DNA of 49,401 nt from Erythrobacter sp. ANT-B3C2 (lineage in GTDB: Bacteria; Pseudomonadota; Alphaproteobacteria; Sphingomonadales; Sphingomonadaceae), in the NCBI GenBank assembly GCA_001683845.1, contig LXQI01000034.1:87545-136945 (forward strand). The letters are read 5' to 3'. Under the pieces are notes generated by a model. The model searched no databases. It was not told the origin of the DNA and saw only the letters and a program-made list of their open reading frames with translations. Both the position numbers and the translations under genes were made by a program. Shown here piece by piece: positions 1 to 49,401 of the stretch; within the stretch, counting starts at the first letter, position 1, and every line of letters starts with the position of its first letter.

Positions 1-1
1 C

Positions 2-1543
2 GCCCAGCGCTCGATGGCCGATGCGCTGCTGCCCACGCGCGCCGAGCTGACCGATCGCAACGGCGTCACGCTGGCCCGCGCCTTCCCGGCCTATGCGCTG
101 TGGTACAATCCGGTGGCGCTGGAGGATGGCGGCTCGCCGCTGGTGAAATCGCCACAGGCCGTGGCGCAGGAGCTGGCGGCGATTTTTCCCGATCTCGACC
201 CGGCGGTGCTGTCTCGCCAGCTCGCCTCCCGCAAGGCCGGATACATACGCCGCCGCGTGCTGCCCGAGGATGCCAACAAGGTGCAGGCGATCGGCGAACT
301 GGCGCTCGAACTGCCGCGTGAGAGCGACCGGCACTATCCGCAGGGACGGCTCGCTGCGCATGTGCTGGGCTATGTCACCGATGGCGAGGGCCATGTGGGG
401 ATGGAGGCGGTGCTCGACGAGCGGCTGACCGATCCGGCCCAGCGCGACCAGCCGGTGGCGCTTTCGATCGATGCGCGGGTGCAGGGCGCGCTGGAGGACG
501 AGCTGGGCCGAGGCATGCGGCTGGTGAATGCGGTGGGCGCGGCGGGCATCGTGCTCGATGTCGATACCGGCGAGGTGATGGCCATGGCCTCGCTCCCGGC
601 CTTCGATCCCAACCGGATGGACGCCGAGGAGCACAAGCTGGTCTTCAACAAGGTGACCAACCAAGTTTACGAGCTGGGCTCCACCTTCAAGCCGCTGACC
701 GTGGCGGCGGCGATCGACGCGGGGCTGATCCCCGATATTTCGCGCCAGTGGCAGGCCAGTCGCCCGCTGGTGATGGGCCGCTTCCGCATCCGCGACCTGA
801 AGCCGATCGGCGCCTCGCTCAATGCGGCGCAGACGCTGGCCTCCTCCTCCAATATCGTCACCGCGCAGATCGCCGACGAGCTCGGCCCGGCGCGGATGAA
901 GCAGACCATGGCCGAGCTGGGCTTCAACGAACGGCCCTATATCGAGCTGCCCGCGCGCGGCTTCCCGATCTGGCCGAGCGGCGAGTGGCCGCGCTTGCGT
1001 GCCATGACGATCAGCTACGGCCACGGCGTGGCGGTGACCCCGCTGCACCTGGCCTCGGCCTATGCGACGATGGTGAACGGCGGCATCTGGCGCCCCGCGA
1101 CGCTGCGCAAGGTAGAGCCGGGGCAGGCGCCGCGCGGCCGCCGCGTGTTCAAGGAAAGCACCAGCCAGCGTATGAACCAGCTGGTGCGGATGATTTCGCT
1201 CTACGGCACCGGCCGCACCGCCGATGCGCCCGGTTTCCGCGTAGGCGGCAAGACCGGCAGCGCGGAAAAGCCCGGCGATGGCGGCTATCAGCGGACCACG
1301 CTGGTTTCCACCTTCGCCTCGGCCTTTCCGATGGACGATCCGCGCTTCGTGATCATCATCATGTATGACGAGCCCAAGGGTACCGCCGCCAGTTCGTACC
1401 AGCGCACCGCGGCCTGGAACGCGGCGCCCACGGTCGGCCGGCTGGTGCCGCGCATCGGCCCGCTGCTGGGCGTCTACCCGGACGAGGGGCGCGAGGTGGA
1501 CCTCAGCGATGTCGATCATCTGATCAAGGGCGCCAGAAAGTGA
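2..1543 (+). CDS. ftsI: Penicillin-binding protein 2 / FtsI, septal transpeptidase (5' partial)
   Basis: D,D-transpeptidase that cross-links septal peptidoglycan in the periplasm. The reading frame is open to the left edge, so the true start with the N-terminal membrane anchor lies outside; the ATG at 14 is probably internal. Numbered from that ATG, the N-terminal part is the dimerisation domain (it includes ELTDRNGVTLA). The catalytic transpeptidase domain shows all three penicillin-binding motifs: STFK with nucleophile Ser223, SSN in LASSSNIVTAQ, and KTG in GGKTGSAEKP. As usual for dcw clusters it precedes murE. Its TGA overlaps the murE GTG by 4 bases (GTGA), so the two are probably translationally coupled. 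Family assignment is firm; only the N-terminus is unseen. Confidence 0.95.
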   Translation, partial: AQRSMADALLPTRAELTDRNGVTLARAFPAYALWYNPVALEDGGSPLVKSPQAVAQELAAIFPDLDPAVLSRQLASRKAGYIRRRVLPEDANKVQAIGELALELPRESDRHYPQGRLAAHVLGYVTDGEGHVGMEAVLDERLTDPAQRDQPVALSIDARVQGALEDELGRGMRLVNAVGAAGIVLDVDTGEVMAMASLPAFDPNRMDAEEHKLVFNKVTNQVYELGSTFKPLTVAAAIDAGLIPDISRQWQASRPLVMGRFRIRDLKPIGASLNAAQTLASSSNIVTAQIADELGPARMKQTMAELGFNERPYIELPARGFPIWPSGEWPRLRAMTISYGHGVAVTPLHLASAYATMVNGGIWRPATLRKVEPGQAPRGRRVFKESTSQRMNQLVRMISLYGTGRTADAPGFRVGGKTGSAEKPGDGGYQRTTLVSTFASAFPMDDPRFVIIIMYDEPKGTAASSYQRTAAWNAAPTVGRLVPRIGPLLGVYPDEGREVDLSDVDHLIKGARK

Positions 1544-3027
1544 ATCTTGCCCGATTGGTGGAGAGCGCGGGACTTGGCGCGTCCGGGCCCCTGGGCCGCT
1601 GGAGCGACGCGCCGGTGACCGGCTTCGCTATCGATCACCGGAAAGTTGCGCCGGGCACTGTGTTCGGCGCCTTTCAGGGGCTGACGGTGAATGGCGAGGA
1701 TTTCGTCCCCGCGGCGGTGGCGGCGGGCGCGGTGGCGGTTGTCGCCCGGGGCGAGGTGCCGGTCGAGGGCGCGGCGCATCTGGCCGATCCGCAGCCGCGG
1801 CGAACCTTCGCGCGGCTGGCGGCGCAGTTCTTCCGCCCGGTGCCGCGGGTGGTGGTGGCCGTCACCGGCACCAACGGCAAGACCAGCACAGTCGAGATGG
1901 CTCGCCAGATCTGGCGACTCATGGGTGAGCGCGCGGCCTCGATCGGCACACTGGGGGTCACCACGCCGGACGAGAGCGTCTCCACCGGGCTGACCTCGCC
2001 CGACATCGTCACCTTCCTTGCCAATATGACCGGCCTTGCGCGCGAAGGAGTGACGCATGTGGCCTACGAAGCTTCGAGCCACGGGCTCTCGCAATTCCGC
2101 AGCGAAGGACTGCCGGTTGCGGCGGCGGCATTCACCAATCTGAGCCGCGACCACCTCGATTACCATGCCGACATGGAAGACTATTTCGCCGCCAAGATGC
2201 GCCTGTTTACGGAAGTGGTGGACGGCTCCGGAACGGCAGTGGTGTGGGCCGACGATGGCTGGTCCGCACGGGTGCTGGACGTTGCGCGAGCACGTGGCTT
2301 GCGGGTGCTGACCGTGGGAGAGGCGGGGGAAGACATTCGTCTGCTCAGCCGCACGCCGGGGCAGTTGGGTCAGGAGCTGGTGGTGGCCTATGATGGCGCG
2401 GAGCATCGGGTGATGCTGCCGCTAATCGGCGCATACCAAGCGGCCAATGCGCTGGTGGCCGCCGGCCTGGTGCTCGCCACAGGTGGCGAAGCTGCCGCCG
2501 TATTTGATGCCCTGAGCCGGCTGCAACTGGTGCGGGGGCGGCTCGAACTGGCGGCGATCGCTGCGGCCGGCGTGCCGGTCTATGTCGATTTCGCTCACAC
2601 CACCGATGCACTGGGCGCGGCGATCGATGCGCTGCGCCCGCATCTTGCGGTGGGCGGGCGGATGATCGTGGTGTTCGGCGCGGGCGGCGACCGCGACCCC
2701 GGCAAGCGCACCGCCATGGGCCAGATCGTGGCCGGGCGGGCCGAAATCGTGATCGTGACAGACGACAATCCTCGCGGAGAGGATCCGGCAGCAATCCGGG
2801 ATCAAGTCATGGCAGGCGCACCGGGCGCACGCTCCATCGGCGACCGGCGCGAAGCGATCCAAGTCGCCATCGCCGAAGCGCGCGAGGGCGATATCGTCCT
2901 GATCGCCGGCAAGGGGCACGAGCAGGGGCAAATCGTGGGCACGGGCGAAGCAGCGCGGGTCTTGCCGTTCGACGATGTTGGCACGGTGCGCGAATTCGCC
3001 GCCGAACAGGCGGGAGAGCGGGCATGA
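1540..3027 (+). CDS. murE: UDP-MurNAc-L-Ala-D-Glu:meso-diaminopimelate ligase
   Basis: Cytoplasmic ATP-dependent ligase adding the third residue of the peptidoglycan stem peptide. It is 495 aa, usual for MurE. The Mur-ligase ATP loop is TGTNGKTST with Lys114. The DNPR motif at residues 409-412 (DDNPRGEDP) is the one that in MurE selects meso-diaminopimelate rather than lysine, as expected for a Gram-negative. The GTG start at 1540 is chosen because it gives the GTGA overlap with ftsI and begins right before conserved sequence; no better ATG is near. Its stop overlaps the murF ATG (ATGA). Confidence 0.97.
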   Translation: MNLARLVESAGLGASGPLGRWSDAPVTGFAIDHRKVAPGTVFGAFQGLTVNGEDFVPAAVAAGAVAVVARGEVPVEGAAHLADPQPRRTFARLAAQFFRPVPRVVVAVTGTNGKTSTVEMARQIWRLMGERAASIGTLGVTTPDESVSTGLTSPDIVTFLANMTGLAREGVTHVAYEASSHGLSQFRSEGLPVAAAAFTNLSRDHLDYHADMEDYFAAKMRLFTEVVDGSGTAVVWADDGWSARVLDVARARGLRVLTVGEAGEDIRLLSRTPGQLGQELVVAYDGAEHRVMLPLIGAYQAANALVAAGLVLATGGEAAAVFDALSRLQLVRGRLELAAIAAAGVPVYVDFAHTTDALGAAIDALRPHLAVGGRMIVVFGAGGDRDPGKRTAMGQIVAGRAEIVIVTDDNPRGEDPAAIRDQVMAGAPGARSIGDRREAIQVAIAEAREGDIVLIAGKGHEQGQIVGTGEAARVLPFDDVGTVREFAAEQAGERA

Positions 3028-4487
3028 GCGCGCCCACCGCCATGCTCCGCTGGCCGAGCGCCAGCCGCCGCCGCTTGGCGCTGTGGACCGCCGAGGAGAT
3101 CGCCCGCGCCACGGGCGGCACCGCCAGCGGCGCATTCCAGGTCTCCGGCGTCGAGATGGATTCGCGCGACGTGCTGAGCGGCGACCTGTTTGTCGCGCTC
3201 ACCGGCGAGAGCACCGATGGGCACCGCTTCCTCGACAAGGCCTTTGCCAGCGGCGCCGCGGCGGCCGTGGTGGATCGACCGATTCCGCAGCCGCATGTGC
3301 TGGTGGCCGATACCCATGCCGCGCTGGAGGCGCTGGCCGCTGTGGCGCGGGTGCGGACGCGGGCGCGGATCGTGGGGGTGACCGGCTCCGTGGGCAAGAC
3401 AGGGGTGAAGGAGGCGATTTTCGCCGGTTTGGAACGGGGTGGCAATGCGGCCGCACACCGCTCCGTGCGCAGTTACAACAACCATGTCGGCGTGCCGCTG
3501 AGCCTTGCACGGATGCCGCAAGGCAGCAGCCACGGCGTGTTCGAGATGGGCATGAACCAAGCCGGCGAGATCGCCGCGCTCACCGCTCAGGTGCGCCCGC
3601 ATGTGGCGGTGATCACGACCATTGCGCCCGCGCATATCGAGAACCTTGGCAGCGAAGAAGCGATCGCCGATGCCAAGGCGGAGATTTTCACCGGGCTGGA
3701 GAAGGGCGGCACCGCGGTGATCCCGGCCGACAGCCCGCACTTTGCCCGGCTACGTGATGCGGCGCTGGCGCGGCGGGCCAAGGTGCTCTCCTTCGGCCGT
3801 TCGCCCGAGGCGCAGATGCGGCTGCTCGATGTGATTCCAGCCGCCAATGGCGGATCGCTGGTAACGGCGGCGCTGAACGCCGCCGGTGGCGAGCGGCGGC
3901 TGTGCTGGTCGGTCGCGGCGGCGGGGGCGCATTGGGTGGAGAACTCGCTGTGCGTGATGGCGGCGGTGCATGCGGCGGGCGGAGACCTGGGCGCCGCCGG
4001 GCTGGCGCTGGCCGAGATGGGCGGGCTGAAGGGCCGAGGGGCACGGCACCGCGTGCCGGTGCCCGGCGGGCACGCGCTGATTATCGATGAGAGCTACAAC
4101 GCCAATCCGGCCTCAATGCGCGCCACGCTGGCGCAGCTGGGCACCACGCCCGCCACCCGGCGGATCGCGGTGCTGGGCAGCATGAAGGAACTGGGCGATT
4201 TCGCCTCTGGCTTCCATGCGCAGCTGGCCGCGCCGCTGGCCGAGGCCGGGGTTGATTACGCCATCCTGGTGGGCGCGGAGATGGGCCCGCTGGCCAGCGA
4301 GTTGGGGAAAGCCGGAGCGCACCCGCTTGGCAGGGCGCCGGTCTTCGCGCATTGCGGCAACCCCGGCGAGGCGATTGCCGCGCTGGAGGAATGGGGCCTG
4401 GCGGGCGGTGACGCGGTCCTCGTCAAGGGTTCGAATTCGGTGGGGCTGGCGCGGGTCGTCGCCCATCTCGCCGCGAGAGAAGGCTGA
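3024..4487 (+). CDS. murF: UDP-MurNAc-tripeptide:D-alanyl-D-alanine ligase
   Basis: Cytoplasmic Mur ligase that adds the D-Ala-D-Ala dipeptide made by Ddl (encoded about 7 kb downstream), finishing the UDP-MurNAc-pentapeptide. It is 487 aa. The central ATP-binding loop is TGSVGKTGVKE with Lys125, the S/V variant of the GTNGKT loop typical of MurF. Further family marks are EMGMNQAGEI and, in the C-terminal domain, DESYNANPASM. The ATG overlaps the murE stop by 4 bases. A 9-base gap separates it from mraY, one of the few non-overlapping junctions here. Confidence 0.97.
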   Translation: MSAPTAMLRWPSASRRRLALWTAEEIARATGGTASGAFQVSGVEMDSRDVLSGDLFVALTGESTDGHRFLDKAFASGAAAAVVDRPIPQPHVLVADTHAALEALAAVARVRTRARIVGVTGSVGKTGVKEAIFAGLERGGNAAAHRSVRSYNNHVGVPLSLARMPQGSSHGVFEMGMNQAGEIAALTAQVRPHVAVITTIAPAHIENLGSEEAIADAKAEIFTGLEKGGTAVIPADSPHFARLRDAALARRAKVLSFGRSPEAQMRLLDVIPAANGGSLVTAALNAAGGERRLCWSVAAAGAHWVENSLCVMAAVHAAGGDLGAAGLALAEMGGLKGRGARHRVPVPGGHALIIDESYNANPASMRATLAQLGTTPATRRIAVLGSMKELGDFASGFHAQLAAPLAEAGVDYAILVGAEMGPLASELGKAGAHPLGRAPVFAHCGNPGEAIAALEEWGLAGGDAVLVKGSNSVGLARVVAHLAAREG

Positions 4488-4496
4488 AGGCTCGCG

Positions 4497-5567
4497 ATGC
4501 TTTACCTGCTGGCGCAATGGCTGGAGTTCGAGGGTCTGCTGAACCTCGTACGCTACCAGACCTTCCGCGCGGGCGCGGCGATGCTGACCGCGCTGGCGCT
4601 GGGGCTGGTGATCGGCCCGCGCTTCATCAACATGCTGCGCGTGCGCCAGGGCAAGGGCCAGCCGATCCGCGCGGACGGGCCGCAGAGCCACCAGGCCAAG
4701 CGCGGCACGCCCACTATGGGCGGGCTGATGATCCTGACCTCGCTCACCGTCTCGCTGCTGCTCTGGTCCGACCCGTTAAACCCCTTCGTCTGGGCGGTAC
4801 TGGCGGTGACGGTGGGCTTCGGCTTCATCGGGTTCATGGACGATTTGGACAAGGTGACCAAAGGCAGCCACAGGGGCGTTTCGGGCCGCACGCGGCTGCT
4901 GCTGGAATTCATCGTTGCGGGCGTGGCCGCTTGGATCATCGTGAGCCAGATCAGCACCAATCTTTACGTGCCGTTTCTCACGGGGCGGGCGATCCCGCTG
5001 GGGCCACTGTATTACGTGTTCGCCGCGACCCTGATCGTGGGCTTCGGCAATGCGGTGAACCTGACCGACGGGCTGGACGGGCTCGCCACCATGCCGGTGG
5101 TGATCGCGGCCGGGGCCTTCCTGCTGATCTGCTACCTGGTCGGCCGGGTGGATTATTCGGATTATCTGGGCATTCCGCACGTGCCTGGGGCGGGCGAGCT
5201 GGCGGTGTTCTGCGCCGGGATCATGGGGGCCGGGCTGGCCTTCCTGTGGTTCAACGCGCCGCCCGCCGCGGTGTTCATGGGCGATACCGGATCGCTGGCG
5301 CTGGGCGGGGCGCTGGGGGCGATCGCGGTGGCGGCGCATCACGAGATCGTGCTGCTGATCGTGGGCGGGCTGTTCGTGATGGAGACCGCCAGCGTGATTA
5401 TCCAGGTGTTCTGGTTCAAGCGCACCGGCAGGCGCATCTTCCGCATGGCGCCGATCCACCACCATTTCGAGCAGCTCGGCTGGAAGGAATCGACCGTGGT
5501 GATCCGCTTCTGGATCATCGCCATCGTGCTGGCGGTCATCGGCCTTTCCACGCTGAAGCTGCGGTGA
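4497..5567 (+). CDS. mraY: Phospho-N-acetylmuramoyl-pentapeptide transferase
   Basis: Integral inner-membrane enzyme that transfers phospho-MurNAc-pentapeptide to undecaprenyl phosphate, making lipid I. It is 356 aa, the usual size, with about ten hydrophobic segments. Family motifs are visible: KRGTPTMGG near the N-terminus, the acidic MDDLDKVT loop, [25 protein letters not shown] and the histidine-rich [12 protein letters not shown]. The aspartates in MDDLD and in LTDGLDG are the metal and catalytic residues known in the family. The stop overlaps the murD GTG. Confidence 0.98.
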
Positions 5568-6940
5568 TCACATCGGGCGCCTTTCGCGGGAAGCGATATG
5601 CGGTGCTGGGCCTGGCGCGCTCGGGCAAGGCGAGTGTGGAGGCGCTGCTGGCGAGCGGCGCCGAGGTGACTGCCTGGGATGCGCGCGAGGAGCCGCGCGA
5701 GCCGTTTGCGGGCCGCGTGACCCTGGCGGACCCGCTGGGGATCGACCTGACCGGCTTCGATGGTGTGGTGGTTTCGCCCGGGGTGCCGCTGAACACGCAT
5801 CCGATCGCGGCCAAGGCGCGCGAGGCCGGGGTGCCTCTGATCGGCGATATCGAGCTGTTCGCGCTGGCGCGGGGCGATTTGCCGCCGCACCGGGTGGTGG
5901 GGATCACCGGGACCAATGGCAAATCGACGACCACGGCGCTGGTGCATCACATCCTCCAGACCGCCGGCGTGCCGACCACGATGGGCGGCAATATCGGGCT
6001 GCCGATCCTGGGAGAGGAGCCGCTCCCGGCGGGCGGGGTCTATGTGCTGGAGCTTTCGAGCTATCAGCTGGACTTGACGCACTCGCTTGCTTGCGAGGTG
6101 GCGGTGCTGCTCAACATCACTCCGGATCACCTGGACCGGTATGAGCGGTTCGAGGACTACGCGAACTCAAAGCTTCGACTTTTCTGGATGCAATGGATCG
6201 AAAACGTAGCGATTGCCCCTTCCAAGTACTTTCACAGCGACGACAAGCTCGCTGGTGTTGTGAGTGATGGGAATTCAGGGAGAGTAATGGCGCTCGAAGA
6301 CGTTTTTTCGGAATGTCCAGCCGATACCGCTTTTCCAAGCGAAGGAGATCAGCCTCAATGGCCCGCGCTCCAGGGTCCGCACAATCTCCAGAATGCGTGT
6401 GCCGCAGTCGGCGTTGGAGTTGTGCTTAGCATTCCTGGTTTTCAAATCGCTAATGGCCTCCGTACCTTTCCCGGGCTGCCGCACCGGATGGAGCGGGTGG
6501 GCGAGTACAACAGCGTGCTGTTCGTCAACGACAGCAAGGCGACCAATCCGGCTTCCACCGCGCCCGCACTGGCGGCCTATCCGCCAAACCCAAACAAGCG
6601 GCTGCACTGGATCGTGGGCGGGCTGCCCAAGGGCGACGATCTCGACGAATGCGCGCCGTTCTTCGCGAACGTGGTGGTGGCCTATGTGATCGGCGAGGCG
6701 GGGGCGCGGTTCGCGGAATTGCTGGCTCCGCACATGCGGGTCGAGCGCAGCGAGATGCTGTGCGAGGCGCTGCGCCGCGCCATTGCCGCCGCCGGGCCCG
6801 GCGAGGTGGTGCTGCTCTCCCCGGCCTGCGCCAGCTTCGACCAGTTCCGCGATTACGAGGCGCGCGGCGATGCCTTTCGCCGGCTGGTGCATGGGCTGGC
6901 CGGCGGCGGCAGCGTGGACCCCCAATGGTGCGCGGCATGA
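5564..6940 (+). CDS. murD: UDP-MurNAc-L-alanine:D-glutamate ligase
   Basis: Cytoplasmic ligase adding D-Glu to UDP-MurNAc-L-Ala. It is 458 aa. The start is the GTG at 5564, which overlaps the mraY stop (GTGA); the frame is open far upstream inside mraY, but that part is only a shadow. Features in order: N-terminal UDP-binding fold ([12 protein letters not shown]), ATP loop GTNGKSTT with Lys120, the MGGNIG segment, the [11 protein letters not shown] motif and [12 protein letters not shown] at the C-terminal domain. Oddly, about 6165-6475 has much lower GC than the rest (near 54% by hand count) and unusual codons and residues for a sphingomonad MurD, although the frame stays open. See findings. 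Confidence 0.96.
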
Positions 6941-8169
6941 GCCCCGGTTACTTGAACAGTTCGCGTCCCTATGTGCCCCAGCCGGGCATGCGCAGCCAGC
7001 CGACCGCGCAATTCCCGCGCACGCGCCGGCAATCGCTGCGGATCTGGTGGCGCGAGATCGACCGCGTGCTGTTGCTGCTGGTGCTGGCGCTGATGGCGGT
7101 CGGCGCAATCGCGGTGGCGGCGGCCTCGCCGGCCAGCGCGCGGCGGCTTTCGGGTGCGGCAGGATCGCTGGGCGACCTGCACTTTTTCTGGCTGCACCTG
7201 GCGTTCCAGCTGATGGGGCTGGCGGTGTTGCTGGGCACCGCGCTGGTGCCGCTGGCGGCCGTGCGGCGCGCGGCGATCCTGTTCGCGGGCTTGATGCTGG
7301 TGGCGCTGGCGCTGGTGCCTTTCGTGGGCAGCGAGGTGAACGGGGCGCGGCGCTGGCTGGATGTCGGTATCCGCTTCCAGCCGAGCGAGTTCCTCAAGCC
7401 CGCCTTTTTGGTGGCGAGTGCGTGGGTGCTCAGCTGGCGGCTGCGCGACCCGGAGCTGCCGGTGATCGCGGTGAGCGGCGGGGTGCTGGCGGTGGTGGTG
7501 GTGCTGATGATGCTGCAGCCCAATCTGGGCGATGCAATCCTGATCGTGGCCGCCTGGGGCGCGCTGGTGGTGCTGGCCGGGCTGCCGCTGAAGCGGGTGG
7601 GGCTGCTGGCGGGCGGGGGCGTGGCGCTGCTGGCGCTGGCCTATCTCACCTATGACAATGCGCGCCACCGGATCGACAGCTTCCTGGGCGGCGGCACCTC
7701 TTACGACCAGGTGGACTTGGCGGCGCGCACGATCATGGCCGGCGGCTGGACCGGCAGCGGGTTGTGGCTGGGCACGCGCAAGATGATGCTGCCCGAGGCG
7801 CATACTGATTATATCTTCTCGGTGATCGGCGAGGAGTTCGGGCTGCTGGTGTGCGGGCTGGTGGTGGTGCTGTACCTCGCTATCGTGCTGCGCGTGCTTT
7901 CCCGGCTGATCGACGAGGACAATCTGTTCACGCTGCTGTCCGCCGCTGGGCTGATCACGCTGTTCGGCGGGCAGGCGTTCATCAACATCCTGGTCAATCT
8001 GCAGCTGTTTCCGAGCAAGGGGATGACGCTGCCGCTGGTGAGCTATGGCGGTTCTTCCACCATCGCGCAGTGCCTGACGCTGGGGCTGCTGCTGGCCATC
8101 ACGCGGCGCAACCCGTATCTGCTGCGCGAAACCTTCGCGCTGCCGCGCGCTGCTGGAGATGTGAGGTGA
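6937..8169 (+). CDS. ftsW: FtsW, septal lipid II polymerase (SEDS glycosyltransferase)
   Basis: Polytopic SEDS-family membrane protein that polymerises lipid II at the septum together with FtsI. It is 410 aa. The start is the ATG at 6937, overlapping the murD stop (ATGA); an upstream in-frame ATG at 6649 lies inside murD and is ignored. A cytoplasmic basic N-terminus (about 40 residues) is followed by ten or so hydrophobic helices. Recognisable SEDS stretches are FVGSEVNGARRWL, the FQPSEFLKPAF segment, LMMLQPNLGDA, HTDYIFSVIGEEFG and TLPLVSYGGSS. It lies between murD and murG, as in most dcw clusters. Confidence 0.97.
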   Translation: MSPGYLNSSRPYVPQPGMRSQPTAQFPRTRRQSLRIWWREIDRVLLLLVLALMAVGAIAVAAASPASARRLSGAAGSLGDLHFFWLHLAFQLMGLAVLLGTALVPLAAVRRAAILFAGLMLVALALVPFVGSEVNGARRWLDVGIRFQPSEFLKPAFLVASAWVLSWRLRDPELPVIAVSGGVLAVVVVLMMLQPNLGDAILIVAAWGALVVLAGLPLKRVGLLAGGGVALLALAYLTYDNARHRIDSFLGGGTSYDQVDLAARTIMAGGWTGSGLWLGTRKMMLPEAHTDYIFSVIGEEFGLLVCGLVVVLYLAIVLRVLSRLIDEDNLFTLLSAAGLITLFGGQAFINILVNLQLFPSKGMTLPLVSYGGSSTIAQCLTLGLLLAITRRNPYLLRETFALPRAAGDVR

Positions 8170-9347
8170 GTGCCGTCAGCCGCCATTTCGTCCTCGCCGC
8201 CGGGGGGACCGGGGGGCATCTGACGCCGGCCTTCGCACTGGCGCAGGAGCTTGAGCGGCGCGGGCACCGGGTGGCGCTGATCACCGATGCGCGCGGCGAT
8301 GCGATTCCCGGCAGGCCCGATTTCCTCGAGACGCATGTGCTGCCGGCGGGGCGCTTTGCGAAGAACCCGCTCGGCTGGCCGCGGGCGCTGGCGGCGGTGC
8401 TGAAGGGGCGGGGGCTGGCCAAGCGGCTTTATGCGGAGTTCGAGCCCGGCGCGGTGGTGGGCTTCGGCGGATACCCCGCATTGCCGGCGCTGCTGGCGGC
8501 GAGCGGGGCCGGGGTGCCGACCGTGATTCACGAGCAGAACGCGGTTTTGGGGCGGGTGAACCGGCTGCTGGCGGGGCGGGTCGATACGATCGCGACGGCC
8601 TATCGCAAGGTCGCCCGGCTGGATGCGCGGTACGAGCGCAAGGTGCGACTGGTGGGCAACCCGGTGCGGGCGGGCGTGCTCGCACTGCGGGATGAGCCGT
8701 TTCCGGCGCTCGATACGACGGGCGAGCTGCGGCTGCTGGTGACGGGGGGTAGCCAGGGGGCGCGGGTGCTTTCCGAGGTGGTGCCGCGGGGGCTGGCGCT
8801 GCTGCAGCCCGCGCTGAAGCGGCGTCTGCGGGTGACACAGCAATGCCGGCCGGAGGATCTGGAGGCCGTGCGCGCGCTCTATGCCGCCGAGGGGATCGCG
8901 GCCGAGCTGGCGAGCTATTTCGAGAACATGGCGGCGCGGCTGGCGGGCACGCATTTGTTCGTCGGGCGCGCGGGGGCCTCCACCATTGCCGAGCTGACCG
9001 CGGTGGGCCGGCCAGCGATCCTGGTGCCGCTGCTGATCGCCACCGACGATCACCAGACCGCCAATGCGCGCGAGCTGGCGCAGGCGGGCGGGGCGCGCTC
9101 CATTGCGCAGCCGGGTTTCACGCCCGAGGTGCTGGCGCGGCAGATCGAGGAACTGGCGGGCGAGCCCGAGGCGCTGATGGCCGCGGCCCATGCGGCGTTG
9201 ATGTGCGGTCTGCCCGATGCGGCGCGCGATCTGGCCGATCTGGTCGAGAGCTTCGGCGGGGCGCCGCTGGCTGACGTGATTCGGGTCAGCCCGCACAAGG
9301 CCACGAGTGGCGCGTCGCGGACGGCTACGGCCGGTGGCGCGGCATGA
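8166..9347 (+). CDS. murG: MurG, undecaprenyl-PP-MurNAc-pentapeptide GlcNAc transferase
   Basis: Peripheral inner-membrane GT-B glycosyltransferase that adds GlcNAc to lipid I to make lipid II. It is 393 aa from the GTG at 8166, which gives the GTGA overlap with ftsW. The N-terminal glycine loop [12 protein letters not shown] is the MurG signature. Other marks are [14 protein letters not shown], the [14 protein letters not shown] segment, the second glycine loop [12 protein letters not shown], and [18 protein letters not shown], which binds UDP-GlcNAc. The last ~30 residues are less conserved and alanine/threonine-rich. The stop overlaps murC. Confidence 0.97.
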
Positions 9348-10816
9348 AGGGCGCTGGCACGGAGATTGGTTTGATTCACTTCGTCGGCATCGGCGGGATC
9401 GGCATGTCGGGCATTGCCGAGGTGATGCACAATCTGGGCTACAGCGTGCAGGGCTCCGACGTGGCCGAAGGGCCGAGCGTGGAGCGGCTGCGGGCGAGAG
9501 GCATCCCGATCGCCATCGGCCATTCGGCGCAAAACTTGGGCGAGGCGGCGGTGGTGGTTGTCTCCACCGCGGTGAAGCGTGACAACTCGGAGGTCGCCGC
9601 GGCGCTGGAGGGGCGTATTCCGGTGGTGCGCCGCGCCGAGATGCTGGCCGAGCTGATGCGGCTGAAGCGCACGGTGGCGGTCGCCGGCACGCACGGGAAG
9701 ACGACCACCACCAGCATGGTCGCCGCGTTGCTGGAGGCGGGCGGGCTGGACCCCACGGTGATCAACGGCGGGATCATCGAGAGTTACGGCTCCAATGCGC
9801 GGCTGGGCCAGAGCGAGTGGATGGTGGTTGAGGCCGACGAGAGCGATGGCAGCTTCCTGCGGCTGGACGGCACCATCGCCGTGGTGACCAATATCGACCC
9901 CGAGCATCTCGACCACTACGGCAGTTTCGACGCGGTGCGCGAGGCCTTCGTGGAGTTCATCGAGAACGTGCCGTTCTACGGCGCGGCGGTGCTGTGCGTG
10001 GACCATCCCGAGGTGCAGGCGGCGATTGCGCGCGTGCGCGACCGGCGGGTGGTGACTTACGGCTTTTCCGCGCAGGCCGACTGGCGGGCGGAGAACGTGC
10101 GGCCGCAGCCCGGCGGCAATCTGTTTGATGCGGTGCACACCGGGCGGGACGGTGCCAGGCGGGTGATTAACGACGTTATACTGCCGATGCCGGGGCGGCA
10201 CAATGTGCAGAACGCAATGGCCGCGATCGCGGTGGCGGCGGAGCTGGGCTGCGACGATGCGGTGATCCGCACCGGGTTTGCGCGCTTTACCGGCGTGCGG
10301 CGGCGTTTCACCCGCGTTGGCGAGGTGGCGCTGGAGGGCGGCAGCGCAGTTGTAATCGACGATTATGCGCACCATCCGGTGGAGATCCGCGCGGTGCTAT
10401 CGGCTGCGCGCGAGGCGGCCGGTGCGGCAGGCAACTCGGGAGGGAGAGTCATCGCGGTGGTGCAGCCGCACCGCTACACGCGACTGAACGAGCTGATGAA
10501 CGAGTTCCAGGGGGCCTTCAACGATGCCGACATGGTGTTCGCGACGCCCGTTTACCCGGCGGGCGAACCGCCGATTGAAGGGGTGCATTCGGCGGCGCTG
10601 GTGGGCGGGCTGAAGGCGCGGGGGCACCGTTCGGCCGCTCTGGTGGAGGGGCCGGAAGAGCTGGCCGGGCAGATTGCTGCGATCCTTGCGCCGGGCGATC
10701 TCGTCGTGTGCCTTGGCGCGGGCGATATCACGCGCTGGGCGGCCGGGCTGGCAGAGGGGATCGCGCGGGCGCGGCCGGTCTCGCCCGGGTTGCGGACCGC
10801 GGGAGGCGCGGCATGA
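9344..10816 (+). CDS. murC: UDP-N-acetylmuramate:L-alanine ligase
   Basis: First Mur ligase, attaching L-Ala to UDP-MurNAc in the cytoplasm. It is 490 aa. The N-terminal nucleotide fold reads [16 protein letters not shown]. The ATP loop is [12 protein letters not shown] with Lys119; the histidine in GTHGKT is typical of MurC. Further motifs are [22 protein letters not shown] and [10 protein letters not shown] (C-terminal domain). Its ATG overlaps the murG stop and its TGA overlaps the murB ATG. MurC acts before MurD and MurE but is encoded after them, the normal dcw arrangement. Confidence 0.98.
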
Positions 10817-11787
10817 TCCAGGCTGGCGGTACCCTCCCCCCGGTGGGCAATGCGCCCGGCTCTGAGGAGATGCACGAGCATAGCGGCGCGGTGCCGCAGG
10901 AGGTGCGGGGCAGCCTCACCGCCGATGCGCCGCTCGACCGGCTGACCTGGTTCAAGACCGGCGGGCCGGCCGACTGGCTGTTCGAGCCGGCCGATCTCGA
11001 TGATCTCACCAGCTTCCTCGGCGAGCTCGACGAGGGAACGCCGGTGATGGCGCTGGGGCTGGGCTCCAATCTGATCGTTCGCGATGGCGGGGTGCCGGGT
11101 GTGGTGGTGCGGCTGGGCAAGCCCTTCGCCACGGTGGAGGTGCTGCGCGATTGCGTGCTCGAATGTGGCGGCGGGGCCAGCGGCATTCTCGTGGCGTCGA
11201 CCGCGCGCGATGCGGGGATCGGCGGGCTGGAGTTCCTGCGCGGCATTCCGGGCACGGTGGGCGGCTTCGTGCGGATGAACGGCGGCGCCTATGGGCGTGA
11301 GGTGGCCGACATTTTGATCGATTGTGAGGTGGTGCTGCCCGATGGCGAGTGCATCGCGCTGCCGGTGAGGGACCTTGGCTATTCCTACCGCCATTCGCGC
11401 CTGCCCGACGGGGCGATCGTGACCTCGGCGCGGTTTCGCGGGGTGAAAGACGATCCGGCCTCGATCGGCGCCGAGATGGAGCGCATTGCCAACGAGCGCG
11501 AGCGGACGCAGCCGCTGCGCACCCGCACCGGAGGCTCGACCTTCAAGAACCCGCCGCCTGAGAGGGCCAAGGGGCTGAAGGCCTGGCAGCTGGTGGATGC
11601 GGCGGGCTGCCGGGGGCTGACCATGGGCGGGGCGCAGGTGAGCGAGAAACACGCCAATTTCCTCATCAACACCGGCGAGGCGACCAGCACCGACATTGAA
11701 GGGCTGGGCGAGGAGGTGCGCCGGCGCGTGGCCGGCAGCCAGGGCGTGATGCTGGAATGGGAAATCAAGCGGGTGGGGCGGCCGTGA
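10813..11787 (+). CDS. murB: UDP-N-acetylenolpyruvoylglucosamine reductase
   Basis: FAD- and NADPH-dependent reductase producing UDP-MurNAc. It is 324 aa from the ATG at 10813 (ATGA overlap with murC). The FAD domain shows [25 protein letters not shown] and [17 protein letters not shown]. The catalytic part has [18 protein letters not shown] with the proton-donor serine, and [13 protein letters not shown] with the C-terminal glutamate. The first ~35 residues are poorly conserved, so a start further in cannot be fully excluded, but the coupling overlap supports 10813. Confidence 0.96.
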
Positions 11788-12788
11788 GCGAGCGGGTGGG
11801 GAGCCTGCCGAAGCTGCATGTGGCCGTGCTTATGGGGGGCTGGGCGAACGAGCGGCCGGTTTCGCTGATGAGCGGCAAGGGCGTGGCCGATGCGCTGGAG
11901 GGCCGGGGTCACCGGGTGACGCGGATCGATATGGAGCGTGACGTGGCCGCGCGGATCGCCGCCGCTGCGCCTAATATCGTGTTCAATGCGCTCCACGGCG
12001 TGCCGGGCGAGGATGGCACGGTGCAGGGAATGCTCGACTTGATGGACGTGCCCTATACCCATTCGGGCCTCGCCACCTCGGTGATCGCGATCGACAAGGA
12101 ACTGACCAAGCATGCGCTGGTGCCGCACGGCATCCCGATGCCCGGCGGGCGGATCGTCGCCAGCGAGACGCTGTACGAGGGCGATCCGCTGGCACGGCCC
12201 TATGTGCTAAAACCCGTGAACGAGGGTTCGTCCGTGGGCGTGGCGATCGTGACCGACCAGAGCAATTGCGGCCAGCCGATCCGCCGCGATGCGGAAGGGC
12301 CTTGGCAGCGCTTCGAGCGGCTGCTGTCCGAGCCCTATATTCGCGGGCGCGAGCTGACCACCGCGGTGCTGGCGGGCCCCGAGGGCGCGCGCGCGCTGGG
12401 GGTAACCGAGCTGGTGCCGAGCAGCGGGTTCTACGATTTCGACGCCAAATACACCGACGGGCTGACCGAGCATGTCTTCCCCGCGCGCATTCCGCCACAG
12501 ATCGAGCGCCTCTGCCTCGAACATGCGCTGCGGGCGCATGAATTGCTGGGCTGCCGCGGCACCAGCCGCTCGGATTTCCGCTGGGACGACGAGCAGGGCG
12601 AGGAGGGGCTGTTCCTGCTCGAAACCAATACCCAACCCGGCATGACCCCGCTGAGCCTGGTGCCCGAGCAGGCGCGGCATCGGGGGATCGACTATGCCGA
12701 GCTGGTCGAGCTGATTGTGGAGGACGGGCTGCGCTTTTTCGATCGCTTGCCGGCTTTGCAGGATGGGACGGCGCACGGCAATGGCTGA
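11784..12788 (+). CDS. ddl: D-alanine:D-alanine ligase
   Basis: ATP-grasp ligase making the D-Ala-D-Ala dipeptide used by MurF. It is 334 aa from the GTG at 11784, overlapping the murB stop (GTGA); an in-frame ATG at 11757 is inside murB. Family features are VLMGGWANERPVSLMSG at the N-terminus, NALHGVPGEDGTVQG, the ATP-grasp lysine in YVLKPVNEGSSVGVA, and the metal-binding end LLETNTQPGMTPLSL. This is the DdlB position, between murB and ftsQ. The 3' end overlaps ftsQ by 8 bases. Confidence 0.96.
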   Translation: MSERVGSLPKLHVAVLMGGWANERPVSLMSGKGVADALEGRGHRVTRIDMERDVAARIAAAAPNIVFNALHGVPGEDGTVQGMLDLMDVPYTHSGLATSVIAIDKELTKHALVPHGIPMPGGRIVASETLYEGDPLARPYVLKPVNEGSSVGVAIVTDQSNCGQPIRRDAEGPWQRFERLLSEPYIRGRELTTAVLAGPEGARALGVTELVPSSGFYDFDAKYTDGLTEHVFPARIPPQIERLCLEHALRAHELLGCRGTSRSDFRWDDEQGEEGLFLLETNTQPGMTPLSLVPEQARHRGIDYAELVELIVEDGLRFFDRLPALQDGTAHGNG

Positions 12789-13695
12789 GACGATCCGCCG
12801 CGGGGCCAAGCCCGTTCGCCGGCAGGGCCGGGCAGCGGGCGGGCGCAAGGGAGCGCAGCGCCGCTCGGCCGGTGGGGCGGTGATGGATGCGGCGATGCGT
12901 GTGCTGCCGTTCACCGAGCGGCAGCTGCAGCGCTTTTTCCTCGGGCTGATCCTGCTGGCGGTGGCCGCCGCCGCGCTGTTCGCCGCCACACTGGCCGGGC
13001 TGCCGCAGCAGGCCGGCGCGCAGGCCGCCGATGCGATCGGCGAGGCGGGGTACGAGGTGCGCCGGGTGGAGGTGCGCGGGATCGAGCGGCTGGACGAACT
13101 GGCGGTGTACGAGCGCGTGCTGGGCGTGCGCGACCGGGCGATGCCGCTGGTGAGCCTTTCGGCCTTGCGCAGTTCGCTGCTGGAACTTTCCTGGGTGCGC
13201 GATGCGCGGGTTTCGCGGCAATTGCCCGATACCATTGTGGTCGATATTGTCGAGCGCGAGCCGCACGCGGTGCTGCGGACCGCGGGCGGGCTAGCGCTGA
13301 TCGACAAGACCGGCCACGTGCTCGAGGCGCTGGCACCAGGCGCGGCGCGCGGGGCACTGGTGGTTTCGGGTGAGGGGGTGACGGAGCAGGTCGACCGGCT
13401 CGCGGCGCTGCTATCTGCGGCGCCGGCGTTACGCGAGCAGGTGGTGGAGGCCGAATGGGTCGGCAACCGGCGCTGGAACCTGACCTTCACCACCGGCCAG
13501 GTGCTCGCGCTGCCCGAGGGCGAGGAGCGCAGCCGCAGTGCGATCCTCAGCTTCGCGCGCCTTGACGGGAGCAATGGCCTGATCGGCGGGCAGGTCGCCT
13601 CGTTCGACATGCGCAACCCCGAAAGAATGTATCTGCGCGTGCCGGGCAGCGCCGCGGCCGCCGCGGCGGCACGCGAAAAGGCGGAGGATAGCTGA
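12781..13695 (+). CDS. ftsQ: Cell division protein FtsQ
   Basis: Bitopic inner-membrane divisome protein, linking FtsA/FtsZ with the periplasmic FtsB-FtsL pair. It is 304 aa from the ATG at 12781, which overlaps ddl by 8 bases. Layout: a strongly basic cytoplasmic N-terminus (residues 1-~50), one membrane helix (about 56-80, LGLILLAVAAAALFAATLAG), a POTRA domain that begins VRRVEVRGIERLDELAVY, then a FtsQ beta domain. The alanine-rich C-terminal tail is not conserved. The TGA shares one base with the ftsA ATG (TGATG). Confidence 0.92.
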   Translation: MAETIRRGAKPVRRQGRAAGGRKGAQRRSAGGAVMDAAMRVLPFTERQLQRFFLGLILLAVAAAALFAATLAGLPQQAGAQAADAIGEAGYEVRRVEVRGIERLDELAVYERVLGVRDRAMPLVSLSALRSSLLELSWVRDARVSRQLPDTIVVDIVEREPHAVLRTAGGLALIDKTGHVLEALAPGAARGALVVSGEGVTEQVDRLAALLSAAPALREQVVEAEWVGNRRWNLTFTTGQVLALPEGEERSRSAILSFARLDGSNGLIGGQVASFDMRNPERMYLRVPGSAAAAAAAREKAEDS

Positions 13696-14975
13696 TGGTG
13701 GATGCGCGAATGGCCCGGGTGATCGGCGCGGTGAATATCGGCTCGTTCCGCATCTCGGCGATGATCGCCGGGGTGAGCGAGACCGGCGAGCTGACCGTTC
13801 TGGGCAGCGGACACCGGGCCGCGCAGGGGATCAAGCGCGGCTATGTGACCGAGATGGCCGCCGCCACCTATGCGGTGCGCGATGCGGTGGAGCGGGCGGA
13901 GAAGCTCGCCGGCACCAGCGTGGACGCGGTGTGGATCGGCTGTTCGGGCGCGAACCTTTCGGCCGGGATCAGCCCGGTGGAGATCGAGATCGGCGGCCGT
14001 CGGATCGAGGAGGAGGATGTCGAGCAGCTGCTGCTGGCCGGGCGCGAGGCGCTGGAGCCGGACGGGCGGATGGTGCTGCACGCGCAGCCGGGGCTCTACT
14101 ACCTTGACGGGGCCGACGGCATCGCCAATCCGCGCGGGTTGCATGCCGAGCAGCTGGGCGTGGATATTCACGTGATACGGGCGGAAGGCGCGCCGATGCG
14201 CAACCTCAAGGAGGTTGTGCAGAACGCGCATCTGGAGGTGGAGGGCGTGGTCGCCTCGCCGCTGGCGGCGGCGCATGCCTGCCTCAGCGCCGAGGAGCGC
14301 GAGCTGGGTGTGGCGCTGGTGGAGTTCGGCGCGCAGGTGACCAATGTTTCGGCCCATGCCGGGGGCAATCTGGTGGCGCTGACCGCGATCGGGCGCGGTT
14401 CGTCCGACATTACCGATGCGCTCGCTTCGGCGCTGGGCATCCGCCGTTCGCAGGCCGAGCGGCTGAAATGCGTGCACGGCTCGGCGCTCGCCAGCCCCGG
14501 CGATCATCGCGAGCGCGTGCCGGTGGCGGGGCCGGGAGACGACCGGGATGGCCCGCTGCCGCGGGGTGCGGACGCGCAGGGGCAGGTCGCCCGGGCCGAG
14601 GTGGTGGGGGTGATCACAGGCGAACTCGACCAGCTGGCCGGCGAGATCGGCCGGGCGCTGGAGCAGATGGGCTATTCGGGCCGCAACGGCCGGCAGGTGG
14701 TGCTGACGGGCGGCGGTGCCGAATTGACGGGCCTCGCCGATTACATGCAGGCGGCGCTTGGGCGGCCGGTGCGGATCGGCCGGCCGCCGGCGATCAAGGG
14801 ATTGCCCGAGGCGCATGGCGTTCCGGGATTCGCCACGCTGGCCGGGCTGGTGCTGTATGCTCTGGACGACCCGATCGACATCCGCGCACTGCACTCGCAC
14901 ACCCAATATTCGCGGCGCCCGGCGGGCGTTGCTACGATGGTCCGCCTCTGGCGTGCGATGAAGGAATCGTTCTGA
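13695..14975 (+). CDS. ftsA: Cell division protein FtsA
   Basis: Actin-like ATPase that tethers FtsZ to the membrane. It is 426 aa. Visible actin-fold motifs are GAVNIGSFRISAMIAG (phosphate 1), VEFGAQVTNVSAHAGG (phosphate 2) and LTGGGAELTGLADYM (adenosine). GHRAAQGIKRGYVTEM is characteristic of FtsA. An insertion rich in Asp, Arg and Gly sits near residues 262-298. The C-terminus ends in a basic, amphipathic membrane-targeting segment (VATMVRLWRAMKESF). The ATG at 13695 shares a base with the ftsQ TGA; a second ATG at 13710 is possible. A 106-bp gap follows before ftsZ. Confidence 0.95.
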   Translation: MVDARMARVIGAVNIGSFRISAMIAGVSETGELTVLGSGHRAAQGIKRGYVTEMAAATYAVRDAVERAEKLAGTSVDAVWIGCSGANLSAGISPVEIEIGGRRIEEEDVEQLLLAGREALEPDGRMVLHAQPGLYYLDGADGIANPRGLHAEQLGVDIHVIRAEGAPMRNLKEVVQNAHLEVEGVVASPLAAAHACLSAEERELGVALVEFGAQVTNVSAHAGGNLVALTAIGRGSSDITDALASALGIRRSQAERLKCVHGSALASPGDHRERVPVAGPGDDRDGPLPRGADAQGQVARAEVVGVITGELDQLAGEIGRALEQMGYSGRNGRQVVLTGGGAELTGLADYMQAALGRPVRIGRPPAIKGLPEAHGVPGFATLAGLVLYALDDPIDIRALHSHTQYSRRPAGVATMVRLWRAMKESF

Positions 14976-15081
14976 GCTTCGCGGGGCTGTGGATAGCGGT
15001 TAATCGCTCCTGCACCGCGAAAACTCTTTGTGGCACAAGCCAAGTCATGCATTCTAACGCCTCCCCGGGAGAGCATCCTTA

Positions 15082-16830
15082 ATGAGTATCACGATCGGCC
15101 CGCCTTCGGTGGATGAGCTGCGGCCCCGCATCACCGTCATCGGCGTGGGCGGCGCGGGCGGCAACGCCATCGCCAACATGATCCGCGCCGAGATCGAAGG
15201 CGTGGATTTCATCGTCGCCAATACCGACGCGCAGGCGTTGAACACCTCGATTGCCGAGCATCGCATCCAGCTTGGGCCCGAGATCACTCGAGGTCTCGGC
15301 GCCGGCTCGCGCCCCGAGGTCGGCCGCGCGGCGGCGGAAGAGACGGTGCAGGAGATCGAGCAGGCGCTCGAGGGCATGAACATGGTGTTCATCGCCGCAG
15401 GCATGGGTGGCGGCACCGGCACCGGCGCGGCGCCGGTGATCGCCGAGATCGCGCGCGAGAAAGGGATCCTCACGATTGGCGTGGTGACCAAGCCATTCCT
15501 GTTCGAGGGCACGCGGCGGATGCGCTCGGCGGAAGCGGGGATCGACGAGTTGCAGAAGCATGTCGATACGCTGCTTGTGATTCCCAACCAGAATTTGTTC
15601 CTGGTCGCCAAGGCAGAAACGACCTTCAAGGAGGCGTTCCAGCTGGCCGACGAGGTGCTGCAGCAGGGCGTGCGCTCCATCACCGACCTGATGGTGATGC
15701 CGGGCCTGATCAATCTCGATTTCGCCGATGTGCGCTCCGTAATGGGCGAGATGGGCAAGGCGATGATGGGCACTGGCGAGGGCGAGGGCGCCAATCGCGC
15801 GCTGGAGGCGGCCGAGAAGGCCATCGCCAACCCGCTGCTCGATGGCGTGAGCATGGCCGGCGCCAAGGGCGTGATCATCTCGATCATCGGCGGCGAGGAC
15901 ATGCGCCTGATGGAGGTGGACGAGGCGGCCAACCATATCCGCGAACTGGTCGACCCGGATGCGAACATCATTTGGGGCTCGGCCTTCAACCCCGAATTGC
16001 AAGGGCGCATCCGCGTCTCGGTCGTGGCGACCGGGATCGATGCAAGCGTGACTCACGCGCGTCCGGCTGCGCAGGGCGCTGGCATGATGGGCGGGCACTC
16101 CGGTCTTTCGGATGCGCGTGGGCCTCGACGGCCGGCTGCGGGGCGATCTTCGGGGCTGGCTGCGGAGCACGAGGCTGCCGGGGCGCTGGCGCGCAGCTCG
16201 CGGTTCGGCATTTCCGCGCAGGAGCCATCGGCCCCTGAGGCGGAGCCGGTGACCGAGGGTGCGCGACCAATCCCCGACCTGACCGACGATCATGGCTTCG
16301 GCGCGGAGCCCGGCGGCTATGGCGCAGTCTCGTCGGACGGCGCGACGCAGCCTTGGGCCAATGATGACGAGGCCGAGGGCGCCGCCGCCTTTGCCGAGGA
16401 CGAGGACGACGCGCTCGAATTGACGATGGAGGCGCAGGAGGAGCCCGAGGCGGAGCCGCTTGCACAACCCCGGGCCGAGCCGGAGCCGGCGAGGCCGACC
16501 CGCCAGGACGAGTTGCTGCTGGGCAACGAGGATGCGTCGCCTGCTGCGGCTCCGGCCAGCCAGTCGCCTCGTGGGCGCCGGCTGCCGGGCGCTGCTTCGC
16601 CGCTGCCGCGCGCTGGCGAGCGGAATGGCGAGGCCGGTGCCGCCCTGCCGCGAAAGCCCGCCGCCGCTCGCCCGACCCCTGCCGCGCGCACGGGTGCGGG
16701 ATCGCTGTTCGAGCGCTTCTCGCGCACCCCCGAGGAGGAGCCCGAGGAGGAGCAGGAGGCCGCACGTGGCACGCCGGCGGGCGGTGGATTGCGCATTCCG
16801 CGGTTTCTCAACCGGCAGGGCAACCAGTAG
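15082..16830 (+). CDS. ftsZ: Cell division protein FtsZ
   Basis: Tubulin-like GTPase that polymerises into the Z-ring. At 582 aa it is longer than E. coli FtsZ (383 aa) because of an extended acidic/proline-alanine linker from about residue 320 to 560, common in alphaproteobacteria. The core shows [12 protein letters not shown] near the N-terminus, the tubulin signature [15 protein letters not shown], and the synergy (T7) loop [11 protein letters not shown] with its catalytic aspartates. The C-terminal peptide [16 protein letters not shown] matches the conserved tail that binds FtsA. An AGAG Shine-Dalgarno-like stretch precedes the ATG. The 106-bp upstream gap may hold its own promoter, but I see no clear -35/-10 pair. 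Confidence 0.98.
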
Positions 16831-16887
16831 CCGGGACACCCGCGCCATTCCTCGCGGGTTCAGCCGGACAGCGCCAAGCGGTTTTCC

Positions 16888-18282
16888 ATGATTCGGTTTG
16901 CCAAGCGTCTGTTGCGCGCGCGGTTGCGCCTTGGCTCGCTTGCGGGCGCCGTTCTGCTGGCGCCGGCGCTGGTGACCGCGCTAGTGGGAGCGCAGCCGGT
17001 TGCCGCTCAGGCCGTCGTCCAGCCGCTGCCTGACCCGGCCGAGGCGCGGCTGGCCGAAGCGAAACAGCTGCTCGCCCGTAATCCACGCTCGCTCGAGGCG
17101 TTGCTGAGTGCCAGCGATGCCGCGATGCGGCTGGGCGATCTGCCGGGCGCGCTCGGCTTCCTCAGCACTGCCGAGGGCGTGGCGCCGGCCGATGGGCGGG
17201 TGAAGGCCGGGCTTGCCTCGCTGATGTTGCGGCACAACCACCCGCTCGAAGCGCTCCGGCTGTTTGCCGCGGCCGAGCGGCTTGGCGCACCGGCTGCGGC
17301 CCATGCAGCCGAACTGGGACTGGCACACGATCTGTTGGGCGACAACATGGCGGCCCAGCGCTTCTATACGCAGGCGCTCGACCAGGGAGAGGGGGACGAG
17401 GTGCGGCACCGGCTGGCGCTGAGCCAGGCGATCGCCGGCAACCGCGCGGCGTCCGAGCGCACGCTGCTTCCGCTGCTCCAGCGCCGGGATCTTGCCGCCT
17501 ATCGCGCGCGGGCCTTCGCGCTGGCGATCATGGGACAGGAGGACGATGCGGTGGCGATCGCCGAGACGATGCTGCCCCAGCGCCTTTCCATCCGGCTGGC
17601 GCCCTATCTGCGCTACATGCGCCGGCTGACCCGCGCGCAGCAGGCGGCCGCGGTGCATGTCGGCATCTTTCCGCGATCGGACCAGATCGGGCGCGACTCG
17701 CCGGAGATTGCCGCTCTGGCGGGTGTGGCGCCCTCTGCGGCCTCGATCGGCGCATCGCCGGGTGCCGATGCGCGGCTGGAGCCGACGGGGCCGGTGATGG
17801 GATCGGCTGCGCCGCGGGTGGCCCCGACGCCGCGCATCGACAATCTCCCGCCGGCCGGTGGGCGATTGGAGACGAGGGCCGGCCTGTCGGAAGCCTTTGC
17901 CGATCTGGGCGCTGCGGGCGCCACGGTCTCCGCTCCCGTGGCGCGGCCAGGCGCGGTCGACATCACCGGCTTCCAGCCCCCGCGTGAAGCGCCCGCGCCG
18001 CCGGCGGCCGCCACGCATCCGGCGCGGCACTGGGTGCAGCTTGCCACCGGGCGCGACCGCGCGGCGCTCGGGTTCGACTGGCGGCGCATCCGCCGCGAGG
18101 CCGGTGGCCTGCTCGATGGTATGCAGCCGCACCTCGCCGCCTGGGGTGCGAACAGCCGCCTGCTCGCCGGACCGTTCAACCAGCAGGAGGCGCAGGCGCT
18201 CGTCACCGCGCTGGCGGGCCGATCGGTCGAAACGTTCCGGTTCAGCAGCACGGCGGGGCAGGAGGTCGCCCCGCTGCGCTAA
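16888..18282 (+). CDS. TPR-repeat and SPOR-domain periplasmic protein
   Basis: It is 464 aa. A signal peptide (basic start, hydrophobic ALLAPALVTALVGA-type core, AQA cleavage site near residue 40) points to export. Residues ~48-250 are helical repeats of the TPR type (for example AEAKQLLARNPRSLEALLSA). A low-complexity Pro/Ala linker follows, then a C-terminal SPOR-like domain starting HWVQLATGRDRAALG and including SRLLAGPFNQQEAQALV. SPOR domains bind denuded septal glycan, so a role at the division site is likely, in keeping with its place directly after ftsZ. The exact function is not known to me. Confidence 0.85.
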   Translation: MIRFAKRLLRARLRLGSLAGAVLLAPALVTALVGAQPVAAQAVVQPLPDPAEARLAEAKQLLARNPRSLEALLSASDAAMRLGDLPGALGFLSTAEGVAPADGRVKAGLASLMLRHNHPLEALRLFAAAERLGAPAAAHAAELGLAHDLLGDNMAAQRFYTQALDQGEGDEVRHRLALSQAIAGNRAASERTLLPLLQRRDLAAYRARAFALAIMGQEDDAVAIAETMLPQRLSIRLAPYLRYMRRLTRAQQAAAVHVGIFPRSDQIGRDSPEIAALAGVAPSAASIGASPGADARLEPTGPVMGSAAPRVAPTPRIDNLPPAGGRLETRAGLSEAFADLGAAGATVSAPVARPGAVDITGFQPPREAPAPPAAATHPARHWVQLATGRDRAALGFDWRRIRREAGGLLDGMQPHLAAWGANSRLLAGPFNQQEAQALVTALAGRSVETFRFSSTAGQEVAPLR

Positions 18283-18418
18283 GCCACCGGGCGCTTGTGC
18301 ACAGATTGCCAACAGGCTTGTCAGCCTGTCCACCGCCGGTCAGAGGCGGTTCGTTGCCAAGCGAGCGCGTGGCATCGCATCAGCAGGCCAGGTACCCGAA
18401 CCGCCGGAGGACATCGAC

Positions 18419-18922
18419 ATGAACATCAGCGAGCCGACCGAGCAGCTGGAGGACGCCGCGCCGGTCGACATGCTTGCCCAGTTGTTCGAGGCGAATGGCT
18501 GGCCGTGCGAGTTCATCGGCGAAGACGAGCTTTCGGGCGAGATTCAGGGCAGCTGGACGAAATATCAGCTGCGCTGCATCTGGCGGGCCGAGGACCGGGT
18601 GCTTCAGCTGCTCTGCCTGCCGGAGATCCGCGTGCCCGATGCCAAGCGCCGCCCGGCTCACGAGTTGGTGGCGCTGGTGAACGAGCAGCTGTGGCTCGGC
18701 CATTTCGACATCTGGTCCAATGGCGGCGTGCTGCTGTATCGCCACGGGCTGATGTTGGGCGAGGAGGGGCTGCTGAGCCTGAACATGGCGCAGCTGGCGG
18801 TGGAGACCGCGGTGGCCGAGTGCGACCGGTTCTATCCCGCATTTCAATTCGTGCTGTGGGGCGACAAGCGGCCCAAGGAGGCGCTGGAGGCGGCGCTGGT
18901 CGATCCGGCGGGCGAGGCCTGA
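18419..18922 (+). CDS. YbjN domain-containing protein (type III secretion chaperone-like fold)
   Basis: It is 167 aa, acidic, with no signal peptide. The sequence fits the YbjN/DUF1790 family of small cytoplasmic proteins widespread in alphaproteobacteria: LFEANGWPCEFIGEDE at the N-terminus, then LRCIWRAEDRVLQLLCLPE, LVALVNEQLWLGHFDIW and a final helix. E. coli YbjN has been linked to stress and motility control, but the molecular role here is unknown. The start at 18419 has a good GGAGG 8 bases upstream. It is followed after 4 bases by proC, so the two are probably cotranscribed. Confidence 0.8.
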   Translation: MNISEPTEQLEDAAPVDMLAQLFEANGWPCEFIGEDELSGEIQGSWTKYQLRCIWRAEDRVLQLLCLPEIRVPDAKRRPAHELVALVNEQLWLGHFDIWSNGGVLLYRHGLMLGEEGLLSLNMAQLAVETAVAECDRFYPAFQFVLWGDKRPKEALEAALVDPAGEA

Positions 18923-18926
18923 GGCG

Positions 18927-19754
18927 ATGACCGAAGCTGGGCCTCCTATTCTTGACAGCGTGCTGATCGTCGGCTGCGGGAACATGGCCGGTGCCATGCT
19001 GGACGGATGGCTAGCGGGCGGGGCGGAGCCGGCGCGTTTCACTGTGGTTGATCCCAATGACAGCGGGCAGCGCCGCGAGGGCGTGCGCTGGTTGGCGGTG
19101 GCGCCGGTGGATAAGGCGTTCGATGCGTTGCTGCTGGGGGTGAAGCCGCAGGTGCTGGCGACGGTCGCCCCCACGCTCGCACCGCTGGTGAGCGGGCGGA
19201 CGCTGCTGCTCTCGATCCTGGCCGGGGTGGAGCTGGGGGTGCTGGCCGAGAAATTTCCGCAAGCCGGCGGCTGGGTACGGATCATGCCCAATCTCGCCGC
19301 GGCGCTGGGCAGATCGCCGCTGGCGCTGGCGGCGCAGGGGCTGGGCGAGGCAGAGTGCGCAGCGGTGAGGGCGCTGCTGGACCCGCTGGGCAGGCCCGAA
19401 TGGTTCGGGGAAGCAGAGTTCGACGCGGTGACGGCACTGGCCGGATCGGGCCCGGCCTTTGTTTATCGGTTCATCGATGCGCTCGCGCTCGCGGGGGCCG
19501 AGCTGGGCCTGCCGCGGGACAAGGCTGCGCGGCTGGCTTTGGCGACGGTGGAGGGCGCTGCCGCGCTCGCCACCGCCAGCCCGTACGATCCGGGTGAACT
19601 CGCGCGGCGGGTGGCCAGCCCGGGCGGGGTGACACAGGCCGGGCTCGATGTGCTCGACGAGGAGAGCGCGCTGAACCGGCTGGTGGCGCACACCGTGCGC
19701 CTGGCGGCCGAGCGGAGTGCGGCGATGACGGAGGAAGCGCGCTCACCTCGGTAA
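18927..19754 (+). CDS. proC: Pyrroline-5-carboxylate reductase
   Basis: NAD(P)H-dependent last step of proline synthesis. It is 275 aa. The Rossmann loop is VGCGNMAGAMLDGWL. Family motifs are LGVKPQVLATV, RIMPNLAAALGRS, the ALAGSGPAFVYRFIDAL substrate loop and ASPGGVTQAGLDVLDE (dimer interface, proline binding). It lies 4 bases after the YbjN-like gene; the window also holds proB (39.4 kb), beyond the mobile element, so part of the proline pathway flanks the insertion. Confidence 0.95.
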   Translation: MTEAGPPILDSVLIVGCGNMAGAMLDGWLAGGAEPARFTVVDPNDSGQRREGVRWLAVAPVDKAFDALLLGVKPQVLATVAPTLAPLVSGRTLLLSILAGVELGVLAEKFPQAGGWVRIMPNLAAALGRSPLALAAQGLGEAECAAVRALLDPLGRPEWFGEAEFDAVTALAGSGPAFVYRFIDALALAGAELGLPRDKAARLALATVEGAAALATASPYDPGELARRVASPGGVTQAGLDVLDEESALNRLVAHTVRLAAERSAAMTEEARSPR

Positions 19755-19786
19755 TCGCACGTGGTCGCGGCGCTTTCCGGTTTTGC

Positions 19787-19815
19787 TTGAAACCTTAGGC
19801 GAACATGCCGATATT
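19787..19815 (+). promoter_or_regulatory. Candidate sigma-70 promoter of the BI-1 gene
   Basis: TTGAAA, a 17-bp spacer and GATATT lie in the gap between proC and the BI-1 family gene, giving a leader of about 45-50 bases. Pattern match by eye only. Confidence 0.4.
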
Positions 19816-19869
19816 GCGCATCGTGCGGCCCGCTGAGTGAGGCCGCTATTGGACGGAGTTTCAATTACC

Positions 19870-20646
19870 ATGGCAGACTGGAACGAGCCCCGCGCGACCC
19901 GCCAGGGTTTCGGCGTGTCGCCGGAGCGAGCAGGGGATCTGGCGGGACGCACGACTTTCGATGCGGGCCTGCGCAGGCATATGCTTTCGATTTACAATTA
20001 CATGGCTTCGGGCGTGCTGCTGACGGGCGTTGTCGCTATGCTGACCGCACAGTCCGGGCTGGCTTTGCGCTTCGCCCAAGGGCCGCTGATGTGGCTGGTG
20101 GCGCTTTCGCCGCTGGCGGTCGTGTTCGCGATGAGCTTCGGGCGTGAGCGCTTCTCCACCTCCACGCTGCAGGGGCTCTTCTGGGGTTTCGCGGTGCTGA
20201 TGGGGCTTTCGCTCTCGACCATCTTCCTCGTCTACACCGGTGCCTCGATCGCGGCGACGTTCTTCGCTACCGCCGGTGCCTTCGCGGGGCTGAGCCTGTT
20301 CGGCTACACCACCAAGAAGGATCTGACGGGCTGGGGCAGCTTCTTGATCATGGGCGTGATCGGCCTGATCATCGCTATGGTGATCAATATGTTCCTCCAG
20401 TCAGAGGCGCTGTCCTATGCTGTGAGCTTCATCGGCGTGCTGATCTTCGCTGGCCTGACCGCCTACGATACGCAGCGGCTGAAGAGCGAGTACCTCCAGG
20501 TGCAGCGGATGAAGCTGACCAACCCCAATGCCGTCGCCGCTTACCCGCTGGGCAAGATGGTGATCATGGGGGCGCTGAGCCTGTACCTCGATTTCATCAA
20601 CATGTTCCTGTTTCTCCTGCGCTTCATGGGTTCCTCGCGAGAGTGA
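19870..20646 (+). CDS. Bax inhibitor-1 (BI-1/YccA/TMBIM) family membrane protein
   Basis: It is 258 aa with seven hydrophobic segments between about residues 35 and 255. Characteristic BI-1 stretches are AFAGLSLFGYTTKKDLTGWGS, IGVLIFAGLTAYDTQRLK with the conserved aspartate, and the ending ALSLYLDFINMFLFLLRFMG. The family includes pH-dependent calcium-leak channels and YccA, which modulates FtsH; the substrate here is unknown. I take the ATG at 19870 rather than the in-frame one at 19837, because it lies downstream of a GGAG and begins a normal cytoplasmic N-terminus. A strong hairpin terminator follows. Confidence 0.92.
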   Translation: MADWNEPRATRQGFGVSPERAGDLAGRTTFDAGLRRHMLSIYNYMASGVLLTGVVAMLTAQSGLALRFAQGPLMWLVALSPLAVVFAMSFGRERFSTSTLQGLFWGFAVLMGLSLSTIFLVYTGASIAATFFATAGAFAGLSLFGYTTKKDLTGWGSFLIMGVIGLIIAMVINMFLQSEALSYAVSFIGVLIFAGLTAYDTQRLKSEYLQVQRMKLTNPNAVAAYPLGKMVIMGALSLYLDFINMFLFLLRFMGSSRE

Positions 20647-20687
20647 GCGAGAGGCGCTACTAGGCGCAAGCCAGGCTGGGTTGATGG

Positions 20688-20724
20688 TGCCCGGGGTGCA
20701 TAAGTGCTCCCCGGGCATTTTCTT
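20688..20724 (+). terminator. Rho-independent terminator after the BI-1 gene
   Basis: A perfect 9-bp stem (TGCCCGGGG / CCCCGGGCA) with a 12-base loop is followed by TTTTCTT. Confidence 0.85.
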
Positions 20725-20815
20725 AGGCATTTCGTGGCATTAGGCGTTCTGCTTCAGCCGCGCGCAAGGTGCCTCGCGGCACATTTGCCGCCGGCGCATC
20801 GGAGAGGGCGCAAAC

Positions 20816-21697
20816 ATGACATTGAATTGCCGCAAGTGGTTGACGAAGGCGGCCGTGCTGGGCGCAGTGGCTCTGGCCGGCGCCTGTGCGACCCCGCCGC
20901 CTCCGCCGCCTCCCCCGCCTCCGCCGCCCCCGCCGCCGGTGGTGGTCGAGGCGGTGCCCTATCGCCCGATTCCCCCGGTGGGCGCGGATTATGCGATGGT
21001 TCTGCCGCCAGTGGGCCCGGATGGCACCCGCCTGACGGTGAACAGCAACCTCGACGCGAATGAGACGCTGTGGCACTTCCGCTCCGGCTGGAATGTGGCC
21101 GCGCTCAATTGCCTCGATCCGCATTATGCCCCGATCACCGACGGTTACTCGGCATTCCTCACCAAGGGTGCCCGGCGGCTGAGCGCTGCCAACAGCGCCA
21201 TCGACGCGCAGTTCCGCGAGGGAGCGGAGAACCGCCGTGCGGCGCTTGTGGCGCGCGAGGTGCACATGACCCAGGTCTACAATTACTTCGCCAACCCGGC
21301 CGCACGGCAGCCGTTCTGCAACACGGCGCTAGCGATCGCAAACGAGACGCTGGCAGCGCCACCGGAGGATATCGCGGATTTTGCACAGGGCGGGCTGATG
21401 CGGTTCGAGGCGGTGTTCCTCAATTTCTTCCGCGAATATGAGCGCTATCAGGCTCAATCCGCAGCGTGGGATGCGCGTTACGGCGAGCGTTACGGCGCCT
21501 CGCAGCCCGGCTGGGTGGCGGTTTACGGCAGCCGGGTGCCGAGCGTCGCCAGCGGATTGATCCAGCTTAACATTCCGCAGCTGGCGGGCGAGGTGCGCGA
21601 TCCGGATTCGGGCGCTTCCATCCCGATTATCATACCGGCAATCGACACGAGCGTGCCGCTGGTCCAGCCCGTGCCGAACGACGCTGACGGGCGCTAG
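20816..21697 (+). CDS. Proline-rich outer-membrane-type lipoprotein, function unknown
   Basis: It is 293 aa. A lipoprotein signal peptide ends in the lipobox LAGAC (Cys24). It is followed by a run of 15 prolines and then valines, probably a rigid spacer away from the membrane. The rest is a soluble domain without a motif I recognise; it contains two regions rich in Tyr, Ala and Asn (for example [18 protein letters not shown]). The residue after the lipid-bearing Cys is Ala, which fits an outer-membrane destination under the E. coli Lol rule. A GGAGAGGG Shine-Dalgarno precedes the ATG. Similar lipoproteins with a proline run are common in sphingomonads, but I cannot give a role. Confidence 0.75.
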
Positions 21698-21798
21698 GGC
21701 CACTTGGCGGAGGGGCAGATTGGCACTTCCCACGCCGTCGTGGGTCCGCTAGGGGGCGCGCTCTTCGCCGTGGCGCTGCCCCTTGGCGATCCCGGAAC

Positions 21799-21874
<76 letters not shown>

Positions 21875-21928
21875 CACCCGGCGCATAAGCGCTTGTTATC
21901 ATTGAATAATATCAAGACAATCGCCTTG

Positions 21929-21952
21929 CCGTCCCACACACGGCCCCACATT
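21929..21952 (+). repeat. Left-end iterated motif, probable integrase arm-type sites
   Basis: CCGTCCCACA at 21929-21938 is followed 12 bases later by the variant CGGCCCCACA (21941-21950). The same motif with the same 12-bp step occurs near the other end of the element (37702-37723). An AT-rich stretch (21895-21920) lies between it and attL. The interpretation as integrase arm sites is inference. Confidence 0.55.
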
Positions 21953-22155
21953 CCTATTGCGCTTTGACGGCACTCGCCGGGTCGAGTTGGTGCGGGCTGA
22001 GACTGACTTCGATTGCCCAACTCTCCGGGCGGACGCCGGAGGCGCATGAGTCACCAGCGGGCGGGTTTGTGGATCACGTCGCTGAATGTCGCCGACGGAG
22101 GAGCAACGGCGGACTTTCGCGCGCCGGGCCGCCTTTGGAAGCCAGAGGAGCAGAG

Positions 22156-22404
22156 TCAGCAGGCCTGCTGTCCGGCTGGGTTCGCAGTCGGGCCGTCGAC
22201 CGCATTGCTGCTCGTGCCGCGATAGCGCGAGGGATCGGCGATCCAAAGATTGATCGCCGACTCGTGCCAGCCGGAGCTATGTTCGCCGAGCTTCACCTGG
22301 CGCGGGAAGGTACCGTCGTTCATCTTACGATAAAGGCTTGAGCGGCTGATCCCGGTGCGGGCGAGCACGGTGCGGATGCGGATGATACGTTCGGGGTCGG
22401 GCAT
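22156..22404 (-). CDS. AlpA-family helix-turn-helix regulator
   Basis: It is 82 aa from the ATG at 22404; the frame stays open upstream, but nothing conserved precedes MPDPERIIRI. The sequence IRTVLARTGISRSSLYRKMN, followed by GTFPRQVKLGEHSSGWHESA, is the classic AlpA/MerR-like DNA-binding domain with a recognition helix. AlpA proteins activate integrase genes or act as excisionases in P4-type elements. It lies next to attL while int is next to attR, so in the excised circle the two would be neighbours on the same strand. The specific role is inferred from the family. Confidence 0.85.
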   Translation of the reverse strand: MPDPERIIRIRTVLARTGISRSSLYRKMNDGTFPRQVKLGEHSSGWHESAINLWIADPSRYRGTSSNAVDGPTANPAGQQAC

Positions 22405-22631
22405 GGTCAGGGCTCCACAAGGCTGGACGCCGGGGCGTCGCTTGGGCCAGCATTGGAGCCGAAAAGCTAAGCAACAAGAGCCTCTTAGGTGACATCGCGC
22501 TTTGGCGTAGAGCAGCGCATAAGAACGTAGATCGACCACGGCCAAGGTTGATCGGACTGGCTCCATTCCTGCTTGTCGGAAGGCTGCAAGACGAGCTTCG
22601 GCAGCCGAGTCGCGGCTGCCAAGGTGTTCGA

Positions 22632-22853
22632 TCAGGCGCGCGCGTTCTCCGCGTCAGCCTCGAAGGCGCGCCGCCCGCGCCGTGCCCACAGTGTCAGCGC
22701 GCGCTCCCGGTCTTCGCCGCTCAGCCGATCGGCCACCGCGAGGAATGCGCCGTACATGACGGTGCGATCGTCGTTCGCAAGATCGACCAGTCCGGCCTTC
22801 ACAACCAGGCCACCAAGCTCGATCAGGTGACGGGTGCGTTCGCGGCGTTTCAC
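22632..22853 (-). CDS. traD: Conjugal transfer protein TraD (mobilization accessory)
   Basis: Small basic protein with the block RTRHLIELGGLVVKAGL, which I recognise from Ti-plasmid-type TraD proteins (about 70-100 aa). I choose the GTG at 22853 (73 aa), close to the family size and just beyond the end of traC. An in-frame ATG at 22994 would give 120 aa but overlap traC by 104 bases, so the start is uncertain. With traC it probably helps TraA process oriT. It lies downstream of traC on the same strand, diverging from traA. Confidence 0.65.
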   Translation of the reverse strand: MKRRERTRHLIELGGLVVKAGLVDLANDDRTVMYGAFLAVADRLSGEDRERALTLWARRGRRAFEADAENARA

Positions 22854-22890
22854 GGTCCACTCGCGCGTGTCAGTGCAGGCGCTGGCTGCC

Positions 22891-23196
22891 TCAAGTCGAC
22901 GCCGCGCGATCGTCGCGCGTCGCGTCGCCGACTTTGTCGCTTCGAGCCCGCCGCGCAGCGTCGCGTGACCTTCCCTGAAAGAATGCCGCGCCACGCTGAC
23001 GCCAGCCCTCCTTCACATCGCCGTTGGTTGCGTCGACCATCGCCAGCAACCCGCCCGCGAGCGCATCCGGGTCGAGCGCGGCGGCACCCGTCGCGATCAC
23101 AAGTTCGCCAAGCTGACGCAGCTTGCGTTGCTTGAGGCTACGTGTCTTGAGTTCAAGCGCCTTCAGCTCGGAATTGAAGTCGCGCACCTTGCGCAT
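22891..23196 (-). CDS. traC: Conjugal transfer protein TraC (mobilization accessory)
   Basis: It is 101 aa. A charged coiled-coil-like N-terminus (KALELKTRSLKQRKLRQLG) is followed by the family block LGELVIATGAAALDPDALAGG. This is the TraC type found beside the TraA relaxase in rhizobial and sphingomonad mobilizable elements, thought to be an oriT-binding accessory protein. The ATG at 23196 has a good GGGAGG 6 bases upstream. It is transcribed away from traA; the 171-bp gap between the two holds the candidate oriT. Confidence 0.75.
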   Translation of the reverse strand: MRKVRDFNSELKALELKTRSLKQRKLRQLGELVIATGAAALDPDALAGGLLAMVDATNGDVKEGWRQRGAAFFQGRSRDAARRARSDKVGDATRDDRAAST

Positions 23197-23310
23197 CGAG
23201 GACCTCCCAACATAGCGGATGCGCTACTATAGTTCGGCCGCTCGTTGGATGCTTGCCTGCTGCTGAGACGGACTGGTACGTCCCGGTCCCGAGCAAGAAT
23301 GTTTCTTGTG

Positions 23311-23346
23311 AGGGCGCGCTTATACGTCGTGCCGACGTGCGCTTGC
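23311..23346. other. Candidate oriT (RSF1010/Ti-type)
   Basis: The gap between divergent traC and traA contains AGGGCGCGCTTATACGTCG, resembling the nick region shared by RSF1010-like and Ti-plasmid transfer origins (AGGGCGCA-TTATACGTCG as I recall it). It is followed by a perfect 6-bp inverted repeat, ACGTCG-TGC-CGACGT (23324-23338), and GCTTGCG. Position between traC and traA is also that of the Ti oriT. Nicking itself cannot be seen from sequence. Confidence 0.75.
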
Positions 23347-23367
23347 GGTAGTAAGTGGTTCGCCGTC

Positions 23368-26253
23368 ATGGCGATCTACCATCTCTCGGTCAAAGTCATC
23401 AGCCGCGCCAATGGATCGAGCGCGCTGGCGTCGGCCGCCTATCGCTCCGCTTCGCGGCTGCACGACCAGCGGCTGGACCGCGACCACGACTTCACCAACA
23501 AGTCCGGCGTCGTTCATTCCGAAGTGCTGTTGCCCGAAGGCGCGCCCGAGGCTCTGCGCGACCGCGAAAATCTTTGGAACGCCGTCGAGGCCGGAGAGAA
23601 GCGCAAGGACGCCCAGCTCTCGCGCGAGGTCGAGTTCGCAATTCCCCGAGAGATGAACCAGCAGCAGGGCGTCGCGCTGGCCCGCGACTTCGTCCAGGAG
23701 CAGTTCGTCGATCGCGGCATGATCGCGGATGTTAATGTGCATTGGGATGTGGGCGCGGACGGCCTGGCCAAGCCGCACGCCCATGTCATGCTGACCATGC
23801 GCGAGGTGGGCGAAGACGGGTTCGGCGCTAAGGTCCGCGACTGGAACGCGACTGCGCTGGTCGAGCACTGGCGCGAGGCCTGGGCCGATCATGTCAACGA
23901 GCGGCTGGCCGAACTCGACATCTACGCCCGCGTCGATCACCGCACGCTGCAAGCGCAGGGCATCGCGCTGGAGCCGCAGCACAAGATCGGCCCCGCCGCC
24001 GCGCGAATGGCGGGGCATGGGCTGGAGGCCGACCGGCTCGACGAGCATGTCGAGATCGCGCGCGAGAACGGCGAGCGCATCATCGCCGCGCCCGGCATCG
24101 CGCTCGACGCCATCACCCGCCAGCAGGCAACGTTCACGCAGCGCGACCTGGCCATGTTCATCCATCGTCATTCGGACGGCAAGGACCAGTTCGACCAGGC
24201 GCTAAGCGCGGTACGCGCCTCGCCTGACCTCGTGGCGCTCGGCCGTGACGGGCGCGATCAGGAGCGCTTCACCTCGCGCGAGATGATCGCGGTGGAGGAA
24301 CGTCTGCATCGCGCCACCGAGGCGATGGCCGGACACGATCAACATCGTGTCGATGCGCGCGCCCGGGATGCGGCGTTGGCGCAGGCGGAGGCGCGCGGCC
24401 TCGTGCTGTCCGGCGAGCAGCGCGCGGCGCTGGAGCATGTGACGGACGGGCGGGGCATGAGCGTCGTCATCGGCTATGCCGGGACCGGCAAGTCGGCGAT
24501 GCTGGGGGTGGCGCGCGAGGCGTGGGAGGAGGCGGGCTACCGCGTCCAGGGGCTGGCGCTGTCGGGCATCGCGGCCGAGAATCTGGAGTCCGGTTCCGGC
24601 ATCGCCTCGCGCACCATCGCCAGCCTGGAGCATCAGTGGTCGCGCGACCGCGACGGGCTCGGCCCACGCGACGTGGTGGTGATCGACGAGGCCGGGATGA
24701 TCGGCACGCGGCAGATGGAGCGCGTGCTGTCCACCGCGCGGGACGCCGGGGCCAAGGTGGTGCTGGTCGGCGACGCTCAGCAGTTGCAGGCGATCGAGGC
24801 CGGAGCGGCGTTCCGCTCGATCGCCGAACGCCATCCCCATGCCGAGATCACCGAGATCCGACGCCAGCACGAAGACTGGCAGCGCGACGCCACCCGGCAC
24901 ATGGCCACCGACCGCACGGGCGACGCGATCCGGGCCTATGCCGATCACCGCATGGTCCATGCCGCCGACACGCGCGAGCAGGCCCGCGCCGAGCTGGTGG
25001 ACCGCTGGGACCGCGACCGGCTCGCCGAACCTGACAAAACCCGCATCATTTTCGCCCACACCAACGACGACGTGCATGACCTCAATCGGATCGCGCGCGA
25101 CCGGATGCGCGACGCGGGCGGGCTGGGCGCGGACGTGGCGGTGAACGTGGGACGCGGCGAACGGGCTTTCGCGCCGGGCGACCGGATCATGATCCTGAAG
25201 AACGACCGTGGCCTCGACGTCAAGAACGGGATGCTGGGTGAGGTGGCGCACGTCTCTACCGACAGGATGGCGGTCCGCCTCGACAACGGGCGCGGCGTCG
25301 CCTTCGATCTGAAGGACTTCGCCCATATCGACCACGGCTATGCCTCGACCATCCACAAGTCGCAGGGCGTCACGGTTGATCGGTCGCATGTGCTGGCCAC
25401 GCCGGGGATGGACCGTCATTCCACCTATGTCGCCCTATCGCGGCACAGGGACAGCGTTCAGCTCTATTACGGCCGCGACGACTTCGACGGGATGGACCGG
25501 CTGACCCGTGCGCTCTCGCGTGAACGGGCCAAGGACATGGCAACCGATTACACCCGCGACTTCGCCGAACGGCGCTTCGCCGAACGGCGCGGCATCACCT
25601 TCGCGGGGCGCGTCCGCGAGGTCGTGCAGAAGGCGCGCGGCATGTTCGACGGGTTCCGGCCGAGGCCGATCGCGCCGGAGCAGGCCACGCCCAGGCCGGA
25701 GGATCGCGGCGCGGTCCAGCGCCGCGCCGTCGAGCGCCACGCCCGCGCCGTCATCGATGTTCGGCGGATGCAGGACAAGGGCTTGCCGATCCTGCCGCAC
25801 CAGCAGACCGCGCTCGATCGCGCGCGGGAGTCGCTGGACGCCACCGGCAAACGCGCGGCGGGGGACATGGAGCGCGCTTACGCGCGCGATCCCTCCCTGA
25901 TCGCCGAGGTGGCGGGCGGGCGCACCCAGCGCGCGATCCGCGCCATGCAGCTCGAATCCGAACTCCGCGCCGATCCCCGGATGCGGGCCGATCGCTTCGT
26001 CGAACGCTGGCAAAAGTTCGATAGCCAGCGACTCCACGCTTACCGGGCCGGCGACGACCAGGCCATGTGCCGCGTGCGCGACAGCATGGGGGCGATGGCG
26101 AAAAGCCTCGAGCGCGACCCGCAGATGGAATCGCTGCTGCGCGCCCGCAAGATCGAACTCGGCATCGGCATCGACATGGGCCGCAGCATCAGCCGCGACC
26201 TGATGACCAGCATCGGCTTCGACCGGGGGCGTGGCCTCGGCATCGGCATGTGA
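23368..26253 (+). CDS. traA: Ti-type conjugal relaxase-helicase TraA (MobQ/MobA-MobL family)
   Basis: It is 961 aa. The N-terminal relaxase domain starts MAIYHLSVKVISRANGSSA, where the early tyrosine region and the histidine triad KPHAHVMLTMR (near residue 132) make up the nicking site. A superfamily 1 helicase (TraI/RecD-like) follows: Walker A GYAGTGKSAM, Walker B VVVIDEAGMIG, then VLVGDAQQLQAI and a late STYVALSRHR motif. It would nick oriT, stay bound to the strand and unwind it. The ATG at 23368 is the one that begins conserved sequence; the 41 codons upstream cover the oriT region and are not coding. TraA of Ti plasmids is about 1,100 aa, so this is a slightly short but complete version. 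Confidence 0.93.
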   Translation: MAIYHLSVKVISRANGSSALASAAYRSASRLHDQRLDRDHDFTNKSGVVHSEVLLPEGAPEALRDRENLWNAVEAGEKRKDAQLSREVEFAIPREMNQQQGVALARDFVQEQFVDRGMIADVNVHWDVGADGLAKPHAHVMLTMREVGEDGFGAKVRDWNATALVEHWREAWADHVNERLAELDIYARVDHRTLQAQGIALEPQHKIGPAAARMAGHGLEADRLDEHVEIARENGERIIAAPGIALDAITRQQATFTQRDLAMFIHRHSDGKDQFDQALSAVRASPDLVALGRDGRDQERFTSREMIAVEERLHRATEAMAGHDQHRVDARARDAALAQAEARGLVLSGEQRAALEHVTDGRGMSVVIGYAGTGKSAMLGVAREAWEEAGYRVQGLALSGIAAENLESGSGIASRTIASLEHQWSRDRDGLGPRDVVVIDEAGMIGTRQMERVLSTARDAGAKVVLVGDAQQLQAIEAGAAFRSIAERHPHAEITEIRRQHEDWQRDATRHMATDRTGDAIRAYADHRMVHAADTREQARAELVDRWDRDRLAEPDKTRIIFAHTNDDVHDLNRIARDRMRDAGGLGADVAVNVGRGERAFAPGDRIMILKNDRGLDVKNGMLGEVAHVSTDRMAVRLDNGRGVAFDLKDFAHIDHGYASTIHKSQGVTVDRSHVLATPGMDRHSTYVALSRHRDSVQLYYGRDDFDGMDRLTRALSRERAKDMATDYTRDFAERRFAERRGITFAGRVREVVQKARGMFDGFRPRPIAPEQATPRPEDRGAVQRRAVERHARAVIDVRRMQDKGLPILPHQQTALDRARESLDATGKRAAGDMERAYARDPSLIAEVAGGRTQRAIRAMQLESELRADPRMRADRFVERWQKFDSQRLHAYRAGDDQAMCRVRDSMGAMAKSLERDPQMESLLRARKIELGIGIDMGRSISRDLMTSIGFDRGRGLGIGM

Positions 26254-26264
26254 AGGAGGACGGA

Positions 26265-26738
26265 ATGGATCAGCAGACCGACAGCGAACAACCCGATGCG
26301 GCGGCGCAGGCGTTCGACAAGCTGCGCGGCGAGGTGGCGCTGCTGCACGACGCCATCGCGGGCATGTCCGCCGAGCGCGCCCGGATCGAGATTCCCGACT
26401 ATAGCGAGACGCTGGGGAAGATCGCCGGGAACGTCCGGACGATCGGACGCTGGCTCGACGAGCTGAAGGCCAGCCCCGCGCTCGCGCTCACGCCGCAGGA
26501 TGTGGGGCGACAGATGGCGGCGGCCGGAAAGGAGGGGCGGGAGGTGGAGATGCTCGCGTTCCGGCAGGCGCAGGCGGAGATGTTTCAGGCGGCCGAGGAG
26601 TTGCGCCAGTGGACCGAATCCGCGCGCTCAGCGGACCAGCAGAACCGGCGGCTGCTTCAGGTCGGAATCGCGGGGCTGGTCGGAGGTGCGACCCTCTATG
26701 CCGCGCTTGGCGGGTCGGTCATTGCCCTATTCGGATGA
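26265..26738 (+). CDS. DUF6118-like small protein with C-terminal membrane helix
   Basis: It is 157 aa, 11 bases after traA, with a strong AAGGAGG Shine-Dalgarno. Residues ~10-125 are charged and helical (TLGKIAGNVRTIGRWLDELK); residues ~130-155 form one hydrophobic segment. It resembles DUF6118 proteins that follow traA in sphingomonad elements, from memory. A role in mobilization is suggested only by cotranscription with the relaxase. Confidence 0.65.
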   Translation: MDQQTDSEQPDAAAQAFDKLRGEVALLHDAIAGMSAERARIEIPDYSETLGKIAGNVRTIGRWLDELKASPALALTPQDVGRQMAAAGKEGREVEMLAFRQAQAEMFQAAEELRQWTESARSADQQNRRLLQVGIAGLVGGATLYAALGGSVIALFG

Positions 26739-26764
26739 CTTCCCGCTTCGCCGTATTGCGTGGC

Positions 26765-26793
26765 TTGACACCGAACAATCGGGAACATAGCTA
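26765..26793 (+). promoter_or_regulatory. Probable promoter of higBA
   Basis: A perfect -35 TTGACA, 17-bp spacer and TAGCTA -10. The -10 ends only 5 bases before the higB ATG, so the transcript would start at or within a base or two of the ATG (leaderless or nearly so). The same -10 hexamer appears at the candidate cas9 promoter. Confidence 0.6.
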
Positions 26794-26798
26794 AGGCC

Positions 26799-27089
26799 AT
26801 GAGGATCAGGAACGTCGTCCATAACGGATTGCGACGCTTCATCGAGGATGACGACGCCAGCGGGCTTCAGCCTGCTGTATTGTCGAAAGTCCGTCGCATC
26901 GTCACATTCCTCCAGGACATGGAGCGCGAGGAAGAGATGCGGACCGTGCCGAGCTGGAAAGCACACCAGCTCACCGGCGACCGCAAGGGCAGCTGGAGCC
27001 TGTTCGTCACCAAGAATTGGCGGATGACGTTCCGGATCGACCGAGAGGAGGTCGAGATCATCGACCTCGACTATGAGGACTACCACTAG
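26799..27089 (+). CDS. higB: HigB-type toxin (RelE/ParE superfamily)
   Basis: It is 96 aa. It matches the plasmid-maintenance killer family: a short helical start, VPSWKAHQLTGDRKGSWSL, FVTKNWRMTFRI and a final DLDYEDYH with the usual C-terminal histidine. Family members are ribosome-dependent mRNA endoribonucleases. It comes before its antitoxin, the reversed order that defines higBA loci. The pair would stabilise the element after integration or mobilization. Confidence 0.9.
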   Translation: MRIRNVVHNGLRRFIEDDDASGLQPAVLSKVRRIVTFLQDMEREEEMRTVPSWKAHQLTGDRKGSWSLFVTKNWRMTFRIDREEVEIIDLDYEDYH

Positions 27090-27098
27090 GAGGTGGCA

Positions 27099-27431
27099 AT
27101 GAACGCGGTTTCTGGTTTTCGCATGAAGCGCCCTGCCCATCCCGGCGGCTTCGTCAAGCACGAGATCATCGAGCCGCTGGAGCTGTCGGTGACGGCGGCG
27201 GCGGGCGTATTAGGGGTGACGCGGGCGACGCTTTCGACCCTGCTGAACGAGCGCGCCAGCCTTTCGCCCGAAATGGCGCTACGCATCGAAAAGGCGTTCG
27301 GCGTGTCAATGGACACGTTGATGCGGATGCAGAATAGCTACGACATCGCCCTCACCCGCGATCGGGCGGGCGAGATCAATGTGGCCCCGTTCAAGGGCAA
27401 GCCGCTCGACCGTCAGGCGGCCATTGCGTGA
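27099..27431 (+). CDS. higA: HigA antitoxin, XRE-family regulator
   Basis: It is 110 aa. The N-terminus RPAHPGGFVKHEIIEPLELS is the HigA signature. The helix-turn-helix reads AAGVLGVTRATLSTLLNER, with the trailing MALRIEKAFGVSMDTLMRMQ. The ATG at 27099 is preferred over the GTG at 27093 because AGGAGG lies 5 bases upstream of it. Nine bases separate it from higB. It should bind the toxin and repress the higBA promoter. Confidence 0.92.
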   Translation: MNAVSGFRMKRPAHPGGFVKHEIIEPLELSVTAAAGVLGVTRATLSTLLNERASLSPEMALRIEKAFGVSMDTLMRMQNSYDIALTRDRAGEINVAPFKGKPLDRQAAIA

Positions 27432-27557
27432 GCGATTGGTACAGGCGAACCGACTTTACAGACTTGCCTCAAAGCGGCCGCTCAATCAGAATCGATATCT
27501 TTGGAATTCAGCCACACCATCACAACCTGGGACTAAACACCTAGGGCTCGCCCGCTG

Positions 27558-28097
27558 ATGTCGCGCTGGTACATCACTCACGCCTGTTCGGGGTTCGGGA
27601 ACAAGGTCCGCGACAGCATCTTGGGCGAGGCGACGCGCCTGGGCCTCGACAGCCTCGTCGAATCGGTCGAAGTCCCCATTGAAAAGGTGACGGAGGTCCG
27701 CCGCGGCAAGAAGGTCACGTCCGACAAGAAGTTCTTCCCCGGCTACGTGCTGGCCAAGCTGGCGATGAACGACGACGTCTATCACCTCGTCAAGAACACG
27801 CCCAAGGTCACCGGCTTTTTGGGCAGCATGGGCAAGCCGCAGCCGATCACCGAGGCCGAGGCCAACCGCATCCTCAACACCAAGGACGAACAGGCGACCG
27901 CCGCGCCCAAGGCCAAGATCAGCGTCGATTATGAGATCGGCGACAGCGTCAAGGTGCTGGACGGCCCGTTCGCGAGCTTCAACGGGCTGGTCGAAGAACT
28001 CGACTTCGACCGCAGCCGGGTCAAAGTAAGCGTCTCCATCTTCGGCCGCGCGACGCCGGTGGAACTGGAGTTCGAGCAAGTGGAATTGGCCAAGTAG
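27558..28097 (+). CDS. nusG: NusG paralogue on the mobile element (transcription elongation/antitermination factor)
   Basis: It is 179 aa, full length for NusG. Residues 1-~110 form the NGN domain (it includes [20 protein letters not shown] and [17 protein letters not shown]), which binds the RNA polymerase clamp. Residues ~123-179 form the KOW domain ([41 protein letters not shown]). It is very close to housekeeping sphingomonad NusG, but the usual YSGFENK stretch is CSGFGNK here, so an aromatic and an acidic residue are lost. There is no secE or rplK beside it; it lies between higA and the tracrRNA locus, and its stop is 5 bases from the shared terminator. No strong Shine-Dalgarno is seen. 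It may be a host-derived copy or a dedicated antiterminator; see findings. Confidence 0.9.
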
Positions 28098-28102
28098 CAG
28101 GC

Positions 28103-28126
28103 AAAAAAGACGGGGCCGTAGCCCCG
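28103..28126 (-). terminator. Terminator of the tracrRNA, possibly bidirectional
   Basis: A 6-bp all-GC stem (CGGGGC/GCCCCG) with a 4-base loop is followed on the minus strand by TCTTTTTT. On the plus strand it sits just after nusG and is followed by CCCTTATTT, so it may also end nusG transcripts. Confidence 0.85.
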
Positions 28127-28190
28127 CCCTTATTTGGTGCAGTCAAACTGCTTGTTAACAGCTGGCCCTGCGATTTCTGAACTCAGTCCC
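28103..28190 (-). ncRNA. tracrRNA (short form)
   Basis: Minus-strand RNA with the anti-repeat at its 5' end (28183 down to 28163). It pairs over 20 bp with the CRISPR repeat, with one bulged base at 28168 (core TGCGATTTCTGAACT on the plus strand). Then comes a nexus hairpin GCAGT-TTG-ACTGC (28151-28139), and finally a terminator stem with six U. This is the normal layout of a type II tracrRNA. Because the anti-repeat is on the minus strand, crRNAs must also be read from the minus strand of the array. The 5' end is not fixed: TTGACG at 28217-28212 could be its -35, but no good -10 is visible at the right spacing. Confidence 0.88.
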
Positions 28191-28220
28191 TTTTCACCGA
28201 AACGGTTGAAGCGTCAAGTG

Positions 28221-28262
28221 CGAAAGCCTTCCCGCTCGCATAAGTGGGCAGGAAGGCTTTCG
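28221..28262. repeat. 12-bp perfect inverted repeat (internal hairpin of the long tracrRNA)
   Basis: CGAAAGCCTTCC (28221-28232) and GGAAGGCTTTCG (28251-28262) are perfect complements, with CCGCT/AGTGG pairing further inside. It lies between the degenerate repeat and the anti-repeat, where it would extend the repeat:anti-repeat helix. Confidence 0.8.
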
Positions 28263-28288
28263 GTTCAGAGATCGAGGCCAGCAGCAAC
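28263..28288 (-). repeat. Degenerate CRISPR repeat outside the array
   Basis: In crRNA orientation it begins GTTGCTGCTGGCCT and ends CGATCTCTGAAC. It matches 23 of the first 27 positions of the array repeat (GTTGCGGTTGGCCT..., CGATTTCTGAAC), with one missing base. It lies about 4.7 kb from the array, on the same strand as the tracrRNA and about 80 bases upstream of the anti-repeat. Confidence 0.85.
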
Positions 28289-28363
28289 ACGTAGTGCTAC
28301 ACGCGTCTATGATTGGAACCTAAGCACCAACCTTCACTCGCACAATCCCTAGCCTCCTTGATA

Positions 28364-28373
28364 AGCACTACGT
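28364..28373 (+). promoter_or_regulatory. Putative target site of the natural single guide
   Basis: AGCACTACGT is identical to the 10 bases preceding the degenerate repeat in the minus-strand RNA. It is followed on the plus strand by AGGCATTG (PAM position) and, 5 bp after the match, by the probable cas9 -35 box. Binding of Cas9 here would cover that promoter; a 10-nt match is too short for cutting by known Cas9s. Confidence 0.6.
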
Positions 28374-28378
28374 AGGCA

Positions 28379-28408
28379 TTGACGGACATGTTGATATAGG
28401 CGTAGCTA
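28379..28408 (+). promoter_or_regulatory. Candidate cas9 promoter
   Basis: TTGACG, an 18-bp spacer and TAGCTA. The -35 and -10 resemble those of higBA (TTGACA, 17, TAGCTA). The predicted leader is about 75 bases and contains the hairpin at 28447-28472. Confidence 0.5.
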
Positions 28409-28446
28409 GCTCTGCCGCACAGCTAAGCTGCGCGACTGGTGGGCCC

Positions 28447-28472
28447 GGAGGGCAGGACTAGTTCTGCCCTCC
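28447..28472 (+). promoter_or_regulatory. Hairpin in the cas9 5' leader
   Basis: GGAGGGCAG (28447-28455) pairs perfectly with CTGCCCTCC (28464-28472) around an 8-base loop. It ends 16 bases before the cas9 ATG and 6 bases before the weak AGAGG ribosome-binding site. There is no U-tract, so it is not an ordinary terminator; it could influence translation or be a dyad operator. Confidence 0.6.
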
Positions 28473-28488
28473 CAAGCTAGAGGTTGAT

Positions 28489-31400
28489 ATGAGACGACTG
28501 GGACTGGATATGGGCACCAACAGCATCGGCTGGTGCCTGACCGAAGACGACGGACGCATCGTCGACATCGGCGCGCGCATCTTCGCCGACGGACGCGACC
28601 CCAAGTCCGGCGCGTCGCTCGCGGTCGACCGGCGCATGGCGCGCGGCATGCGACGGCGGCGCGACCGCTATATCGGCCGCCGCTCCGCCTTCCTCGCCGC
28701 GCTGGTCGAACACGGGCTGATGCCCGCCGATGCCGACGAGGCCCGGCTGGTCGGCGAACGCGATCCCTATGTCCTGCGCGCCCGCGCGCTGCACGATCGG
28801 CTCGACCCGTACGACATCGGCCGCGCGCTGTTCCACCTCAACCAGCGGCGCGGGTTCAAGTCGAACCGCAAGGCCGAGCGCAAGCAGAAGGACCAGGAGG
28901 ACGGCAAGATCGCCGGCGGCGCACGGGCGCTCGACCAGGCGATGGCCGAGTCGGGCGCGGACACGCTGGGCGAGTTCCTGTCGTTCCGCGACACCAAGCG
29001 CGTACGCATGGGCGGCGAGAACCAGGAGTATGACTTCTACCCGCAGCGGCGGCACGTCGAGTATGAATATGGCCGCATCTGGGAGTCGCAGGCGGTGCAC
29101 CACCCTGCCCTCCTGACCGAGACCGCGCGCGTGGCGCTGCACCGCATCCTGTTCTTCCAGCGCCCGCTCAAGGAACAGCCGGTCGGCCTGTGCACCTTCG
29201 TCAACCAGCCGCCCAACCACGAGTACCGTCTGCCCAAGGCACACCCGCTGTTCCAGGAGCGGCGCTTGTACGAGGAGGTCAACCATCTCGAGATCACGAC
29301 CCCGGGCGAAGCGCCGCGCAAGCTGACACCTGGTGAACGCGACGACCTAATCCTCGAAATGCGCGGCAAGCGCGAGGTCAGCTTCGCGCGGCTGGGCAAA
29401 CGGCTCAAGCTCGAACCCGGCCAGAGCTTCAACAAGGCGAGCGAGGCGCGCACCCACCTGCGCGGCGACGAGGTATACGCCGCGCTCGCGGACAAAAGGC
29501 GCTTCGGTCCCAACTGGGCGCATCTCGGTCCCGACCGGCAGTGGCTGGTCATCGAGCGGCTGCTCGACGAGGAGGACCCCGACGCGCTCCACGCTTTTCT
29601 CACCGAAGATTTCGGCCTCGACGAAGACCGCGCCCGCGCGACCGCGAAAGCCCCCCTGCCCGAGGGCCACGGCCGGCTCGGCAACACCGCGACCCGGCTG
29701 ATCCTGGAAGCGCTCAAGACGGACGTCGTCACCTACGATGTCGCCGTGCGGAGCGCGCTGCCCCACCATCATTCGGATTTCCGCACGGGCGAGGTGCTGC
29801 CCAAGCTGCCTTATTACGGCGAGCTCCTCACCCGCGAGATCCCGCCCGGCACGCTCGACCCCGCCGATCCGCCCGAGGTGCGCTGGGGCAAGATCACCAA
29901 CCCCACCGTTCACATCGGCCTTCGCCAGCTGGAAAAGCTCGTCAATGCGGTCATCGCGGTCCACGGACGGCCGGACCAGATCGTGGTCGAGCTGGCGCGC
30001 GAGCTCAATCTCAGCGAGGACGACAAGAAGAAGCACAATGTCCGCATCCGCGACAACACCGCGGCGGCGGTCAAGCGCTCCGAAAAGCTCGTGAGCATGG
30101 GCCAGCCCGACACCGGCGCCAATCGCATGCTGCTGCGCATGTGGGAAGAATTGAATCCGCACAACCCGCTCGACCGGCGCTGTCCCTATTGCGGCGAGAT
30201 GATCGGGGCCGAGCTGCTGTTCGCCAGCGGCGCGGCCGACGTCGACCACATCCTCCCTTACTCGCGCACGCTGGACGACGGCACCGCCAACAAGGTCGTC
30301 GCCCACCGCGCGTGCAATCGCGCCAAGGGCAACAAGACCCCGTACGAGCGCTGGGGCGCGGATGAGACGCGCTGGGAAATCATCACCGCGCAGGTCGCAC
30401 GGCTGCACAAATCCAAGCAGTGGCGCTTCGGGCCGGACGCGATGGAGCGGTTCGACAAGGACGGCGGCTTCCTCGCACGCCAGCTGACGGATACGCAGTA
30501 CCTGTCGCGCATGGCCCGCAGCTACCTGTCCAGCCTCTACATCGGCGAGGAGAAAGGCGAAGGCGTCTACGTCATCCCCGGCCGCATGACCGCCATGCTG
30601 CGCCGCCTATGGGCGTTGAACGACATCCTCGGCGACCACAACATCGTCGAGAACAAGCACTCCAACGCGCCTAAGAACCGGCTCGATCACCGTCATCACG
30701 CGATCGACGCGGCAGTCGTGGCGGTCACGACCCGTTCGCTACTGGGCGAGATCGCCAAGGCGGCCGGCCGCGCCGAGGACAAGGATCTCGACAAGCAGTT
30801 CGAAGGACTGCCTCAACCCTGGCCCGGCTTCCGCGACGAACTCCGCGATAAGCTGGGCAACGTCACGGTCAGCCACAAGCCCGACCATGGCCGCAAGGGG
30901 CGCCCTGCCCCCGGCCACGACGTGACCGCCGGACAGCTGCATAACGACACCGCCTATGGCCTGACCGGAGAAACAGCGGCGGACGGTAAGACGCCGATCG
31001 TCGTTCACCGCGTGCCGCTGACGAGCCTGAAACCGGGCGACTTGACCGACCCGCTCCGCATTCCGGACGAGGCGTTGCGCGACGCGCTTTACCGCGCGAC
31101 CGAGGGCCTTAGCGGCAAGCCCCGCGAACAGGCCCTCGCCCGCTTCGCGGCAACAGACAAGGTGTTCAAGGGCATCCGGCGCGTCCGCGTGCGCGAGCCG
31201 CTCAACGTCATCCCGATCCGCGACAAGGCAGGACGCGCCTACAAAGCCTATAAGGGCGACGCCAACGCGCGGTTCGATGTTTGGCGGATGCCGGACGGCA
31301 AGTGGACGGCGGATATCGTGTCGATGTTCGACGCGCACCAGCCGGCGCAAGCCGATCGCCGGCCGCATCCCGCCGCCAGGAAGATGCTCAGCCTGCGGCA

Positions 31401-31662
31401 GAACGACATGATCGCCATCGAGCGCGACGGCGCATCTCCGCAGGTCGTACGAGTCGTCAAATTTTCGACCATCGGCGCGATCGCGCTCGCACCGGATAAT
31501 GAGGCGGGTGCGCTCAAGGCGCGGGACGCCACCTCCAACGAACTCGACCCGTTCAAATATGTCTACTCGTCCGCCGGCGGACTCAAGAAGCTCCGGGCCC
31601 GCCAGGTGCGCATCGACCCGCTCGGCCGCGTCTTCGATCCGGGGCCGCGCGAACCGGCCTGA
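28489..31662 (+). CDS. cas9: CRISPR-associated endonuclease Cas9, type II-C
   Basis: It is 1057 aa, the compact size of type II-C. All nuclease residues are present: RuvC-I Asp7 (LGLDMGTNSIGW), RuvC-II Glu501 (IVVELAREL), HNH His587 (ADVDHILPYS) with Asn610 (CNRAKGNKTP), and RuvC-III His737/Asp740 (HHAIDAAVVA). The arginine-rich bridge helix is RMARGMRRRRDRYIGRR (~48-65). The stretch up to ~480 is the REC lobe and the last ~250 residues the PAM-interacting part. CPYCGEM precedes the HNH motif and could bind a metal. The ATG has a weak AGAGG site. Cas1 follows after 23 bases; there is no cas4 or csn2, as expected for II-C. It should be active. Confidence 0.97.
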   Translation: MRRLGLDMGTNSIGWCLTEDDGRIVDIGARIFADGRDPKSGASLAVDRRMARGMRRRRDRYIGRRSAFLAALVEHGLMPADADEARLVGERDPYVLRARALHDRLDPYDIGRALFHLNQRRGFKSNRKAERKQKDQEDGKIAGGARALDQAMAESGADTLGEFLSFRDTKRVRMGGENQEYDFYPQRRHVEYEYGRIWESQAVHHPALLTETARVALHRILFFQRPLKEQPVGLCTFVNQPPNHEYRLPKAHPLFQERRLYEEVNHLEITTPGEAPRKLTPGERDDLILEMRGKREVSFARLGKRLKLEPGQSFNKASEARTHLRGDEVYAALADKRRFGPNWAHLGPDRQWLVIERLLDEEDPDALHAFLTEDFGLDEDRARATAKAPLPEGHGRLGNTATRLILEALKTDVVTYDVAVRSALPHHHSDFRTGEVLPKLPYYGELLTREIPPGTLDPADPPEVRWGKITNPTVHIGLRQLEKLVNAVIAVHGRPDQIVVELARELNLSEDDKKKHNVRIRDNTAAAVKRSEKLVSMGQPDTGANRMLLRMWEELNPHNPLDRRCPYCGEMIGAELLFASGAADVDHILPYSRTLDDGTANKVVAHRACNRAKGNKTPYERWGADETRWEIITAQVARLHKSKQWRFGPDAMERFDKDGGFLARQLTDTQYLSRMARSYLSSLYIGEEKGEGVYVIPGRMTAMLRRLWALNDILGDHNIVENKHSNAPKNRLDHRHHAIDAAVVAVTTRSLLGEIAKAAGRAEDKDLDKQFEGLPQPWPGFRDELRDKLGNVTVSHKPDHGRKGRPAPGHDVTAGQLHNDTAYGLTGETAADGKTPIVVHRVPLTSLKPGDLTDPLRIPDEALRDALYRATEGLSGKPREQALARFAATDKVFKGIRRVRVREPLNVIPIRDKAGRAYKAYKGDANARFDVWRMPDGKWTADIVSMFDAHQPAQADRRPHPAARKMLSLRQNDMIAIERDGASPQVVRVVKFSTIGAIALAPDNEAGALKARDATSNELDPFKYVYSSAGGLKKLRARQVRIDPLGRVFDPGPREPA

Positions 31663-31685
31663 CAACGCGCCGCGGGAGGGGCAGC

Positions 31686-32621
31686 ATGGACCGCATCGTC
31701 GATATCGCTACCGAAGGTCTCCACCTCTCCACCTATCGCGGCTTCCTGATGGTCGAGAAAGAGCGCGAAGAGGTCGGGCGGGTCGCGCTCGACGATGTTC
31801 ACGCCGTCATCGTCCACGCGCATGGCGTCACGTGGAGCGGTAACATCGTCGCCGCGCTTGCTTCGCGCGGCGCGCCGGTCGTGTTCTGCGGCGCCAACCA
31901 TTGCCCGATCGCGGTGACATTACCGCTGGAGGGCCATCATGCCCAGGGCGCGAAGATGCGGGCGCAATGGGGGGCGTCGCGGCCGCTGTGCAAGCAGCTG
32001 TGGCGACGGGTCGTCCAGGCCAAGATCGCGATGCAGGGATCGCTGCTGGAGGCACGCGCGGCCGAGGGCGCCGTGGCCTTCGCCCATATCGCGCGCCGCG
32101 TCCGTTCGGGCGACCCGGAGAACCTGGAGGCCCAGGCGGCGCGACGCTACTGGCCGCTTCTGATGGGTGACGCCTTTCGGCGGGACCGCGCGCAGGACGG
32201 CGCCAACGCCTTGCTCAATTACGGCTATACGGTGATGCGCGCGACCGTGGCGCGGGCGATCGTCGCGGCGGGGCTGCACCCGACGATCGGTATCCAGCAC
32301 GCCAATCGCGGCAACGCCTTCGCGCTCGCCGACGATCTGGTCGAGCCGTTCCGTCCGCTCGTCGACGCGCTTGTGATGGGGATGCTGAGCGAGGGAGTCG
32401 CGACGCTCGATCCGCCCGCCAAGCGCCGCTTCGCCCGGCTGATCGCGTTCGACCTCAGGATCGGCGGGGAGACCTCGCCGGTCTCGGTCGCCGCGCAGCG
32501 CCTCGCCCAGTCGCTCGCCCGCGCCTTCGAGACCGGCCGTCCCGAGCTGGCGCTGTTCGATCCGCCGACGGCGATCGAGTGGGCGGGCGCCGGCCGTGTC
32601 GGCGCCGAGGACACGGAGTGA
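31686..32621 (+). CDS. cas1: CRISPR integrase Cas1 (type II)
   Basis: It is 311 aa. Metal-binding catalytic residues of the family are seen: Glu148 in ENLEAQAARRYW, His205 in IGIQHANRGN and Glu220 in DDLVEPFRP. With Cas2 it integrates new spacers; in type II systems Cas9 helps choose PAM-flanked protospacers. GGGAGGGG lies 5-12 bases before the ATG, a strong ribosome-binding site compared with that of cas9. The stop overlaps the cas2 GTG (GTGA). Confidence 0.96.
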   Translation: MDRIVDIATEGLHLSTYRGFLMVEKEREEVGRVALDDVHAVIVHAHGVTWSGNIVAALASRGAPVVFCGANHCPIAVTLPLEGHHAQGAKMRAQWGASRPLCKQLWRRVVQAKIAMQGSLLEARAAEGAVAFAHIARRVRSGDPENLEAQAARRYWPLLMGDAFRRDRAQDGANALLNYGYTVMRATVARAIVAAGLHPTIGIQHANRGNAFALADDLVEPFRPLVDALVMGMLSEGVATLDPPAKRRFARLIAFDLRIGGETSPVSVAAQRLAQSLARAFETGRPELALFDPPTAIEWAGAGRVGAEDTE

Positions 32622-32965
32622 GCGCGGGCGACGGCGCGCATTTGAGCGGGTACCGGCTGATGTGGATTTTCGTGATGTTCGATCTGCCGGTGGGAACGAA
32701 GAAGCAGTCGCGCGAGGCGACCAGGTTCCGCGAGTATCTGCTCGACGAAGGCTTTGAGATGAGCCAGTTTTCGGTCTATGCGCGGTTCTGCAACGGCAAG
32801 GACAGCTACGAGTCGCATTTGAAGCGGATCGAGCGCAACCTGCCCGAGAAGGGCGACATCCATGTCCTCACCTTCACCGACCGTCAGTATGAGAATATCG
32901 TCCGATTCTCGAGCCAGCGCCGCAAAAAGCCGCGCAAGAACCCCGACCAGCTCGCCATGTTCTGA
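32618..32965 (+). CDS. cas2: CRISPR-associated protein Cas2
   Basis: It is 115 aa from the GTG at 32618, overlapping cas1 by 4 bases; an in-frame ATG at 32579 lies inside cas1. The ferredoxin-like fold begins LMWIFVMFDLPVGTKKQ, with the conserved Asp22. SQFSVYARFC and DIHVLTFTDRQYENI follow. The C-terminus is basic (RRKKPRKNP). It forms the structural centre of the Cas1-Cas2 integration complex. The array starts 72 bases after its stop. Confidence 0.95.
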   Translation: MSAGDGAHLSGYRLMWIFVMFDLPVGTKKQSREATRFREYLLDEGFEMSQFSVYARFCNGKDSYESHLKRIERNLPEKGDIHVLTFTDRQYENIVRFSSQRRKKPRKNPDQLAMF

Positions 32966-33004
32966 TTATGTCCGGCGGTTCGTGGCGGCCGGATGCGCCG
33001 AATT

Positions 33005-33023
33005 CCTGTTGTCTTGCAACAGG
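33005..33023. repeat. 7-bp hairpin between cas2 and the array
   Basis: CCTGTTG-TCTTG-CAACAGG lies 14 bp before the first repeat. It lacks a clear U-tract on either strand. It may slow or end transcription at the cas2/array boundary, from either side. Confidence 0.5.
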
Positions 33024-33037
33024 TTATCGACACATCC

Positions 33038-36000
33038 GGCCTAGCAGTTCAGAAATCGCAGGCCAACCGCAACGCCTTCGATGTCAGCCCCACCCGCAGG
33101 AATGGCCTAGCAGTTCAGAAATCGCAGGCCAACCGCAACGAGCAGAACAAGGACATTCTCACCTATATGGGCCTAGCAGTTCAGAAATCGCAGGCCAACC
33201 GCAACTTCACGGTGGAGCGTCCCGGGCGCGTGGTGGGCCTAGCAGTTCAGAAATCGCAGGCCAACCGCAACGAAGCGATCCCGATGCCGACGAGTGGTGC
33301 GGGCCTAGCAGTTCAGAAATCGCAGGCCAACCGCAACCCTCGACGGGTTCGAGGGGTTCGACCAAGCGGCCTAGCAGTTCAGAAATCGCAGGCCAACCGC
33401 AACTTGCCCCGCCTAGGTGTTGCCGCCGCGCTCGGCCTAGCAGTTCAGAAATCGCAGGCCAACCGCAACGGCGGCACGCTCGGCTTCCACTACCCGGCCG
33501 GCCTAGCAGTTCAGAAATCGCAGGCCAACCGCAACCACCAGTTCAAGGGCGCTGCGGCCGACAAGGGCCTAGCAGTTCAGAAATCGCAGGCCAACCGCAA
33601 CTGCCCGTCCTTCAGCTTGCGCGCCGCGCCCGGCCTAGCAGTTCAGAAATCGCAGGCCAACCGCAACCTCCCTTTCAGGACAGCAGCCTGACGATTCGGC
33701 CTAGCAGTTCAGAAATCGCAGGCCAACCGCAACCCAACACGACGTCATGTCCTCGCGATCTTCGGCCTAGCAGTTCAGAAATCGCAGGCCAACCGCAACC
33801 GATGGCGATATATACCGGCCCCAGGTCCGGGCCTAGCAGTTCAGAAATCGCAGGCCAACCGCAACGGCGGGTGGCCAGCAGCCTGGGACCAAGATGGCCT
33901 AGCAGTTCAGAAATCGCAGGCCAACCGCAACGAGGCCATCGAAACGATGCTATCGAGCAGAGGCCTAGCAGTTCAGAAATCGCAGGCCAACCGCAACTAT
34001 CGCCCGCTGCGTATATCGCGGTAGCCAAGCCTAGCAGTTCAGAAATCGCAGGCCAACCGCAACTGACGGTGGCATCGTGCTGGGCCTTCATCCGGCCTAG
34101 CAGTTCAGAAATCGCAGGCCAACCGCAACTGGGTCATCTGGCGGCCCGCCGTGCGGTTGGGCCTAGCAGTTCAGAAATCGCAGGCCAACCGCAACGTGCC
34201 ATGACGAGCAACGGAACGAATTACGGGCCTAGCAGTTCAGAAATCGCAGGCCAACCGCAACTAGGGGGCGCGGGGATCGCGGGGATCGGCAGGCCTAGCA
34301 GTTCAGAAATCGCAGGCCAACCGCAACCGACTGTCGCGGTTGCTGAATACCCGTTCGGGCCTAGCAGTTCAGAAATCGCAGGCCAACCGCAACTTTATTT
34401 CGAGGGTGTCACGCCAGAGGTTGGGCCTAGCAGTTCAGAAATCGCAGGCCAACCGCAACTCACCGGTTCGGGGGTCGGGGCATTCGATCGGCCTAGCAGT
34501 TCAGAAATCGCAGGCCAACCGCAACAATGTGCGGCAGGGCTACTTTTTCCCACGTGGCCTAGCAGTTCAGAAATCGCAGGCCAACCGCAACCAAGGGAGA
34601 CCGGGGTCGCCCGCCTCGCCAAGCCTAGCAGTTCAGAAATCGCAGGCCAACCGCAACCTCGGTTAGCGCGTCCACGCTGGCCACCGTGGCCTAGCAGTTC
34701 AGAAATCGCAGGCCAACCGCAACGATTGGGGCGGGGGAAAGCCAACAGAGACCGGCCTAGCAGTTCAGAAATCGCAGGCCAACCGCAACTACGCTGAGGC
34801 CAACGCCAACGCCTATGCCTGGCCTAGCAGTTCAGAAATCGCAGGCCAACCGCAACTAGAAGCCCGCCTTCATGGCCTCCCAGCGAGGCCTAGCAGTTCA
34901 GAAATCGCAGGCCAACCGCAACTACTAGGCAGCAGCATCGCGAACCAGACGCGGCCTAGCAGTTCAGAAATCGCAGGCCAACCGCAACTCGGGCGCTATC
35001 AGGGCGGCAAGCGCGTCAGGCCTAGCAGTTCAGAAATCGCAGGCCAACCGCAACCTTGGACGCCAAGGGACGGGGACCGGCCCGGGCCTAGCAGTTCAGA
35101 AATCGCAGGCCAACCGCAACCAGAGCGGGGTCCGGGTGCTGGGTGTTCCGGGCCTAGCAGTTCAGAAATCGCAGGCCAACCGCAACACACTTGTAGTTGG
35201 CAGTCTTAGCCGCCGCGGCCTAGCAGTTCAGAAATCGCAGGCCAACCGCAACGCAGCGGACATATTCGCCCCGCGCGCCCGTGGCCTAGCAGTTCAGAAA
35301 TCGCAGGCCAACCGCAACTCCGTCTCAACCTGGAAGCGGGTGCTGGCGGGCCTAGCAGTTCAGAAATCGCAGGCCAACCGCAACTAACGAGTTGTGGTAC
35401 GCCGATCGTGCGTAGGCCTAGCAGTTCAGAAATCGCAGGCCAACCGCAACCGCCAGCGCTTCGGGCTCGTACAGCTCGGGGGCCTAGCAGTTCAGAAATC
35501 GCAGGCCAACCGCAACTGCTTCGAAGGCCGGTTCAGTGCCTCCTGGGGCCTAGCAGTTCAGAAATCGCAGGCCAACCGCAACCCCAGCGCCGCTTCAGCC
35601 GCAGCCGTCTGGGGCCTAGCAGTTCAGAAATCGCAGGCCAACCGCAACTCAGTAGGCAGATGGGGACAGACCCCGCAGGGCCTAGCAGTTCAGAAATCGC
35701 AGGCCAACCGCAACGCGCCGATCGGCCACAAAGCGCCGCCGGGGGGCCTAGCAGTTCAGAAATCGCAGGCCAACCGCAACTTAAGCTCGTCCCGCAACAG
35801 CATCACGCCTGGCCTAGCAGTTCAGAAATCGCAGGCCAACCGCAACGCTTTCGGCAGGCTTACGAAACGGCTGCCTAGCCTAGCAGTTCAGAAATCGCAG
35901 GCCAACCGCAACCTCGGCGGGGCGGTTGACATTCGCAGCGATGGCCTAGCAGTTCAGAAATCGCAGGCCAACCGCAACCCACCGGCCGCGCAGATGTCGA

Positions 36001-36439
36001 TCAGGTTTGGCCTAGCAGTTCAGAAATCGCAGGCCAACCGCAACTCGGCGGGCAGGCCGATGCCCATCACCTGCGGCCTAGCAGTTCAGAAATCGCAGGC
36101 CAACCGCAACGCTTTGCTGCCAGTGCCGAACGGAAACGGGGGCTAGCAGTTCAGAAATCGCAGGCCAACCGCAACAGGATATTCTCGAGGGGGTGATCGG
36201 CGAAGGGCCTAGCAGTTCAGAAATCGCAGGCCAACCGCAACCCTGTCGCTGATGTAGAGGCGGCAACCGAGGGCCTAGCAGTTCAGAAATCGCAGGCCAA
36301 CCGCAACGCGGGCTTTGGAGACACGGTGCTATCCGCAGGCCTAGCAGTTCAGAAATCGCAGGCCAACCGCAACGAGCGACCCGCCGGGGAGTTCCTGACG
36401 CAAGGCCTAGCAGTTCAGAAATCGCAGGCCAACCGCAAC
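33038..36439 (-). CRISPR. Type II-C CRISPR array, 52 repeats and 51 spacers
   Basis: The 36-bp repeat, read on the plus strand, starts GGCCTAGCAGTTCAG and ends GGCCAACCGCAAC. It recurs every 66 bp from 33038 to 36404. All spacers I measured are 30 bp, except one of 31 (34790-34820) and one of 29 (36111-36139). The repeats are almost invariant: three have A instead of G at position 1 (34028, 34622, 35877) and one has G at position 3 (36140). The tracrRNA pairs with the minus-strand reading (GTTGCGGTTGG...), so the array is transcribed right to left, opposite to cas9-cas1-cas2. The leader would then lie at 36440-36537. I see no spacer that is obviously duplicated. Confidence 0.98.
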
Positions 36440-36537
36440 CGCTTCCGGCTCGACGTTTTGCGAAACGGACTGATCGCTTATGGCCACTCTCTGCATCGCA
36501 CATAATCAAGCAAGGGGCAGCTTCGCGCGGACGGAGG
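36440..36537 (-). promoter_or_regulatory. Probable CRISPR leader region
   Basis: 98 bp between the array and the integrase stop, at the upstream end for minus-strand transcription. It contains the AT-richer stretch CATAATCAAGC and no ORF. No convincing -35/-10 pair or boxA could be picked out by eye. Leader identity rests on the tracrRNA-derived orientation. Confidence 0.45.
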
Positions 36538-37692
36538 TTAGCCGACGTCCACATAGTCGCGCCAAGCATCCATCAACATCCGCCGCTTGGCGAAAAAGTC
36601 CGTTCGGCGATAGGCTGCCTCCACCTTGTCGGGGAGCTGATGGGCAAGCGCCTTATCGACGATCTCCTTGGGCGTTTCGGTCTCCTCCGCCGCCCAGTCG
36701 GTGAAAGCCGAGCGGAAGCCGTGGACCGTGATCCGCTCGTGTCCCATATCGCGCAGCACCTTGGTCATGGTCATGTCACTCAGCGGCTTCTCGCCATCGT
36801 TCGAGAACACCAGACCATCGTCCGCCTCGCGCAGCTTCCAGCGCCGACGGAGCAACGCGACGGCGCTCTCGGGCAGCGGCACGACATGCGGTTTGCCCGT
36901 CTTCATGCGCTCGCCGGGAATGGCCCAGACGGCTTTGTCCAAATCCAACTCCGGCCAAACAGCAAAGCGCGTCTCGTTCGAGCGGACGGCCGTGTAGATC
37001 GTGAAGCGCAACGCGTCGCGCCCAGCCGTGGGCGATAGCGCCTTCAGTTCGCCGACAAAGCCTGGCACGTCCGCGAACGGCATCGCCTCGTAATGATTGT
37101 CGCGGCGCGGCTGGCGCGGCAGCCCCTTGCGCACAGAGCGCAGCGCCGCTTCCGTTGGGCACCAGCCATTGACGTGCGCATAGTCGAGCACCGTGCCGAT
37201 CCGCTGGAGCGTACGGCGCGCCGTCTCAGGCACCTTGAGCCAGATCGGCGCCAGCACATCGCGCACCATGATGGTGTCGATCCGATCGACCGGCTCCGCG
37301 CCGAACGTCGGGAAGGCATGGTTCTCCAGGCACGCGATCCAGGAGTCGATGTGCTTCTTGTTGCGCCATCCCTCCTTCATCGCCGCATGGCACGTGCGCG
37401 CCGCGTCCTCGAAGGTCGGCACCGACGCTTTTGGAGCAGCGGACGCCTTCTTCGGCGCGATCGTCTCGCCATTCTGATATTTACGCCGAAGCTCAGCGAC
37501 CGCAGACCGGGCGTCGCTTAGCGATACCGTATGCGCCGAGCCCAAGCCAAAATCGCGTCGCTTGCCATCGGCCTGGATGCGGGCCACCCAAGCACGCGAA
37601 CCGCCTTCGCGGACGACGAGATAGAGGCCGCGTCCGTCCGCGTGACGGCCGGGCTTGGCGGTGCGCACCTGTAAGGTTGTCAATCCGGACAT
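36538..37692 (-). CDS. int: Tyrosine recombinase / P4-type integrase
   Basis: It is 384 aa. The N-terminal arm-binding domain (DUF4102) includes VRTAKPGRHADGRGLYLVV; a SAM-like core-binding domain follows around residues 95-185. The catalytic domain has the first Arg in YTAVRSNETRFAVW, the HGFRSAFTDWAAE box (His-x-x-Arg) and the nucleophile Tyr in KVEAAYRRTDFF. It integrates the element at tRNA-Ala. The ATG at 37692 is chosen over the longer frame to 37746, because GGGAGAG precedes it and the family start MSGLTTLQVRTAKPG fits. It is transcribed away from attR, which lies 150 bp upstream. Confidence 0.95.
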   Translation of the reverse strand: MSGLTTLQVRTAKPGRHADGRGLYLVVREGGSRAWVARIQADGKRRDFGLGSAHTVSLSDARSAVAELRRKYQNGETIAPKKASAAPKASVPTFEDAARTCHAAMKEGWRNKKHIDSWIACLENHAFPTFGAEPVDRIDTIMVRDVLAPIWLKVPETARRTLQRIGTVLDYAHVNGWCPTEAALRSVRKGLPRQPRRDNHYEAMPFADVPGFVGELKALSPTAGRDALRFTIYTAVRSNETRFAVWPELDLDKAVWAIPGERMKTGKPHVVPLPESAVALLRRRWKLREADDGLVFSNDGEKPLSDMTMTKVLRDMGHERITVHGFRSAFTDWAAEETETPKEIVDKALAHQLPDKVEAAYRRTDFFAKRRMLMDAWRDYVDVG

Positions 37693-37701
37693 ATAACTCT
37701 C

Positions 37702-37738
37702 CCGTCCCACAATCCGTCCCACATTTCGTGTGGGACGG
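37702..37738. repeat. Right-end iterated motif upstream of int
   Basis: CCGTCCCACA occurs at 37702-37711 and 37714-37723 (12-bp step) and as its inverse complement at 37729-37738. The last two form a perfect 10-bp palindrome with a 5-base loop. The same motif lies near attL. All three copies are between the likely int transcription start and the int ATG, so integrase or AlpA binding here could control int. Confidence 0.65.
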
Positions 37739-37752
37739 AGCGGCACGAGGAG

Positions 37753-37781
37753 AAATTACGTGAACTCGTTGGTGTAGGCAA
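37753..37781 (-). promoter_or_regulatory. Candidate int promoter
   Basis: On the minus strand TTGCCT, 17-bp spacer, TAATTT, placed 61 bases upstream of the int ATG. Confidence 0.45.
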
Positions 37782-37841
37782 GGTACTGTTATCGTTGGTA
37801 ACTTGGAACGGTTTGACACCACTTGAGAAGGCACTTATAAG

Positions 37842-37857
37842 CCCCTCGGCTCCACCA
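37842..37857 (+). repeat. attR core
   Basis: An exact 16-bp copy of the tRNA-Ala 3' end (CCCCTCGGCTCCACCA). No tRNA body precedes it, so it marks the right junction of the element rather than a second tRNA gene. Confidence 0.9.
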
Positions 37858-38242
37858 GGTCTTCATGCCCAGAGCCGTACGGGCGATGGTTCTGGGCGGT
37901 GCCACTCTCTTATTCGGTGCGTGGGGAATTGTAGAGCGGTTCGGCCGATCGCTTGCCCGGAAACTGATTCCACTGCTCGGCCGCTTGGCCATCGCGGGAC
38001 CGGTCGGCATGATGCCACCGTCTGAACTTCGCGCGTTGGGCGCGGGTGTGGTTCGCCGTAGAGAGACCGCAAAGCGAAGACGGCGGTCGGATGCCATGTG
38101 GCGACGGGAACAGTCGCAAGGAATGGCTGGTTTTGCAGTTGGCGCTGGTCCGTTTGGAAGGCCAGCCGGATCGGCCGCAAGTTAACGGCCGCTCCGTTGG
38201 CCGGGCCGCGATTTGGCCGGCGGCGCATGAGGCGAACAGACG
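37858..38242. other. 385-bp region between attR and obgE, no firm gene
   Basis: Host DNA that followed the tRNA before insertion. It contains a plus-strand ORF (37865-38185, 106 aa) with a hydrophobic start and an Arg/Ser-rich rest. That ORF has no ribosome-binding site and mixed codon use, and a minus-strand frame of similar length overlaps it, so I do not call a gene. The obgE promoter should be here, but I see no clear -35/-10. Confidence 0.5.
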
Positions 38243-39319
38243 ATGCATTTTCTCGACCAGGCCAAGATCTATCTCCGCTCGGGCGGTGGCGGGCCGGGGG
38301 CGGTGAGCTTCCGGCGCGAAAAGTACATCGAATATGGCGGGCCCGATGGCGGCAATGGCGGCCGCGGTGGCGACATCATCCTGGAGGCGGTGCCCGGGCT
38401 CAACACGCTGATTGATTTTCGCTATTCGCAGCATTTCAAGGCGCCGCGCGGCAGTCACGGGATGGGCAAGAACCGCACCGGCAAGGGCGCTGAGGACCTG
38501 CTGATCGAAGTGCCCGTGGGCACCCAGGTGCTCGACGAGGAGCGCGAGGCGGTGCTCGCCGATTTTACCGAGGCCGGCCAGCGAGTCGTCCTGCTGCAGG
38601 GCGGCATGGGCGGACGCGGCAATGCCAGCTACAAGACCTCCACCAACCGCGCCCCGCGCCAGCACCAGCCGGGCGAGCCGGGCGAGGAGCTGTGGGTGTG
38701 GCTGCGGCTGAAGCTGCTGGCGGACGTGGGCCTTGTCGGCCTGCCCAATGCGGGCAAATCGACCTTCATAAACCAGGTCAGCAATGCCGGTGCCAAGGTC
38801 GGCGATTATGCCTTCACCACGCTGGTGCCTAAGCTGGGCGTGGTGCGCCACCGGGACCGCGAGTTCGTGCTGGCCGATATCCCCGGCCTGATCGAGGGCG
38901 CCGCCGACGGGGCGGGTATCGGCGACCGGTTTCTGGGCCATATCGAGCGCTGCCGGGTGCTGATCCACCTGGTCGACATCTCGGGCACCGATCCGGCCCC
39001 GGCGATGCGGGTGATCGAACGCGAGCTGGAGAGCTATGGCGCGGGGCTGGATGAGAAGCCGCGACTGATCGTGCTCAACAAGATCGATCTCGCCGATGCC
39101 GAGCTGGCCGAGGGTTTCGCGGCGGAGCTGCGCGCGGCCGGAGCGGAGCGCGTGTTCGCCATTTCGGGTGCGACCGGCGCGGGGGTTCCGGCCCTGCTCG
39201 ACGCGGCGCTGGCGCATCTGCCCGAGCGGACCGCGACCGAGGGCATTGCGCCCGCCCCGGTGACCGATACGGAGGAGCTGGACGACAAGGAGCCGCGCGC
39301 CTGGTCACCACTCGGCTGA
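38243..39319 (+). CDS. obgE: GTPase ObgE/CgtA
   Basis: Essential ribosome-associated GTPase involved in 50S maturation and stress signalling. It is 358 aa. The glycine-rich Obg fold occupies residues 1-~160 ([29 protein letters not shown]). The G domain shows G1 [10 protein letters not shown]3 [15 protein letters not shown]4 NKID and G5 ISGATGAGV. The short acidic tail lacks a larger C-terminal domain, as in many alphaproteobacteria. proB starts 82 bases later, which could form an operon. Confidence 0.97.
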
Positions 39320-39401
39320 GCGCGGCGCAGGGAGGCGGTGCCGTGGCGCCGGTTCCTGCCGGTGATTTCCCCTGCGGCGAATTGGTTCTAAGCGCATCGG
39401 C

Positions 39402-40535
39402 ATGACCATCGCGCGCCTCGCCGACCTTGCTGACCCCGCCGCCACGCCGTGTTTGGTGCTGAAGGTGGGATCGGCGTTGCTGGTGGGGCCCGACGGGGCG
39501 CCGCGCCGCGAATGGCTTGGCTCGCTGGTGACGGAGATCGCCGCGGCGCAGGCGCGGGGACAGCGGGTGGTGGTGGTCAGCTCGGGTGCGATCGCGCTGG
39601 GCGCAGCGCGGCTGGCGCTGGAGAAGGGCGGGCGCGGCAGCCTGGCCGATGCGCAAGCCGCCGCGGCCGTGGGGCAGATCGCGCTGGCGGGCCTGTGGTC
39701 AGGCCTGCTCGCGGGCGAGGGGTTGGTGGCCGCGCAGCTGCTGCTGACGCTGGAGGACCTCGAGGACCGGAGGCGCTATCTCAACGCCTCGGCCACGCTC
39801 GGCCGCTTGCTAAAGGCGGGCGTGGTGCCAGTGATCAACGAAAACGATTCGGTCGCCACCGAGGAAATCCGCTTCGGCGACAACGATCGGCTGGCCGCGC
39901 GCGTGGCGCAAGCCGCCGGGGCGGCGGCGGCGGTGCTGCTCTCGGATGTGGACGGGCTGTACGACCGCGCTCCGCAGGCCGAGGGCGCGAAGCTGATCCG
40001 GCGGGTGGAGGGCCTGACCGAGGCGGTGCACGCCATGGCCAGCGGTGCCTCGGGCTCGGGGGTGGGGAGCGGGGGGATGACCTCCAAGCTGCAGGCCGCC
40101 GAGATCGCCACCCGTGCCGGCATTACTCTAGCGATCATCAACGGCACCCACGATGCCCCGCTCGGACGGGCGATCGGCAGCGAGACCGGCACCCTGTTCC
40201 AGCCGACCCGCCGCGACCGAGGGCGCAAGGCGTGGCTGGGCGGGCGGCAGCGGATGAAGGGCGCGCTGGTGGTGGATGATGGCTGTGCGGGCGCACTCGC
40301 CAGTGGCGGAAGCCTGCTGGCGAGCGGGATCGTCGGCGTGGAGGGTGTCTTCCGCCGCGGCGATCCAGTGGGTGTGCGCGACGAGCACGGGCGGCCGCTG
40401 GCGCAGGGTCTTTCCGAATATGGCTCGGCCGAGATCGAGCGAATCAAGGGGCATCGCAGCGAGGAGCAGGCCGGCCTGCTCGGCTATGCCCCACGCGCGG
40501 CGGTGATCCATCGCGACCAGCTGGTGCTGTTGTGA
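39402..40535 (+). CDS. proB: Glutamate 5-kinase
   Basis: ATP-dependent first step of proline synthesis, feedback-inhibited by proline in the family. It is 377 aa. The amino-acid kinase domain (1-~265) shows LVLKVGSALLVG, VVVVSSGAIALGA, VPVINENDSVATEE and LLSDVDGLYDRAP. The C-terminal PUA domain begins around residue 285 (GALVVDDGCAGAL, ASGIVGVEGVFRRGDPV). It complements proC at 18.9 kb. The TGA overlaps the GTG of the next gene (GTGA). Confidence 0.96.
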   Translation: MTIARLADLADPAATPCLVLKVGSALLVGPDGAPRREWLGSLVTEIAAAQARGQRVVVVSSGAIALGAARLALEKGGRGSLADAQAAAAVGQIALAGLWSGLLAGEGLVAAQLLLTLEDLEDRRRYLNASATLGRLLKAGVVPVINENDSVATEEIRFGDNDRLAARVAQAAGAAAAVLLSDVDGLYDRAPQAEGAKLIRRVEGLTEAVHAMASGASGSGVGSGGMTSKLQAAEIATRAGITLAIINGTHDAPLGRAIGSETGTLFQPTRRDRGRKAWLGGRQRMKGALVVDDGCAGALASGGSLLASGIVGVEGVFRRGDPVGVRDEHGRPLAQGLSEYGSAEIERIKGHRSEEQAGLLGYAPRAAVIHRDQLVLL

Positions 40536-41458
40536 CCGGCTATTCTATGGGGCCGGTGGCGGTGACCGGGGCGACCGGCTTCGTCGGCCAGGCGCTGCTC
40601 GACAAGGCGGCGGCACAGGGAATAGCCATTCGCGCTCTCGCCCGGCGCGAGCAGGCCCCGCGCGGCGGTGTCGAGTGGGTGAGCGGTGATCTTGCTGATG
40701 GCGCAGCGCTCGCCCGGTTGGTGGAGGGCGCGCGGGCGGTGTTGCACATCGCCGGGGTGGTCAACGCGCCCGATCGTGAAGGCTTTCACACCGGCAATGT
40801 CGACGGGACCGAGGCGCTGGTGGCGGCGGCGAGCAACGCGAAGGTGGAGCGGTTCGTGTTCGTTTCTTCGTTGGCGGCGCGCGAGCCGGGGCTTTCCGCC
40901 TACGGCCGCTCCAAGCGCCATGCCGAGGAGATCGTGCAGACCTCGCAGCTCGACTGGACGATCGTGCGGCCGCCGGCGATCTATGGCCCGCGCGACCGCG
41001 AGGTGCTGGAACTGTTCCGCGCCGCCCGCTGGCGGGTGGTGCCGATGCCGCCGCCTGGGCGCAGCTCGCTGTTGCATGTTGCCGATCTCGCGCGGCTGTT
41101 GCTGGCGCTGGTGCCTGGCTTGCCGGTTGCACGGCAGCGTATTTTCGAGCCCGATGACGGGCGCGAGGGAGGCTGGAGCCATGGCGAGTTCGCGCGCGCA
41201 ATCGGTGCGGCGGTGGAGCGCGGCGTATGGGTGCCGCATCTGCCGCGGCGCGTGCTGCTGATGGTGGCGCGAATCGATCGGCTGCTCCGGCGCGACGGGG
41301 CAAAGCTGACCGCCGACCGGGTCGGCTATATGACGCATCCCGATTGGGTTTGTGCGCCTGCGAAGGCGCCGCCCGCCGATTTGTGGCAGGCGCAGGTGTC
41401 GACAGCGGATGGGCTGGCCGCGACCGCGCGTTGGTATCGCGCGCAAAACTGGCTCTGA
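40532..41458 (+). CDS. NAD(P)-dependent epimerase/dehydratase family protein (extended/atypical SDR)
   Basis: It is 308 aa. The N-terminal Rossmann loop GATGFVGQALLDKA (TGxxGxxG type) is followed by VLHIAGVV, and the active-site region has FVSSLAARE and a Tyr-x3-Lys (YGRSKRHAE). RPPAIYGPRDRE is the usual substrate-side motif of epimerases and of complex-I assembly-type atypical SDRs. The substrate cannot be told from sequence. It starts at a GTG overlapping the proB stop. It converges with cysH at a strong terminator. Confidence 0.85.
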   Translation: MTGYSMGPVAVTGATGFVGQALLDKAAAQGIAIRALARREQAPRGGVEWVSGDLADGAALARLVEGARAVLHIAGVVNAPDREGFHTGNVDGTEALVAAASNAKVERFVFVSSLAAREPGLSAYGRSKRHAEEIVQTSQLDWTIVRPPAIYGPRDREVLELFRAARWRVVPMPPPGRSSLLHVADLARLLLALVPGLPVARQRIFEPDDGREGGWSHGEFARAIGAAVERGVWVPHLPRRVLLMVARIDRLLRRDGAKLTADRVGYMTHPDWVCAPAKAPPADLWQAQVSTADGLAATARWYRAQNWL

Positions 41459-41468
41459 GACGCGAAAA

Positions 41469-41496
41469 AAGGCCCGACCGTTGCCGGCCGGGCCTT
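41469..41496. terminator. Bidirectional terminator between the SDR gene and cysH
   Basis: An 8-bp stem AAGGCCCG/CGGGCCTT with a 12-base loop, preceded by AAAAAA and followed by GAAAGTTTTG. It can serve the plus-strand SDR gene and, with the U-run on the other strand, the minus-strand sulfur genes. Confidence 0.75.
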
Positions 41497-41610
41497 GAAA
41501 GTTTTGGGAGAGGATGCCTGTGAAGGCCCGATCGATATGGGCCGATCCGATCTATGCTGCAAACGCGAAAAGCGCAACTGATGTTGCGCTAAACGCAATC
41601 GAACACCTCA

Positions 41611-42417
41611 TCAGAAGACGGGTTCATAGCCGGGCGGCAGTTCGCCCCCGTTCTCGCCCGATGGAGCGCTCGCCGAATCGCCGGACGAGTGGATGCCGCA
41701 TTCGGTCTTGTCCCAGCCGCGCCAGCGTCCGGCGCGCGGGTCTTCCCCCGGGGCGACGGTGCTGGTGCACGGCTCGCATCCGACCGAAAGATAGCCCTTC
41801 GCCTCCAGCGGATGACGCGGAAGGTCGTGGGCGGCGAAATAGGCCTCGAGATCGTCCTTGGTCCAGTCGCCGAGCGGGTTGATCTTGAGCCGACCGTCCT
41901 CGATTTCGAACCGGGGCAGGTTCTGGCGGGTGGAGGACTGGAACGCCTTGCGGCCCGAAACCCAGCTGTCCAGCCCCTGCTTGGCGCGGCGCAGCGGCTC
42001 CACCTTGCGGATGTCGCAGCAGCCATCCGGATCCCACGACCAGCGCAGGCCGGTACCGTCCTTCGCCTGCAGCACCGCCGCGTGCGGGGCGACGATCGAG
42101 CTGTCGGTAAAGCCGAGCTGCTCGATCAGCGTTTCGCGATAGGCCATAGTCTCGGCGAACATCTTCAGCGTGTCGACAAACACCACCGGCACATTGCGGT
42201 TGGCCTGCGCCACGAGGTGCAGCAGCACCGCGCTTTCGGTGCCGAAGGAGGACACCACCGCCACGCGGCCCAGCGGAGTGCCCAGCGCACCATTGGAAAG
42301 CAATTCGCACAGCATCGCCGCCGAATCCACGCTGGCGAAGCGGGCGTTCAGCGCATCGGCATCGGCCGGGACGAAGCCGGGCTGCGGATCGATGATGTCG
42401 CGCGCGCGGCTAGCCAT
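41611..42417 (-). CDS. cysH: Phosphoadenylyl/adenylyl-sulfate reductase (assimilatory)
   Basis: Reduces activated sulfate to sulfite with thioredoxin or glutaredoxin. It is 268 aa. Besides the PAPS-reductase fold (VVSSFGTESAVLLHLV), it has GCCDIRKVEPL and SVGCEPCTS, i.e. the CC...CxxC cysteines of the 4Fe-4S adenylyl-sulfate (APS) reductase group, and the catalytic ECGIH near the C-terminus. So APS is the likely substrate. The start at 42417 overlaps the DUF934 gene by 8 bases; last gene of the block. Confidence 0.95.
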   Translation of the reverse strand: MASRARDIIDPQPGFVPADADALNARFASVDSAAMLCELLSNGALGTPLGRVAVVSSFGTESAVLLHLVAQANRNVPVVFVDTLKMFAETMAYRETLIEQLGFTDSSIVAPHAAVLQAKDGTGLRWSWDPDGCCDIRKVEPLRRAKQGLDSWVSGRKAFQSSTRQNLPRFEIEDGRLKINPLGDWTKDDLEAYFAAHDLPRHPLEAKGYLSVGCEPCTSTVAPGEDPRAGRWRGWDKTECGIHSSGDSASAPSGENGGELPPGYEPVF

Positions 42418-42913
42418 CTGAGCCCTCTTCTGATCCGGGCTTGCTGCCGTGGCGCAGCGCCCAGATCGGCACGCGGGCGTCGGCGGCGGGCTGGTAGACC
42501 TCGGGCCAGCGGGCGAAGGCGGCGGCGGCATCGTGCTCGTCGATCCGCTGTGCAGGCGCGAAGCTGTCGAAGCCGCAGCGGCGCATAAAGGCGAGCTGGT
42601 CCACCAGCACATCGCCCACCGCGCGCAATTCGCCGGTGTAGCCGGCCTCGCGCAGGATGCGGGCGGCGGACATGCCGCGGCCATCGGTAAAGGCGGGGAA
42701 GTTCACCTCGACCAATGCAATGCGGGCAAGATGGGGGAGCAAGGCGCGCGTATCGTCGCCCGGCTCGACCCGCACCGCCGCTGCATTGGTCTGCCCGAGG
42801 AATGCATCGACGGTGACCCCCGGGTGATCGGCCGCTTCGTCGCTGCGAAAGCGGAACTGCACATCGTCGATTTCACGAAAACCCTGGGCATCGACGGGAA
42901 GCATGTCAGCCAT
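42410..42913 (-). CDS. DUF934 family protein, sulfite-reduction accessory
   Basis: It is 167 aa. It matches the DUF934 family, which is nearly always found beside cysI/cysH in proteobacteria: the block ARIALVEVNFPAFTDGRG, then SAARILREAGYTGELRAVGDVLVDQLAFMRRCGFD. The molecular role is not established to my knowledge; a part in electron delivery or in assembly of sulfite reductase is a guess. The ATG at 42913 overlaps the end of cysI by 8 bases and its own stop overlaps cysH, so all three are coupled. Confidence 0.9.
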   Translation of the reverse strand: MADMLPVDAQGFREIDDVQFRFRSDEAADHPGVTVDAFLGQTNAAAVRVEPGDDTRALLPHLARIALVEVNFPAFTDGRGMSAARILREAGYTGELRAVGDVLVDQLAFMRRCGFDSFAPAQRIDEHDAAAAFARWPEVYQPAADARVPIWALRHGSKPGSEEGSDG

Positions 42914-44540
42914 AGAGCGCCTCCTTGAACGGCTCCATGCCGATGCGGCGGTAAGTATCGAGGAAGCGTTCGCCATCGGCGCGCTGCGCGAGATAGACAT
43001 CGGCGGCGATTTCCACCGCATTGACGATACCGTCCTCGTCGAAGCCGGGGCCGGTGATCTTGCCGAGCGAGGTATCCGCGCCCTCGCTGCCGCCGAGCAG
43101 CAGCTGGTAGTTTTCCAGGCCCTTCTTGTCGACGCCCAGGATGCCGATGTGGCCCGCATGGTGGTGGCCGCAGGCATTGATGCAGCCGCTGATCTTGAGC
43201 TTCAGCTCGCCCAGCGCATCGGCCTTGCCGCTGGCATCAAACCGCTCGGAGATCTTCTGCGCCAGGGGAATGGAGCGGGCGTTGGCGAGGCTGCAATAAT
43301 CGAGGCCGGGGCAGGCGATGATGTCACCCACCTGATCGAGATTGGCGGTGCCGAGGCCCGCCGGCTCCAGCTGTTGCCACAGCGCGTACAATCGGCGCTT
43401 TTGCACGTGGGGCAAGACGATGTTCTGAGCGTGGGTAACGCGGCATTCGTCGAAGCTGTATTCGCGCGCCAGTTCCGCCATCAGATGCATCTGCTCGGCC
43501 GAGGCATCGCCGGGAATTCCGCCGACCGGCTTCAGGCTGATGGTGACGGCGATGTAGCCGGGCTGGCGGTGCAGGTGGCAGTTGCGCTCGATCCAGCGGG
43601 CGAAGGCGGGGTCGGAGCGGTCGATTGTCTCGGGCAGGCCGGGGATGAAGGCAGGGTCGGCGAAATGGGTGCGGATGCGCTCCAGCTCGGCGAAGCGCGG
43701 CTCGATGCCGAGGGCGAGCAGGTGGGCGAATTCCTCCTCCACCTGGCGGGTGTATTCTTCTGCGCCCAACTCGTGGACAAGGATCTTGATGCGCGCCTTG
43801 AACTTGTTGTCGCGCCGGCCATAGCGGTTATAGACGCGAAGGCAGGCCTCCGAATAGGTTATTAGCTGGTCGAGCGGCACGAACTCGCGGATCAGCGGAG
43901 CGATCATCGGCGTGCGGCCCATGCCCCCGCCGACATAGAAGGCGGCGCCCAATTCACCGGACGCATTCTTCACGAGGCGGATGCCGATATCGTGCAGCCG
44001 CATCGCCGCGCGATCGATCTCGGAGGCGATTACCGCGATCTTGAACTTGCGCGGCAAAGCGCTGAATTCGGGGTGGAAGCTCGACCATTGCCGCAGCAAT
44101 TCGGCATAGGGGCGCGGATCGGTCACCTCGTCGGCCGCGGCGCCGGCATAGTGATCTGAGCTGATGTTGCGGATGCAATTCCCACTGGTCTGGATTGCGT
44201 GCATCTCCACCTCCGCCAGATCTGCGAGGATGTCGGGCGCCTCTTCCAGCTTGATCCAATTGTACTGGATGTTCTGCCGGGTGGTGAAATGGCCGTAGCC
44301 GCGATCGTACTTGTCCGCGATGTCCGCCAGCGCGTGCATCTGCGCGCTGCTGAGCGTGCCGTAGGGTACGGCCACGCGCAGCATGTAGGCGTGCAGCTGG
44401 AGGTAAAGGCCGTTCATAAGCCGGAGCGGCTTGAACTGATCTTCACTCAGCTTGCCATCCAGCCGGCGGCGCGTCTGGTCGCGGAATTCGGCGACGCGGG
44501 TTTCGACCATCGTCTGGTCGTAGGTATCGTAGCGGTACAT
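42906..44540 (-). CDS. cysI: Sulfite reductase hemoprotein (siroheme, 4Fe-4S)
   Basis: Six-electron reduction of sulfite to sulfide. It is 544 aa. Two ferredoxin-like half domains are seen, with the substrate-side TRQNIQYNWIKLEE and SGNCIRNISSD. Cluster/siroheme ligands are ACPGLDYCSLA (C-x5-C) and SGCINACGHHH (C-x3-C). The start is the ATG at 44540, which shares a base with the upstream TGA (TGATG); a TTG four codons earlier is less likely. No cysJ flavoprotein is nearby, as is usual for this ferredoxin-type enzyme. Siroheme would come from the cobA product. Confidence 0.95.
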   Translation of the reverse strand: MYRYDTYDQTMVETRVAEFRDQTRRRLDGKLSEDQFKPLRLMNGLYLQLHAYMLRVAVPYGTLSSAQMHALADIADKYDRGYGHFTTRQNIQYNWIKLEEAPDILADLAEVEMHAIQTSGNCIRNISSDHYAGAAADEVTDPRPYAELLRQWSSFHPEFSALPRKFKIAVIASEIDRAAMRLHDIGIRLVKNASGELGAAFYVGGGMGRTPMIAPLIREFVPLDQLITYSEACLRVYNRYGRRDNKFKARIKILVHELGAEEYTRQVEEEFAHLLALGIEPRFAELERIRTHFADPAFIPGLPETIDRSDPAFARWIERNCHLHRQPGYIAVTISLKPVGGIPGDASAEQMHLMAELAREYSFDECRVTHAQNIVLPHVQKRRLYALWQQLEPAGLGTANLDQVGDIIACPGLDYCSLANARSIPLAQKISERFDASGKADALGELKLKISGCINACGHHHAGHIGILGVDKKGLENYQLLLGGSEGADTSLGKITGPGFDEDGIVNAVEIAADVYLAQRADGERFLDTYRRIGMEPFKEALYG

Positions 44541-44839
44541 CAGATCACCCAATTGCCGGCGTCGGGATCGGCCGGGCGGAGCGTGAGATCGGGGCGCACG
44601 GTAGGGCCGAGTGCGCGCACCCGGTCCTTGATATGGGCGGGGCGCACGCGGCCGGTGGCATCGCGTTCGGCCTGGATGGCGTAGGGCACGTTGACGCGGC
44701 GGGCGGCTTCTTCGCGCGCGGCGACGAGATCGGCCTCCTCACCCACGTCCACCGCGTGCTCGACATGGAGCGACCAGCCGATGCCATCCCACCACACCAC
44801 CGCGCCGGTGCGCAGATCGTTGCCGGTGAGGACTTTCAT
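44540..44839 (-). CDS. DUF2849 family protein
   Basis: It is 99 aa. It fits DUF2849, small proteins found between cobA/cysG and cysI in alphaproteobacteria: KVLTGNDLRTGAVVWWDG at the N-terminus, HAVDVGEEADLVAAREEA in the middle, and a closing RPDLTLRPADP. The role is unknown; constant linkage suggests a part in sulfite reductase function. The ATG overlaps the cobA stop and the TGA touches the cysI ATG. Confidence 0.88.
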   Translation of the reverse strand: MKVLTGNDLRTGAVVWWDGIGWSLHVEHAVDVGEEADLVAAREEAARRVNVPYAIQAERDATGRVRPAHIKDRVRALGPTVRPDLTLRPADPDAGNWVI

Positions 44840-45594
44840 GCAGCGGCTCCTTCGACGATGCGGGCGAGCACGCCATCGCTCTCGCGGGTGACCTCGCCAA
44901 TGACGATGAGCGCGGGGCTGATAACCGCCTCGTCCTCGACCAGTTCGGGCAGTCCCGCGAGCGGTCCGCGCAGCACGCGCATCCGGGCGCGGCTGGCGTT
45001 CTCGATGACCGCCATCGGCATGTCGGGTGCGAGGCCGTCGGCCATCAGCTTTTCGGCAATCTGGGGTGCGGTCTTCACGCCCATGAAGATGACCAGCGTG
45101 CGGCCGAACCCGGCCAGCCCGGCCCAATTCTGCTCGCTGAGGCCTTTACACTGCCCGGCGACGAAGCTGACGATGCTGGCATGATCGCGGTGGGTCAGCG
45201 GGATCTGCGCGGCGGCGGCGGCGCCCATCGCCGCGCTGATGCCGGGCACGATCTCGACCGGCACATCGGCCGCGTGGCAAGCCTCGGCTTCCTCGCCGCC
45301 ACGGCCGAAGACGAAGGGATCGCCGCCCTTCAGCCGCACCACGTCGCGTCCGGCGAGCGCGGCGCGGACCAGCAGCGCGTTGATCGCCTCCTGCTCCATC
45401 GTGTGGCGAGAGCGGCTCTTGGCGACCGAGATCAGCTCCGCTCGCGGCGGGGCAAGGGCGAGGATCTCGGGCGCGACCAGCCCATCATGCACCACGAGGC
45501 TGGCGCAGCCCAGCAGCCGCGCGGCGCGCAGCGTCAGCAGGTCGGGGTCGCCCGGGCCTGCGCCCACGAGGTAAACGGTGCCGGTGATTGCCAT
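44836..45594 (-). CDS. cobA: Uroporphyrinogen-III C-methyltransferase (SUMT)
   Basis: SAM-dependent double methylation of uroporphyrinogen III to precorrin-2, the first step to siroheme. It is 252 aa. The N-terminal block VYLVGAGPGDPDLLTLRA and RLKGGDPFVFGRGGEEAE are SUMT signatures, with VPGISAAMGAAA and PLTHRD. It lacks the CysG dehydrogenase/ferrochelatase part, so other enzymes must finish siroheme. I take the ATG at 45594 over a TTG at 45603. It is the first gene of the sulfur block. Confidence 0.95.
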   Translation of the reverse strand: MAITGTVYLVGAGPGDPDLLTLRAARLLGCASLVVHDGLVAPEILALAPPRAELISVAKSRSRHTMEQEAINALLVRAALAGRDVVRLKGGDPFVFGRGGEEAEACHAADVPVEIVPGISAAMGAAAAAQIPLTHRDHASIVSFVAGQCKGLSEQNWAGLAGFGRTLVIFMGVKTAPQIAEKLMADGLAPDMPMAVIENASRARMRVLRGPLAGLPELVEDEAVISPALIVIGEVTRESDGVLARIVEGAAA

Positions 45595-45654
45595 GGAGTG
45601 CAAATGGCCGCGAAGCGCGCGCCGTTCCAGCGAGAATGCTTTTGGCGCCGGCTA

Positions 45655-45678
45655 GGCCAGCTTTACGCAAAGCTGACC
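45655..45678. repeat. 10-bp inverted repeat upstream of cobA
   Basis: GGCCAGCTTT-ACGC-AAAGCTGACC pairs over 10 bp with one G-U. It lies between the mscS stop and cobA. Without a U-run it may be an operator for the sulfur block or a weak terminator of mscS. Confidence 0.45.
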
Positions 45679-45718
45679 GGTTCGTGCTTCCGATTGATCA
45701 CGCGGCGGCGATGCGCGC

Positions 45719-46852
45719 CTAGTGCTCCGAGCGTTCGACCCGCTGCGAGAGGGCCGCCAGCAATTGCCGGAACTCGTCGGTATCGCGCAGGTTCAGGTCG
45801 CGTTGGGGGAAGGGGATCTCGATCTCGTGTTCCTTCAGCAGGTGCCACAGGTTTTTTAGCACCTCGGAGCGGATGTTGCCGACCCCGTCTTCGGGATCGA
45901 CGATCCAGCAATGGATGATAAAATCGACGCTGCTCTCGCCATAGCCGGTCATCCACACGCTCGGCGGCGGTCGGTCGAGCACGCGCTTGCAAGCTTTCGC
46001 CGCCTCCATCATCAGCTTTTCGGCGAGTTCGATATCGGCATTGTACGAGACGCCGACCGGCACCTGGATGCGCACCTGGCGCGAGGAATAGGACCAGTTC
46101 TCGACCTGGTTGATCATCAGGTTCTCGTTCGGAATGAGATATTCCTTCTCGTCCCGGGTGATGATCGAGACCGCGCGCACGCCGATCCGGCGGATCTGGC
46201 CGAAAGTCTCCTTGCCCGAGGTATCGGCCACCACGATCACGTCGCCGGGCTTGATCGAGCGGTCCATCAGCAGAATGATTCCGGCGATCAGATTGCCGAA
46301 GGTGCGCTGGAGGCCGAAGCCGATCGCAAGGCCAAAGGCGCCCGAGAACACCGCCAGCGCGGTGAGATCGATGCCGAGCAGGTCCACCCCGACGAAGAAA
46401 GCGAAGGCCCAGACGGCGATCGCCACGATCTTCTCGCCCAGCACCGATTGCGAGGGGGAGAGGCGGGTGAACCGGCGCAGCAGATTGTTGGCCAGCCGGG
46501 TGGCGATGCGCGCGGCCAGGATGATGCCCACGATCACCAGCGCCACGACAGCCACGCTCCACAAGGAGATGCGGGTCTCGTCCATGGTGATGCCGATGGC
46601 ATCCAGCTGCTCGATGATGCTGCCGGCGGTGACGCTTTGTTCGGTCAGCTCGGCCCGGAGCGCATCGGCGCCGGTGACCGCATCTTCCGCCGGCACTTCA
46701 GGCAGGCCGGGGGCGAGCGGATCGGGCGCGGGCGTGGCGGTGGCTTCGGGCGCGCCATCGGCGGTGCTATAGGCTGTGCCGGGTTCGGCCGCTGGCTCCC
46801 TGGTGGGTTCGGGGGCGGGATCCCGAGCCGCCTGGGTGTAGAAGGGGCTCAT
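45719..46852 (-). CDS. mscS: MscS-family mechanosensitive channel
   Basis: It is 377 aa. The first ~65 residues are Pro/Ala/Glu-rich and probably disordered. Three membrane helices follow; the last is the pore helix with AFGLAIGFGLQRTFGNLIAGI, the glycine/alanine-packed TM3 of MscS. Then come the beta domain (IKPGDVIVVADTSG, IPNENLMINQVENWSY) and the cytoplasmic vestibule. It would open on hypo-osmotic shock. The ATG at 46852 overlaps the end of the upstream metC-like gene by 4 bases (ATGA). Confidence 0.93.
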   Translation of the reverse strand: MSPFYTQAARDPAPEPTREPAAEPGTAYSTADGAPEATATPAPDPLAPGLPEVPAEDAVTGADALRAELTEQSVTAGSIIEQLDAIGITMDETRISLWSVAVVALVIVGIILAARIATRLANNLLRRFTRLSPSQSVLGEKIVAIAVWAFAFFVGVDLLGIDLTALAVFSGAFGLAIGFGLQRTFGNLIAGIILLMDRSIKPGDVIVVADTSGKETFGQIRRIGVRAVSIITRDEKEYLIPNENLMINQVENWSYSSRQVRIQVPVGVSYNADIELAEKLMMEAAKACKRVLDRPPPSVWMTGYGESSVDFIIHCWIVDPEDGVGNIRSEVLKNLWHLLKEHEIEIPFPQRDLNLRDTDEFRQLLAALSQRVERSEH

Positions 46853-48081
46853 GCTCGCTCGCTCCCGGCGTCCATCGCCGCGAAGCCCCTTTCCAGATCC
46901 TCGATCAGGTCGGCTGGATCCTCCAGCCCGATCGACAGGCGGATGGCGATCCGGTCGGCCCGGTTCCAGCCGGCAGGTGGCCAGGCGCTGGCCGAGCGGC
47001 TGCGGGCAGGGTCGAACGGGATGGCAAGGCTTTCGTAGCCGCCCCAACTGAAGCCGATGCCGAACAGGCCGAGGGCATCGACCAGCCGCGTACGGTGGGC
47101 GGGCGTGCGGCCGGCGAGGACAAAGCTGAACAGCCCGCAGCCGCCGGTGAAATCGCGGAGCCACAGTGCATGCCCGGGAGCGCCGGGCAACATCGGGTTG
47201 AGCACATGCGCCACTTCAGGCCGTTCGGCGAGCCAGCGGGCGATAGCGAGTGCGCTGCTGGCCTGCCGCTCCAGCCGCAACTGCAGCGTGCGCAATCCGC
47301 GCAGGGCCAGCGCGGAATCGTCGGGCGAGACGAACTGGCCCATCAGCTGGTGGCGGGCGCGCAGGCGGGAATGGTGTAGCTCGGCGGCGGTGACCGCGCC
47401 CATCATCAGGTCCGAATGGCCGCCGACATGCTTGGTGAGCGCGTGGATCGCGACGTCGCAGCCGCGCTCCAGCACCGGGAAGTGGAGCGAGGTGGCCCAG
47501 GTGTTGTCGAGCATAGTGGTGGCACCATGCTCGCGCGCGATGGCGGCGAGCGCCGGGATGTCGGCCACTTCCAGTGTGAGGCTGCCCGGGCTTTCGAGCA
47601 GCACCGCGCGAGTGCGCTCGCAGAACAGCGATGAGAAGGCGGCAAGATCGAGCGGGTCGAAATAGCGGGTCTCGATGCCCAGCGGGCCGAGCAGCTTTTC
47701 GGCAAGGGTGCGGCTCGGCTCATAGGCATTGTCGCTCATCAGCAGCACGTCGCCGCTATCGAGCAGGCCGAGCAGGGCGCCGGCGATCGCGGCGAGGCCG
47801 CTGGGGTAGAGCAACGTGCCGGCGGCGCCGGGCTCCAGGCTGGTCAGCGCATCGGCCAGCGCCCATTGTGTGGGGGTGCCGCGGCGTCCGTAATAGAAGT
47901 GCCCGTCTTCATTCGGGCGGCCGCGAGCGAGATCGGCGCAATCGGCATAGAGATGCGTGCTGGTGCGCCAGACAGGCGGGTTGACCGCCGGGCCGGTCCA
48001 TTCGGGGCGGCGCCCGGCGGACACGAGGCGGGTAGCGGGCTGCCCCTTAGAACCGGAGCCGCTGTCGTTTGCCCCGCTCAA
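46849..48081 (-). CDS. metC: Cystathionine beta-lyase (PLP-dependent Cys/Met metabolism enzyme)
   Basis: It is 410 aa from a TTG at 48081 that overlaps the sseA stop (TTGA); an in-frame ATG at 48126 inside sseA would add 15 residues without conservation. The aspartate-transaminase-type fold shows FYYGRRGTPTQWALADAL, LYPSGLAAIAGALLGLL, MLDNTWATSLHFP and the PLP lysine in HALTKHVGGHSDLMMG. The FYYGRRGTPT form is that of the MetC group rather than the gamma-lyases. It splits cystathionine to homocysteine, fitting the nearby sulfur genes. Confidence 0.9.
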   Translation of the reverse strand: MSGANDSGSGSKGQPATRLVSAGRRPEWTGPAVNPPVWRTSTHLYADCADLARGRPNEDGHFYYGRRGTPTQWALADALTSLEPGAAGTLLYPSGLAAIAGALLGLLDSGDVLLMSDNAYEPSRTLAEKLLGPLGIETRYFDPLDLAAFSSLFCERTRAVLLESPGSLTLEVADIPALAAIAREHGATTMLDNTWATSLHFPVLERGCDVAIHALTKHVGGHSDLMMGAVTAAELHHSRLRARHQLMGQFVSPDDSALALRGLRTLQLRLERQASSALAIARWLAERPEVAHVLNPMLPGAPGHALWLRDFTGGCGLFSFVLAGRTPAHRTRLVDALGLFGIGFSWGGYESLAIPFDPARSRSASAWPPAGWNRADRIAIRLSIGLEDPADLIEDLERGFAAMDAGSERA

Positions 48082-48926
48082 ATCGGCCCCTCGCTGGCCT
48101 TGGGGGTGAGGGGATCGGCGCCCCATTCGGCCCAGCTGCCATCATACAGCGCAACGTCGGTCTTGCCGGTCAGGTGCAGCGCGAACAGCACCACCGCCGC
48201 GGTGACCCCGCTGCCGCAGGTGGTGATCACCGGCCGGTCGAGCGAAATGCCGGCCTTGGTGAAGAGGGAGCGCAGCGCGTCGAGGCTCTTGAAGTTGCCG
48301 TCCTCCCGCAGCACCGCGCTGTAGGGCAGGTTGATGGAGCCCGGGATGTGCCCGCTCTCCATGCCCTCGCGCGGTTCGGGATCGGTGCCGGCGAACCGGC
48401 CGGGGCTGCGGGCATCGACCGCCTGCTCGCGATGGTGCGCAAGATTGGCGAGGAGATCGTGCTTGCTGCGGGTGGCGAAGGCGCCGCTGCCCGGGTGCCA
48501 GACCTGCGCCTCCCGCGGCTCAGGCTGGCCGGCGGCGAGTGGGCGCTGCTCGGCCCGCCATTTGCCAAGGCCGCCATCGAGGATCGCCACCGAGGCAAAG
48601 CCGTGCAGGCGGAAGATGAACCAGGCGCGGGCGGCGGTCCTTATCGTACTGTCGTCGTACAGCACCACGCAGTCGCCCTCGCCGATGCCGAGCTGTTGCA
48701 GGCGCTCGGAGAACTGCGCTGCGGTGGGGACGGCGGCGGGGACTTCGCTGGCGGGATCGATGAAACTGCCGAGATCGAGGAAGCGGGCCCCCGGAATGTG
48801 GCCGGCGGCGAATTCGGCGGCGGTGTCGCGTCCGGTGCCGGGCAGGTGCCAGGATGCGTCGAGAATCACCAGCCGCGGGTCGTCAAGGCAGCCGGCCAGC
48901 CATTCGGAAGTCACGAGATCGTCCAT
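48078..48926 (-). CDS. sseA: 3-mercaptopyruvate sulfurtransferase (rhodanese family)
   Basis: It is 282 aa with two rhodanese domains. The N-terminal, inactive one includes ILDASWHLPGTGRD and GHIPGARFLDLG. The C-terminal one has SGHIPGSINLPYSAVL and the active loop TCGSGVTA with the catalytic cysteine; CGSGVTA is typical of mercaptopyruvate rather than thiosulfate enzymes. It transfers sulfane sulfur from 3-mercaptopyruvate to acceptors. The ATG has AGGGG upstream. The stop overlaps metC. Confidence 0.94.
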   Translation of the reverse strand: MDDLVTSEWLAGCLDDPRLVILDASWHLPGTGRDTAAEFAAGHIPGARFLDLGSFIDPASEVPAAVPTAAQFSERLQQLGIGEGDCVVLYDDSTIRTAARAWFIFRLHGFASVAILDGGLGKWRAEQRPLAAGQPEPREAQVWHPGSGAFATRSKHDLLANLAHHREQAVDARSPGRFAGTDPEPREGMESGHIPGSINLPYSAVLREDGNFKSLDALRSLFTKAGISLDRPVITTCGSGVTAAVVLFALHLTGKTDVALYDGSWAEWGADPLTPKASEGPI

Positions 48927-48970
48927 CGCCCCTGTCGGTAGCTTGTGCCGGGCGCAGGGTAAACAGTGGC

Positions 48971-49401
48971 TCAGGCGAAGGCGCGCCGTGCGAGCCTAGG
49001 GTAGATGCGCGGGCCCTGGTCCAGCCGGAAGGGTTGCAGCCCGGCGCCGGGCCGCTCGGGCGGCTGGGCAACGAGGAAGGTGCGGATGAGCGGGGGGCGG
49101 CCGGCGCTTTCCAGCCGGAAGCGGGCGAGCGGCAGCAGCAGCGCCGCTGGTCCCTGCCGGATCGGGGTGATCCGGCCGAGTGGCAGGCGCGCCTCGCCGG
49201 CAATGATGCGGCTCTCTCCGGGCTCCAGCCGCGCTATGGAAGCCAGTTGCATCGCATTTGCATCGGGGCCGGACAGCTGTTGCTCGCGCGGTACGGAGGC
49301 GTGCGCGGCGATCATATCGGCGCCGATCGAGAGCGCCTCCAGCGGCTCGGCGCCGCGATTGGTCAGCTCCAGCCGATAGGCGAGGGGGGCGTTCATCAGC
49401 G
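48971..49401 (-). CDS. Unknown protein, C-terminal part (5' end beyond the window)
   Basis: The frame is open to the right edge; the ATG at 49396 is probably internal, since the sequence starts in the middle of a beta-rich domain (LAYRLELTNRGAEPLEALSI). The visible ~142 residues include RLEPGESRIIAGEARLPLG, ALLLPLARFRLE and LQPFRLDQGPRIYPRLARR. This looks like an immunoglobulin-like protein known from sphingomonads as a hypothetical, often with an N-terminal membrane segment. The function is not known to me. Confidence 0.65.
   Translation of the reverse strand, partial: LMNAPLAYRLELTNRGAEPLEALSIGADMIAAHASVPREQQLSGPDANAMQLASIARLEPGESRIIAGEARLPLGRITPIRQGPAALLLPLARFRLESAGRPPLIRTFLVAQPPERPGAGLQPFRLDQGPRIYPRLARRAFA

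Follow-up and report, generated by a model that had tools for sequence, protein, structure and literature searches.

Tracr-L, the long tracrRNA of the type II-A system of Streptococcus pyogenes, was reportedly described by Workman et al. in Cell in 2021. The crRNA-like mini-arrays of a 2023 survey are said to carry partial-match guides with which a Cas effector represses neighbouring genes, with no tracrRNA fusion. In S. pyogenes, two promoters give tracr-L, which represses Pcas, and the short form tracr-S, and Streptococcus mutans is reported to carry a divergent tracr-L and target (excerpts of PMC11417352), so that changing guide-target pairs are already known within type II-A. With its 11-nt guide tracr-L binds without cutting (excerpt of PMC8616872), and its feedback is described as conserved between S. 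pyogenes and Streptococcus agalactiae (excerpt of PMC12216829). According to a 2021 review (PMC8616872), no subtype but II-A has the extended form; an sgRNA-like unit has been predicted in the type II-A system of Listeria monocytogenes, and separate scaRNAs in type II-C (Guzina et al. 2018, excerpt of PMC6199352). Our literature search, with most subscription papers lying outside it, returned no paper joining tracr-L with type II-C, and type II-C is mentioned in none of 31 titles from a broader one.

The DNA analysed here, a stretch of 49,401 nucleotides from Erythrobacter sp. ANT-B3C2 (hereafter the window), contains the following CRISPR-Cas genes and array.

28489 to 31662, plus strand: cas9, 1057 aa, uninterrupted (TIGR01865, 555.4 bits; PF18541, PF13395)
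31686 to 32621, plus strand: cas1, type II, NMENI family (TIGR03639, 235.5 bits)
32663 to 32965, plus strand: cas2 (TIGR01573, 70.8 bits)
33038 to 36439, minus strand: CRISPR array, 52 repeats of 36 bp and 51 spacers; the minus strand was taken to give the crRNA sense

This is a type II-C CRISPR-Cas locus. The gene order is cas9, cas1, cas2, array; csn2 and cas4 are absent, as judged by gene order at the locus alone; and the compact Cas9 of 1057 aa is related to II-C Cas9s and keeps its RuvC and HNH motifs (PF18541, PF13395 and alignment to the solved Cas9 9ar4). Among its best solved-structure matches are 9ar4 and 6jdq, which we take to be the Geobacillus and Neisseria II-C enzymes, the structure records saying only Cas9. 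Directly beyond the array lies an ORF resembling, by eye, a phage-type integrase (36538-37746, minus strand), and the conjugative relaxase TraA is encoded upstream of the CRISPR locus; flanked in this way, the locus may sit in a mobile region. A RelE-like protein (below cut-off) and a HigA antitoxin are encoded at 26799-27431, upstream of nusG and the CRISPR locus.

The tracrRNA lies upstream of cas9 and is divergent from it. Read along the minus strand, its region presents a guide, a degenerate repeat, a hairpin, TTGACG, the anti-repeat and a terminator, all on one strand as expected of a natural single guide.

28289 to 28298, minus strand: guide AGCACTACGT, 10 nt, predicted 5' end of the long tracrRNA, with an exact copy at 28364-28373
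28263 to 28288, minus strand: degenerate CRISPR repeat, the putative crRNA-like half of a natural single guide
28221 to 28262, minus strand: loop hairpin of 12 perfect pairs between repeat and anti-repeat, seen in sequence and fold
28212 to 28217, minus strand: TTGACG, possible -35 box of a putative short-tracrRNA promoter in the loop
28160 to 28183, minus strand: anti-repeat of the tracrRNA, complementary to both the array repeat and the degenerate repeat
28103 to 28159, minus strand: tracrRNA nexus GTTAACAAG, tail, and terminator hairpin with a T run ending at 28103

The preliminary description had placed a degenerate repeat, matching at 23 of 27 positions, on the tracrRNA strand some 80 bases upstream of the anti-repeat. 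Alignment by hand to the array repeat GTTGCGGTTGGCCTGCGATTTCTGAAC, a consensus built from 52 copies, agrees (23 of 27 columns identical, three mismatches, one gap), and the spacing is 79 nt. The pairing of repeat and anti-repeat within one molecule that it had proposed amounts to -31.7 kcal/mol, and the perfect 12-bp hairpin thought to close the fused helix is present. Folding, which had been suggested as a check, bore out this architecture: the predicted 195-nt RNA has a fold of -92 kcal/mol, whereas 200 shuffles gave -62.2 (sd 4.2; z -7.1). In this fold all but one of the ten guide letters stay unpaired, the degenerate repeat pairs with the anti-repeat and the hairpin closes the loop. The modules of three relatives, L048, L008 (from Sphingomonas sp. 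3P27F8) and L025 (our locus numbers), fold alike, with z of -4.6, -6.2 and -6.7. Across 12 aligned modules the tracrRNA tail is conserved, and the loop sequence of the window differs from those of the other 11. A TTGAC stands 54-58 nt 5' of the nexus in nine of the ten modules measured, and at 69 nt in L037. The terminator of the tracrRNA was read by eye, the consensus scan giving only its plus-strand mirror; that scan found no terminator on the minus strand between the repeat-like arm and the anti-repeat, and it also missed the tracrRNA's own.

The exact copy of the guide and the features beside it are as follows.

28364 to 28373, plus strand: target (protospacer-like) site, exact 10-nt match to the guide
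28374 to 28381, plus strand: AGGCATTG, predicted PAM (NGGNAYTG), overlapping the -35 box
28379 to 28384, plus strand: TTGACG, read by eye as the probable -35 box for cas9, 5 nt after the target

The 10-nt copy that the preliminary description had noted 5 bp before TTGACG is the only second copy of the guide in the genome: the 10-mer occurs exactly twice in 2,735,175 bp, as guide and as target, and the reversed pattern seven times. The guide-target match in the window exceeds chance. A short guide matches the cas promoter region, the promoter having been assigned by eye. A sigma-70 scan found no promoter on either strand, which is why the promoters were read by eye. Immediately 5' of the cas9 start, at 28447-28472, lies a GC-rich hairpin by predicted fold, GGAGGGCAGGACTAGTTCTGCCCTCC; similar hairpins were noticed by eye 5' of cas9 in L048, L008, L028, L025 and some short-gap loci, and control of cas9 translation or elongation by them is possible.

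We propose, with a probability of roughly 0.87 and from sequence and comparative analysis, that the module encodes a natural single-guide RNA whose 10-nt guide would hold Cas9 at the probable cas9 promoter without cleavage and so repress cas9. The evidence that carries this proposal comes from relatives. Cas9 relatives were sought in 13 named contigs, in 396, 397 and 385 genomes of the order, family and class, and in 6 and 201 genomes of two genera; a Cas9 match was present in 49 of the 396, 32 of the 397 and 63 of the 385, and up to 30 loci per search were examined. Of 56 plasmid records, five were included. Among the matches listed, the closest named relatives were Sphingomonas and kin. From the first set we dropped four regions that shared their 300-bp upstream sequence with another and six shorter than 250 bp, and from the later set two duplicates; L161-L163 were also left out. 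The analysis thus covers 93 distinct cas9 upstream regions, window included. A loose tracrRNA nexus motif occurs in 79 of them, 75 of these on the strand divergent from cas9, and the strict motif occurs on the divergent strand in 67, at distances from cas9 of less than 130 nt in 24, 130-199 in 20, 200-349 in 18 and at least 350 in 5. In L017, L004 and L152 the tracrRNA is reversed, lying on the same strand as cas9.

Candidate modules were picked by a fixed rule, namely a repeat start of the form [GA][TC]TG and anti-repeat pairing at -20 kcal/mol or better, which yielded 12 loci; a guide was counted as matching if it had at least 9 exact nt, or at least 11 nt with one mismatch, in its own cas9 upstream region. 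Nine of the 12 guides match their own region, whereas none of 132 foreign pairings does, and the guide-target co-variation that had been suggested as a check in related II-C loci is therefore found. Two of these nine, L070 and L072, rank as weak; the three candidates lacking an own match are L019, L026 and L009, and in L009 the rule chose the wrong site. Among 2400 trials with shuffled guides, pooled over the 12 loci, 10 reached at least 9 exact nt and 10 reached 11 nt with one mismatch; for pretend guides placed at each position of these regions the counts were 5 and 6 of 1387, respectively. Applied unchanged to seven later regions, the rule gave sites in two, L154 and L152. The L154 guide matches over 12 nt with one mismatch; that of L152, where the pairing barely exceeds the threshold and the tracrRNA lies on the cas9 strand, has no match in its own region. 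The repeat start motif G[TC]TG[CT] retrieved seven loci, against a mean of 0.3 for 40 control motifs, the highest of which (three loci) overlaps the true motif shifted by one base. L005 and L009 were missed by the pairing filter of -20 kcal/mol because their repeat arm is short.

In all, a firm module is present in 10 of the 93 regions (the window, L048, L005, L020, L008, L009, L028, L154, L025 and L037). In each of them the guide has a different sequence, ends where the degenerate repeat begins and matches its own cas9 upstream region over 8-12 nt, exactly in seven and with one mismatch in three. The two weak loci are L072, with 9 exact nt (11 if one mismatch is allowed) and the flank AGTTTTAC, and L070, with 7 exact nt (12 if one mismatch is allowed), a repeat arm whose first letters are ATTG, the flank GGAAACTT and a target 171 nt from cas9. 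L026 (positions 1019-1174), a sister of L025, was set aside: its match of at least 18 nt with the region upstream of cas9 leaves 2 nt between itself and the degenerate repeat, which would put a mismatch next to the PAM.

The places of the targets bear on what such an RNA would do. In the window the target lies between two divergent promoters, both of which could be hit, and in L037 and the weak L070 it lies farther from cas9, at 431 and 171 nt; these features would suit a natural single guide with another main job, be it control of its own tracrRNA promoter, control of another gene or a lowering of free tracrRNA. In L005, L009 and L020, in contrast, the target is found on the other strand, 39-45 nt upstream of cas9, beyond a TTGAC of the cas9 strand and far from the tracrRNA start, which makes cas9 the shared element, and in the window genome the 10-nt guide has no further exact match. 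We consider such another main job unlikely, and repression of cas9 remains the reading that we prefer.

The sequence beside the target offers a view of the PAM. The flanks are AGGCATTG in the window and L028, GGGGATTG in L048 and L020, AGGAATTG in L008 and GGGGACTG in L154, and from these six loci the pattern NGGNAYTG was defined. A scan for this pattern together with a guide match returned the six defining loci plus L005 (8 nt) and L009 (11 nt exact), neither of which had been used in the definition; L005 had already been suspected by eye and L009 was new. Fifty-nine random rearrangements of the letters of NGGNAYTG returned no locus. Eight firm loci out of ten have the flank; the remaining two, L025 and L037, match exactly over 12 nt but are flanked by GGAGTTTT and AGAAGGTA. 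Since TTGA follows on from the flank in three loci (the window, L048 and L008), its TTG may partly reflect the -35 box; in L005, L009 and L020, however, the target is on the other strand, downstream of TTGAC, and the ATTG of the flank there is not a -35 box. NGGNAYTG is a likely candidate for the PAM of the Cas9 at these loci. The preliminary description had named NNNCAT of Parvibaculum as a PAM that would fit; the comparison does not support it, since the eight loci have C, G or A at position 4.

Spacers were of little help here. Convincing protospacers were found in phages or plasmids neither for the spacers of the window array nor for those of the L112 array, whose plasmid matches are other arrays and transposase DNA among the best 15 of 203 records. 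Nor did any appear when spacers (143 of 241 joined) were compared with 397 genomes (two candidates scored for most of them; 199 genomes with matches at E 0.01 or better, the majority no better than chance), or when 680 spacers were checked against the relatives' loci; six scans of viral contigs with single spacers gave 0 matches each. The four best weak genome matches have the flanks GGGTCTTT, GGGGTCGG, GAATAACT and GGCGACGA, none of which fits NGGNAYTG. A PAM drawn from protospacers was rejected, the few partial matches disagreeing on it and being taken as coding homologues. Term searches of PMC7606464 and PMC8482600 found no PAM for this Cas9 clade. The arrays of L098, L103, L111, L112, L113 and L117 each hold identical spacers in more than one copy, suggestive of array duplication or of spacers acquired repeatedly.

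To compare the paired arms, 12 modules were aligned (the ten firm ones together with L072 and L026), and the helix of repeat arm and anti-repeat was set by hand from this alignment. In this helix 95.6% of cells are paired, against at most 54.3% in slid versions. Ten of its 18 pairs show changes on both sides, a number as high in none of 500 shuffles; part of this compensation may come from the array, as array repeat and anti-repeat also co-evolve. Taken with the nine relatives whose different guides match their own cas9 upstream regions, seven of them with the flank type of the window, these compensatory changes strongly support the natural single-guide reading of the preliminary description.

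The distribution of the module is patchy. It is absent from L046, the closest relative among the matches listed (80% Cas9 identity, 105-nt gap), where guide and target are lacking together; it is found in none of the 44 loci with a tracr-cas9 gap below 200, where room is scant, and not in 10 of the 23 with a gap of at least 200. The conservation in close relatives that had been expected thus fails in L046 and stands in nine other relatives that carry the guide-target match. On a Cas9 tree of 59 rows, ten of them firm, made by a quick method and with long branches (including L037 with L069) flagged as unsure, the firm loci require 9 changes against a mean of 9.5 for shuffled labels (202 of 500 as low), so that presence is scattered with clustering no greater than chance. 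L020 and L154, which are sisters, differ in guide sequence and in the strand of the target. The scatter is compatible with repeated gain, with repeated loss and with an exchange of upstream regions.

A functionless relic in decay, consisting of a stray repeat and the remains of a spacer, whose matches persist by descent, would agree with the nine changes for ten loci, with the empty L046 and with the stronger anti-repeat pairing of the array repeat than of the degenerate repeat in five of the six loci with a known array. Compensatory helix changes are not expected of relics, and the targets are still matched after the guide sequence has changed; moreover, in L008 the degenerate arm pairs with the anti-repeat at -41.8, against -34.6 for the array repeat, and an arm that out-pairs the array repeat is not expected of a relic either. 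We regard this origin as very improbable. Equally improbable is an ordinary inverted repeat, such as repressor half-sites between divergent promoters with the degenerate repeat unrelated, for although the window copies are inverted, 65 bp apart and between two divergent genes, the sequence changes from one firm locus to the next and stops at the repeat start, is repeated directly, not in inverted form, in L005, L009 and L020, and is tied to a start motif that far exceeds its controls.

Under repression of cas9 by a natural single guide, the long form would be transcribed as one RNA from a promoter just before the guide and would load into Cas9, which would recognize the NGGNAYTG flank as its PAM and bind the target at 28364-28373; binding without cutting would be expected because the match is only 10 nt. 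The bound Cas9 would sterically block RNA polymerase at the -35 region of cas9, and more free Cas9 would lead to less cas9 transcription. The TTGAC in the loop may serve as a second promoter giving the ordinary short tracrRNA, in which case immunity and feedback could be set separately. Because its nuclease motifs are retained, this Cas9 should kill the cell if directed to the chromosome by a full-length guide. More broadly, it seems probable, judging from the sequences, that alphaproteobacterial II-C systems have a short-guide self-repression of their own, in which a cassette of about 200 bp joins guide and target and is gained, lost or rewritten between close lineages, with an operator in one of two places, either at the -35 box or across the promoter on the opposite strand, and with NGGNAYTG as the PAM of the clade.

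If this is true, Cas9 feedback on its own gene via a natural single guide exists in type II-C too, and the changing guide-target pairs point to maintenance by selection. It would make testable how compact Cas9 systems keep nuclease levels low, and would supply scaffolds of natural single guides together with a PAM prediction for one Cas9 clade. The comparative method, in which the guide is recognized by its degenerate repeat and the target is sought upstream of cas9, would serve to find such RNAs and to read PAMs without phage sequences.

Very likely the module corresponds, in type II-C, to tracr-L, the natural single guide of type II-A. Both consist of a long tracrRNA isoform that serves (here by prediction) as one guide RNA, with a target beside a PAM, likewise predicted here, at a cas promoter; both have separate promoters for the long and short forms and bind without cutting, features that are predicted on the II-C side; and the guide of 11 nt in tracr-L compares with 8-12 nt matched in the II-C modules (tracr-L side from excerpts of the sources cited above). 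Unlike tracr-L, the modules belong to type II-C systems of alphaproteobacteria with the predicted PAM NGGNAYTG, their targets occupy two positions and strands among relatives, and the window loop has an extra hairpin. The Listeria sgRNA-like unit also has two repeat-homologous segments upstream of the cas genes that fold together, but it is of type II-A and is described there without a target, and its authors' scaRNA:tracrRNA target prediction failed (excerpt of PMC6199352). The scaRNAs of Francisella novicida (II-B) and Neisseria meningitidis (II-C) resemble the module as non-array CRISPR-related RNAs that act with Cas9 in gene regulation, and differ from it as separate RNAs, unfused to tracrRNA, that regulate other genes (excerpts of PMC8616872 and PMC13431127). 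In the CreA RNAs of type I and other systems, partial-match guides similarly turn a Cas effector into a repressor of a neighbouring gene, through different effectors and with no tracrRNA fusion (excerpt of PMC9458426).
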